Source of the DNA: Leptobrachium leishanense
Lineage: Eukaryota; Chordata; Amphibia; Anura; Megophryidae
Length of the DNA: 64,000 bases
Assembly: GCA_009667805.1 (NCBI GenBank)
Contig: CM019064.1
Coordinates: 111,264,328-111,328,327 of the forward strand
Reading direction: 5' to 3'
Shown in pieces: positions 1-64,000 of this stretch. Every line of letters begins with the position of its first letter. Positions within the stretch are counted from its first letter, which is position 1. The notes under the pieces are model-generated. The model had not been told where the DNA came from. It made no database searches and worked only from the letters and a program-made list of their open reading frames with translations. Position numbers and translations under genes: made by a program.

Positions 1-52
1 ATTTTATGTTGCTGATATTTTACATGTGCTTTATTTTTCCTTGTATGTTTAG

Positions 53-637
53 TTAAAGGAACGCTCTAATCAAAAATTCCCCCCTGTTTTTTTACATTAA
101 ACTATACCTATTCCCCCCTATTTTTTTTTTTTACTGTAATACCCTACAATCCACTTGTTTCCAACGGCGTCTTTTTTATTTTATACTCACCTCCCTCCTT
201 TTCTGCTCCCGTCCTTCTAAATCTTTCACTTGGCTAATGGTTTACGTGAGAAGCGCGCATGCGTGCCTCTCACGTAAGCCAGCCAATCAGCAGGCTTCCT
301 CCCGGCTCCATCTTCTTTGATTAGTGTTGCGCGCAAGAGGATGCGCGCAACACTAATCCTCAGCTGCTGCCGTCAGCTACTGCGGCGAGTTGGAGACGTC
401 ATCGCGCTGAAAGCGCAATGACAGCTCCTACTCGGCAAAAGTCGGCAGAAGCGGGAAATATGAATCCCGCTCTGCTGACTGACAGCTGGGAGGGCGGAGT
501 AAAGTCCTCCGCCTCTTTCAGCTGTTTTCAGCTGTTTCAGCCGATCGGAGGGAGGGGGGACAGACAAGGGCATACTCAGGACATCATGACCACCTAAAAA
601 AGCTTAGGTGGTCATGTTGCCTAGAGTATCCCTTTAA
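53..637. mobile_element. TTAA-flanked MITE with internal hairpins
   Basis: The ends are inverted: TTAA followed by AGGAACGCTCTA on the left and TAGAGTATCCCT followed by TTAA on the right. TTAA duplication is the hallmark of Kolobok and piggyBac transposons (known). The 577-bp body has no coding capacity. It contains strong hairpins at about 242-277, 319-358 and 591-612. Another copy start (AGGAGCACTCTAGGC) follows a TTAA at 25060. Confidence 0.7.
319..358. repeat. Perfect 16-bp hairpin inside MITE
   Basis: GATTAGTGTTGCGCGC (319-334) pairs perfectly with 343-358 around an 8-base loop. It is one of three stems in this TTAA element. Confidence 0.85.
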
Positions 638-845
638 GAAAATATTTTACTCTATATGTGTCACTGTGTGCATCCACTTTGTGATCTTTTGTGTTGTAAA
701 CAGCCCTCCCCACAGTATCTTTACTACACTTGGTGCTCACTCTGTGGCAATGGCCATATAATGGAGTCTATTGATTGATCACTGACTCAAATCATTGTAT
801 TGTGTGGGATGTATTCAAAGGACATCACCCGGAGGTAGATTAGTT

Positions 846-1519
846 GGGCCCTATTACAATCTTCATGCATACGTTTGCGCCCGTGCAAAAACACATTAAC
901 GCGAGGGGCAAAACCCTTTGCGCTGAACGGCATATTACAATGTCAGCGCAACAAATGCACGTATATGTGAACCTGCGCGAATGCTGCACGATGTTACTGC
1001 ACTTTGCGCGTCCTATATTTAATATTGTGAGCGCAAATGCGTTTGTGCGCTGGTACGCGGATGGTATTACAATCTATGCGCAATTTGTAATGCACAGCCT
1101 TTGCACGCATAATTTTAGCAACTCCTAAAAGCTGGTGTTAATGGCAAATCTGAACGACCTGGCCGAAACCAAATACACCAGCCCAAAAAAAAATATGCAG
1201 CAAAGTATAGTTACACATTCTAAACATAATGAATTCTAAACAGCAATAAATTTGAGAAGTTGTGTGTGCATTCTTTATTGATGCAGCATATATGCGCAGA
1301 TTGACTTTGACAGACACAAAAACTTAACGTGAGACAATTGTGGTTCTTAATTCTGATTGGCTAAATCGCGTGAAAAAAAGTCCGCACACGGATTTCTGGG
1401 CGCAACGTTGCTGTGCGCGCATTTTTGCACGTCCATTTTACAGCGTTATTGCTCGACGGATGAAAAAATGCGCGAGGATTGTAATTCCAGCGTTGATTTA
1501 GGCGATTCCAGCGTTGAAT
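846..1519. mobile_element. MITE copy, GGGCYNWATTACAATC family, one end lost
   Basis: It is similar over most of its length to the complete element at 62849-63741: the same cgTTTGCGC-rich start, the same central segment (AGCAACTCCTAAAAGCTGG) and the same TTGCTCGACGGATGAAAAAA stretch. The left end reads GGGCCCTATTACAATC. The right end stops at the CCAGCGTTG motif, without the terminal inverted repeat. The following stretch to 1796 has no gene; 1690-1790 looks like another MITE fragment. Confidence 0.6.
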
Positions 1520-1796
1520 ACCCTCCTGCCACCTTATGTAAATATTTCCTACTCCTCCTCATTAACGGTTAAATAATGGAGATTAAATAAACAAGAGTCG
1601 CAAAGCTTTTGGTAAATGCTGCATCATGGGAAAAATATACAAACGGGAGATCAAAACCTTACTTTATTTTTCCTTTTCACATACAAGTTACTTAACCCGT
1701 TTGCGTTTGGATCGTAATATGCGGTAGACACCGCAGCTAATGTTAACGATCACGCAAGTCAGCGTTAACGTTAACATCAAGAATGTAATGTGGCCC

Positions 1797-1975
1797 CTAG
1801 ACTGTAAGTTCCCCCAGGAATAGGGCCCTCCTGTCCTTCTGTATTTGCTGGCAGGAATACTGACCTACCTCCTGTATGTATTGTAGAATTGTCCTGTCTT
1901 TACCCTTTGCACCTTGTACCGCGCTGCGGAATGTGTTGGCGCTTAATAAATAATAAATAATAATAATAGTAATGT
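1797..1975 (+). mobile_element. L2-like LINE 3' tail
   Basis: It shows the characteristic tail: CTAGACTGTAAGTTCCCCCA, then GCGCTGCGGAATGTGTTGGC, then an (AATAAT)n run. The same tail ends the LINE fragment at 54063-54893, which retains reverse transcriptase C-terminal coding. It is a 5'-truncated insertion in the intron directly after the ANOS1 exon 1986-2132. Confidence 0.75.
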
Positions 1976-1985
1976 TGACGCTTAC

Positions 1986-2132
1986 CTTCCGTCTTCTTCC
2001 AGTAGACTTTGACTTGCAGCTGGTTATCGTGGTAGAATGGGGTACCGATTTCCAGCATGCGAGCTGTTCTCTTCCTTTGAGGTGGTGCAAGGGCATCAGT
2101 CTTGATTTTGCTGGTTTTTGGAGCTTGATCCT
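1986..2132 (-). CDS. ANOS1: ANOS1 exon: linker and start of FN3-3
   Basis: This 147-base exon (phase 1 in, phase 1 out) has acceptor tatttacag and donor GAAG|gtaagc. It encodes a split lysine codon and then 48 residues, DQAPKTSKIKTD to VYWKKTE. The first 25 residues are a basic, poorly conserved linker (PPQRKRTAR). MLEIGTPFYHDNQLQVKVYW is the conserved opening of FN3-3. The donor ends 15 bp from an L2-like LINE tail (1797-1975), so the 5' end of the following intron was almost reached by a transposon. Continuation of FN3-3 lies to the left of the window. Confidence 0.95.
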
Positions 2133-2387
2133 CTGTAAATAATACACTGATTTAGCAAATGTAAATAATGATGGTGCAAATAATATTGTAAGGTAATTCT
2201 AATGATTTTTTGTAGCAGCACTTATTTTACCTTTCATGAAATCAAAAGTCGTGTTTTAGCGTCAGTTGCTTCTCAATGTAATTGTTACTGATGCTACTAA
2301 TTGTTACTGATGTAGGACTACTTACTATACTATTGGTACAGTCTACTGACACTAAATAAAAGGTTCACTAAACACTGTTCTTATAAC

Positions 2388-2591
2388 AAATAGAAATAGA
2401 TGAGCTGGGCACTCTAGGAGAGCATCTTGGTAGTGTTTATTGAGGACACACCTCACACAACATTTTGGCCCTATACAGATCCTTTTTTGAGTGCGCTTGA
2501 AAAAGTTCTATATAGGACCAAAACGTCATGTGTCCTCAATAAATACTACCAAGACACTCTCCTAGAGTGCCCTGCTCATCTATTTCTATTT
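2388..2591. repeat. Foldback element, 63-bp arms
   Basis: Arms 2388-2450 and 2529-2591 are near-perfect inverted repeats beginning AAATAGAAATAGATGAGC, with a 78-bp spacer. The flanks carry no obvious coding potential. Confidence 0.8.
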
Positions 2592-3363
2592 CGTATTGTG
2601 ATAGATTGGGCCGCTCTTTTCCGTTTGGCATCAGGGAAAGAAGAAGTGCATATTAGAAGTGTGAGCCCTCCCCTCTTGTCATCTTTCAATGAATGGCCGG
2701 TGGATTTACTTTGGCAAACTTTGGCGGAAATACATTGAATCAAGCATGATGCAACTACATGGAATTCGCTATTTAGTGACCTATCTTTATAGCTCTCCCT
2801 CCTTTTACCATTCAATATACTTTCTGATTAGGTTGTTCAGCGCAGATCACAAAGTAGGTTTCAATGGGATCTGACTGATGATGCCAGGTTACCTGGCGAA
2901 ATGCGTCTCAGGACCTTTTTAATTTGAATTATTATTTTAAAATTGTTGTAAGACCGTTTTATACTATAATAATTTTTTTGGTATTTTAAAAGTGCCCGGT
3001 CCAGGTTTTTTTTTGATTACCATCTCCACTGGATTCCGGGGACCATCCGCGGTCAAAAGGGGTTAAGAGGCCACCTTGAAGGACCTTGGGAGCGATTCAC
3101 CCTCAGAACCGAGTGAAGAGGCTCTGAGTACTGTAAGTACCCCACAGGGGATAGGCAGGGGCAAGTACCGCCGAGTACTGCACCACTGTGGCTTTCTCTG
3201 GCTTGTATCTCCCCTCCAGAAATCACTAACATCGTGGGATCCACACTACATGAACGAAGTCTACAAGCTACAACGTTTTTGACTTTTTATCTGTAAAAAT
3301 ACACAATACATTTTGTTCCATTTAGCGATATGTATGAAATGTCTCTTTTTTCTTTAATTTGAA
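2592..3363. other. Non-coding intron stretch, probable retroelement remnant
   Basis: No ORF with family features. The hammerhead-like motif at 2866-2915 and a following T-rich tract suggest the untranslated region of a Penelope-like or retrozyme-like element (inference). Confidence 0.35.
2866..2915 (+). ncRNA. Hammerhead-ribozyme-like motif
   Basis: The core CTGATGA is at 2875-2881. Stem II is GCCAGG/CCTGGC (2883-2888, 2892-2897), followed by GAA (2898-2900). A minimal loopless stem III ATG/CGT (2901-2906) precedes C at 2907. Stem I pairs CTGA (2871-2874) with TCAG (2908-2911). One extra base (2882) sits between the core and stem II, which may weaken activity. Such minimal hammerheads are known from Penelope-like elements. 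Confidence 0.6.
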
Positions 3364-3571
3364 CCTGGGTGGAGTAGATGTAACATCACTGCTCTGCGTG
3401 GAGAGAGCCTGTGGAGTCGTGGGTTCGATCCCCAGGAGCACCTCTCCAGTAAGTGTTCTTGGGCAAGACACCTAACGGTACATACTCACCACCCAGGACA
3501 TACTTGAAAACAAGAGAAATCTCAATGTATCCTTCCTGGTAAAATACTTTCTCAAATCTAAAAAAAAAAAA
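3364..3571 (+). mobile_element. tRNA-headed SINE, copy 1
   Basis: The tRNA-like head has a polymerase III B box, GGTTCGATCCC (3422-3432). A conserved middle TTGGGCAAGACACCTAACG, reminiscent of CORE/MIR SINEs, follows. The tail contains AATCTCAATGTATCCTTCC and A11. Sister copies are at 38171-38379 and, on the minus strand, 63764-63974. It is not a functional tRNA, because no acceptor stem or anticodon arm can be closed. Confidence 0.7.
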
Positions 3572-5216
3572 GTTTCCTCTCATCCGCATAAGTATTTCTA
3601 TAATATTTATGTTGGTTATATGCTATCTTCATCTAATTTTGAGCTGCGCCTAAGGACCTTTTTTGTACTGTTCAATCTCTGTACTAGTTTGGGTGTCAGG
3701 TACGATTCCTAGAGGCATTGCGGAAAACGTAACCTCCATCCACAACCTTACTACTTACTAAATTTATATCTCCATTAGCACCACTACCCTTCCTCACCAT
3801 TATTGTTATTCAATGGGATCTTCACTGTTGTTTCTGCTGACGATTTAGTTTTAGATTTCAGTGTAGTTTCAGTTGAAGTTGTTTAGCATTGTTTATGGTG
3901 ATGTTTCTATCAGAGTTCAATGTAGATCATCACTTTAAAATTGTGAAGTAAATCACTGGTAATACAAACAATGGTGGACAAATTCTGAATGAAGAATAGC
4001 TATAACCTACTCATTTTACAGAAGAATAATGGTGGTACCATTGATAAGCGATGCTTAAAACCACTTCACAGGTAGTTATTGAATTTTGCTTTTGTGGATA
4101 GCCAAAGTTCATTATAGTTGCAACAATGACAACTTTTACTATTGATAGCAGCTACTGAGAACTTTGCTGCCATAATGGTGCTTTGTAATAAATAACCTCT
4201 TAAGTGATGAATGCGTGAAGAATTGCAAGAGAATTACATATTACAGACCAAACTAGCTGACTAGGATCCTGTCCCCGGTATTCCATAAGCTTAGTTATGT
4301 TAGTGACCATTTTTAACATTTAGTACACCAGCCGAGGTGTTAAAAATTAACAGACCAACTCGTTACTTATTTTGCAGCTTGACCACTGCGACTGCCAACT
4401 GTACACGATTGCTACTAGCTTTGTACAGGATTAACATTAGCGGTTTCAACGTTGCTTGATATTCTGGCTTGCAGTCTTGCAAAACTGGTGTAACACCCAA
4501 AATATAAAGAAAATCCCTTAAAATAAATCAACTCACACTTATGAACCCTCATTGTAAAGGACTGAGTAACTGATTTCCTCCTCTTGCCACAAAGAGGACA
4601 CAGAAAACAAAAGTTATCCAGTGTCCTCTGCTGACTTTGAGTGACCCTGTGATATTGCATACATCTGAAATCACGTAAGGGCCCAGGCAAGTCTCCATGG
4701 AGTCCTATGGACATCAGGAGAGACTATCGGAGACGGCATACGGCACCAATGCTGGTATCCATTAGTAGCTCCCTAATATTATGAGTCGAGCTGCTGACAT
4801 ACCAGCTTGCTTGTAAATGAACCAATCATAGGGAGCTTCTACTATTCACGCTAGATTTTAGGATCTGCAGCTTTCTATTACATGCTCAGATGGAATAGAA
4901 GCCTAGGTTAACCCTGTAAGACATGGACTTTTCATATTCTTCCTTAATTTCTACAGAAACTGGGACTTCCCTGAAAAATATTAAATTTTTATGACAAAGA
5001 CCATCCATTAACCTCTTATAACACTTTTAGCTTTATCAATCTCCTAAGGATTTTCCAGAGCACATTACACATTATCCAGTATCAAAAAATAAATTACAAT
5101 ACAGCTTTATATTTCTGCAATGCATTAATAAAGTATAATTTATATCAGATTTTATTAATTAATGAAACCCACTAAGTAATACAATTAAATACAGTGCCAA
5201 TATTTAGTCTACTTAC

Positions 5217-5355
5217 TGCTTGATGAACCAGATGAAAAGGAGAGAGAGACCTTGGCACTTTTCAGACGCACTTGTCCCCAGTACGTAATTGCTTGTATCT
5301 CGACCAAATAGTTGCTGTTTGGTTGAAGTCCGTCCAAAGTCACATAGTTTTGAGA
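5217..5355 (-). CDS. ANOS1: ANOS1 exon: FN3-2, second half
   Basis: This 139-base exon (phase 0 in, phase 1 out) has acceptor ctaacttcag and a near-consensus donor, GCA|gtaagt. It encodes 46 residues from [10 protein letters not shown] to a serine-rich end (SFSSGSSS). The [15 protein letters not shown] segment is the F strand of FN3-2, with the conserved tyrosine and alanine. The [10 protein letters not shown] segment is the last strand. The serine run starts the variable linker between FN3-2 and FN3-3. Confidence 0.96.
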
Positions 5356-5761
5356 CTGAAGTTAGATAGGAATCACATACACATGAAAATAATGATAAAT
5401 GAGTGGATGAGAGCAATTTACTGCCAACAGAAATATATGTCATGTTTTACGAAGAAAAAAGTATCTTTAGATTGTAATATGCATAAAATGAGAACGAGAG
5501 TTGGCTTGAGTTGTAATACTGGTTCCTTCACCAGGGATTTTTCTAAAACAAAATATATTTAGATCTATTTTTTTTTTTACCAAAATTCTATATTAGCATG
5601 ACTTTTCTGGCAATAAAAAATATTCATTTTTATTATGCAATAAAAATAGCTTTGTTAGAATTCTTTTAAAAAAAATTTACCTTCCCTAACACAATGTAAT
5701 TCAACACATTGTCAGATGCCAAAAAAAGAAACAATGTAAAACATATATCCATTTCATTTAC

Positions 5762-5967
5762 CCCTTCAGTTGTCTTCCTCCGTTTCTTCTTAGCTGGAAC
5801 GACAGATTTAGCATTGGCAGTCCAGCTCCAAAACACTTTGTAATGGTGTACAGGAATATCAGGTTCCTCTTGCAGATCCCATATAATCTTAGCTGTCACA
5901 GTCCCATCGCTGATAATGGTGGTATTTGCAAGTTTTAAGTTGGTTGGTGCCAGCGGGGCGGATGGAT
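5762..5967 (-). CDS. ANOS1: ANOS1 exon: FN3-2, first half
   Basis: This 206-base exon (phase 1 in, phase 0 out) has acceptor gatattgcag and donor GGG|gtaaat. It encodes 68 residues starting [10 protein letters not shown] and ending KTTEG. It covers the first strands of FN3-2: [18 protein letters not shown] is the B-C strand region and KVFWSW the C' strand. A strongly basic run, KKKRRK near the end, is a known anosmin-1 feature thought to bind heparan sulfate. An NTT sequon (residues 14-16) could be glycosylated. The intron to the next exon is only 406 bp, the shortest here, so this domain is effectively a compact unit. Confidence 0.97.
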
Positions 5968-6357
5968 CTGCAATATCAAAGTAATGTTATTTCTTATATG
6001 CTGCTTAATCTATGCTGTGGAATTTATTCTAAGATTAAATTGTCTTTTTAATAATTACTGGTAATAATTTTACTTAATTTATTAATCTAATCATAATTAG
6101 TATGCAGTCCATTGGGAATCTCCAGTCCACAAACATGTGGGTCACATATGTATGAGTTTCAGAAGGGTATATAAAGATAACCTACACGTTTGATCAGGGA
6201 CCGTGGTACCCACTGATGTTTTGAGACTACATTTCCCATGACACCTATCTTCTTAAAGGAGTATCTGAAAATATATTTCCATATTGTTCCAAACAATGTA
6301 GTGGCAAAGTCATGCGCCTATTCACTTTAGTTTTACATGTGTTGAAACCTTCTAGAT

Positions 6358-6541
6358 CACTGGTTCACAACCTCGGTCCTCAAGTACCCCTAACAGGCCA
6401 GATTTTAAGGATTCCCTTGGGGAAATGCAGACTGAATCCCGCAATCACTGAGCAGCAAATCATATCTCATGTGCTGTGCTTCAGATATCTGGAAAACCTG
6501 GCCTGTTAGGGGTGCTTGTGGAGTGCGGTTGGGAACCACTG
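6358..6541. mobile_element. hAT (Charlie-type) MITE with 8-bp TSD
   Basis: The ends CACTGGTTCACAACC and GGTTGGGAACCACTG are inverted. They are flanked by TTCTAGAT (6350-6357) and TTCTAAAT (6542-6549), an 8-bp duplication with one change. It is 184 bp and closely related to the copy at 29596-29777. Confidence 0.85.
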
Positions 6542-7066
6542 TTCTAAATGGATACCACAATTTATCGCTGCTTCAGTATCCATCTTGCCATAATTGATGT
6601 GGCTCATGTTTGTGGTTCTTCAAACCCTAAAGAAATTGACGTTCCAAGATGCGTAAGATTGGACAGAAAAATTAAGCCTACCTCCAAACATAAATAGGTT
6701 ACCCAAGTCCACGGTGATGATTACAAAAGCTTAATTCTTAAGTATTCTTCCCAACATTGGAAGGTTACCCTTCCCCATCAATGGTAATGAGGGGAAGATG
6801 TGACCCACCTTCCTACAAGTTGCAACATGGCATATGTGAAAAACAGATTGTATGGCAACTTTGCTGCCTAGCTCCAGTCATAAGTAGAGAGGTATATGGT
6901 AATGTGCTGCAGATATAGGACAAATTGAGCACTGATGGTAACCCACAAAAAGTATTTTGTATTCAGTATCTAGCGAACTGGGGGTGACCCTGTAATCTGA
7001 ATATATAATAAAGGAAACTGAACTGGTATGATAGCTGATAACTGACTCTCCACTATAACATATATA

Positions 7067-7300
7067 TGGCTTTGACCAGTTGCATAACCTTATCTCTGCT
7101 AGAAAGACATAGTATGGCATAGCATTGATTTTAGGGTTTTGTGTAATAACAGATCCAGGATGCAGAAAAGTGAGACAGAGGTCATTTGCATATCCTACCC
7201 AGAATTCCTTGCTGCATATGGGGAATGTGGCACAGGAACTCTGGGATGCAATTCTTTGAATTGCTGTGATGTGCAGGTGGCTTCTGCAATAATAAACACA
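7067..7300 (+). mobile_element. Ribozyme-family repeat body, ribozyme absent
   Basis: It is nearly colinear with 22251-22485, starting TGGCTTTGACCAGTTGCAT and ending AATAATAAACACA. Homology begins seven bases after the predicted ribozyme cleavage position of the intact copy, so this copy lacks the hammerhead. It includes octamer ATTTGCAT (7184-7191) followed by CCTACCCAGAATTCC. Confidence 0.8.
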
Positions 7301-7331
<31 letters not shown>

Positions 7332-7366
7332 TACACATGTATACACACACACATACATACACATAT
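7301..7366. repeat. (AT)n/(AC)n microsatellite
   Basis: An alternating AT run passes into ATACAC and ACACAC motifs, directly abutting the 3' end of the ribozyme-family repeat. Confidence 0.95.
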
Positions 7367-8528
7367 TTTTTCTTTATTACTTTTTTTGCTGTTTTTCAAA
7401 GCAGTCATTACACCAATTTGAATGCATTTGCTCAATTTGGTGTGTGTCACAATACTGTCACAGACATTTATTTTGCATAAGCTACACGCAGTACAAAAAT
7501 AGCAGATTAAGTGGAGCGTCACTTAGATTTAGAACAAGAAAAGAGAAGAACTTGAAAGCATTTTAAAAAGATGAGCTCAGGAATTCTTTCACTTGATTGT
7601 GCACCTGGATGTTTTTGCAGGGGCAAATTAGCTATTTATTACATTTCCACGCTCACTGCATTACTCAAATAATCAACATAATAAGTGAGGCACCCATTCT
7701 TTTTTTAAGTAATCTGCCATTATTACGTTGAAAGGAAGAACAGTTTTTATTCTATTGTGCACAGATGTGATACAAAGAAAAAGAATCATAATTACAATGA
7801 GATGACGAGAGAAGTAAGGATTACATCTTTCAAAAGGTATTATTTCAATCTGTTCACCTGAATATTCTATTTCTGGCTAACAAATTACTGCTATTCAAAT
7901 TTTTTACATGTTATTAAACTGATAAAGACCTGTATTGCACAATGGCAAATGGTATAATTGGATCGTTTTTCAGGAAATATTCTTTGTGATATAAATTACA
8001 GCACACTTACATCAGGCTACGGGTCACACAATGCTATATAAAAACACATATCTCAAATGAACGGTTGTATGCTCTGTCTTCAAGCCCTGTGTTAAAGTTC
8101 CAGGTATATTCATAGTGTAAAACAACTCTTACACTATCTCAATATTGAAAATGGAAGAGACAGCCTTAGAGATTCATGTGTTTTGTGTCAAAATAAATAC
8201 TTAAATAAATGATATTCCCACGTAGCCATCACTCACGATCTATCTATCGATCTGTCTATCTGTCCAACTATCGGATTCTAAATGGATAATTCACAAATAT
8301 TCATGCTTACTATACTATACAATACCATTGCAGTAATTATCCGAGATTTTAAAAGTGTATACAGTCTTACATTAAGTAAACCCCTAGCAAAAAAACCTTG
8401 AAGACACAGAAAAATTCACACACAAGCAAAAACATTCAGAAAGTCTCTTACAAACAAAACTGTGTTTGTCTGTTATTTTAGGCATGTGAGGCTCATAAGA
8501 CATCTAGAATGGCAGTGATGAAAAAGCC

Positions 8529-9072
8529 TAAATAAAGATCCCCGACTGAGGAGGCTTGCAGGACGCAAGCGAAACGCGTCTCAGATTCTTTTTTACTTTA
8601 TTTTATTTTGTAATACCGTTGATTTATTTTATTTAATTATTTTTATACCAATTAAATTCTTATCTTTCCAATCGACTCTGGCATGTATATCAAGCCAATA
8701 TTCTGGAAAGGCTCTTGTGTCTACAGAATTGAAAGACCATCTGGATATTCCTATGGGGGTGAGGTCCCCCCTATTAAGAGACCTACAGGCGATTTGATAC
8801 GAGCCATTTGAGGCTCCTCCTTTGTGAGCGTGACCATCGATTTTTAATATAAGTGTTGTATAATTAACTGTATTACGCAATCAGATTTCTGTTTCCCCCT
8901 CGGGATACATTTCTATGATACAGAATTTCTGAATGGGAAAGATCCATCCCACGCTGATACATATAAGTTAAGTTACCAGCTCTGTCTATTTCTGACCACA
9001 TGCATATGCTATTACATTGCGCTCCCTATTAGATACATATTATATGTATATTTTTTGTCTAAATAAAGATCC
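8529..9072 (+). mobile_element. Candidate retrozyme/Penelope-type fragment between direct repeats
   Basis: The 13-mer TAAATAAAGATCC occurs at 8529-8541 and again at 9060-9072, 531 bp apart. A hammerhead-like motif starts right after the first. The stretch between is AT-rich and non-coding. Direct repeats flanking a ribozyme resemble pseudo-LTRs of Penelope-like elements or retrozymes (inference). Confidence 0.4.
8541..8590 (+). ncRNA. Hammerhead-ribozyme-like motif, weak stem I
   Basis: The core CTGAGGA is at 8546-8552. Stem II is GCTTGC/GCAAGC (8554-8559, 8565-8570), followed by GAA (8571-8573). Stem III is ACG/CGT (8574-8579), followed by C at 8580. Base 8553 is extra. Stem I has only two clear pairs, so self-cleavage is doubtful. 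Confidence 0.5.
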
Positions 9073-9244
9073 TCCTTACTAATTTTCGGTGTGCCTGATT
9101 GCCTTTTCCTGTTTCTGATATCACAAAACATCCAGGACTATATATCAATCCTGTAAACATAACTACACTAGTGGTTGGAAACTTACAACAGCTCCGGTTA
9201 GGTGTACACCAGGATTGGAATGCAACCTCCAGTCTATGCATTAG

Positions 9245-9375
9245 GATATGTATGTGCATGTAAATAGGTAGATCGATAGAAGGATAGATAAATACTAGAT
9301 AGAAAGAAGCACAGATAAGTGGATAGATGTAGATGTAGATATAGATAGCACATAGAAACAGATCAATAGAAACAC
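9245..9375. repeat. GATA-rich degenerate simple repeat
   Basis: Repeated GATAGAT/AGATA words over about 130 bp; a similar short TCTATC tract lies at 8238-8270. Confidence 0.6.
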
Positions 9376-9490
9376 AGATGAGTAGATGCATAGAGAACCT
9401 AGCACATCAATATAAAGAGGGATGGAAGAAAAGAAAAGGTAAAAAAAAAGTAAATCAAGTTTCTAAATTAATTCCCCAAATAAACTTAAA

Positions 9491-11492
9491 GGGCAGTATT
9501 GCATACTGCCTGCTAAAACGGGGACGCTAAGGAGGAAAACCTGCGCATGCAGGTTTCTCCTTAGCGTCCCCGTTTTAGCTCCATATTACGGGGCAGGTGC
9601 TAATCCAGCAGCCTGCCCCGTAATGCAGCACTAAGCCTAAGGATACTCGATGCAGCGCTAAGAGTTACTGCGAGCATCCCTCCATGGAGTCCACAGAGCT
9701 ACATTGAGGATTCAACTGCAGGTCGGTGGAGTGATTGCGAAGGGAGACTGGGGATTTTTTCCCCAGTCTCATTCTGCTCCCAGTGGCCGGAAGAGGCAAA
9801 TCGAGCCGCTGTTCTCACCGCAGGATGAGAGGGGAGTATCTGCTTTTTGGGGGATTTGTAGCTGATGATAACTGATTCCGCAGAAGTGGAATCAGCTGTG
9901 GTTCACTTTTGCGTTAACCACAGTGGGCATAATTAGCGTTAGGACTTTGTAACCCTGCTAATTAACTCTTTGCGCTCCCCCTGTTAAGCATAGGGAGCAC
10001 AAAGTACAATAAACTCACGCAATCTCCGAATCCCTAACGGGTTTTTTTTATATTTAAAGTTTTTTATTTTGCACTCAAAAATGTCACATATTGACCAGCA
10101 TAATAGGCCTCGCAGGGCCCAATAGGCATCAAAAGCACATAATGCATGGGGGGGTTCATAGAGAATCAGCAAAATCTCAAATAGTGAAAGGAGAGATGGG
10201 GAAAGGAAAACAAAGAGAGAAAATAAAAAATAAAGTAAAAGAACGCAAAACAAAAAGCATCATAGATCACTGCATGTTGCGAAGTGAAATTATGAACAAA
10301 CAAAAAAGAAAAAAAAGAAAGAAAGTCTCAGTATCCCCAGCCGGGGAGTGTCATCAGAGGTGGGTATGAGAGGACCAAAAAACATCAAGAGAAAATAAAA
10401 AAACAGTCTCAGGTGTCCCATCAACCCGTGTCTCTAAAAGGGGGTACTTGCTTGGCAGGTAGCTCGATCCACGGAAGGTCGATTCGTGCTGCCCAAGCCA
10501 CTGCATCATCGGGGATCGAGGTGCCTCAGGGATCTCCGCTTCAACCTCCTTCGCTATAGGTACCACCGTGTCTTCAGCAAGGCAGACCTCATTTAGAGTG
10601 GGGGAATCCACCGCGCACGGGTCACCGGGTGGTGCAAGAGCGGTCGGGGCCCCCCCGTAGAATGTCGCTGCCTCTTCCACTCCATTCGCAGGCTCACCAG
10701 AAGGCGTGACTTCGCCACCGCTCGGCCTCGGTTCCGCTCCCGGACATGGAGGGTCAAGCAACAACGGATCCGGTACGTCAGGCTCCTGAAAAGCTGCACC
10801 GTCGTCGTCTGGAACAAGTATGTCCTCTTCCGGCATGCGCGGGTGGGAAGCCGATGGCGTCCCGCAGTCTCCCAGTATGGCCATCATCCGGCGCCATGTC
10901 CCCTTCGTGAGCGGGCTCAGGTCGTCCCCCTCCAGCAACTCCAAACAGGCCTCTAAGGCCTCAATCGTGGCCATTTTCACTACAGTGGGGGGAGGGGAAG
11001 CGGCCTGGCGCCCAAACTCACCGGTCCTCAGCCATCCGTCCCGATCAGTCGGCGGGAGACAGGGGCCCTCTGTCTCCGTAGCTCCCCTCACATGGTAGGC
11101 ATCTACAGTTGGACACAGCAAGCGTGTAACCAGCACCGGAGGGTAGGCCCCAAGATGGCCGCCGGCAACGTCCTCCATCAAGCAAATCGCCCGGCACGCG
11201 GCTGTCTCAGGTCCGGTGGGGGGAACAGAACGGGCCCCGGACAATACACCCCGATGGCCAGCCACTCAGGGCTAGTAGCATAAATTCTTGGCATCTATAA
11301 AGCGTCTTAAAGATCTCTTCAGAGAGAGGACGGGTCGGAGCTCCACAGACACGCGTCCTCTCTCCTCAGCAGCCAGCCACGCCCCCCTAACGGGTTTTTT
11401 AACCAATTATCGTTCGGAATGTAATATGGTCGGCCCACGCTAGGGCCACTTAACCTAATGCTCACACAGCGCTAAAGTATGTAATAGGGCCC
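9491..11492. mobile_element. MITE with AAA flanks, split by an L1-like insertion
   Basis: The ends read GGGCAGTATTGCATACT and, inverted, GGGCCCTATTACATACT. AAA precedes and follows, fitting a 3-bp duplication. Removing the insertion 10050-11386 leaves about 0.67 kb. Internal sequence recurs at 59185-59592, 16786-17479 and 50571-51342 (for example ATTCCGCAGAAG.GGAATCA and CTGTACTTTGTGC). The 3-bp target duplication suggests PIF/Harbinger (inference). Confidence 0.65.
10050..11386 (-). mobile_element. Internally deleted L1-like retroelement with TSD
   Basis: CCTAACGGGTTTTTT occurs at both edges (10033-10047 and 11386-11400), a 15-bp target-site duplication. In minus orientation it starts GGGGGCGTGGCTGGC, a GC-rich 5' region, and ends with a T-rich 3' UTR and an A-rich tail. 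An open frame of 303 codons (11265-10354) has no start ATG and no recognisable domain. It is rich in proline and acidic residues and may be a relic of an L1 ORF1 leader. No reverse transcriptase is present, so this is a deleted, non-autonomous copy. Confidence 0.7.
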
Positions 11493-13494
11493 AAAGTGTT
11501 TACTGATTTTCAGCATGTTTCTAAATAGAAATTTCTAAATTGATGTAAAGTACATTATAATGTAAAGCACAAATTTCCAATGTATGTCGGGCAACACTGA
11601 GGGATGTAACATAGCTCAACAAATTATGAGATTATCTTTAATACATATGTGGCTATTTTTATATTTTATAATTTTGACCTACAACCCCAATGTATTAAAT
11701 CTGTAGTACTGACATGGTTTCCAGCATCTTAAAACATTAGAAGCATCTCCTTAAGATTCCAAAATGACCAAGGAATGACACACAAAAGCCAGCTGCTCAA
11801 CATTATAAAATCATTGGTCCCAAGAGAGAGAGAGAAAGAGTTTTATGGAAGGGAGTGGGTGTCTGTTTTGATTTTACTAACACTTAGTAATGTAACCGTG
11901 AAATCACATTCAACATGGGACTTATGTAGGAAAAAAATGCGTTGCCTGTTTTTCTTTTATAAGACAAAGAATCAACACGACATGTTTATTGGGGAGCAAA
12001 TGCAAAATTCTGTGTATCTGTCCTTTCCTCAAAATGTTAGTAGAACTATAGTATTAGATACATCTAATTTTCACTTCATTTTTCTTCATTTGGAATTTAA
12101 GGCTGATTAAATTATTTCTCTGGATATTTGCCTTGTCAAGCGAGCTTTGATGGGCTGCAAAAAAAGTTTTAACACTATACAGTAGAACAAGAAAATTTTC
12201 CTTCAAGAGGAAATTTTAGAACTCAGATGACAACTTTAACAGAATAAAAGAAAAAATGAAACGCTATATGATTTTGCATTGAAATACAAAGAAAATCAAA
12301 AATTAGCATGAGAAATATAATTTGCATACCTTTTTAATGCAATGTTACTCTTTTCCATGGGTAAAAAGTAACGCTAAGCCCTGTCACCTTGTATTACTGT
12401 AAAGAAGCAGACCCCAAGCGCACAGTAACAAAACGTTTGATAAACTTTGCTGCTGCATTACAACAGCTAAGAGAGAGGGCAGAATACATTGAGAGTTCTG
12501 GGGTCACTCACTGCTGTACAGCAATGATTCAGGTGGTTATAATTACTGAATATCCCTGTACAGGACAAAAACAAGATGTAACTATACTTTCCACATACAG
12601 ATATTATTTTTTATATTAAAACGGTATTTTTGCAAGCTGCATTGTTAATAATCTAATTTAGGTCCCTACTTATCCCCATAAACAGTATATGTGACCATTT
12701 CTATTATCTACGTATATCACATTCTCTGTATTTGACACAAGGGCCATTTCTGCCTCGATACGGATAATGCAATTGAAATTGTACAAGATAAGGGACGCCA
12801 TCTACAGTTTACAATCATTCATCCTAACAATATCTCTGTGAAATTTAAGAATGGGCATATTTACCTTATTTTAATCTTTTAGTCAAGACCAAATAACAAA
12901 CGTTATGCAAAATTGCCATTTACCACTACATTTAAGTACAAACGTGCCATGGTTTAAATATTTGCTATGCCAATAATATTTTTTCCAACAAAAGTGGATG
13001 GCAGTGAAATGGTTAAATTAAACATTGTTTAGATTGTAAATTCAATTGGGTGGAGTGCTGCTTTCCTATTGCTCTTGGTGTATCAAATTTGTTTTCCTTA
13101 TGTGGTATCACATGATTACTAACACTGAATTGCTTTCCATATTTGGTAATTTGCCTTTTTTTATGCTAATTTTGGTGTTCAAAACTCACCATGTATATAT
13201 TATACAATAAAATTGCTCAAAATTTGATTTTAAGCAGAGGTCCCTAGTAACAACATTTATAAAACTAACATAACAATACCATAAAATTCTACAGATTGGA
13301 TGATCTATTGCATTAAATCTTGATATCTAATCATGTATATCTCTTTCTTTTGTCACAGCTATTGAAAAATTTAATTTAACAACACTATAATATTTGATGT
13401 CTAAGTCATGTACACAGGGCCAGATTTGTATATCAGGAGCCTGTAGGCACAGAAATGTAGAGCGTTATCTTGTTATCTTCCATTCACATCAACC

Positions 13495-15972
13495 CACTGA
13501 TCACGGGCATCCGCGGCCACTCCCACCATCATAAGGTTTCTGCATATGCGGATGACCTTCTTTTTATGCTTGCAGACCCTGTGGTCTCACTCCAGGAGGT
13601 GGTGACAGAACCTGACACCTATGGGGCACTGTAGGGTTTTAAAATCAACACGACTAAGTCAGAGATCCTGAATATCTCCCTCTGGGGCTTCGATAGGGTG
13701 GCCCTTCAGCGCTGGTTTCCATTCCATTGGTGTTCTGAGAAGTTGCGCTACTTGGACATTTGGCTTCATGCTGATGTCAGAAGGATCCCTTCCCTTAATT
13801 TCCTGCCCATACTGTCCACTATTCGCCAGGATACCAGAGACTGGTCCTCTAAATATATCTCATGGCTGAGTAGGGTTGGGGTCCTGAAAATGAACATCTT
13901 GCCCTGTCTTCTCTACCTTATCCAGACCATTCCGCTACAGGTCCCTAGGGGTTGGTTGACAGAGGTGCGGAAGTTGTTTCTGGACTTTGCATGGGCCAGA
14001 AAGCGGCCCCGCCTTAAATATACTACCATGTGCAAGCCCGTCACCTCTGGAGGCCTGGCTCTGCCTGATCTTGGATCCTATCTGTATGCCAGCCACCTCA
14101 CTAGACTTCTGGACTGGATGGATCAGGTTTCCGCCTGCAGATGGCTGGAACTGAAGTGGGCACTCGCTGAGTGCCCTCTCTGGACATTACCGTGGCTTCT
14201 CCCGCGGCATGTCCCCCTGTCCTCATGACGGGATCCTACGGTGGGATGTATGCTCCGGTATTGGCTTTGGGCCCGCCCCCTCTATGCTCTCTCACCTTCC
14301 CCCTCTCCTCTACTGACCTTGTCACATAACCCGGAACTCCCAGGCGGGGTTAGTTCCTCGGTTCACCTTCGCTTCACTTCTTCCTCCTGTCTCAGAGCAC
14401 ACCATCTCTTCAGGTATGAGCAGTGGATACCATTGGCAGAAGGACCCCGAGACCCCCATGCCTACATTTGCAGAGTCTTTAAACTATGCGCAGTTACGCT
14501 CTTTTTTATGTTCCGTACTGGAAAAATTGGGTCTTTTGCGACCGTTGACTCAGTTTGAAAAATATTGTGCGCTGGGGTTATCTCTGACTTGCAGCCTCTC
14601 TACGCTATATTCCATGCTACAGGCATTCTCAGCTGACTTGCCCTCATTCGTGGGACGGTGGGATGACATGTTGGGGGACAATGTCCCTGAGAAACACTGG
14701 GCGAAGATGTTCTGTTTTGTTGTGTCCGGCTCCCCAGTTACCAGGTTTTGAGAGTCCTCATACAAATTGATCTCCCTGTGGTATACTTCCCCCGTGCAGA
14801 CCGCACGTTTCTGTATTGCTGCCACTGATATTTGCTGGAGGTGTAATTCTGTAAGAGGCACCTACCTCCATGTGTGGTGGTCCTGCTCCCGCATTCGCCC
14901 TTTCTGGGAGGCTATCCGGAAGCTGGCGTGTCGTCTGACTAGTCTTGATTTGCTTCTGGATCCTAAATTGTTTATGCTTGGCCAGACAGCTCTGCCGTAT
15001 AAGTCCCTTAAGCAGTCTATCCTACCACGTCTGTTGCTGGCTGCACAGTCGGTGCCCCCCCTATCCTGGAAATCCAACTCCGCCCCACCTTTGAGTGAAG
15101 TAATACAAAGAATGGAGACCATATGGTTGGCGGAACAGCTGCTGTACTCCAGGGACCAGTGGGATGTGGTCTTCCACCGTACGTGGTATTTTCGGTCGGA
15201 GTTCATGTCTTCCACTGCGTGTACAGAGTGGCTCAATGAGGTTCACACCCCTGAGTCGCCCACTCCTGGGTGCAACTAGTTGTACCTCTCTGTCGGGCTT
15301 CCCCGTCCTCCCTTCTGAGTGTAGGGAGAGCCCGGCCTGTCCACGGCGATTGTCAGGGTTCCTGTGGGCGCTCTGCTGACTTTTTCTTCTTTTCTTTTTT
15401 TTTCTTCTTTCCTCTGTATTTTTCTTTTCTTTTCCATCTCCTTCGTTCTTTTCTCTCACCTTCTCGTCCCTTGTTTCTCTTTTCCCCCCTCGTTCATCCT
15501 AATGTTCTTTCCTCCTTGTAGATCCTTTCCTCTTTTCCCAGCTACGTTTTGCCTCTTCTATTGTCTATCTCCCTTTGTGATTTGTTGGTTGTCTGTTTTG
15601 TTTGTTGTCCTTATTGCTCATTTGCCCCACCTCTTCCCACATGCGTTCCCGCAGGGGGCCTCCCCCCCTTATGTGGGGGTCATCGCCATATTTTTGTCCT
15701 GGTTTCTCTGGGCCTGGGAGTGGTACCTCGGTTCAGTGGGGTTAACTGGGTGAATTCTGTTTTGTTCTGTCACGCATTGGGAGTGGTGGAATGCCATGTG
15801 TAACTTGTGAAATAATACAAATTGCACTGCCTGCCGTCTTAAGTGGCGCTCGGTAGATGACTGAATACGGTGTTGTTGTTCACAAACATGAGACATTTTT
15901 GTGTCATGTCATGTTCCCCCTTTTTCGGTTTTGATTTTACAAACATAAAAAACTTTTCATGCAAAAAAAAAA
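13495..15972 (+). mobile_element. 5'-truncated Tx1/L1-like LINE
   Basis: It starts just before the reverse transcriptase catalytic motif and runs through the C-terminal domain, a C/T-rich 3' UTR and a poly(A) tail at 15963-15972. No clear target-site duplication was found. Confidence 0.85.
13498..15279 (+). pseudogene. LINE ORF2 C-terminal part, broken
   Basis: The frame reads through YADDLLF (the conserved YADD catalytic box, about 13539-13560), then a connection/thumb region with YLDIWL, DWSSKYISWLSRV, LKMNILP and GGLALPDL, typical of frog L1/Tx1 elements. It ends in a CWRC...H...C zinc-knuckle-like region near 14835-14890 and a terminal stop near 15277. Stops and frame changes occur around 13633, 14226, 14410 and 14749, so no polymerase can be made. 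The endonuclease and the N-terminal RT motifs are missing. Confidence 0.85.
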
Positions 15973-16785
15973 GGATTTGTTATTTAATGTCCTCTGCTGA
16001 AGTATATACATTTATAGTAGTCTTACAATTGCACCACATGGTCAACTGTGGCTAGAAACGGTATTCAAATTACTTTTGCAATTCCCACGGGCATCCTTAA
16101 AATACTGGTGTTTTATTTCATACTCCTAGGTGGATGATTTTGTAACCAGTGCGACAGGAAGAATAAGAGACATTTGCTAGTAGAAAAGAAGAAATTAGTT
16201 GAACTATTACCGGCCAGCAATACAGACGAATACTAAAGCTGAAATATAAATTACATGAAATTTATTGAATCCATTTAGGATGTGATAAATTGGCAACAAC
16301 CATTTCAATATTCATTACATGTTCCTGACCATTTAAAATTGATTAAATACATTGTTTGCAGAATAGAAGTACTATTCGTGTCCAAAAAGTAAAATATAAA
16401 AACAGCTAGCAGGTTATTAGATCCCAATTTTATGCCTGACACTACAAACTAGAAATACTGGCAGTCGTAACTCCAGCCTTTTTTTATTCTAGATTTTTTT
16501 TTGGCTGTAAATTGACTAAAGGGCAGCTCGGAATTTCTTGCTGATCACTGTGTCCCATTACTTTCACATGGCTTATAGTGTAAAAGTGCAATAACCAGTC
16601 TTACAAGTCAACAATGTTAACTGATGTGTGAGAGCAAGGGAGCGGTTATGGTTTGCAAATAGAGTCACAATTATTAATATTTCGCTACCAAACATAAAAG
16701 GCTCACTGGGAATATGAGGCAAAAATCTAAAATTATTGACATCTTGCCAAACTTTTCAAGGTCTAATGGAGAGGTAAAAGATATA

Positions 16786-17479
16786 GAGCTAGATTACTTA
16801 ATGCTAACTGTAGTATTCGGATATGTAAGCATTAACGACACGATAAGTGACTTTATCGCATGCCCCCATATTACCTTCATAAAGCTAAAAGCGTTAAGAA
16901 TCCATTGGTGATTGCGCTAGCTTGCGTGAGCTTACTGTACTTTGTGCAACCTATACTTAACATGTGGAGTGCAATCAGTAATTAGCGATAGGATATGTAA
17001 GGTATTACAAAGTCCTAGCACTAATTACTACACCGATGGGCTAAAACATTTTTGGCGTCACCTGAAAGCTGGTGCTAAATGATAACACTTTTGCAGAATC
17101 ATTTAGCAACCCCTAAACCCACTCCAAAAAATCCGAGAACGGTGGCCCAATCCACCACTTGTGCTAACAGTGCGCAGAGTGAGACTGGGGACAAATAGTT
17201 TCCAGTTTCCTTGTGTTTACTCCGCGGCACCAGCACAGGGTCACAGACCAGAAGCGCAAGCCACCATGGACTTCTATGGACTCCAGGAGGTGATACTCAC
17301 AGAGGCGCAGAAGCGTTACCGCGAGTATCATCGAGGGTAGCTCTTCACTCCGGGGCAAGGTGCCATGGTAGCGCCTGCCCTGTAATCTAGTGATAAAGTG
17401 GGGATGCTATTTTGAAACCTTTAGGCGCAGCTTTCCCCTTTTATGCCCACATTTTAGCGGTAACTTTGTTATATAGCCC
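16786..17479. mobile_element. MITE with ATA flanks, GAGCTAGATTAC ends
   Basis: The left end GAGCTAGATTACTTAATGC opposes the right end TTATATAGCCC. ATA is present at 16783-16785 and 17480-17482. Internal sequence (GCTTACTGTACTTTGTGC, GTGAGACTGGGGAC) is shared with the elements at 9491, 50571 and 59185. Confidence 0.65.
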
Positions 17480-17565
17480 ATAGTATCTTAAAGGCAAATT
17501 CTTTTATCATGATTCTGCAATTCTTGTACTTATTCAGTTGAGTAACAGAACAGCTTATGGTTATT

Positions 17566-17852
17566 GAGAGAAAGGGGGTGTGTGAGGATCCTGAGGACGA
17601 GCAACAGCACTAATGGCCTGCTCTACGGTGGGTGCTCGCTCAGGTCTCTTGTGCAGGGATGACGTCCTTGGCAATCAGTACTGGCCACCCTTTTTGGGTG
17701 AGAGCAGTCTGATTTGCATATGGAGCATTCATCCCTGTAATGGCACAAGCAAGCTAAAACCTTGTGAGACCTGAGCGGGCACCCACCGTAGAGCAGGCCA
17801 CTAGTGCTGTTGCTCGTCCTCAGGACCCTCACAAACCCCCTTTTCTCCCAGT
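17566..17852. mobile_element. Foldback MITE, Mutator-like, 11-bp TSD
   Basis: Long inverted arms (about 17566-17653 and 17764-17848) share GGACGAGCAACAGCACTA and CTCTACGGTGGGTGC. TTATGGTTATT is found at 17555-17565 and 17853-17863. Long arms plus a 9-11-bp duplication point to a Mutator-like transposon (inference). No coding sequence. Confidence 0.7.
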
Positions 17853-18897
17853 TTATGGTTATTATCTGATACCTACCATCTAGCCCCCCTTAACTTAACT
17901 ATATGCTAACTGCGGTCCCCCTCATCCACTCCTCAACAATGAAGATAAGTAATACTAATTTTCCAGCCATGAGAATATGCACGCAGTCATCTCAACTCTC
18001 ACACTGAGTGGGGGGCTATATTGCTTAGCACAGCCATCTTTTTTTCCTGAAAGTTACACCCATTAGCGGTTCACACGTATATTTCAGTGATGTGATGCAT
18101 TGTGATGTTCTACTCATGCCAGGGTGGCTCCCACAATGTACATATTGCTTCCTAGTAAATTACAGCCACTGTTTTTATAAGTATTCTACATTGTAACTGG
18201 ATGTATGTTTGACCGTCTCATAGATTGACTATACTGTTTAACCATGTATTGCACACTGGTTTCTAAATCAGAACCCTGCTGCTTAGATACAGACATTTAG
18301 ATGGATGACTATGCCTTGCAATGAGGAAACACTTTAGTTTAACAAGACATTTGTTGCCGAATGTCATAACAAATACTATCTTTACATTTTACATCTGTAG
18401 CCTATTCAATTTGGCCCAGTGCTAAAAATAAATCTCTTTACTCGGTGGATACGTTTCCTTGATAATTGAGCCTTGCTCGTGAAATGTATTGATTCTTGCT
18501 TGTGTTCACAATTAATTGTTAACTGGTTCCTTTTGAGGCTAGATAATGGGGAATGGAGCTGCTGATTTATGCTAACATCCTGACCCGGCTTTTATTTGAA
18601 TTGACTAAGTCAGAACGTTTCCTGAAACCATGATTAATAACATAATATGAATTATTAGACAGAGTGTTTTTTAGAGGATATAATACTGATTCTGTTACCA
18701 TGGTAAATGTTGTTTGTATTATTATTTAAACTCTTAAACAAATCAAAATTACTATTTCCTTTTTAGTCAATACCAAAAGGAAAAGCTGACACCTGAAGAC
18801 ATTAAACATAGAAAGATTTACATTGATTAAGGACTTGTTGCATTGCTAAGAGACCTCACAATTAAAACACTAAGCCTAACATATATCTAATAAAGTT

Positions 18898-19150
18898 TAT
18901 TAATTGTAGAAAACATTTACACATCCCAGCAATTCGGAGAACTGTTTCACAGAGCTCCTGTGCCACATTACCCATATGCAGCAAGGAACTCTGGGTAGGA
19001 CATGCAAGTGAAGTCTCCAATTTCCCGCTATTTCACATCTTGGGTCTGTTTTAATACAGAACCCTCCTTGCCAGTGCCATGCCATACTGGTTGGCGTTTT
19101 AGAAATGGTCAGGTTATGCAACGAGTCACAGTCACTCCTGGACAGTTTCC
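18898..19150 (-). mobile_element. Ribozyme-family repeat, decayed copy
   Basis: On the minus strand it reads GGAAACTGTCCAGGAGTG (19150-19133), matching the end of the hammerhead in the intact copy, then GTTGCATAACC, then the octamer-like CTTGCATG, CCTACCCAG and GCATATG segments, ending in TTAATAAA. The ribozyme core and stem II are lost. Confidence 0.7.
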
Positions 19151-19346
19151 ATTTAGTATGGCATAGAGGTCCGTTTAGAAATCCTCCCCGTCAAAACGCT
19201 ACGACGCATGTTCGATGGGGCTGCAAAACGTGATCCTCCATAGGAGCAGGGGCGTCGCTACATGGGGGCGGGGGGTGCGGCCCGCACCAGGTGACACCCG
19301 CCTTTAGGGTGACACCGTCACCCTAAGGGCGGGTGTCTCACCCTCC

Positions 19347-19504
19347 GCCGCGTGTTCGCTCCCTGCGAGCGTCCGAAGCAGTGCAGCTTCGGCGCTCGCC
19401 TGGGGGAAACACGTCACCAGCCAATCGCGGCTGGTCACGTGGCTCCCCCAGGCGAGCGCCCAAGCTGTACGCCTCCGGACGCTCAGAGGGAGCGAACACG
19501 CGGC
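19347..19504. repeat. Inverted repeat, about 75-bp arms
   Basis: GCCGCGTGTTCGCTCCCT at 19347 is repeated inverted ending at 19504. Further matched blocks (GGCGCTCGCCTGGGGG, CCAGCC/GGCTGG) continue to the centre near 19426. The arms are imperfect but could fold into a single GC-rich stem. Confidence 0.85.
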
Positions 19505-19512
19505 AGAGGTGA

Positions 19513-20895
19513 GCTGAGGCATATCCATAAACTGCTGGGGCATATCCATGAGCTGCTGGGGCATATCCATGAGCTGGGGCAGTATCCATGAGCTGGGGCA
19601 TATCCATGAGCTGAGGCATATCCATGAGCTGAGGCAGTATCCATGAGCTGGGGCAATATCCATGAGCTGGGGCAATATCCATGAGCTGGGGCATATCCAT
19701 GAGCTGGGGGCAGTATCCATGAGCTGGGGGCAGTATCCATGAGCTGGGGCAATATCCATGAGCTGGGGGCATATCCATGAACTGGGGCATATCCATGAGC
19801 TGGGGCATATCCATGAGCTGGGGCATATCCATGAGCTGAGGCAGTATCCATGAGCTGGGGCATATCCATGATTTGGGGCAATATCCATGAGCTGGGGGCA
19901 GTATCCATGAGCTGGGGCAATATCCATGAGCTGGGGCAATATCCATGAGCTGGGGCATTATCCATGAGCTGGGGCAGTATATCCATGTGCTGGGGCAGTA
20001 TATCCATGTGCTGGGGGCAGTATATCCACGTGCTGGGGCAGTATATCCACGTGCTGGGGGCAGTATATCCATGTGCTGGGGGCAGTATATCCATGTGCTG
20101 GGGCAGTATATCCATGAGCTGGGGCAGTATATCCATGAGCTGGGGCAATATCCATGAGCTGGGGGCAATATCCACGAGCTGGGGGCATTATCCACGAGCT
20201 GGGGGCATTATCCATGAGCAGGGGCAATATCCATGAGCTGCTGGAGCAGTATATCCATGAGCTGGGGCAATATCCATGAGCTGGGGCATTATCCATGAGC
20301 TGGGGCATTATCCATGAGCTGGGGCATTATCCACGAGCTGCTGGGGCAGTATATCCATGTGCTGGGGCAGTATATCCATGAGTTGGGGCAGTATATCCAT
20401 GAGCTGGGGCCATTATCCATGAGCTGGGGCATATCCATGAGCTGCTGGGGCAGTATCCATGAGCTGGGGCAGTATATCCATGAGCTGGGGCATTATCCAT
20501 GAGCTGGGGCATATCCATGAGCTGGGGCATATCCATGAGCTGGGGCATATCCATGAGCTGGTGCATATCCATGAGCTGGGGCAATATCAATGAGCTGGGG
20601 CAATATCAATGAGAGGAGCTGGGGCAAAATCCATGAGAGGAGCTGGGGCAATATCCATGAGAGCAGCTGGGGCAGTATCCATGAGAGCTGGGGCAATATA
20701 CCCATGTGTGAGCTGAGGCGCAATATATCCATATGTGAGCTGGGGCAATATAGATCCATGGGTGAGCTGCTGGGGGCAATATATAACTGTGAACTGGGGC
20801 AATATATCCATATGTGAGCTGGGGGCTATATATATCCATGGGTGAGCTGCTGGGGGCAATATATCCAGAGCTGCTGGGGGCAATATATATCCATG
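19513..20895. repeat. Minisatellite, 18-23-bp unit
   Basis: About 60-70 copies of a unit close to CCATGAGCTGGGGCAGTAT vary by single bases and by TA/GTA insertions. Right-hand variants contain GAGAG or GTGTG (20600-20890), a gradient of unit types. Open frames through it are a by-product of unit length and base content. Confidence 0.95.
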
Positions 20896-21147
20896 TGTGC
20901 TTTCATGGCCTTCGAACAGGCACTGTACTTGCTGGCAGTTGGCAAAAATTTGTGTGAGCATATGAGAGAGCTCCACAGCAATAAACCTCACAGTAATGTG
21001 CGCTGTGTGTATGAGCATTCAGTGTTATATGGGAGTACTGATTTAGGAGTAAGAGTAGTTAAAAAAAAATCCGTAAAACTCGGGGGGGTGACACCATAAG
21101 TTACCGCACCGGGTGACACCAACCCTAGTGACGCCACTGCATAGGAG

Positions 21148-21290
21148 GATCGAGCCTTTCAGCGATGAGCGCACTAACTGCGCTCAACGAGGTGGCCAGA
21201 CGGGCGTCAGACAGATGTCAGAGTGGAAGGAACGTCCACTCTCACGGACGTTCCTTCCACCCCAAAAAAATGCTTGTCTGACACCAGTCT
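21148..21290. mobile_element. MITE fragment with 15-bp hairpin
   Basis: GTGGAAGGAACGTCC and its complement enclose ACTCTCAC. The reverse complement of this segment, including GACGCCCGTCTGGCCACCTC, is present at 57411-57500. It is interrupted by the hAT element at 19247; the left remainder is probably about 19180-19238. Confidence 0.6.
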
Positions 21291-22200
21291 TAATAGTTAC
21301 TGTAGGGTTAGAAATGAAGGTTAGGTTTAGGGCTAGAGTTCCAAATTAGGTTTAGGGGTAGAAATTAAGTTGAGGGGTCGCTAGAGTTAGAAATTCTACA
21401 GTTCTGATTGCCAGGTATTTTAAAGTTAATAACAATAACAACACTTTTTGTAAACGCTACTGTTGTGGATGACATCAAAATCCCACGGATTAGTGTTGGA
21501 GCACTCAGAACTTTACTTTGTTGATGCTGTGTCAGGAGTGTGCCCTCTTTCCTTTCTAGTTAATCTCTGAGCGTCATAAATTTTTTTACACACCTGTGTT
21601 TACTGTCCACAGATCTTACAATGTGACTAGTATGATGTCAGCAGGAACATCTCAAAATATCGTATTGAGTGATTGTACAAAACAAAAAATGACTATTAAA
21701 TGACTTTAACAAAGCGTGACGTAAATACCACACTTCCATTACCTGTTTTATTTAGCTAGTAAACAGGACAAACAATAAAAAGATCAGTTCTTTTGAAAAG
21801 ACCACTCCCATCTTACAATTTGTAACATTTAACCCAGGCACTTAGAACTGGAAAAACTAGTAACTAAAAGGTGAACTGTCAGTTGATAGTATAACAGTCA
21901 AAACAGCCTGTGAGAGATATAAGAACACAGTCATTTTTTGGAATAAAAGAGACATATTCCTTTGTTCAACACATGACATCCAGACATAAAAGCAAGTGTC
22001 TTAGCTTAAGCTTGTAACTAAGTATATTGTACATCATCACCATGTTGCTATTTGTATATTAAAGAACATTTGTGTAACATTATAGGAAACATGAAACAAG
22101 TGGAGTGATCTGCTGGAAGGCTATATATATAACCCTTGTAGATACTGATCTGCCCTACGGGTCCCAAGCATCCACTGCAACTGGTGTTCATCATGCCTAG

Positions 22201-22250
22201 CTCCTAGCTGAAGAGGGTCCAACAAACCTGAAACAGCGCTGTCCTAGGAG
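22201..22250 (+). ncRNA. Hammerhead ribozyme, type I, complete core
   Basis: Stem I: CTCCTAG (22201-22207) pairs perfectly with CTAGGAG (22244-22250). Core: CTGAAGA (22208-22214, the allowed CUGANGA). Stem II: GGGT/ACCT (22215-22218, 22226-22229) with a 7-base loop and one G-U pair. GAA is at 22230-22232. Stem III: ACAGC/GCTGT (22233-22242), loopless. The cleavable C is 22243, so self-cleavage is predicted between 22243 and 22244. All invariant residues are present. A loopless stem III generally needs two copies or a dimer for best activity (known for minimal hammerheads). Confidence 0.85.
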
Positions 22251-22368
22251 TGGCTTTGACCAGTTGCATAAACCTTATCTCTGCTAGAAAGCCACAGTGT
22301 GGCATAGCATTGATTTTAGGGTTCTGTGTAATACCAGACCCAGGATGCAAAAAAGTGAGACAGATGTA

Positions 22369-22393
22369 ATTTGCATATCCTACCCAGAATTCC
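22369..22393 (+). promoter_or_regulatory. Octamer plus SPH/Staf-like motif
   Basis: ATTTGCAT (22369-22376) is followed by TACCCAGAATTCC (22381-22393). Octamer plus SPH is the enhancer pair of vertebrate snRNA-type promoters (known). Its conservation in copy 7067-7300 suggests this repeat may carry its own transcription signal (inference). Confidence 0.35.
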
Positions 22394-23112
22394 TTGCTGC
22401 ATATGGTGAATGTGGCACAGGAGCTCTGGGATGCAATTCATCGAATTGCTGTGATGTGCAAGTGGCTTCTGCAATAATAAACACACTTATTATAGTGTGG
22501 AGGCTTTTTATCTCACTTTTTGTCCTCCACCACAACCCTTATATATGTAAATTCCAGACAGTTCTGCACTCAGAGGTCCCAAATGCTTCTCCATTGCTTT
22601 AGCATTAGTACAGAGCCCCGGCGGTGCCACGTGCCAAAAATTTCTTAATTCGAGCGCACAATGTGTTAAATCGTGCGCACGTCCTATCAGAATGAGGGAT
22701 CGTTTTAAGCCTTCGCGTGCGCGTGAGAAAGCTCCGTACTCCCACCTCAGCCAGAGCTGTAGCCACTCAAAGCTCTCCCTGGCCGGCTGCAGGTGAGTGT
22801 TAAGAGCCCTGAAAGACCCTTGCCTTAGCAACCAGAGCTGGTGGCTCAGCCCATTATCGTCCCTGTTTGGCATGCATGAAGTCCCTGGATTGATACCCTG
22901 CATGGCCATAGTAATTTTATTTTTTTTCAAATATACTTCTCCCTGTGCTTTTATAAATATTCATAATGCTGCTATTGTAAGAAGATTGTAATATGAATAA
23001 TAGCAGCATTATAATAATATTAGGATTATATATATATACCCTCAGATCCAAAAAATCTTGCACTCCCTTAAGCCAAAAAAACAGCAAAAAAGGTTAATAC
23101 ACCAGTGCAGAT

Positions 23113-23694
23113 TAGGCTTGTGCACCGATTTTTTTTTCGGTTCGATTCGGTTCGATTTTTCTGATTTTTAAACTTTTCGATTCGGCTCGTTTCGACCGAT
23201 TTCGGTTTCGATTCAATTCGGTTCGGCCCGTTTTTCAGGTACATTTTTTTTCGGAATATCGACCATTTTTCGTATTTTCTTGTCACTGTGCTCGGTTTTT
23301 GTATCGACTTTTCGTAATTTCGGAAATTTTCGTTTTTCGGAATTGCACATTTTTCGGAATATTGACCATTTTTCGTATTTCTCGTGTTATTTTGCCCGTT
23401 TTTTGTATCGACTTTTCGTTTTTTCGAAAAATTTTCGTTTTTCCGAAAATTTTCGTTTTTACAAAATTTACGTTTTTCGGAAAATTTTCGTTTTTCGGAA
23501 CATCTGTTCTCCTCGTTTGACACATTTCAAGTCCATTCGAAAAATCCGAAAATATTTCGTTTCGGCTCGGAAAACATTTCGGATCTGAAATTTTCGGATC
23601 TAAAATTTTTCGGAAATTTGGCCGCATCCGAAAACACAAATCGGGAAATTTCGTGAAAATTCCGAAATTCCGAAACCCGAAACGCACATCCCTA
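23113..23694. mobile_element. hAT MITE, TTCGG/TTTTCG-rich
   Basis: TAGGCTTGTGC at the left and GCACATCCCTA at the right are inverted. GTGCAGAT flanks both sides (23105-23112, 23695-23702). The body is a degenerate array of CGTTTTTCGGAA-type words. It is the same family as 42002-42787. Confidence 0.85.
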
Positions 23695-23735
23695 GTGCAG
23701 ATGTCCAAATGACGTAACATTTAACAAAACTATAG

Positions 23736-23863
23736 CAGGGATCTCAAACTCCCAGATTATTCTCAACTACAAATCCCATGATTCTCTAGCAATTTATTGC
23801 ATTCAAAGAATTCTGGGAATTGTAGGCAATAAACAACTGGGGGGCCAGGGTTTGAGATACCTG
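23736..23863. mobile_element. Short hAT-like MITE with Staf-like sites
   Basis: The ends CAGGGATCTCAAAC and GTTTGAGATACCTG are inverted. The flanks AACTATAG and CTCTATAG match at 6 of 8. Inside are ACTACAAATCCCATGATTC and the inverted CTACAATTCCCAGAATTC, close to the known ZNF143/Staf consensus. Confidence 0.65.
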
Positions 23864-23930
23864 CTCTATAGGGATGCACTAAGGGATTTTACTAAAAACA
23901 ACAAATTTTATTTCTACATATTAACCCTTT

Positions 23931-25063
23931 CGCTGCTGAGGCATTTCACACCTCTGTGCTGAGCTCATTTGTACCGGTTTCGCTCATCATGTTTAACTGC
24001 GTTTTGAAGCCTTATTTTATTATATGACCCAGACATATTATATATCGTTCTTTCCGGCAGACTCGGCAGATTCGTAATATGTCATTATTATATGTATACG
24101 TTATATTCTGTCTGTATATTATAACAAAATATGCAATAAAATTAGAATTTTCAATAATTTACAACGTGTAAAGTGTTTTTTTTCACATTTTAATATGCAA
24201 GCATTTGTGGTTATATTTTCTATGGGTTGCGCTTGTTAAAAAAAATGTAAATTGGGTCTCGTTACATTTTTTTTGGGGGAAAATTATGCGATTTTTAACA
24301 AACGCACCCCATACAAAAATCGTTAGTGTAGCATCATTGTTCACATTATAATTGAAATGGGAACAATATTGCTGCATTAACCAAAAAAATATATATATTT
24401 TTTATTATTTCTTTTAATATTTTCATATTTATTTATTATTTTTTCTTACTAATCTTTACATGGTCATGTTTGGTATCGTTGGAAAGGCCATGCTCTGGCC
24501 GATCCAACGATACCAAGTATTAACCCCTAGTTTAAGGCCTAGGATCGGGAGATAAGGGGCTATCTCCACCACCAGTTAGGGGTTAACTCTAAAACTGACG
24601 TCATCGCGCTATTCACGATGACGCCAGTCATCAGGGGGAGATCCTGGATGCTTTGCCGACAACATGTCGGCCAGCTCCGGGATAGGATCACGATCCGGTG
24701 CTTCTCAGCGCCGAATCTTGATCTGGCCCCCAAGGAAGCGTGCCCTTCCAAACGCTGCCTGCCTTTAATCTCTGGCCCCCGGCGATCGGGAGGGAGAGAG
24801 GTCCAAAGGCACCCATTCAGGTCCCATTCAGGCACCTCCTCCGCACTTGCGGGGGGGCGCCTGAAATAGATGTCATCGTGCCACAGGGTCCTTGACTGCC
24901 GTGCTGACATCCAAGATGTCAGCCCGCACCGGGGGGGCCAGCAATCAGCTGGAATCCTGGCTGATTGCTGACTCCTGTGCATGGACGTGCTGAGCGCGTC
25001 CATAGCACAGGGGAAGCAATTGGCAGGATGCACTCAGCGCATCCGCCGCAGCCAAGTGGTTAA
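23931..25063. mobile_element. TTAA element, TTAACCCTTTCGCTGC ends
   Basis: The left end TTAACCCTTTCGCTGC matches the inverted right end TTAACCACTTGGCTGC. TTAA is at both borders. It has an AT-rich left half and a GC-rich right half with no transposase. Its left end also occurs at 57211-57310. A second TTAA element (AGGAGCACTCTAGGC, same family as 53-637) starts at the shared TTAA at 25060. Confidence 0.65.
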
Positions 25064-25954
25064 AGGAGCACTCTAGGCAACAATACCACTCAATGTAAGG
25101 ATTCAGCCCTCTGACTGCAAGTGATTACTTCTACCCAGAACTTGAGAACAACAACAGAACATTTCAGGTTCCTGCATTTTGAGACCTTTCGGAATCAGAT
25201 AGTGCCTCAGGATCTCAATGCACTCATCACGGAGAGCCATTGGATTGGCTGTATGCTTGCTCAACTGCCCAGCTTTCTCACCATCACATGACAGCTGCAG
25301 GTTACAGGAAACCAGCAGCATGTCATGTTTGGACCACACCATGTGAACACTGGCTGATACGAAGGGGAGGTTAACAATCTATTGAGTTAAAATGGATTTT
25401 GGTTGAGATCAGGTGGGTAAATGTTGAAACCCCCTATTTCACCTACTCCTTTTATAAACCCTACAAAATCTCTTCATGCTTGTTCTGTTAATCGACCTGT
25501 TAATCAGATTGAAAATTTTATCCAGCTTCTGCACTCAATGAACTCTTTCTTTAGCCAACCAGTAACTAGATTCCGAGTCAGGTATCAGCCTTAGAAAGCT
25601 TACTTGAAACATTAAAGCCTATGAAGTTGCTACATTTACAACAGTTATGGTCATATTTAGATGAGTTAGACTAACAAACTGAAGCCCTGTTTAAATTGCC
25701 TGACATTTCCGATTTTGTCAAAAAAAACTACATTTGCACAATATGACCTGCCATTGCCTTTCATATACATCTAAATCTCTAAATAATGTTATTTTTGCAG
25801 CTCAAAGTCAACCGAGCAGCCTCCTCTTCATAAAGATCAGCGTTTCATCATCATTATGATTTCTCTCCTATTATAAAATTAAACAATAAAACAAATGTAT
25901 TTTCAGAAGTCTGTTCATTTAATACACATTAAGTGGATGCAAACGGTTTCACTA

Positions 25955-26086
<132 letters not shown>

Positions 26087-26180
26087 CTAGTTAAAAAAAA
26101 ATTGAAATAAAAAAACCCATAAGTGACGTTATCATTCGTTCTAACGTCTCCATTGACACCTTATTTATGGTATGCTCTTA

Positions 26181-26599
26181 GGCTGGGGTCAGACCAGCGC
26201 ACTTTTAACGTGCGTTCTGGCGCACATAATCACGGCCGCACTAGCAGCAGATGACGGGCAATGGCGGCCAATATACGATGTGCGGCCGCACAAAAGTGCA
26301 ATGCAAGTGGAATTTGAACGCATTTTTCTGAGAACGCTGAACCGCTAGTACTGACGTACTGAGTGCGCAGCTGCGGCATAGCGGCGTGTTTGCGTGATTA
26401 GGAGATGTCAGACGCTGCTAATGTCCGGCCAACATAACGTCCAGACGCAAAAAGTGTTTTATTGACGATCCGTACAAAATCACGCCCGCAAATGCGCGTC
26501 GTCTGCCTGTTTTTGCGCATTCCGTGAAAAAATACGTCAATGCGTTCGGACGCACTTTTTCACGTTCGCGGGGAAAAATGCTTTCGTCTGACCCTAGCC
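26181..26599. mobile_element. Harbinger-like MITE, TTA TSD, copy 1
   Basis: The ends GGCTGGGGTCAGAC and GTCTGACCCTAGCC are inverted. TTA flanks both sides. The body is rich in CG dinucleotides and GCGCAC words. It is about 419 bp and lies 95 bp from the acceptor of the ANOS1 exon at 25957-26086. Copies are at 30745 and 61631. Confidence 0.85.
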
Positions 26600-27403
26600 T
26601 TATTGTGTATGGAAAACGAAAGGCAATGAAGTCGACTTTTCTTGTAGATACATTAATTATTGACTAAAAAAGTCCACTTTGTATCAAGTGTTTAATTTAC
26701 AATGTAATATAGTGAAATCGTTTGACAATGCGCCAGATTCAACCATGTTGCCGTAACTTGAAAATTAATTTTTCCTCGCTGAATTTCTTCGTATACTGAA
26801 TGCATCTGCATGAATACACAAAATTGATAACTCAAGCTCCCTGACCTGAAAAATACCATGCGTAGTCTTAAAATATTCTTGTAGTGCTTCCATATAATTT
26901 TTAGTTTAGGAGAAAGCCACTTATAGCTCCCAATGAATAAAATAGAGGTTTATTAATAGAATGCCTCTCTCTTATTATTTCAGTCTCTCCTTCCAAACAT
27001 CACTGCTCAGAATTTATTTAGTTTGGCATTAATGATGAAGCTCGCTCTTTGCAATGGCTATACTGCAAAATTCTATTCAATAACCCAATTAGTTTATTGT
27101 ATTTTTTGGGCCCCACAAGCTCTAAAAAAATACTGGAGCATAGGAATAACGGAAATATTTAAACATCATCATGCTATTCACAAATACTCCAACAAAAAAG
27201 GCTTCCAGGTGTGCTCCTTTGCAAATCAATACTAAACCCTTTGTTGCAGAGCTATTTAACCCGTCACGTGTGCTGAGCTTTTTTTTTCGAATTGTTTTGC
27301 TTTTTTGTTTAATCATTATTTGAATTCATATTTTATTATAGGACCCAGACAATTAAAAAAAAAAATCAGCAAACTAAGCAAATTCAAAATATATTATAAC
27401 TAT

Positions 27404-27594
27404 CAGGGTTATTCAGAGAGAGGTGAAAAGCAGGAGAATGACTGGAGAATGGAAAATTCTAGGTCAAAATAGCCAAACCAGAAAAATTCTCCCATTTATC
27501 TCACTTTCCAAATCGGCTATTTTGACCTAGAATTTTTCATTCTCCAGCCATTCTCCAGTCATTCTCCTACTTTTCTTCTTTCTGAATAACCCTG
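27404..27594. mobile_element. Palindromic MITE, CAGGGTTATTCAGAG ends
   Basis: It is almost fully inverted-repeat (GAGAATGG...AAAATAGCC against GGCTATTTTGACCTAG), with CCCTG|TA at the right. The probable TA duplication suggests a Tc1/mariner-type MITE. Relatives: 45923-46104, 45634-45820, 48101-48281. Confidence 0.7.
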
Positions 27595-27605
27595 TAAGTG
27601 TATAT

Positions 27606-28520
27606 CAGGGTAATTCAGAGAATCGAAAAGTCACTGCACGTTCGGTGACTTTTCGTTCTCTTCAATTTGGTTTGTTTTGTCGATCCCATTTTGGCGACCC
27701 TGCGGTGTATTCAGCAAGAACCACAGGGCCCCCGAATTGCAGGGAAAGGCTGCCGCAAACCTGACGAAAACTAACCGCAAAACCTGGCGAATGCACACCG
27801 AAAACCCGCAAAAACATCTGGATTAACCCACCGAAAACCACAGAAAAACCCGAACAGGAGCCGATCACACGCAGCGCAGCCGCCGGAAAAAGCCGACACC
27901 GCAGACGTATGGAGTGAATAAATTAGCAAAACAGTTTGCTTGAATGTTTGAAAAGTGAAAAGCTGTTTGCAAAGAAACTACAAAGCGAAAATGTCTGAAA
28001 TTTACATATGAGGTCCAGGGAATGATAATAAAAAGGGCTGTTACAGAAAAAATAAGTAAACTTAAAAAAAATCTAAAAATAATCTGATTTTTTTTAAAAA
28101 AAATCCAGAAAAATGCTTAAAATATCCTAAAAAATCTATAAATAAAGAGACTCTTTACTGCATAATTTTATAATGAACGGTTTATTAGATATTGAATTAA
28201 AACGGGAATATTTTTAACTTTGAAGCCTATGGGATTCTCCTGAATAAACCTGCCGAATTAAATCACCGAATGGCATGGCATTTCGGGAACCTTTCAATGC
28301 TGGTTTGTGTTCTCTGAATAGCCGAAGCAGTGTTTTTTCTTGGGGATTTCAATGCCCTTGAACAGACACCAAACAGGCACCGTATATACAGGCAATTCGC
28401 CAGGATTTGGCAAATTGCCTGCTCTCTGGATAGCCGAATGGCCAAGAAAGGTAATCGAACGCTGAATTTCAGCGTTCGGTTACCTTTCTCAAGCAATTCG
28501 GATCTCTTTGAATTAACCTG
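27606..28520. mobile_element. Longer relative with CAGGGTAATTCAGAG ends
   Basis: Left CAGGGTAATTCAGAG and right TTTGAATTAACCTG are similar inverted ends. About 28260-28500 contains an inverted block (GAACGCTGAATTTCAGCGTTC). It is non-coding. A similar start, GGTCTATTCACTAAG, follows at 28567. Confidence 0.5.
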
Positions 28521-29414
28521 TAAGTCATGTCAGTACCCCCATAGCAAAAATGTAAAAAATTTAAAGGGTCTATTCACTAAGTGCCGTACGGTGCACTTTA
28601 GCGATTTCATTTTGCCGACATTTCAGTGAATTCACTATTCACCAAATGGTCACTGTAGTGCACTGAAGATGGAGTTGCTGAAGCCCCCTGAAAAAGTTGG
28701 AGAACATCACTGAAAAGCGCCTAAGTGGCCATGGCATATTCCACTGAAATGCAAAAAAAACCTCTCCTATTCTCCTAATAGGTGTTTAAACCCCAAAAAA
28801 ATATATTAAATTGTGTATAATAATAAAAGAGGTCCTTTAAAAAATAATTAAAAGGTCTGTTACATCATTTAAAAAAAAGCCTTTTAAAAAAATTGGGAAA
28901 CAAAACTTTTGTGAAAAAATACAAAACAGGAGTTCTAAAAAAATAAAAAAGTATTTTTGCTGAAAAAGAAAAAATAAACAGACTTTAAATTTTTTTTAAA
29001 AAGATATTAAATTTTTACATTGAATCCTATTCACCGTTCAGTGCAATTTGGTGGCAAGTTCAGTTTTTATTGAAAAGATCCTTAAATTTCTATTTGGATT
29101 TAAATTATTTATACCATGTACAATAATTTTTCCACATTTTATCATCCAAACCTTTGTAGCTATCTATTCTATAAATAAAAAACCCACAAATGAAGAACCT
29201 GTTACTTAATTTTTCTAAGGAAATTTTAACCAAAACTGAAAAAAAATCAAGACTTTTCTTTTGTATTTTGGCACTCTGAGTTCCATAACTAATAGGACTC
29301 TGTATGAAACATTGTACTTGCTCTCAGTATGTGAAATGATAAGGTGTGCTATGGCAGCGACATTGGTTGCTTTGTAGCGAAAAGCAGACAATGCCACTGC
29401 CTTAGAATGTATGG

Positions 29415-30487
29415 AAAAAATGTAGACACCGGCTACCAAAATTTTAACTTTAATGGACATATACATTGACATAGAAATAAAACACATAAAAGATGCAATA
29501 TGTTGATCCTCCCTAACCAGGGTAGATTGCCAGGCAGCACCTAGAGTGAGCAATTTATATCACTTGATGGTCAAAACATAAACATTCCATTAGATCAGTG
29601 TTTCCCAAACCTGTCATCGGGACCCTCAACCAGGCCAGATTTTGCAGATCACCTTGGGGAAAAGCAGACTGAATCCTACAATCACTGAGCAGCAAATCAT
29701 ATCACCTGTGCTGAGCTTCAGATATCCTGCAAACCTGACGAGGCAGAGGGTCCTGAGGACAGGTTTGGGAAACACTGCATTAGATCATACATCTAGGAAA
29801 CAGAAAATAATGAATGTATATACACACAAATCTCATATAGTGTACAGTTTCAGTGCCTCCTTAGACGAAAGATAACAGAGGGTAAATTCTTTGGAATACA
29901 CTTTCAGTGCCTCCTTAGGCAAAAATAACAATAATAACAGAGGGTAGAATCTTTGTAATGATCTGAACAGTCATTCATGGATAGATATAAAATCCTGATT
30001 CAATCGTCAGCAGAGGCATTACCCAGAGAGGTTCAATATCAAAGCCAGCCATAGGCCATGAAATAGAAAGCACCTAACAACACCCTCATGTGTTGTTAGG
30101 TGCTATCTATTGCGTGGTCTATAGATTCTACCCTCTGTTATTATTGTTATTTTTACCTAAGGAGGCACTGAAAGTGTATTCCAAAGAATTTACCCTCTGT
30201 TATCTTTTGTCTAAGGAGGCACTGAAAGTGTACACTATATGAGATTTGTGTATATATACATCCATTATTTTCTATTTCCTCGATGAGGCTCTAGATGTAT
30301 GATCTAATAGAATATTTATGTTTTGACCATCAAGTGATATAAATTGCTCACTCTAGGTGCTGCCTGGCAATCTACCCTGGTTAGGGAGGATCAACATATT
30401 GCATCTTTTAGGTGTTTTATTTCTATGTCAATGTATATGTCCATTAAAGTTTACATTTTGGTAGCCGGTGTCTACGTTTTTTCAATA
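29415..30487. repeat. Large inverted repeat, arms about 370 bp
   Basis: The left arm (29415-29975, interrupted by the MITE 29596-29777) matches the inverse of the right arm (30118-30487). Shared blocks include GGTGTCTACxTTTTTTC, TAGGGAGGATCAACATATTG, GCAATTTATATCACTTGATG and CCTCCTTAGxCAAAA. The centre holds a perfect 15-bp stem (30069-30083 with 30090-30104). Confidence 0.9.
29596..29777. mobile_element. hAT (Charlie-type) MITE with exact 8-bp TSD
   Basis: The ends CAGTGTTTCCCAAACC and GGTTTGGGAAACACTG are inverted. CATTAGAT flanks both sides (29588-29595 and 29778-29785). The opposite arm of the surrounding palindrome lacks it. Confidence 0.95.
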
Positions 30488-30744
30488 TATTTTGTGCAAT
30501 ATGGTTACTCCCTTCTAGACACTGGTTCTGCAGATTCCCCATTGTTCTCCTCTTTTGGCACTGCCTTAGAATGTAGGAAATTATTTTAAAAACGTTTTGA
30601 TTTTTACAGATTTTTACATGGTAATGCTTGGTATTATTGAAAAGTCCAATTCCTAACCTGTACAATGACATCTTACTTTATTTGTGGCATGTACAGAATG
30701 TCCAATGTACCCCTACCTCTCCTCCCAGTAGTACGGTGGCTTTA

Positions 30745-31173
30745 GGCTAGGGACAGATGAGCGCATTTTCTGCGGCCACCGTCAAAATGTACGTCGATGC
30801 GTGCGCACGCATTTTTTCACGGAATACGCTTAAGTGGTCAGACGACCACAGTCGCACAGTCGCAGGTACTCACCAACGCAATTCTAGGGAAATCCGGCTG
30901 TTTGAACGTTATGTAGGCCGCACACTAGCAGCGTCTGACGTCTCCTAATCACGCACACACGCTGCCATGCGGCCGCAGCGCACTCTGTACGTCTGTAGCA
31001 GCGGTTTCACGTTCTGAGAAAAATGCGTTCATTTGCCGGTTGCGTGGTGTCGGCGCACTTTTGTACGCACGTACTGCGTATATTGGCCGTCATTGGCCGT
31101 TATGTGCTGCTACTGCCGCCGTGATTTAGTGCGCCTGCACGCGCGTTCCGACTGCCCCACTCTGACCCTAGCC
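30745..31173. mobile_element. Harbinger-like MITE, copy 2
   Basis: The ends GGCTAGGGACAGATG and GTCTGACCCTAGCC-like (TCTGACCCTAGCC) are flanked by TTA and TAA. It is about 429 bp and rich in GCGCAC/CGCACG. It is more diverged than the other two copies. Confidence 0.8.
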
Positions 31174-34100
31174 TAAGATGAAGTAGTGCCACTTGCAGTG
31201 CCATTGTTTGCTTTATAATTGAAAAACAGGCAATGCTGCTTTAGTGAACAAAAAATATTTACATTTTATATAGTCATTTTTGGTACCAGACTGTGTCCTT
31301 TCCAGTGAAACCTCATTTAGAGCAGCCCATAGCCATGAAGAGACAGCAGTAGATGGGTTCAAAGGACCCCTCCAACTAGAAACACCCTCCTATACGGGCA
31401 TTTTGCCAATGGTGCAGGCTAACCCTTTTTTTAAGGCGTCATGGCCTTGCATGATGATGTCAGGGTGCCGAGGGAAGTCCCCAGTGAAGCCTAACTTCCA
31501 GGAAGTCAGTCAGACATGGCTGGTTAATCCAAAAAAACATCTGTTGATGAGGAGCAGCAGAGACATCTGGGGATGTCATCTGCACACAGTGGAACAATAT
31601 GATGTTACCTGCAGTGAACAGGTTAAGGTGTTGTAAATAATGTTGCAGGAACCACAGTAGTATTTCTGTTCAAGAAGTCCAAATTATATAGCATAGCTTA
31701 CAAAATAATTGACTATCAGCAGTGGTTTATCAACAGTGAAACCTAGGGCAATATCCTATCAATAATTTTTGTAAGTAATAATAACTATGCAGTGGCAGTG
31801 ATATAATCACCGTGTCATACAGGATCGTCTCTGAATAGGAAGTTGTGAATAGGAACAATATCTTTATGTTTGAATAATTAGCTTTTTCCCCCCAAATTCA
31901 TCTTTTTTTACTTGTCAGCAACTGCAATAAATCCATAGCACTTTAATGCTTACAATCAAATTTATTGTAATATAACAAGTTGGAGACCTTTTTGCAGGGC
32001 CACACAGAACTAATATTGAGTATGTGCCAGGATCTCCCACTTCATAGACTAGTGCTTTGACCGCGGAATATAACTCCCCTTCTTACAGTTTGTCTTGGCT
32101 TTGTACTAAAATATCAGCTAAGAAGTCTTCAAGATGGAAAAAGAATTATGGAAAGAGGAATTCTGGTGTAACCGTGTGCCAGATGTAGAATAAGGTACTA
32201 CAATGAAGACTATTTAGAATTCCTTGCACATATTTAGTTTTGAAGATCAAAACGTAGCTTTGAGTTGTGAAATAATATCTTGGCCAATCCAACATTGGTG
32301 TGTAAAATGAAAATAATCACAATACTAATTTCAAGAACAGAGAATACTTTCATGACACAACTGATACCACATACCATACTAATATAATCTGTTTAAAGAT
32401 ATAATATAATAATCACAGTGGGCTGTGTTGTAACACTATATGATTCATCTTGTTTTCATTTAGCGAGTTTTTCTGACATTCGTTTTGGCTTCCAAAATGA
32501 GGTACTGTGATTCTGAGGATTCAGCCAGTATTTGAATGACTATTTTTTGTTTATTTTGTCTTGTTTTGTTGCAACTTCAGCATTTATTTTTCCTACTCTA
32601 TTGTAATTTAGCAATGTGGCATGAGAGAGAGAGTTGTTTATGAGTTCTCCAATATTTCCATATGCATTCAAGTTATGTTTTGTTCAAATATATTGATGTT
32701 CAAATGAATCATGCCCTTGTACACTGAACCTGATGGTGTTATATGACTATAGTATGATAATAGCAACTACAATAATGACATTTTAACTTATATTGTAATT
32801 GTATAGTGATATGGGTACCATTAAAAGGATATACAACATTGTTTTTTTAAATAAATATGTAAACATTCCGTTATGTGACATTCAATTCATTGGATTTCAG
32901 CAGCCAATGAGCAGTTAATACTTTTAATTAATGATAATTATATTTGCTTTAATCAGCCATAAAAAATGCCACTGGTGCAATATTGAACATTCCATTGTTA
33001 CTGACTAGATGGATTCTTCATTTTGAAACTGTGACTGGACCCAGCAGAGCTGTTTTAGGTCATTTAAAAAGTCTTTACTGATGTTTGACAAAGATATTTA
33101 CAGCATTAGTAATATCTTGCATTTAAACAGACTCATTTTTACTATAATTAATCGCTTTTCGGAATCTTTATAGTTTTTATAGCTATAGAACTCTATTCAT
33201 ATAAACCAAAATGTCTGAGGTACAAAAAAGTGGAGAATTTGGGTAAAAAAAGGGTCAGTCATTTCAAGCTGACTGTCTGGGCTGTCCTTTCTCAGAACAC
33301 ATAACGGGGAGGGATGAGGTTAGAGACAGGTTACCATTATCTATGAATATATCGTTGTGTCCCAAGATGGTCTTATTGATAGAACCAATCTCTTTATTGC
33401 ATCATGTCTAAATTAAAAATATATATGCAATAAATCTTGCAATTTTCAGTAAATAAAAGTGCATTTGTCTATTCAACACACATCCCACATCTGTGAGGAT
33501 CAAGGAGTGTCTGTTTTATATGTTCCACATAAAATATCAAAACTATTAGAGCAGAACAAATTTCTCTTATTAAAAGAAAAATAAATAAATTGAAACAGAA
33601 CACATTTCAATTATAGTTTAATGGAAATGTATTCCAGTGTTTATTTTTGATGTTTACAATCTATGGATTAAGCATTGCAAATACAGTCATTTAAGTCATT
33701 AAAATGTAAAAAAGCTAAAAAAAAAAAAAGTTCTGGAGAAGTACCCAAAAATAATAAGCATATTATTTTTTCCTTGATTGGACAATGTATTAGGTAAACA
33801 CAATTGCATTTTAAAATTTGATCATTGTCTTTGTTCACAGACATATATTTCAATAGACATTGCGAGTATTCACTTGTTATAGCGTATCGTCATCAATTTT
33901 GTATTATTCCTGGCATGTTCTCAAACTATGATCACTTCTAATTACCTACATTGTTATCCATTAAACAAGGCGCTTTTGGAAACCAAATAGAAAATTTGAA
34001 ATGAATAGGCAAAAACAACAAAATTTGAAAATCTTCTGATCTATTCTACTTGAACCAATAATAGGGGCTGCCATTGGAAAAAACTGATGTGAGCTAATCA

Positions 34101-35137
34101 CAATTGGTACTCTCTGTTACAAACCCTATTGTGTGAGTCGTTTTGTCAGAATCTTGACTTGTAATAAGAAGAAGCTGCTAACAGATATTGGAGTTACACT
34201 GAGCGCCACTGCTGGTATCCTTTCCTAGATTCCAAGTAGGGATGGGCCTAACTCGCTCGAGTTCAGTTCGCCGTCGAACCCAAACAATACCCAAAGTTCG
34301 CGTTCCTTTTCGAACATAGTTCAAATCCAATGCAAGTCAATGGGACTCGAACGTTCGTTTTTTAGAGTGCCCTCCAAGAGGGCATATATGCAAGATATTT
34401 GCCATAAAAGGTGTATGGGGGTCCGGGTAGTGCCCTGGGGGACAGGAAATAAGGAAAAAAGTTTTAAAAAAAAGTTTTTAAAGGAACAGTGAGTTTTCCG
34501 TGAAATAAGGGTTAAAAATAAAATAGAAAAATTCCTTCAAATATTGTGCCTAGGAGGTCCCGATAACCTGCCCGTGAAGTGGCAGATTTTTCGGATGTAT
34601 AGAAATATGTAAAAAACAAAAATGACATTTCAAATGACGGTAAATGGTTTTCCTTTAATCTATCCATAAACAACTGCTTGGGGCAGCAGTCTGTATGAAA
34701 AGAGGAGACATTTTAGGACACGCAGAACAAGTTTAGTGATTTTTTGGCTAAATTATTATGAAACTTATGCAGGTTTTGGATGAAAGTAACAATAGGTGCT
34801 TTAAAATTGGGCCTTTAGAGTCATTAACAGTGCCGTCACACAGTAACCCCTCTGAGGATATGAATCTGGTACAAGCATCAGTGGCAGTGCACCTAAATAT
34901 TGTGCCTTTGGTGGCAGGCAAGCAAGTGCCATCATACAGTAACCCCTCTGTGGTATTGTGGAAGAGTGCAGGGGTGGACCATGCGGTCCTATATTAAAAA
35001 GATGTGAATCTGGTACAGGCGTCAGTGGCAGTGCACTCAAATATTGTGCCTTTGGTGGCAGGCCAGCAAGTGCCATCATACAGTAACCCCTCTGTGGTAT
35101 TGTAGAAGAGTGCAGGGGTGGACCATGCGGTCCTATA

Positions 35138-36448
35138 TTAAAAAGATATGAATCTGATAAAGGCGTCAGTGCACCCAAATATTGTGCCTTTGGTGGCAGA
35201 AAGTGCCATCATACAGTAACCCCTCTGTGGTATTGTGGAAGAGTGCAGGGGTGGACCATGCGGTCCTATATTAAAAAGATATGAATCTGGTAAAGGCGTC
35301 AGTGCACCCAAATATTGTGCATGGGAATGGTTGGGAATATAATTTTTCTTACGCTGCAGCAGCTGGGGCAACAAAATCTGAGTGCGTAAATCTGCAGCTG
35401 GTGATGGGATGATGTCACATTCTGAGGGAGGACCTGGTACACCCATTACTGTAGCATCATCCCGGTCAGTGGAGGTTGGAGTTAATGACATGGCAGGACA
35501 TATAGTGGGGGTAGAGACAGGTGAGGGGGACCTATGCAAAGTGTTGCACCAACGGGATGCGAGCCAGGTGGTCATTTGTCGCCTCAAGCACGTGGTACCC
35601 AAGCGTCCGGTGTCTTTCCCATGCTTGACCCTCTTCTCACATAGCTTACAAATAGCAACGCTGCGGTTTGCTGCACATTTCGTGAAGAACTCCCAGACAG
35701 CAGAGTACCCGGACGTGTGCTGCGAGACAACAGTGCTCTGCACCGGAGCAGCTCTGACATCTGATGTCTTGGACTGGCTACGGTTGGTAATAGAGGTCGT
35801 TGTGCCTCGTTTTTGTTGTGCTTCCTCCTCCTCCTCACTTGACTCCTCTATTCGATCAGGCACCCAGGTGGAGTCAGTGACCTCATCATCGTCATCACCC
35901 GCTATCTCCTTGTCACTGGAGCCAACCTGGCAGTATGCTGCAGCTGCTGGGGCAAAATGAGTGCCAGTTGTTTGTGTGTCACTGCTGGCACCCCCTCCCT
36001 CTAGGCTAATTTTACTCCCTTCCTCAACCTCAGAGTTTGAATCAGAGCACTGGAGTTGCTGCGCAACCTCATACAGCATGTCACTGTCATTGTAGTCAAA
36101 CAATTCAGCTGACTCCTCCGTGTATGGTAGTGAGGCTACGGCAGGAGTAGCTGTGGACACGGAGGATGCATTAGATGCTTTGGCAGCTGAGGTGGACTGT
36201 GAACCACTACAAGCCTGGCTGGCAGAGGACTCGGAGGATGAGGATGGCCTGGTTAGCCAATCCACCAAATCCTATGTATGTTGCTGCTGCATAATACGGG
36301 CAGCACCAGTTAGAAAGGACAAGCGTGCCCCTGCAGAGGATGCACCATGTCCACGATGACCAGGGGCACTGCATTCCGACACAGAGGCTGCTTGCCCTCT
36401 TATCTGTGTCTGGGAGCGTCTGCCTGTCCTTTTTGGTCTTTCTGACAT
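35138..36448 (-). pseudogene. BED zinc-finger gene fragment of hAT element
   Basis: The frame starts with ATG at 36448 (MSERPKRTGRRSQ), hits one in-frame TAG at 36274-36272, and is then open for about 376 codons. After a serine-rich, acidic region (EESSEEEEEAQQ), a BED-type finger follows at about 35560-35700: AVWEFFTKCA, CKLCEKRV, then the C-terminal part, where the expected histidine reads W (MTTWL). BED fingers are the DNA-binding N-terminus of hAT transposases (known). After it the frame runs into repeat sequence (GALTPLPDSY) and ends without RNase-H-like or dimerisation domains. Confidence 0.8.
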
Positions 36449-36639
36449 GGTGAGTGATATATAGATTAAAGATATACAGAACTCTGATTCAACTCTGGTA
36501 TAAAGATTGGAGATATGCAGAACTCTGATTTAACTTTGCTATAAAGATTGGAGATATGCAGAACTCTGCTATAACTCAGCGAGACACCCTGATAGCTGGC
36601 AGCAGTGACAAGACACAGATTACCACAATTCCCAGATAT

Positions 36640-37190
36640 CTGCTAGAAGTGAGACCCCAATAGCTGTCACTGAGAAGACACAGATTACAATTCTCAGAAA
36701 TGTTATGGAAGTATGTGACACCCCCCTGATATCTGACTGTCAGTGACTGAGAAGACACGGATTACAATTCCCAGAAATTTTATGGAAGTATGTGACACCC
36801 CCTGATAGCTGACTGTCAGTGACTGAGAAGACACACTTTCCACCACCAATTCCCAGATATCTGCAAAAAGTGAGCCCCCCAAATTGCTGCTGTCACTGAC
36901 TGAGAAGACACACTTTCCACCACCAATTCCCAGATATCTGCAACAAGTGAGCCCCCCAAATTGCTGCTGTCACTGACTGAGAAGACACACTTTCCACCAC
37001 TAATTCCCAGATATCTGCAACAAGCGAGCCCCCCAACTTGCTGCGGTCACTGACTGAGAAGACACACTTTCCACCAATTCCCAGATATCTGCAACAAGTG
37101 AGCCCCCCAAATTGCTGCTGTCACTGACTGAGAAGACACACTTTCCACCAATTCCCAGATATCTGCAACAAGTGAGACCCCCCAGTAGCT
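36640..37190. repeat. Tandem repeat, 80-90-bp unit, in hAT element
   Basis: Repeated GAGAAGACACACTTTCCACC, TTCCCAGATATCTGCAACAA and GTGAGCCCCCCAAATTGC words. Preceded by three shorter GGAGATATGCAGAACTCTG repeats (36465-36570). Confidence 0.85.
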
Positions 37191-38170
37191 GTCACTGGCA
37201 GTGAGAAGACACACTGACAAAACAATCTCCTCTCACTCCTGCAGAAAAACACGTGCTGGCTGGGCTGGGTTGAAAGCCTTATATAGTGTGCTGCGGGACT
37301 TAGCTCTGTGAAAAAATTTGCCCAATCAGGACTCTGAGCCGTGATTGGCATAGTCTTGCACCTGTCTTGTGGTCAGGTCCAAGGCTCTAGCCAATTAAAA
37401 GCTTCAGGGAAGTGGAAAACTGCATTGTGGTCCATAGTGGTGCATTGTGGGCGAACTCGAGACGAACACGCGGAAATGTTCGCAGTTCACGAACTATCGA
37501 ACATGCGATGTTCGATGCGAACTCTAGAACGCATCGAACCGAACGCCCATCCCTAATTCCAAGGACCTCCATGTAGAATCTACATGTAGAATCTTTCATT
37601 GTAGATGAAAGGGGGCTTACTGTGAGATCACATAAGAGTTGTCTTGCAGGGTCAGCTAAGGGACACTGGATTTTTTTCTTTCCATCAGTCTGGCTGTGTT
37701 TGGTGGGTGCTTTCCTTGGTGCTGGAACCTATTCAGCACTAAGGAAAGCAGCCCTGCGGGGCTCTGGAGTCCCGCAGAGCTGCTGTCCTTGGTCTTGAAT
37801 AGGTTTCAGCACCAAGAACAGGGGGATTCATCCATTTCACATTCCGAAATAACTAATAAAAACAAAAATAACTAATAAAAACGAAATACGAATCGATCCG
37901 AAATACGAATTATTAATAAAAACTAAATAATGAATAGATCCGAAATACAAATTACCGATCACCCGAAATAACAAATTGATCCGAAATATGATAACATAAC
38001 GAACACATCGAAACTAATTGAAAAGCGGAACGAATCCATCCGAAACGAAAATAAATAAAAAAAATTGTTGTGCACATGTCTGGTCAGTATGACTGAAGAC
38101 AGAGATGATTCTCATGTACCAGTCTAGGATGCAATAGTCAGAAAAGAATCCGTCAGTATTATCTTTTAAC

Positions 38171-38379
38171 CGGCTGGGTGGAATACAGGTAACACCACTG
38201 CTCTACGTGGAGAGAGCCTGTGGAGTCATCGGTTCGATCCCAGCGAGCAACCTCTCCACTAAGTGTCCTTGGGCAAGACACCAAACGGACCGATACACAC
38301 TCGCCACCCAGGACATACTTGAAAATTAGAGAAATCTCAATGTATCCTTCCTGGTACAATCCTTTCTCCAAAAAAAAAA
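38171..38379 (+). mobile_element. tRNA-headed SINE, copy 2
   Basis: CGGCTGGGTGGAATACAGG head, B box GGTTCGATCC (38231-38240), TTGGGCAAGACACCAAACGG middle, AATCTCAATGTATCCTTCC tail and A9. It is the best-preserved copy. Confidence 0.75.
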
Positions 38380-38847
38380 TTACTTTCTATTACAAGTTAC
38401 GTTTTAATTCATTACCATACATTGTTATTTCCTTTGTCCCATAACAGATATGTATGTTCTATACTTCGGCATTAGTGACTTATGGCACAAAAAATTTATA
38501 TAGTAACGTGGTTAATCAGTAAGAGACAGTGTATGTCAAATTTGCAAACAATTGCAGAAATCTGAGATGTTGCAATAATGACAAACACCGGCATTTCAAA
38601 AAAAGAAAAATCCAAGCAGCCACAGGTAAAGCTTCGCAATGAAACTTTTACTGCTGTTGATTGGATTTTCCTTTTTTGAATCATCTGAGTTTGTCGCAAT
38701 TGCAACAACAGTGATTTTCAGCGATGGTGACAACTTCAGCAAACACCGGTACTTTCTGACTATCCCCCTAATTATCCGACTGACTATATTATTTGCATAA
38801 TATGAAATAGCCAACCTAAAAGTTAAAAATAACATAGTTATAATGAC

Positions 38848-39032
38848 CTGCGTGATGGTTTGCCAACTGCTTGCATCATCTTCACTTGGATGGATGCCAT
38901 AATTCCATCGTCTCTGCACAACATAGATCACTGGCTCTACTGAAATGTTAAATTTCGAAGACCATCTAATATCGAGATTTCCAGGATGTGGCTCACTGAA
39001 TGTCAGTTCTTTCCTTGGCTTCAAAGGGACAC
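38848..39032 (-). CDS. ANOS1: ANOS1 exon: FN3-1, first half
   Basis: This 185-base exon (phase 1 in, phase 0 out) has acceptor gtcttttag and donor CAG|gtcatt; the donor is weaker than the others. It encodes 61 residues beginning [11 protein letters not shown] and ending SSWQTITQ. This is the A-to-C/D strand half of the first FN3 domain, which with the WAP domain forms the minimal FGFR1- and heparin-interacting part of anosmin-1 (known). Visible landmarks are the IRWSSKFN strand with an NIS glycosylation sequon, the [12 protein letters not shown] core strand, and the acidic SEDD loop. The arginine-rich RKEL and QRRW patches fit a heparan-sulfate-binding surface. The second half of the domain is 12.8 kb downstream. 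Confidence 0.97.
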
Positions 39033-42001
39033 CTAAAAGACAGAAAACAGACTATCATATAAATTATATCCTCATCACGTCCAATGAGCAGGTATTAAAG
39101 CAAAGAGGTTACATTCAGAGGCTGAAAAGTCTGATACCAATTTTTGTAATAGTTCCTCTCCTAATTATGACTCATTAGGATAAAAATAGAACAATTTAAA
39201 AAGACATCATGAAAGACAACCTTCCGATTGGTTAAATTATCTAAATTAACAAATTAGGCTTTATCAAAGGTATGGCTCATCTGTTCTTTTCCTTAGTTTC
39301 TCTTTATGTCACAAATGATTACCTCAACGATTATTTTTATATTTTACATTCCTTGATTGTCCTTTTCCTTCCGACATACATGCTCATGATAAATAATAAA
39401 TCATGTGGCATTACATTCCCAAACAAGTTACAATTTTGGTTGCAACCAAATATACCACAACATAGCGCAAATACGTTTGTTCATTATTATTTTGCATTAT
39501 TTTCTTTCTTAAATTGCTTATTTTTTATTTTATTTTATTTATTTGATTAGAAATAGTGGGTGTTTTTTTGTCTGTTCTGTTTTTATTCGGTTCAACATTG
39601 TTGGATGAAGACACTTTTCTTTTACAAGCTCTTAACATTTTAAATGTTTGTTAAACCTATACCACTTCTACATATATTTTGAGAAAAAAGACTCAATAAA
39701 ATATGTAGCTAACAAGTTTAACATTACATAGAAATACGATGAACTGTCATTTTAAATTTGTTCTTTTTCTTAATCAATTCTTAATTGTGATGTGCAATAA
39801 TTCAGCAATTTGCATGTTCAGAAATGATACATCTGTTTACCATTAAAGTACATTGGATGCACTTGATTGGGACTTAGTAACTCAACCTCACTCTGTTGTG
39901 TAATTGTCAGCAGATGGACTCTTGAAGCACCAGGGAGGTGAGCAAGTGCATTTTAGTTTACTTCTGTAGAGCGGCGAACCATGAAATCCAAAACCAGATG
40001 CATGGAACCTACGATTTATCAGTATGGTTCTTTATATTGTGTAAATGATTCGTTTCTTTTAAACTACTCAAAAAAACAGTTCCTGAATCATGTACGAATT
40101 GATGGAAAGAAACATTATTTATATATTTCAAAAGTTTCTTTACTTTATCATTTATAAAAAATATGATATTAGAAACAGCCTCTGCTTATTATCATCGCTT
40201 TATCTTCCATCACATAATATAAACTTATTCAAAGATATTCTCTACATCATTGCATATTATAGTTTGGGAATGCAGAGATAAGCAACACGTCGCTGCCATA
40301 GCAATAGAAAAAGTAGCTCAAACGTTCTGGTGTTCATTTTGAAATCTGGGAGTGCTCAAGAATGATATATGATGTAAGTTAAGATGTGACAAAAGAATGA
40401 TGGAATTTATAGGCATATGATGGATGACTGAGGTGAAAGGAAAGGGGCATGTAATAGTTGGCTGGGTTGGAAGAGATGATGGTGACCAGAGAGGATGGGT
40501 GGATAAAGGAAAGGTGAGCGGGAGAAATAAGATGATAAATGGATTAGGAAAAGGAGGAGCGGTAATGAAGGCCTGAAGCACCTAAAGCGTAGGGCCCTTA
40601 AATTGCCTCTGATGCCAGGACGCAGGGAGGATTTTTCTAGAAGGGTTTGCAGTGTGTGTGGAGATTGAGCGGGAGTGGGGTGGGAGGAGTTACCAGGAGG
40701 GTACTTAAGGTGCGTGTGGAGAGGCTCTGCGTGCCTTTTTCTCCTGAGGTAGAGCTGTGAAAATCCCCACCCTCCCTCCCTGTTTTATTTAATTCCAGGT
40801 TGGGTTAGTTTTTCGGTAGATTATTAGTTTTGTTGGGCTCCTTTTGTCACGGCGGGCTTGTAGGCAGTGCTGGCTAGGGGTTCCTTTTTATTTAGGATAA
40901 TTTTGGTCAGATGGTTGGGAGTTGGGAAGTTTTTGTGGTTGGTTGGTTTGGAGGTGTGTTGTGGTTGTGGGGAGTCCTCTTTCAGCACTGGGTTATTGTT
41001 TTATTTTTGTTATGGAAATTTTTATGTCATGGTGGTGGGTTTATTGTGTGGAGTTTTTAGCTGTGGCCTATATATATATTATTCCACAGTTATGTGTTTG
41101 TGTATTTTTGAGTATTTATTGTCTCCCTGCATATGACTCGGTCATCAGTAGGCGACTTATGACAGCTATAGGTTGGAGAAAAGGCTAGAGAAGATGTATG
41201 GCATATGATACGACTGATGGCTGTCAACGGAGAGGAAGAATTATGGAAAGGAGAGAAAAGATTTAACAGGATTTAAAAAGTTTGCCATTGGGGAGGGTAA
41301 AACAGAAGTAGTTATATAGATGTAGGGGTATGGAGAATGGATTGTTGGGTAGGGTGCTGCATGTGGTTTACAGCTGAGGAGAGTGAAGCATTGCAGATGA
41401 TGGATGTGGACATAGGAAAAAGGGAGAGGCTGAAGATAAAAATTTGAAAAAGTTGGAAGGGAAGACGGCTATATAGCTAAAACTTGTGAAGGTTGAAGTC
41501 CCATAAAGAATGTTTGGAGAGGGATTCATTCTCCAGGTACTCTGCAATGAGATACATTGTCTGCAGTGAGTAGGCAATTCACTGTCACGGGGACACCACC
41601 ACAAGCCGAGGTGGGGCCCCATAATACGTGGATAGGAGCCTAAAAGGCAGGAGTGCTGCTGGCTGAATAGCCGACATGACTCAGCACAAACCAGAAAGGC
41701 AAAGCAAGGGTTAAGGAGAATGTCAAAACCACAGACACTCAGCAGCACAAAAAGGAAACCCTAATCTCAGAACCAGTCCTTGAAGTAGCCGGATCTACTG
41801 CTAAGGGAATAGTTTGGCTGGGTAAAGCAACACAAAATAAACCACACAGGAGCAAGGAAGGGGAAAAGCTAAAAGGAACATCCAAAATAATTTTTTGACA
41901 AGGACAAGGCAACTGGAGGTACAGACAGACGGAAAACAGGGAACTAAAAATAAACCAAACAAAACATATAAAAGAAAAAGTAACAGATCAAATACAGGCA
42001 G

Positions 42002-42787
42002 TAGACTTGTGCACTGATTTTTTTTTCGGCTCGATTCGGTTCGTTCGGATTTTGTAAATTTTCGTTTCGGCCGATTTCCGTTTCGGTTCGTTTCGTTTTC
42101 GTTTCATTTTTCGTATCGACTTTTTCGTAATTTCGGAAATTTTTGTGTTTTTCGGAACGTCTGTTCTCTTCGTTTCAAAGTGTCTATTTGTTTTGACGTA
42201 AACTAATGGTTTTTCGGATCCGATTTCTGCCGATACAATAATTCTGTCGATACGATAATTTTGCCATTGAGATTTCTCATGTTTTACAAGAAGGATACAT
42301 TGAGATTTCTCCGGTTTTCCAGGAAGGATACATTGAGATTTCTCTGGTTTTCTAAGAAGGATACATTGAGATTTCTCTGGTTTTCCAGGAAGGCTACATT
42401 GAGATTTCTCTGGTTTTACAAGAAGGATACATTGAGATTTCTCTGGTTTTACAAGAAGGATACATTGAGATTTCTCTGGTTTTACAAGGATACATTGAGA
42501 TGGGAATGATACAAAATTACAGAATCAGCGATACAACCAAAAAATACGTTGTCCGAAATTACTGAAATGGAGCCGAAATTACGAATGGGAACGAAAATGA
42601 TTTTCGATTTTACACATTTCTAGTCCATTCGAAAATTCCGAACAAATTTTCGTTTCGTTTCGTAATTTTTTTCGGATCTGCCGTTTTCGGATCTGAAAAT
42701 TTTCGGTAAATCGTCCGAATCCGAATGCACGAATCGGGAAATTTCGTGAAAATTACAAAATTCCGAAACCCGAAACGCACATCCCTA
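42002..42787. mobile_element. hAT MITE with internal tandem array
   Basis: The ends TAGACTTGTGC and GCACATCCCTA are inverted. ACAGGCAG flanks both sides (41994-42001, 42788-42795). TTTTTCGG-rich sequence surrounds a 33-bp tandem array. It is a sister of 23113-23694, which lacks the array. Confidence 0.9.
42266..42496. repeat. 33-bp tandem repeat, 7 copies, SINE-derived
   Basis: The unit starts ATTGAGATTTCTCTGG and ends CAGGAAGGATAC. The same words, inverted, form the 3' tail of the SINEs at 3364 and 38171. Since 33 is divisible by three, an artificial repeated peptide frame stays open. Confidence 0.9.
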
Positions 42788-45206
42788 ACAGGCAGCAGGA
42801 AAGGCAAAATAACAGGCAGCAAAATGGCCCTTATAACAGAGCCCAGCAGAATGGGAAAGACTGGCTTATAAAGGAGATGGTCAGTGCTATCTGGATCAGG
42901 TGGTCAAAGACCCAGCAGGCTGAGGCTACAGGGAAATCCTGGACCGGAAACTACTGTGGGATGAAGAAGACAGTGGTAAGAGCTGGCCCGGATCAGCTCA
43001 CCTATAGGGTTCAGGGCTGAAAACATGACATTCCTGTTCATTTATCAAACATTACATAAAAGCAGGGCTGGTCTCGCAACATGCTAGAGCTGGGAATGGA
43101 ATTCATGCAATCCTTACAGGATCCTCATTCATCAAGTGAGTGACTACAAGAGTGCAAAGTTTATTCGCTGGTGCCCCCATATCTCCTATCACATGCTTAT
43201 AACCAGGTGTGACGAAACGGCCGCTGCAATGTTTATTTGCATTTATTTTTCTTTACAGTTTGTCTCTGTATATAGTGTAGAGTGCTGTGTGATGTGCTAT
43301 GCTGTTGTCAAAGTGTGTATCTGTGTGTTACAGTTATAAGTTGTTATATTTTGCACTCACAAAACAGTAGGAGAGGACCCTGCTCAAGAGCTTGCAATCT
43401 AACCTTTTGTCTGCTTCCACCCCCCCTGTAAGTAATGGATTCCTTTGTCTTCACATGCTCCCATCAACCCACACCTTCCCCCAGCAACAAGTCAATCACA
43501 AGATTGTTATCTGACTCCAGCCATTGTTCCACAGCTGGGTGTGGGTGTCCATTGTTTCTGTACCTGAAAACCTGTAAATAAAGCATTCTACAGTTGGTGT
43601 TCCATCTGCAAAGACTTCTCTCACAGTTTATGTGTCGGCTATTCTGTGTGTGAGTACGATCACCTCCTAATTTCAGCGGAAAGGAGCGCCTGGGGTACCA
43701 GGATCCTTAACACCAGGGAATTCAAGCGTCAGTTTGTAACAGTTAAAAACCTTGCACCAGGGAAAAATCAATACGATTTGCCCTCATATATGGGGATTGA
43801 GTTCCACATGCCCTTCATGATGCAAAATATAGAGCATATTAGAAACAAAAAAGATTATGCAGTCTATAAAATCTATAGGGTAAAATGTTTTTCTCTTTTA
43901 TTACAACTTTTAGTGTGATATAAGTCACTCAGGTTTTTGGCAGGACTAAGTCCCTGCAGCCCTCTGAAACCTCTCTGGAGCAAAGGCATTTAGGGTATGG
44001 CTACCACTCAATTTACAATACATGGACCAGTTCATACAGGGTCGTTTTAACTTATAATATGACATTATATATTTTCTATATCTATATTCTATATATTTTT
44101 TTAGGCTACAAGTTATCTGCATAATCCATCTAGAGAATACTCTACAAGAAGTTAAAAAATAACTCCCAATGGTCTTTTAAGGTGAAACAATAGCTCTATC
44201 TCTAAAAGGGTGGCGTTGTTTCTGTGTATGTAATTTAGACCTTCACAATCAGGTTCCTTACAGGAAATCTGTAAACTTAGATTCCATCTTCCCACACTAA
44301 TTAGCACATGTCCGCTTAATTAAAGTAGAGATTCAAGGTAGATATAAACTAGAGCGCTTTCTGACTACATTAAATGCAGAGTAAACAAGCATTTCTGAAC
44401 TTCTGAAAGACAAAAGCTCCAAATCAATTAAAAATATTGTTTACAGAATGAAAAGAAGAAATTGCATATTTTGAATTAAATTAATTTCTACTCTTATAGT
44501 TTTCTGTTGGTGGGTGCTGCCTCGCACCATGTTTTAAAAAGTAAGCCTTAAGTATGAAAATAAGACATGGTGGACGCTCTCCCACTATAAACTTATTTTT
44601 TCTCCGTAATTATAATATAAACAAATGTGTGTTTTCCTGTCATGTAAAAAGCATTTAAATAGGCCTTCCGTTGGAATGTTGCTTTTCCTACATACGAATT
44701 AGTTAGTGATGGTATGTGTCAGCATGCTCCAGTTAGACCAATATACACTGCCAGATGTGGAGATATCATTAATGCTATTAAGCTAAGTATTTCCTTTAAT
44801 TCATCATGTAATGAAAGAGTGAGGTGTGTGCATTTGCTCTCTACATTGTGAACAATGAAAGCCCTGCAGTAGAATAATGACTTGTTTAATCTATCTCTAA
44901 CTACTATTTTTAAATCCAGAAGTGTTTGACTTTAAACACACATATGTCTCCATTAAAGTCTTCATTTACTCTCCAGTATCAGTAGTAGAAAATAAAAGAG
45001 TAACAACTAAATTACAATCAAACTCCTATCCTCAGGTAAAACTCATCTGCTCCAGAGAAGCCTTTCATTTGATGCACATCCTGCTGTGAAGGCCAAACAA
45101 TGGTTTAATGTCAACTACTCAAGGAGCATTTGTTCCTCCGAAAAGAATTAGGGCATTTAACTCACTGAGTACATTTGTGCACCTGTGACTTTCTCAGTGT
45201 GGGAGT

Positions 45207-45275
45207 TATTATTATGATCATACTTTATTTATATAGCGCCACATATTTCCGTAGCGCTTTACAAGATCTGTGTAC
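45207..45275 (-). mobile_element. L2-like LINE tail fragment
   Basis: On the minus strand: TTGTAAAGCGCTACGGAAAT then GTGGCGCTATATAAATAAAG and AATAATAA-like sequence, the same tail type as at 1797 and 54063. Confidence 0.7.
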
Positions 45276-45633
45276 AAGATAGCATAGTGATCACTTCTCT
45301 CTTCTAAATACCTAGTTAAAAGATGAACACGTCAAAAAAATTCAACAAATAAGTAAAGGGCAAGCACAATGTTCGGATTATTTAAAAACTAAGAAAAATT
45401 ACAACTTGCAAATTAAATGGTAAAAATCTAATCAATTTAACTTATTGACCATAGTCAATTCTCCAATAAATTCTATTTTCGGAATTTAAAATGTTGACTT
45501 TTTCAACAAGTAATAAATAAATGTCTTGTACTTTATGGAGCATAGATCTAAAAAGTTTGTAACGGATTTCCAGGATTTAATAACTTCTTGAAGTACGTTT
45601 CTGGTGACATTCTCAAAAACTAAAAAAGTCATA

Positions 45634-45820
45634 CAGGTCTATTCACTAAAATGTGAGACTCGGGAGAATTGTCAGGAGAAGATAACAATCTAGACCAAAT
45701 AGCAGATTTGGAAAGTGAGATAAATGGGAGAATCTGAATTTTTCTGGTTTGGCCATTTCAACCTGGATTTTTCACTTCTCCAGTCATTCTCCGGAGTTTC
45801 ACCTTTATTGAATAGACCTG
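45634..45820. mobile_element. Palindromic MITE, CAGGTCTATTCACTAAA ends
   Basis: The right end is inverted: TTTATTGAATAGACCTG. It shares the central AAATAGC/GGTTTGGCC sequence with 48101-48281 and, more distantly, 27404-27594. A TA duplication is plausible. Confidence 0.7.
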
Positions 45821-45922
45821 TTAGTTTTGATTTTGACAGTAGTTTACATATGGTCTGGGGTTTTGAAGAAGCAGACCCTTATAACAAAATTTATAATCGT
45901 TTTTAAATAGATAAGACATACA

Positions 45923-46104
45923 CAGGGTTATTTAGAGAGCGATGAAAAGCAGAAGAATGACTAGAGAATGGAAAATTCTACGTCAAAATAGCCAAACCAG
46001 AAAAATTCTCCCATGCATCTCAATTCTCAAATCGGCTATTTTGACCTAGAATTTTCCATTCTCCAGTCAATCTCCTGCTTTTCACCTCTCTCTGAATAAC
46101 CCTG
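45923..46104. mobile_element. Palindromic MITE, CAGGGTTATTTAGAG ends
   Basis: Inverted end CTCTGAATAACCCTG. It is a close relative of 27404-27594 (TCAAAATAGCCAAACCAGAA shared). Confidence 0.75.
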
Positions 46105-46583
46105 ATAGTTACATTTCTAATCTGATTTCTTGATTTACTGTCCTATGGTTTTTTAGTAATTATGTTTTTTCAAGCCTTTAAGTATATCACAGCGGATTCT
46201 CCACTGTAGGAAAAGCTGATTTCCTTTTTGTTGTGTAGTGACATAAATGAAATTCTTAATTTTAATGTCCATGTATATCACTAATAAATGAATCCAGTTA
46301 ATTTCTAGCCGGCTCTACAACTGTTTTGTTTTATCAACAATGAGTGATTTCCCATTCTGTGTCTAATTCACTAAGCACAGCCGCACATTTAACGATTTCC
46401 ACCAAATTCTATGCTTGACAATCAGTTTCTTTTATTCAACATAATTTTTTCTGACACTAAATACATGATAAGCGCATTACTGGGTGGCTGGAACAACAAT
46501 AATTAGGTTGCAGCGGAAACTCTTGTGTTACACTTCCCATAGACTGATTTGAATGTGTAATAGCTTTTTATGACAAATCATAC

Positions 46584-46806
46584 CTTTGTAGAGATTTTTA
46601 GGTACTTGGCATGTATGACCACATCCGTTGGAACAACACTTTTTCACCCCAGAACATTCATTATCTGCATCACAACTTTCAACACAAGCAGCGGCAAATC
46701 CACTGGCTTTTTCTGGAGCCGGACAGTCTCCTTGCTTCACCGACAAGACAGATTTGAGAAACTCACAGCTGGTTAGACATTCATGGTGCTTCTTGGGAAA
46801 CAGAGG
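46584..46806 (-). CDS. ANOS1: ANOS1 exon: WAP (four-disulfide core) domain
   Basis: This 223-base exon encodes 74 codons plus one base (phase 0 in, phase 1 out). The acceptor is aactcctag and the donor AAAG|gtatga. It opens [16 protein letters not shown], finishing the cysteine-rich region. It then carries a whey acidic protein domain, starting at [13 protein letters not shown], with all eight cysteines of the four-disulfide core, including the adjacent CC pair and the closing NGCGHTC. It ends NLYK plus the first base of a glycine codon completed in the next exon. In human anosmin-1, cysteine substitutions in this domain cause Kallmann syndrome (known), and no cysteine is lost here. The WAP domain resembles antiproteases, but the splice borders show it is one module of ANOS1. 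Confidence 0.97.
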
Positions 46807-48100
46807 CTAGGAGTTAAAAAAGTAAATACATAAAATAAGTTGATTATTATATGATTATTCATCAATCTTTTTTCAATATATTAGTAAATGCTGTGTCTTT
46901 GTCTATTAGGTATTCATTACATATTATGGGCCCAAGATCTCCCATGTGTTTATGTTCTCATTTTGAACATACCATTTTTACAACATCTAACCCCTCCACT
47001 CATGTGACCCTTAATGTCTTAATGTTCAATTCTAGGATACTGATCAGTATAGCGTCCAGACCTGAAGAAGAGAGATATACTCTCAAAAGCTTCATTAAGA
47101 AAATTAGAAGAAACATTTGCTTTATTATTCTATTTGTTTCTGTTCAACTTTCAGAATAGTTTTTTGATGTAACTTAATTAATACGCTGAGTCAAATGAGA
47201 TATATTTTTGCAGAAATTTCCCAGATGGTGAGATATGATCAGCTGCCAAAAGCCCCCAAAAACAAAACATCTTAGACTGTGGATACACTCTCAAGTTCTT
47301 CAAAGATTAAAGATAAAGTTAGATTTATGTTAAATTCAGTAAGTTACCTCATTTACCTGTCTAGATTACTGTGGCTCAGTAGCCATTACCAAAATAATAA
47401 TTTTAGGATCAAAAAGCCTCTTCACTTGAAACAATAAGCTACTTGAAGACAATAAGTGTTTCCACCAATGGGAAAATGTTCTATTTCTCCCTCATAAATG
47501 TTTCTATCTAGGTTTAATTTAATTGATGTGGTAGAATGTAAACTATAAAACAGATAATTTCACAGCTACATGAATAAATATCTTGTCAGTTTACGCAGGG
47601 GTCAGGTTGAGAGGGAGTGATTGGGAACGCTGTTCTGTCACTTTTATTTTGTTTTTAAACATATATTTCCATGTTAATTCACAATAAGTTAGTTATATTT
47701 ATTAACGTTATCATGATAATCCCCGAGAGATCAGATATCTGTATGAAAATTATCATCAAAGTTGGATATATAGGAAGGTGGAATAAATAGAGATGACCTG
47801 GTTATTTGAAGGACAGAGATATTGGTGAGATCCAACATGTATTTTTTAATTAATTGACAGGTCATTTAACTCTTTCAGTGATTTTCCTTAAAACTACTTT
47901 AGGAACCAATGTTTTTATATTTTTGGATATTCACTGTCCATTAATTATACAGTTAAATATATCAACGGTGAAAAAATTCTGTGTGCTTTTTTACTGCAGT
48001 TGGTCTATTTGACAAGACGTTTTAATCTGCTGGCCAAAAAGGGTTACTGCAGTTGAGGCTTCATGCTGGATCAGTTTGGGATCTGTGTTTCAGACACAGG

Positions 48101-48281
48101 CAGGTCTATTCACTAAAAGGTGAAACTCAGGAGAATTGGCAGGAGAAGAGAACAATCTAGACCAAATAGCCAATTTGGAAAGTGAGAGAAATGGGAGAAT
48201 ATTTCTGGTTTGGCTATTTCGATCTGGATTTTTCACTTCTCCAGTCATTCTCCTGAGTTTCACCTTTATTGAATAGACCTG
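48101..48281. mobile_element. Palindromic MITE, CAGGTCTATTCACTAAA ends
   Basis: 181-bp copy of the 45634 family; right end TTTATTGAATAGACCTG. No target duplication visible. Confidence 0.7.
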
Positions 48282-50446
48282 AGAGATTCAGCTGGTCAAA
48301 CTGAGCTAGCACCTCCTGTGTCATGGCTGAGGTGCTAAATCTTTAGGGGCACAATTTGGAACCAATTTTTGAAATGAATTTAATTTGCAATAAACTAAAT
48401 ACTTTGCCTGGCGCTAGAATTGGACCTAGTTGAATCTACTCAGTATCAGCCCCTAGTAAGTGCTTTGAAGATTGAGCATACTCGGTCTTGGTAGTGAAGG
48501 GATTAAAGTTCCAATTGTATTTCTTGCTACCATTGTAGTATTGCATGTGACGATACCACACCCATAGGGAATGTTCTGACTTTTCTTAAAGCAATTTTTA
48601 GCAATAGTATATTTATATATACTGATTTTTTTCATTAAATTATAGGACATATTAATTTGTGATCTGTAAAGTGTAGATATAGCCAGTCCATCTTTGGATT
48701 TTAAAGGGTTCTTTCTTAAGTTATGTATTTCATTAAGCCAGTGAGTGTATTGCTTACCATTAGTAATCTTTGAAGTTCTAAATTTAGCTTTAATTACTAA
48801 TCAAAAACAAACGTTAAATGGAAGCGCCTAGTCTACAGCTGCACTGCAACTGTTTTCTGGCAGACGAGAAATTGCTAGGTAGCCAGAGTGTGTTCGCAAT
48901 AGTAAAAATAGCAAACATCAGCTTTACAAGTGTAATTTACCTATTCAAGGAATCGGAGATGGTTTTACAAGTTTCCTAACAGCTATTAATGTCTCAAAAA
49001 TAGACCTAGGATTATATTTATTTGATTGTTACTGCCACATGTCATTGATAGATCCTAAGTGTTGCTATGTATCAGTTTTCACTTTCAGTCTATTTATTTT
49101 GGCTGAACATATGGTAGTTTACAACAAAAACTACCCCAACTGTGTCATTAATCTTTACATATACCTCATACTTTAACTGTTGTTATTATGATTATCATCA
49201 TTAATATTAATATAGACAGTCATTTTAAACACTAAATAATATGACAGTGGTCAAAAACACATACAAATAGAACGTCTAAGAATTTCACACACTTTATCAA
49301 GTAGAGGTGTGCATGGCTAAAGAACTACACTGTATTCAGCTGACAATTGGCCTGTGGTGCTGAAACGAATAAATTCAACACCACATGCGAAATGACAGGG
49401 AAATATGTTGCAGTTTGGTGCACTTCAGCAACAGCGAAAATGTCCCATAGAGAACAATTGAGTGATTCCTCTATATACCCATTGCCAAAGTGCACCAAAT
49501 TGCGGCAAAATGCACCTCCTCTTTCTGTCTGTTGCAGGTGTTGGTGAATCATCCCAAATCGCTCCAAAGCAATCCATTATATATATATATATTTGTTTTG
49601 TTTCGGATGATACCTATATGCGATTCATTATTTCGGAAGTACTTCTATTATCAACCAGTACAGTAATTATACCAATAAAGAGTATGAGACCCAGTTCCCT
49701 ATTATGTATATTTCAAACACTTCTGGACAGTGTGGCATACATAATGGACCTTCTTTGATAAATTATTTCTGCATATAGCAATATGGTCTAATATATATCT
49801 TCTGCCATGCATAAATCAATATTTGGACCATCAAAGGACAATTAGAAGATCAGGAAGGATTGCTCCATTCTATAAATACAGAAAGTCTACATGACGACAA
49901 ATTATATTATTCTTTTTCAGTGGTGCGGTGTGGGTCTGACTGGAAAGGCCTCGTTTCATAGCTGCCTCCAGTTTGGACTCTTTAATCCTTTCAGGCCCAT
50001 GAAATGGAAAGTGGAAAAGAAAAATGATTTTTCTATCTAAATCTAAATCTATATCGAAAGACATGAAACACTCTAATGGAATTTGTAAAACTACGCTAGC
50101 TTCAGTCTGAAAATGTGGTTTCAGATTGAAACCACTGTGTCTGTAAGGGTTAAAACCCAGTTCCTCCCTTAGTACAGTTGCTAGAACCTTACTGGTTCTT
50201 GATGCTGAATAGATACCCTTGTTTCTTAACAGATTCCCTCGCTTTCCATTTTAACCAGGCCTGCTTTCAGTGACACATGTACAATGCCTTTTCCCAGTGG
50301 TCCCTCAGCTCAGTGTATGCTGCCTTGTTCTACGTCACTTTTCTTGCCTATATATCCTGCTTTCCAAAGTATACATATATTATTTATAATAGTGTTGTAG
50401 TTGTTTTTTTCTTTCCTGTACTATTATATTGTCCTCATGAATACAC

Positions 50447-51375
50447 CAGTGTTTCTTAAACCTGTCCTCTGGACCCGATGACCGGCTAGGTTTGCAAGAT
50501 ATCTGAAGTACAGCACAGGTGATCCCATTGCTATTAAGTGATTGTAGTAATCAGTATGAACTTCCCCAATGTAAGACTCTATCACCTCCTTCCAGCTGAC
50601 ACTAGCATCAGTGTTAGCGTTAGCTTATAGGAGGTCATAGATCTGCACCCACATCTCCTTCGAATCGCTAACGAGTTAAAAATCCCATTAGCGCTCATTA
50701 ATTTGCGATTTGTAGCGTGAGCTTACTGTACTTTGTGCTCCCTATACGTAACATGGGAAGCGCAAAGTGAAAGCACAGATTAACTAGTGTTAGGATCACC
50801 TAGTCCTAATTTTAGTTAATAAGAGCTGGTGCTAACAAAATAGTTACCACCAGCTCAGAGGTGTAGGTAACGGTTTGCACTGCTGCAGAATCCATTACCT
50901 GCAGCTCAAAACCCCCTAAAAAAAACCAAATACTTTCCTGTCATTCACAAGCAGCGAAAGCGGCAGCCCAATCCTCTGCTTCTGGCCGCTGGGAGCAAAG
51001 AAAAGAACACCCTCTGTCTCCCTCCACGATCACTCCACCGACCAGCAGGATCTCGCAAGAGGTGCGATCTTGACAGTCATGTGATCTGGCAGCACGGTCC
51101 TCCATGGAGTCCGATGGACGTTATGGAGGGGATGCTGGGGACGGCGCTGTAGCGCTGCCCCCAGCATCCGCAAGCTTAGCGATCGCTGAGGGGCAGGCTG
51201 CCGGACTCGACTCCTGCCCCGTGATCTGCTGTGAAACCAGGACGCTAAGGGTAAGTTGGCAAACGCTAAATTTTCCCCTTTGCGTCCCGGTTTTGGATCA
51301 GGGCAGCTGCTAGTGCCTATAATCTTTAAAATCGGTTCTGCTAGTGGGTCCTGAGGACAGGTTTGGGAACCACTG
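50447..51375. mobile_element. hAT MITE split by another MITE
   Basis: The outer ends CAGTGTTTCTTAAACCTG and CAGGTTTGGGAACCACTG belong to the same family as 29596. The flanks GAATACAC and TTATACAC match at 6 of 8. The interior, about 50571-51342, is a copy of the 9491/16786 family (GCTTACTGTACTTTGTGC, TCCATGGAGTCCGATGGAC, CCCCTTTGCGTCCCGGTTTT). Confidence 0.75.
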
Positions 51376-51480
51376 TTATACACTATTCATTTAGCAAATA
51401 TATCCATTTAAGCACATCATAAATCACTGCTCTTTGTCATCTCAGAGATTTATTTGAGTTCAAATATAAAATTACGTTAC

Positions 51481-51543
51481 CTCACAGAGATTTTGGCAGT
51501 TATTTTTTTGCAAATCCCAGGATTCTTTGCAGGGTTCCAAACA
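51481..51543 (-). CDS. ANOS1: ANOS1 exon: end of cysteine-rich domain
   Basis: This is a 63-base exon of exactly 21 codons, beginning CLEPCKES and ending NLCE with four cysteines. It is preceded by a pyrimidine-rich acceptor (ttttcacag) and followed by donor gtaacg. It is phase 0 at both ends, so it could be skipped without a frameshift. It belongs to the N-terminal cysteine-rich box of anosmin-1, which packs against the WAP domain. The sequence closely matches the tetrapod protein, with frog-specific changes such as W after KES. The next upstream exon, expected to end in a cysteine-rich stretch, was not found between here and 64000, so the upstream intron is at least 12.4 kb. Confidence 0.92.
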
Positions 51544-52548
51544 CTGTGAAAAGCGTGAAAAATACTTTGCATTAGTTTGATCAACATCCCAGCTCTTGAA
51601 TATTCACATTTAGCTTGAACGTATTATTTGTGATGCAATCTGACTATGCAATATTTTTGCCACAACACAAAGGCATTTAGAATACAAAATATCTACCTGA
51701 TGTATTGAAAACCTATATATGTCATCACTTTATTAAAACTCAATATATACAGCACGATTTATTATGGACCCAGGCCCGAACTCAAAATCAGGTAATAAAC
51801 CTATCCCCATAAAGAGTGTTTATTGCATCTAATAAAGAGTGCTGTCAATGTAAAGCAACAGAAAGCAATCAAAATATGGTTTATAAGACACAGAACCCAG
51901 AGAACAGCATATAGTAATCTCAACCAGTCGTTCTTCGGTGAGTCCTTATATTGCTAGCCCCTGTAAGACAGATCTTCTTTTCGATCTCTGTGTGCCCTAT
52001 CCATTTTAAAGGGCAGTAGGATACATTGGTGCTTTAACAGCATTTGTAATTCTGTATATCACATGCATAAGTCTGATCCCATCCACAAATGCAGGATGTG
52101 AGATGTGAGAAGAAGGGTGTTTATTGTCTCAGCAACAAATTGCTGAACTTTCCAATCAGCAAAGTCATAGCCCCATCGTGCAATCTCCAACCACTGCAAG
52201 AACAAATAAGATAAAATAGCAGAAGCACATGATAATGCTGGGTCTAATAATTAAATTAACAAAAGGCATTTATATACAGATATTTCAAGAGACACTCCCA
52301 GAGTCGGACTGACAACTCCTGGGGCCCCCGGGCAATAGGAAGTCATGGGGCCCCCCATTGCACCTGCCCACAGTGAAACACTGCCCCCCATACATACAAT
52401 GATTAATTACAGAATTAATCTCTCCTTTCCATTTTCAAAATGAAAATATAGTCTCTGCTTACACTCTGCTATATTGGAACTGCTATGGTGAAATATAGTG
52501 GGGCAGATACATATACAGGTGGTTGCTGATTCTAATTCCACATGATTT

Positions 52549-53485
52549 TGTCACGGATCCCTCTGATTACCAAAATAGTGGTCCCTTTACGCAGACCGCT
52601 CTCTACCCTTCCGATCCTTGAATGGTCGGCAAAACTAGAAAGACACTTAACCAGACAATAGATAGACAAGAGGTAACACCAGACAGAGGTACAGAATAGG
52701 GTATTGTCACGAATCCTTCTGACTACCAAGATAGTGATCCCTTTATGTGGATCGCTCTCTACCCTTCCGATCCTTGAATGGTCGGCAAAACTAGATAGAC
52801 AATTAACCAGGTAATAGATAAACAAAGGGAAACACCAGACAGGGGTACAGACCAGAGTATACGTTCTCCCTAGGACCTTAGTTATAGCAGAGGAAATCTG
52901 ATGTGTGCTTAGGGTGCCACATAGACTGACCTCGGTACCAACGTTAAGGGCAGAACCAAGAGCAGAGTAAATGCCAATACCAGGGGTTATACACAGAATG
53001 GTTTGTTTGCCAATGCCAGGGGTCATACACAGGAGGGTGCGTTTGCCAATGCCAAGGGTCATACACAGGAGGGTTCGTTTGCCAATGCCAAGGGTCATAC
53101 ACAGGAGGGTTCGTTTGCCAATGCCAAGGGTCATACACAGGAGGGTTCGTTTGCCAATGCCAAGGGTCATACACAGGAGGGTTCGTTTGCCAATGCCAAG
53201 GGTCATACACAGGAGGGTTCGTTTGCCAATGCCAAGGGTCATACACAGGTTAGATACAGAAATCGCCAAAATACACAAGAGCTCTGCGGGAAGTGAATAC
53301 CACGTCAGGGCACCGGCATGGTAGTGAGACTGGGCTTTAAACCCGGCGGGTCCGCGTCATAACGCCAGGCCCCACCCCTCGGCGTCCCACGTGAGCGCAC
53401 CCGGTAGCGTTCATCATTCGGCGCCTGGCCAGCGAGCAGCGAGGAATCTGCTGCCAGGCGCCCCAGCCCCTGACCAGCCGTGACA
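52549..53485. mobile_element. Solo-LTR-like element with 5-bp TSD
   Basis: It starts TGTCACGG and ends CCGTGACA, with GATTT on both sides (52544-52548, 53486-53490). TG...CA ends with a 5-bp duplication fit a gypsy/ERV-type LTR. The interior has two 156-bp direct repeats (from 52549 and 52705) and a 36-bp minisatellite. No coding. Confidence 0.7.
52973..53250. repeat. 36-bp minisatellite, 7.7 copies
   Basis: Units start at 52973 and repeat every 36 bp (GCCAATGCCAAGGGTCATAC...). The central five are almost identical; the first is the most diverged. The length is divisible by three, so frames are open on both strands by chance. Confidence 0.97.
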
Positions 53486-54062
53486 GATTTTTATCTGTGG
53501 TGGTGTGGGTACCCACTGAAAGGTAAGGCCTGACCAAGCTTTAACAGGCCTTCATGGGGCCCCTCCTAGGCCAGGGCCCTCAGGCAGTGCCCTATTGCCC
53601 TAATGATCAGTCCACGCCTGGACACTCCCTTTTTTCAATATGAATGCTCCTTACCAAAAAAATACATAAAGCTGAAATCCCAGGCACATCTCCTCTACAA
53701 AGAAGCTGCATCCTTCACTTAGTCCCTTTAGAATTTATAACCCCTTAAGCACAAGGAACCTATATTTAATTTTATGAGTAATCATCCTGTCTAACTGTTG
53801 ATTCTACAGTATCCCTAAACTGATTCCAACCTGCAATGACAGCAGATAAACCTGGATGAACTTCATTAATATCTTAGACCCACAGCAGCTGAAGAGCAAC
53901 ATGCTGTCATCTTCTTATTTGCAGCTTTTGCTGTCTCATTACTATTATTATTATTTTTCTTCTTTTTTTTTGTATTGTACAACATATTCTTCAGCGAGGT
54001 ACATGGGTAATACATAGTACATACAGGGTAGTACATAGTTATAGTACATAGAGAGGATCCTA

Positions 54063-54893
54063 TATAGAGTTACACTTGACTCTGCTCTTTCCTTCATCCC
54101 CCACATCCAGTCTCTTTCCTCCTCCTGCCGATACCAACTGCGTAATATTTCCAGAATTCGGCCATTTCTTACCGCTGTCACCACAAAACAACTCATACAC
54201 ACCCTGGTAATCTCCCGACTCAACTATTGCAATAATCTCTTATCTGGCCTCCCTCTGTCCCGCCTCTCCCCCCTACAATCCATCCTGAACGCCTCCGCCA
54301 GGCTAATTCACCTCACCCGCCGCTCTGTCTCTGCCGCTCCCCTCTGAGTCCCTTCACTGGCTCCCCATCCACTGCAGAATTAAGATCAAAATCCTTATCC
54401 TTACCTACAAAACCCTCACTAACTCAGCTCCCCACTACCTGTCCTCACTAATCACCAAATACACCCCAGCCCGCTCCCTAAGGTCAAACAGTGACCTGCG
54501 CCTAGCGTCTCCCTGCATCACCTCTTCCCATGATAGACTGCAGGGTTTCTCATGCGCAGCCCCCACTCTCTGGAACGCTCTCCCTCGTACTGTCAGACTT
54601 TCCCCCAACTTCTCTTCCTTCAAACGCTCCCTTAAAACGTTCCTATTTAGGGAAGCCTACCACCCAACTCACTGACGCAACCATCAATCACTCTCACCTT
54701 ACAGTCCTCTCCTCCTGTTTCCAACCCCAACCCTTCTAGATTGTGAGTTCCTACGGGAATAGGGCACTCATCTCCTCCTGTACTGTTTGTCAAATGTTGT
54801 TCAATGTATTGTAACCCTGTCTATACTGTGCCTATTGTACAGCGCTGCGGAATATGCTGGCGCTTTATAAATAAAGAATAATAATAATCCTGT
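54063..54893 (+). pseudogene. L2-like LINE 3' fragment (RT C-terminus)
   Basis: The first frame carries ISRLNYCNNLLSGLPLSRL and NASARLIHLTRRS. After a one-base frameshift near 54344 a second frame reads HWLPIHCRIKIKILIL, YTPARSLRS, CAAPTLWNALP and SFKRSLKTFLF. This order is the conserved C-terminus of CR1/L2/Rex-type non-LTR reverse transcriptases. The 3' UTR ends GCGCTGCGGAATATGCTGGC and (AAT)n. The 5' part of the element is missing. Confidence 0.85.
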
Positions 54894-57210
54894 CTAAGGA
54901 ACTTACATTCTACTGGGAATTGGGTAGAGACAAAGTGAAGTTGTTTGTAGTACATTGTCGAGTGAGAGCAGTGTCAGAAGTGTTTTGAAGAAAAGGTAGA
55001 GATCGTGGCTTATTGTGGAGACAGATGGCAAGCTTCTCTAAAAATAGATGGGTTTTATGAAAGATGACATATCTTTGGAAGGTATGTGCCAACTTTCCTG
55101 TATGGTGCTTTTTGGCAAACGCTTCAGACTTCTTTTGTTGTCTTCTTTTGGATCAACGGCAGTAGGTGTTGTTATAAAGGCTGAACTTGATGGACTCACG
55201 TCTTTTTCTCAGCCTATGTAACAATCTCATAGTTTAGGGGAGAGAGTTTCACAACGTGCGAAAAATCCTGAGGGTGTGAATGGGAGGAGGAGATTAGGGG
55301 GACTGAAGGTTTTAGGCAAAATACAGTGGGAAGCTGGAAGAATATTTGAAGAGCTTAGAAATATAAAAGTGTGAAGAGTCAGAGAGGGCTTTATAAGTGA
55401 TAGTATTTTAGGTTTAATTCTGTAAGGTAGTGGAAGCCTGTGCACTCTCATATCACCTAGAGGAAGCAGCAGTTATGTGGTCAATGCTCAAGTAGCTTTT
55501 CCATATCTGTCATGCTAAATTTAGGATGCAAATGTATGAAACGCTTAGAAATATACAAAACCTCCTTTCACATTTCTACATCACGTAACAGAATATAATT
55601 GCTTGCAAGAAATGTTGCAGTTAGTTCTAGAATCATCAAGTTTTAATTAAATTACGTGGGTTATTTTCAGGACACAGTTGTCCATACTAGAAATCTCACC
55701 TGATACCATCTGAAATCTTAGTACTTGCAAATTGATTGGTTGATTTTGACTCTAAGCCAAGGCTCTGATTATTTTTAGCGAGCAAATGTACAGCTGAAAC
55801 AAATGATGTGTATGTTATGGCTTCCGCTGGACAGAAAAACGATTCAACAACATGCATTGAAAGAGACGTGGCTGGATTAACTAATCTGACATTTTATTGT
55901 TTTAAGATATAAATCAATAGCGTAATGCATTTTCAAAAATAAAACTGGAGAGGTGATCATGGAACATTATTTCCTAGATATGCATTACTTGAATTTCTTA
56001 AGATACAAGATGTAGTTTATAAAACACATATAACTTTTTTAAAATTTAACCTTTAAAGAGGTACTTTTAGGGTCAGGGTTAGCTTGAAGATTAGGTTTAG
56101 TATTAGGGTTAGAATTAGTTTAGGCATGGTCGGTTTTCCATGGGTGCAGTGCACCCTGCCCCGCCCTCAAATCGGCCCCAAAGTCCGCAGTTGTTTAGGT
56201 TATAGTCATTGAGTAACCTAGACTGCCAGAGCAGGCCCAGAAATTACCCACACATCAATTCATTAATTTAATTTCCACAGTGTTGAATTCCAAATCCACA
56301 TTATCGCGGCCTGATTCTAAAATGGATCTCTGCCTTGATGCCGCAAGAGAATCTTGCGAGAGTTCAAAAGAGCTGTGCTGAATGCTGAAGTAAAGACGGG
56401 CATCTGCATGCGACCAGGTCACGTGGTCTGGTCAGTCAGGATTCAGGTGGCACTGACTGTGTCACATACGGCCCCACAGAGGGCCACAACCCTATTGCAG
56501 CCAGAACAAATCCCCTACCAATTCCGTCTCCGACTCTACAGGCGGCCCCACCCGTGCACAGTCCTACCGTGGCCTGGCTAGCTCCCTGCTGACTCTCCAC
56601 ACCCAGCCAGCAGAGAGAGTGTAATTAAGGGAGTGAGAACACAGGTGGTACAGCTCACAGCCCTACTGCGGCCTGGCCAGTGCCCTGCCATCGCAACTCC
56701 CCCATGCCCGGTAGCAGAGTGTGTAAGGGCCTGAAAGTCTGTCTGGAGAGAGAAAAGTATAAAGTAGGTGTTGAAAACTTAAAGCCAGCTGCAGCCTCTG
56801 CCTCGGGACAGCTGTGATTTAATGAGGGAAATAAATAAAATGAGTGGAAGCTGAGGGAATAACATTATTGGCGGGAATTTGTAACTGCGTGCGAAAGAAA
56901 GGCTTGCTGATCACCAATATGACAGGATGAGGGGACCTGCCGATGAGGGGACCTGCCAGGGATGTAGAAGTAATAGGTTTTGTAGACCAAATCTTACTTT
57001 AAACATATTTTTTTTTAGGAGCAATTACTTTTTGTAATGAAAGTAATAATGCTCTCAGTCAGTTGACTTTGGCCCGTGGCGGAAAATTTAATATGGGGAC
57101 ATCGTTCCTCCTTTAAAAGCAACAGAAAGCCATTATTTGTATATTTTACATGAATAGACCGAAGATGTCAGTAAAAATTTCACGTGACTGGATGGAAAGG
57201 AATATATTTT

Positions 57211-57310
57211 AACCCCTTCACTGCTGAGCCATTTCACCTCTGTGTGCTGAGCTCACTTTGACTGTTTTGAGCTCATCATGTTTAAACGCGATTTGAAGTT
57301 ATGTTTTTTT
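57211..57310. mobile_element. Fragment of TTAACCCTT element
   Basis: AACCCCTTCACTGCTGAGCC and GAGCTCATCATGTTTAAACG match the left end of 23931-25063. Confidence 0.6.
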
Positions 57311-57376
57311 GTAGTTAATGTATGTATTTGTAGGTTATGTATTTTTGAATGTAAATTTCCATTCAGATTTCAATCA

Positions 57377-57510
57377 AGGCTGGGGTCAGACGAGCATCAT
57401 TGGAGAGCGGAAGGAACGTCCGTGAGAGTGGACGTTCCTTCCACTTGACGCCCGTCTGGCCACCTCGCTGAGCGCAGTTAGTGCGCTCAGCGCTACAAGG
57501 TGACAATGAT
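57377..57510. mobile_element. MITE fragment with GGCTGGGGTCAGACG end
   Basis: It has the Harbinger-like terminus of the 26181 family. It then carries the hairpin GGAAGGAACGTCC/GGACGTTCCTTCC and the stem GAGCGCA/TGCGCTC. The hairpin part is the reverse complement of 21148-21290. Confidence 0.55.
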
Positions 57511-59184
57511 GTCAGTTGGCGGGTGGTCTCAATGATGTCAGTTGGCAGGGGGGTCCCAGTGTATGGTATGACTTCCAGGAAGTCAGACCAGCCTGGGTTT
57601 ACCCCCAGACCCGTGAATGTTATACTTGTTTGCCTAAATTGATGTTAAAAATGGGTTTCAAGAAAACAAAAATTACAACATGGCCCCACATTTTATCTTG
57701 CAACTGGCCCCACAAATGCTAGAGCCTGCCCGGAGTTTAGGGTTATGTTTAGTTTTAAGGTTAGGGTTAGTTTTGGGATTAGAGTTAACAGAAAATTTTC
57801 TGCTCACTAAAAACACCTAAAACAACATGACGCGTGAAAATTTGAGTGTCTTTTTGAATTTGCAACATTATTATCGCATTGATATTCAATGAGTCGAGAC
57901 GGCAGCGTGGACTATATGGAAAACCAATGGATCTATTACTAGTCCAGCCTCTAATGTAGTGGCTGACTGACAGCCGAGTTGGTTGAAAAGACCTAATTGC
58001 TCAGATTCAAATGGGTCCTTGCTGTTCCAAATAACTTATGTTACATGTTAATAAAATTTGCATTAACACTTTTATTATTGGTTTTCAACTTGGTTTTGTT
58101 TGGGTTTGTTTGTAATACAAATATGTATTCTTAATATTTTTATTCAAGTTGAATATTCAGAATTTGGTATTGTAATCCAGATAGCAATTGAGTTCCCTTA
58201 GTTCAAACTCATACAAAATTACGAACAAATGTTATGCTTCAAATGCAATAGAATAAATTCTACACAAGTTTTTTTATTTTTCATTTTATTACAGTGATGT
58301 CAGCTTTTAGAGCCGCGTTGAAAGAACACCATCAAAGATCCCAATTTAAAGCTCTTCTAGTAAAATTAGTATTTAAAGAGCTCGGAATTTATAGACCATT
58401 TTCCTTTTCTTAAACACTTTTTGAGAAGTAAAATGTAAAGGCATTTAATGAAACTGGTTTTCAGAGTCCAGAATGAGCAGCTGCAAAAACACTAGTAAGA
58501 ACCCCCAAGCTGCAAATTATAACACTAATCAAAAGGCAGACATATTTATTTGTAAAACCCTTAATCCTTACTACAACATACCAACATGCTTTATGTGTTT
58601 GCTACATGCCGGGAAGACCCATGGATCTCCTCCATCCACAGTGTAACTCAAACAAATTCTACAATTATTTTTACAGTGAGAATAAATAGACCCCTTTCAA
58701 GAAAATAATTTAGCAAGAAGAGCCATTAACAATAAAAATGCTCATTTTAAAGCACTTTGTTTCAGGATGCAGTAGTGCAAAAGCAAACATTTTGAAGTGG
58801 AAAGAAAAAATGGAGTACAACAATGAAAAATCCACATGGACACAGTCCTGATAAGGATGCTGAGATGGCTTCTGAATGCTCCTTAAAAAAACAGGATTAA
58901 CACTTTGTAGGTAGGATTATCTCTTGGTAGGAATAAATTAGATACATTTTTTGTCTGCCAGGAATTAAGTACACAGTCTCAACTGCTATCATGCATGTTC
59001 ACCAAAAGGGTGAGCAACCTCTGTTGCGACATAGCCAATATTACATATATAAATACTGTTTATCATAAAACTTGTAACAGAAGGTTCTCATGAACAACAC
59101 TGGCTGTCCAATTATGTACACAAACTCTTCTGTGCATCTTAAACTCAAAACTCTTTGTTCCCTGAGCTTTAGTAGAGTGCAAGG

Positions 59185-59592
59185 GGTCCTGCAGACTGAT
59201 TCCAGAGGGAAACTGGGGACTTTTTTTTACCCCAGTCTCACTCTGCTCCCGGCGGCCAGATAGGGTCGCTGCTGGATGTTTTGGTGAGTATCTAATTTTT
59301 TGGGGGAGTTCCAGCTGCTGCTGATTCCGCAGAAGCGGAATCAACTAGCTACAGCATAGAGCTGTGGCTAACTTTTCAGTTAGCCGCAGTGGTTAGTAAT
59401 TAGCATTAGGACTTTGTGATCCTAACAGTAATTACTCTGTGCTTGAGCATAGAGAGAGCAAAATACAGTAAGCTTGCGTTAAAACAATTTTTTTAACCCG
59501 TTAGTGATCAGGAGATGATATGGGAGTAACACTATCACCTCAATTAACCTAGTGCTAATGCTCACTTATGTCAGGAGGTGATAGGGTCCTAA
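59185..59592. mobile_element. MITE fragment of the 9491 family
   Basis: Shares CCCCAGTCTCACTCTGCTCC, TGATTCCGCAGAAGCGGAAT and ATTAGCATTAGGACTTTGTG with 9745-9960. The far end is lost. Confidence 0.65.
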
Positions 59593-60650
59593 GTATTTAA
59601 AGACCATCATAACATGACTTTATATTTTAAGAGTGTTGTTTCTCGTATATTCAGAGGCCTTTCCCATAGAATAATATGAGGTCATTATATACTATTGGTT
59701 GAAACATCTGAAACATCACTATCAAACAAGTGTCTCTGATGTTGTCTTTCTTTTAAACATACACTTTTTTTATGTCAACACATTCTCACATCATCTATGT
59801 CACCAGTCTCACTGTCATCAAGGACAAGTGATCAACATAAACTCCTGTTTCAAGAGTTATGCACATGACAGATGTAGATATGGCAGCAATGTGACTTAAA
59901 TGTTAACAGGGTGTCCAAGATCACATTGAAATCGTGAGAAGGTGTTTGGCTTATATAATGTTTCCTTTATGTCTCTAGTGGGTCCATGGCATCATTTAAG
60001 ATGGGAAAAAAATGGTATCCTGTAGCGAACTTAATTTTTTAGTATAATGGATGCCTGAGTAACTAACGCAGTGTAAAACTCTGCACTTTGTCTCGTCATG
60101 TTAAGAACCTGAGTGCCAGCAAAGAAAACAAATGTACCTAATACACTTTTCTGCATGAATGAACATGTAGAAGAATAATAAAGTGCCCGCGGTATTTAGT
60201 TTTTACAATAAGTATAGTACACAACTAAAATTTATCATTCATGTGTTATTAATGTTATTTACAGCAAACAATCGTCTACTGTACTACATATAAATAAAGT
60301 CTACTTTTCGGCTTAAATGTGTATCTTCACTCATAGAGAGGAGTCTGCCCTACAGCTTACTACAAGTATCAGAAATATCATCATCTAGAACAGTAGTGAG
60401 GTTTGCAGTATTAATTTTGTACAGGATTGCAGCTCAAAGATACGGTTACACCCAGAAAAAACACTGTTCTACCTTAAAAAAGGATACGCTAGGCACTGTC
60501 ACCATTCAGCATTATGTGAGTGGTCCCAATGAATTGAGCATCCTCACCCTTCTCTGCTCTGGGGGAATTTTGAAGGACTGATTTAGCCTCCCTGTTGTGG
60601 GGAAATAGTCTCACCCAAAATCTGATTTCAGCAAACGCTGATCTCGGATT

Positions 60651-61448
60651 TGTCACGGAAAGCGTGGTACTCCCACTGAGTACCTCTGTCAGAGTATAGC
60701 TTCCTCCCTGCAGGAACCAGAATTCCAGAGTCCTCAGCCCAAGCCTACCTAATTATTGGACAGAACGAATATATTAGGACTGGAGCACAACCTCCCAAAA
60801 TAATAAAAATTTACCCCAAACATTAGACAACACCAATGTCAAGGTAGAAACACAAGCTGATATATTGAACCAACACACTTACAGTTATATTATTTCAGGG
60901 ACAATCCTTCTTCATGAATAAACAAAGATAAGATCAACAATTAACCATTAACAAGACAAGTAATAGGCAGATTAAAACTGGGAAGGAGTTTAATCATTTA
61001 GGAAATTAACATGATCACTAGGCAACTCTTATCTTACTCTGGCTGCCAGAGAATTGCCCCACCCTGCCTCTTCAGTATACAACCCGGAATGTACACAATA
61101 AATCTTGATTAACTGGTGAAAATATCATAGTCCTGGAACCAAATGTACACACTTCGGTAGAAACCGGGCAGATGAATAAAAGTGTCCCAAATATAGTTCC
61201 AAGAGTCTGGTATCTAGAAGCTGCTTGACCACGCTTCCCCCAGTGCGAGAGTCTGGCAATCGCTGCACTCAGCCCCAGTACCGCCAGTCCCCTGCCCTGG
61301 TCAGCCCCGTCACACATAAATCAGGGTTTTCCTGGTGAATCTCGACGGCAGACCCCAGAGAGCATCTTAGCCCTACTGTCTATACTGTAAGAAGGAGGCT
61401 AGATCACAGACTCCTCCAAGAGCCCCAGTGACGGCTGAGTTTGTCGCA
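60651..61448. mobile_element. Possible solo-LTR-like element
   Basis: It starts TGTCACGGAAAG and may end TTTGTCGCA, with GGATT on both sides (60646-60650, 61449-61453). The start resembles 52549. The right end is not the expected inverted CCGTGACA, so the border is uncertain. Confidence 0.3.
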
Positions 61449-61630
61449 GGATTCCTTAATATTAGGATCCTTTTTTGCAGAAGCGGGACTCTGTCCACTC
61501 CAGTCAATAGCTCTCAATATGATCATTGACACGATTAGCGTCCTTCCAGACGTAGGTAAAACCTCACCAATGAAGAGCTAGTACAGTAGTTAGTTAAGGG
61601 AATGTGAAGAAGAGGGAACAGGCACCTTAA

Positions 61631-62057
61631 GGCTGGGGTCAGACCAGCGCACTTTTAACGTGCGTTCTGGCGCACATAATTACGGCCGCACTAGCAGCAG
61701 ATGACGGGCAATGACGGCCAATATACGATGTACGGCCGCACAAAAGTCCGGCCGTGCAACGCAAGTGGAATTTGAACGCATTTTACTGAGAACGCTGAAC
61801 CGCTAGTACTGACGTAATGAGTGCGCAGCTGCGGCATAGCGGCGTGTTTGCGTGATTAGGAGATGTCAGACACTGCTAATGTCCAGCCTACATAACGTCC
61901 AGATGCAAAAAGAGTTTTATTGACGATCCGTACAAAATCACGCCCGAAAATGCTCGTCGTCTGACCGTTTTTGCACATTCCGTCAAAAAACACGTCAATG
62001 CGTTCGGACGCACTTTTTCACGTTCGCGGGGAAAAATGCTTTCGTCTGACCCTAGCC
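61631..62057. mobile_element. Harbinger-like MITE, TAA TSD, copy 3
   Basis: The ends GGCTGGGGTCAGAC and GTCTGACCCTAGCC are inverted, with TAA on both sides (61628-61630, 62058-62060). It is very similar to 26181-26599. Confidence 0.9.
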
Positions 62058-62848
62058 TAAATGGTCCTGGGTAGAGAGTGTCTTTTGAAGTATTCAGTAA
62101 AATTGACACCAGAATTCATATAATAGCAATGTATAACATATATTAAAACATACAATGAATTTACTTTCAGAAACTTCCTTTACCTGTTTTTGTATTTTAG
62201 ATTTGTGTCACTGTTTTCTGAAAATTATCCTTGTCACTTATTACTTCTACGTTCATGTCACGTATAATGTTATAAATAGTTTTACTCACCTGTTGGGATT
62301 GTGCAAGAGATTAAATAGATGGGGAGGGATAATCATGCAAATCGGGTCACGACAAGTGCCCCCAATAAAATAAGACTTTAGCAAGGTTTAAGGTAGAGGC
62401 ACTTTGATGTTTTCTTTTAAAGAAATTAAGATGAATGGTTTAAGAAATTAATTAACTAATGGAATGATAGACATTTCAGTAAGCTTTTATAGAAACCTAA
62501 AATCCAGACAGTTGTAATCTTAATTTTAATCATATTTGCACAATGATTTTGTATGTTACTCTTTAGTTAACTTGTTTTTTTTATATATATATACATGTTC
62601 TTACCATTTTGAAATCTACTAGTTTATGACTATATCTAAATCAATTTGGTATATTTAATCAAGCAATTTTCTAATTTAGCATACTTTTCCTATTTAAAAG
62701 AAGAATTTGCAGACTTTCCCAACCTTGCTAAACACCTGGGAGCTGCCATGGAAGCAGCTTGTGAAAAGCAGGAGTTGGAGAAATGACTTGGAAGTAAAGC
62801 ATATGCATATCTTTTGGGTTCTATTCTGGATGAGCAACCAAAGACATA

Positions 62849-63741
62849 GGGCTAAATTACAATCTTCGCACAAATGTTTGCGCCAGCGCAAAAACCCATT
62901 AACGCAAGGGGTAAAACCCTTTGCGCCGAATGCCGTATTCAATAGTCAGCAAACAAACGCACGTAATCTTCTACCGCGGGTGATCCTGCACGAACCCTTT
63001 GCGAGCGTACTGTACTGCACACGTCCTATACTTAACATTGTGAGCGCAAACGTGAATGTGCGCTGGTATGCGGATGGTATTACAATCTATGCGCAGGATT
63101 TAACGCATAGCCTTTGCGCGCATAATTTTAGCAACTCCTAAAAGCTGGTGTTAATGGCAAATCTGAACAACCTGGCCAAACCCAAATACACCAGCCCAAA
63201 AAAAAATGCAGCAAAGTATAGTTACACATTCTACTCATATCAAACCAATAAAACGGAGAAGTTGTGTGTGCAATTATTATTGCTGCAGCATATATGCTCT
63301 GTTTGACTTTGGCAAGCGCCATTTCTTAATGTGAGATAATTGTGGTTCTTAATTCTGATTGGCTGAAAAAAAAAAAACCAGTGCGCACACTGATTTCTGC
63401 GTACAACGGTACTGTGCGAGCATTTGTGCGTGTCCGGTTTACGCGCATTATTGCTCGACGGATGAAAAAACGCACGAGGATTGTAATTCCAGCGGTGATT
63501 TCTTAACGTGAGATAATTGTGGTTCTTAATTCTGATTGGCTGAGAAAAAAAACAGTGCGCACACTGATTTCTGCGTACAACGGTACTTTGCGAGCATTTG
63601 TGCGTGTCCGGTTTACGCGCATTATTGCTCGACGGATGAAAAAACGCACGAGGATTGTAATTCCAGCGTTGAAATGCGCGTGCAAACGTTTAAAGCTTGG
63701 CGCAAAATTTCACGCTTTGCGCGAAGATTGTAATTTAGCCT
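62849..63741. mobile_element. MITE with ATA flanks, complete copy
   Basis: GGGCTAAATTACAATCTTCG and its inverse end at 63741 enclose 893 bp. ATA lies at 62846-62848 and 63742-63744. It contains a tandem duplication (63321-63668). Family member at 846-1519. Confidence 0.8.
63321..63668. repeat. 177-bp tandem duplication inside MITE
   Basis: Copies begin at 63321 and 63498 (ATTTCTTAA...GAGATAATTG) and end at CCAGCG. Identity is very high; the A-run length and a few bases differ. The sister element at 846 has a single copy. Confidence 0.92.
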
Positions 63742-63763
63742 ATAATGTGGCACAAGTATTTAT

Positions 63764-63974
63764 TTATTTTTTTTGGAGAAAGTATTTTACCAGGAAAGAT
63801 ACATTGAGATTTCTCTTGTTTCCTAGTATGTCTCCTAGGTGGCAAGTATGTACAGTTGGGTGTCTTGCCCTAGGACACTTACTGGAGAGGTGCTCTTGCT
63901 GGGATTCAAACCTGTGTCTCCACAGTCTCCACGGTTATAGAGCAGTGATGTAATCTCTATTCCACCCAGCCGGT
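63764..63974 (-). mobile_element. tRNA-headed SINE, copy 3
   Basis: On the minus strand: CCGGCTGGGTGGAATAGAG head, degenerate B box GGTTTGAATCCC, GGGCAAGACACCC middle, AATCTCAATGTATC tail. It starts 22 bp after the MITE 62849-63741. Confidence 0.7.
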
Positions 63975-64000
63975 ACATGTGTGACACCTTATTACCATGT

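Follow-up and report, generated by a model that had tools for sequence, protein, structure and literature searches.

Animal retrozymes are abundant circular RNAs, and Penelope-like elements (PLEs) have been proposed as a strong helper candidate for them, an argument made from co-occurrence and shared traits in the text available from PMC7229834. The vertebrate retrozymes published in that source come from axolotl, salamanders and newts, and for the axolotl families it reports that dimers cleave better than monomers. A second point of reference is the Anolis PLE (Poseidon), whose protein, according to the accessible sections of PMC11167929, initiates reverse transcription internally, at two neighbouring sites, giving rise to the genomic tail, extends both strands of the target and prefers AT-rich DNA. 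The same sections report that ribozyme mutants had no effect on insertion in vitro, that unprocessed RNA was apparently the main substrate, that sequencing reads neither started nor stopped at the cleavage site and that the start sites did not differ between target strands. Apart from the last, these results speak against a need for cleavage or circles, at least in that PLE.

We analysed a stretch of 64,000 nucleotides of the Leptobrachium leishanense genome (the window; coordinates without a prefix are window positions) in which a sequence-only reading had noticed a hammerhead ribozyme. Judging from sequence, we are rather confident that this motif belongs, as its ribozyme, to one copy of a metazoan non-LTR retrozyme whose unit spans ≈398 nt and whose cycle is PLE-driven. 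By the same evidence the family is a new one, of a kind (the metazoan non-LTR retrozymes) that has already been published.

The axolotl families Rtz_331 and Rtz_353, as far as the available text of PMC7229834 describes them, also have a type I hammerhead with a weak stem III and a palindromic tetraloop, tandem units (≈330-350 nt there), highly structured RNA and coexisting PLEs. Compared by description, the Leptobrachium family differs in its unit of ≈398 nt and its stem III of 3 bp (1-2 there), and dimer action, which has been shown for the axolotl families, is predicted for it. Unlike in that account of the axolotl retrozymes, insertion ends are mapped here, with arms of 0.1-2.4 units. Interspersed repeats of a frog also carry the C10orf118/RECK-like hammerheads of Xenopus tropicalis (part of PMC3088659, compared by description), and the best score of the Leptobrachium family, with HH9, is a parallel to them. 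That best-scoring Rfam family, RF02275 (Hammerhead_HH9), aligned over its full model; it is a conserved intronic amniote hammerhead, unlike the repeat described here, which scored 19.3 bits against a gathering threshold of 52. Plant LTR retrozymes are likewise non-autonomous and carry hammerheads, with a proposed circular RNA template, but differ in having type III hammerheads, LTRs, a PBS and PPT, and 4-bp TSDs (available text of PMC4918200).

Structure and setting of the hammerhead motif

The motif, a type I hammerhead with a complete core, was read directly from the plus strand at 22201-22250. Type I hammerheads are recognised by an invariant core, CUGANGA ... GAAA ... UH, in type I topology, and the window copy has all of these core letters. 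The sequence-only reading had placed the core, the helices and the cleavable C17 (22243), and every one of its coordinates was exact. The features of the motif and of its surroundings are as follows.

22195 to 22254, plus strand: type I hammerhead including an outer stem I (GCC/GGC) and a UA bulge (sequence, 38-copy alignment, own covariance model)
22201 to 22207, plus strand: stem I, 5' strand, CTCCTAG (sequence, pair count)
22208 to 22214, plus strand: catalytic core CTGAAGA, with A at N7 (usual in the family: CTGATGA; sequence, alignment)
22215 to 22229, plus strand: stem II, GGGT/ACCT, with loop CCAACAA (sequence, alignment, pair count)
22230 to 22233, plus strand: core GAAA (G12 A13 A14 A15.1; sequence, alignment)
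22233 to 22242, plus strand: stem III palindrome ACAGCGCTGT (sequence, computed dimer)
22243, plus strand: C17, on whose 3' side cleavage is predicted; the unit ends here, so that U1 is 22244 (motif position)
22244 to 22250, plus strand: stem I, 3' strand, CTAGGAG (sequence, pair count)
5666 to 5986, minus strand: open frame with an ANOS1 exon, anosmin residues 269-331 (E 1.2e-30)
38596 to 39051, minus strand: open frame with an ANOS1 exon, anosmin residues 160-219 (E 1.2e-28)
46528 to 46806, minus strand: open frame with the ANOS1 WAP exon (WAP domain near 46.7 kb)

The 7 bp of stem I (CTCCTAG/CTAGGAG) become 8 with an added G22200.T22251 wobble; past the UA bulge, GCC (22195-22197) and GGC (22252-22254) form the outer stem I, which lies outside the interval first reported. 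Stem II pairs GGGT (22215-22218) with ACCT (22226-22229) over 4 bp, the basal one, pair 10.1-11.1, being a G.U in the window copy where the family usually has ACCC. Stem III had been described as loopless. This is one possible reading of ACAGCGCTGT; against it stands the alternative ACA(GCGC)TGT, a monomer form with 3 bp and a palindromic tetraloop, and in a dimer the same segment pairs over 10 bp. The three helices round the core thus amount to 8 (7 plus the wobble), 4 and 3 bp, or 15 pairs.

By our own descriptors this is the sole type I motif within the 64-kb window. We estimated the chance expectation from 1200 simulated 64-kb windows, both strands of which were searched: stem lengths of 7, 4 and 3 bp (I to III) were reached once, and the window copy's total of 15 pairs three times. 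An earlier null, defined differently, had yielded two less strict motifs over 150 windows and no case of 7, 3 and 4 bp. The motif is therefore improbable in any one window, but chance alone would produce it repeatedly in a multi-gigabase genome, and by itself it is not decisive. A covariance search had been suggested as a check, the absence of a match counting as refutation. At the gathering thresholds of Rfam no match was found in the window; a lax search of the whole window gave 28 matches, none of them a hammerhead, and a lax search of 1.1 kb gave Hammerhead_HH9 below its cut-off (E 0.082). A model built from 38 copies of the family, the window copy included, found the motif, at one place in the window, with 96.4 bits. 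Taking the Rfam result as refutation would mislead. On the sequence evidence, it is the repeat family presented below, rather than the motif alone, that settles the reality of the hammerhead.

When the window copy is folded alone (22190-22265), the best fold (-21.8) is predicted to outcompete the active fold (-15.7), a misfolding, and two strands of it yield the 10-bp stem III in the computed dimer; the folding-energy model is blind to tertiary contacts, which makes both results weak evidence. The dimer is nevertheless likely to be a better active form than the monomer, by this computation and by analogy with the axolotl dimers (available text of PMC7229834), in line with what the sequence-only reading had proposed.

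The motif had also been assigned to an ANOS1 intron, in antisense. This was borne out: the anosmin matches lie at 5.7-6.0 kb and 38.6-39.0 kb on the minus strand, and since these ANOS1 exons flank the motif on both sides, it is intronic and antisense to the gene.

A dispersed family of tandem units

The 3.54-Gb genome was searched with 22244-22485 as query, and 40 of 1480 first-look candidates were scored. This gave at least 42 scored family matches including the window's own, the other 41 at 95-98% identity. The 38 loci that we retrieved together cover the 41 matches besides the window's own. By these sequence matches the family has at least dozens of copies in the genome.

A lax descriptor found 20 hammerheads in the 38 retrieved loci. 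Among the 39 copies that span the ribozyme, the window's included, 38 were aligned and one (L024) was omitted on account of an insertion. Every core letter is kept in 24 of the 38 aligned copies, the 8-bp stem I in 20, stem II in 32 and stem III in 34, and stem positions are paired in 95.3% of cells. The usual sequence in the family is CTGATGA with ACCC; the window copy, with CTGAAGA and ACCT, shows two departures from it. Mean column identity over the 38 copies is 96.5% in the core against 96.3% in the surroundings, and no covariation that would prove the fold was found in the aligned copies beyond that in shuffles. A core that is no better kept and the lack of covariation indicate that the genomic copies decay neutrally, like passengers. 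The idea that the ribozyme is peculiar to the ANOS1 intron was thus not upheld: it belongs to one copy of a dispersed retroelement, its core is not specially conserved and it carries the two departures.

Head-to-tail tandems with a period of 398-399 are present at three loci (L009, L017 and L022). The combination by which retrozymes are recognised, a unit of 150-450 bp with a type I hammerhead and in tandem, is thus found here. We number positions on the 398-nt unit of L017, U1 being the base after the cleavage site. In both L017 and L022 the ribozyme region occurs in both units, and one unit of each has a missing stem I base. This unit (L017:921-1000 and L022:880-957) lacks the core-adjacent stem I base and has the ACCT form of stem II; the stem I of the neighbouring unit is the usual one. 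At 398 nt the unit is too short for a reverse transcriptase. Two units folded as circles are highly self-paired, about 8 SD below mononucleotide shuffles (60 for each).

Three copies of the retrozyme could be placed in the window.

22131 to 22541, plus strand: copy A, ≈1.03 units, from U290 round the circle to U298-302 (mapped on the L017 unit)
22485 to 22494, plus strand: site 1 of the 3' ends (U242-251), directly after AATAATAAACAC; copy A reads through it
22495 to 22533, plus strand: stem-loop GTGTGGAGG ... CCTCCACCAC between the two 3'-end sites (fold)
22541 to 22546, plus strand: site 2 of the 3' ends (U298-303), the 3' end of copy A
7067 to 7309, plus strand: copy B, U8 to U251, lacking the ribozyme; its end merges with the (TA)n target
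18895 to 19145, minus strand: copy C, older, 75-76% identity, U394 to U239, lacking the ribozyme

The window sequence from 22239 onward recurs at copies B and C. The alignment of copy A extends to 22546, where element and TA-rich target merge; TATATATAT lies on its left, and TA-rich sequence at both of its edges. The stem-loop is of modest significance (fold of 22480-22552, z -1.88, 8 of 200 shuffles as good). Metazoan non-LTR retrozymes are expressed as both linear and circular RNA, lack LTRs, a PBS and a PPT, and have target site duplications that, where they occur, exceed 4 bp. A search for target site duplications at the three copies, whose TA-rich flanks can mask such duplications, gave a 7-nt match at copy A, an 11-nt match with one mismatch at copy B, and no match in the flanks of copy C.

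The window holds several other repeats. Two dispersed families are represented by 26180-26600 and 61630-62058 (94% identity) and by 853-1499 and 62856-63501 (81% identity). A long minisatellite with a 19-bp unit, ≈59 copies in its main part, occupies 19534-20899. At 35138-36271 on the minus strand an open frame with a BED zinc finger, which we take to be perhaps a remnant of a hAT-type transposase, overlaps a 144-bp tandem repeat (34857-35304). The segment 54045-54890, with open frames near 54045-54675, is by eye what we presume to be an L2/CR1-like LINE remnant; its tail, near 54840-54890, lies in TAAATAAAGAATAATAATAAT, and two pieces of it had no Pfam match. No tRNA was found in the window (ARAGORN, bacterial settings), and the idea of a tRNA-derived head was dropped. 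Searches for retrozyme relatives in viral contigs (two patterns) and genome contigs (one pattern), both in non-animal collections, found none.

The arrays give some information about their templates. Within arrays, 60 of 71 comparisons over 9 polymorphic sites agree (a count that has no chance control), with low agreement at site 125 (3 of 8) and site 244 (7 of 17). At U125 the units of one array differ as C and A in five of eight comparisons; the other polymorphic sites mostly agree. Over the whole unit, identity within an array averages 94.0% (unweighted mean of 16 arrays) against 92.9% between loci. Repeated reading of one template would fit the agreement of sites within arrays. The unlike units of L017 and L022 had suggested heterodimeric circles with one dead ribozyme. 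The within-array agreement of 60 in 71 does not support this idea; the mostly discordant sites 125 and 244 and the low identity over whole arrays are compatible with it.

Insertion ends of the retrozyme and of Penelope-like elements

From the 38 loci and the three window copies we mapped 62 arms, dropping those cut by the edge of a locus. As the loci were picked by similarity to U1-U242, ends of primary arms before ≈U241 are hardly detectable and 5' ends are biased; the inverted arms, few in number, are free of this selection bias. The 3' ends fall at U236-252 (site 1) in 26 arms, at U289-306 (site 2) in 30 and elsewhere in six. Thus 56 of the 62 arms end at two internal sites ≈55 nt apart, against 5.5 expected under a uniform distribution, and these two sites flank the stem-loop. 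The 5' ends are scattered and indistinguishable from uniform (KS p 0.12), so that arms begin anywhere on the circle. Arm length ranges from 0.1 to 2.4 units, 26 of the 62 arms exceeding one unit, and 46 cross the cleavage boundary. Since most arms run through the cleavage site, the template must have been whole there, either never cut or cut and rejoined.

At 15 loci two arms meet head to head, their 3' ends facing away from each other. The pair uses one site each in 10 of these, site 2 twice in two, and in three one arm ends elsewhere. Of the 57 3' edges, 37 have TA/CA microsatellite-like sequence no more than 20 nt away, as do 13 of the 26 5' edges; among background stretches the figure is 53 of 1370. 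Locus L020, with four retrozyme arms of differing orientation and a tail-to-tail arrangement in two of these, is unlike a simple single or head-to-head insertion.

Two adjacent 3'-end sites and extension of both target strands, two of the three marks by which we would recognise mobilisation by a PLE, were both found in the retrozyme; the third, sequence shared with the start region of a PLE of the same genome, is taken up below. Like Anolis Poseidon, as described in the available text of PMC11167929, it has two internal start sites, uses both strands and AT-rich targets, and has tandems and a hammerhead. Unlike Poseidon, it codes for no enzyme, its ribozyme has a stem III and its sites are ≈55 nt apart rather than 30-40 nt. 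A further difference from the accessible account of that PLE is that the two arms of the retrozyme mostly use different sites. The fit between the two-site, two-strand footprint of the retrozyme and that published for Anolis suggests spread of the PLE type.

PLEs are also present in the Leptobrachium genome, with at least 49 GIY-YIG matches when 150 of 1534 candidates were scored. Three PLE frames were tested; all three have GIY-YIG and two have RVT_1, one of these below the Pfam cut-off. Among the matches listed, four pairs of GIY-YIG on opposite strands lay within ≈5 kb, and we retrieved all four. The four loci are all head to head, but they had been picked for opposite strands. Independently of that choice, a distal site (S2) is the end of one arm in all four, and a proximal site (S1), ≈150 nt before S2, is the end of the other arm in three; in the fourth (L064) the other arm stops ≈100 nt short of S1. 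The two sites thus lie ≈150 nt apart in these PLEs, compared with ≈55 nt for the retrozyme and 30-40 nt for the tail of the published PLE, and the PLE ends examined are, by eye, not within (TA)n, unlike those of the retrozyme. At L065:755-9144 there is a near-perfect head-to-head PLE palindrome of ≈8.4 kb with arms 99.1% identical, which is probably one insertion with two long arms, young by its identity. At L060 a PLE 3' end adjoins another repeat, and the locus was uninformative.

Little sequence is common to the two elements. The retrozyme unit had no blastn match in L047-L058, and the PLE start region and the retrozyme share a string of 12 bases, which is weak, 12 of 500 shuffles being as good. 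Upstream of a PLE open frame, L059:4214-4311 matches U45-U135 over 98 bp with 75% identity. We considered this as a part shared by retrozyme and PLE and rejected it, since the match falls short of the unit at both sides; it is probably an old copy, a relic, and was left out of account. The hammerhead descriptor found none in L062-L064 and one doubtful motif, in L054, in L047-L061.

Proposed life cycle and competing explanations

From the footprint in the sequence we infer transcription, cleavage, closure of a circle and reverse transcription by a PLE enzyme. A tandem copy would be transcribed into an oligomeric RNA, in which neighbouring ribozymes, paired through the palindromic stem III, would cleave the oligomer into units. 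Each unit would be circularised by a host ligase. Reverse transcription by a Penelope-like enzyme would then begin at one or other of the two sites beside the stem-loop, with both nicked strands of an AT-rich target as primers, and would cover a fraction of the circle, a full turn or a longer stretch; finally, the two cDNA arms would be connected through their 5' ends. The family is probably mobilised by a Penelope-like enzyme, and the insertion ends support a helper of this class rather than any particular element. We lean, with less assurance than for the retrozyme assignment as a whole, towards reading the footprint as two-site, two-strand TPRT of circular RNA by a PLE enzyme, the strands preferring different sites. 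The intermediate is perhaps circular; tandems of this kind would result from a multimeric linear RNA just as from a circle, and the circular step is the weaker because PLE ribozyme mutants still insert (available sections of PMC11167929) and because identity within arrays is low.

The main competitor is mobilisation by a LINE (L2/CR1-, L1- or RTE-like) in place of a PLE. LINEs are named as possible retrozyme helpers in the text available from PMC7229834, and the accessible part of PMC4918200 gives 15-bp LINE-like TSDs for Nematostella repeats. The presence of the L2/CR1-like remnant in the window and the ending of the retrozyme body in AATAATAAACAC would suit such a helper as well. We think it unlikely, as two 3'-end sites, both orientations and head-to-head arms are at odds with a LINE, the retrozyme 3' end does not resemble the tail of the window's LINE (by eye, and for that LINE only), and PLEs whose insertions are built alike occur in the same genome. 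Trimming of a SINE transcript by the hammerhead at the 5' end would explain why copies B and C start at U8 and U394, beside the cleavage site. It would hardly account for 5' ends spread round the whole unit, with five of 62 within 10 nt of the cleavage site against 3.1 expected, or for arms that in 46 of 62 cases span the cleavage boundary and in 26 are longer than one unit; the idea was dropped because of this scatter across the 62 arms, and we hold it to be scarcely credible.

Two further explanations concern the window copy itself. That the motif has been domesticated as an intronic regulator of ANOS1 expression, comparable to HH9 (C10orf118) and HH10 (RECK), is very improbable, even though HH9 is its best Rfam family, its position is intronic and conserved intronic hammerheads have been described (PMC3088659 and PMC6155905, in the parts available). 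The motif is antisense to ANOS1 and is one copy of a dispersed family, its core columns are no better conserved than their surroundings and it shows two departures from that family. Its many copies and antisense orientation are not those of a conserved single-locus intronic hammerhead of the HH9/HH10 type, and evidence from this one genome gave no support for a host role at ANOS1. Least credible of all is a chance hammerhead-like string. In its favour are the simulations, whose 1200 windows held one to three comparable motifs, equivalent to many in 3.5 Gb, and the lack of an Rfam match at gathering. A chance string would not recur at the same place, with its core intact, in 24 of 38 copies of a repeat, nor would four core-intact family loci, picked by hand, outscore the window copy on HH9 (22.4-26.7 against 19.3 bits). 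We thus retain the retrozyme with a PLE-driven cycle. By its sequence the ANOS1 copy is a single antisense insertion of just over one unit that is now decaying, and its ribozyme is probably a weakened relic.

A literature search, consisting mostly of titles and the openings of abstracts, with subscription literature largely outside it, found no published link between retrozyme insertion ends and the two-site signature of PLEs. If our reading is true, it would name the helper of animal retrozymes, which is left open in the available text of PMC7229834, and would also reveal that start sites are chosen by strand, a preference that is absent in vitro in the accessible sections of PMC11167929. The ANOS1 copy illustrates that an intronic ribozyme can resemble a regulatory part and yet be a mere passenger. 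Legible insertion ends of the retrozyme, beside PLEs of the same design, turn what was a guess about the helper into a matter that can be tested with a purified protein and one RNA.
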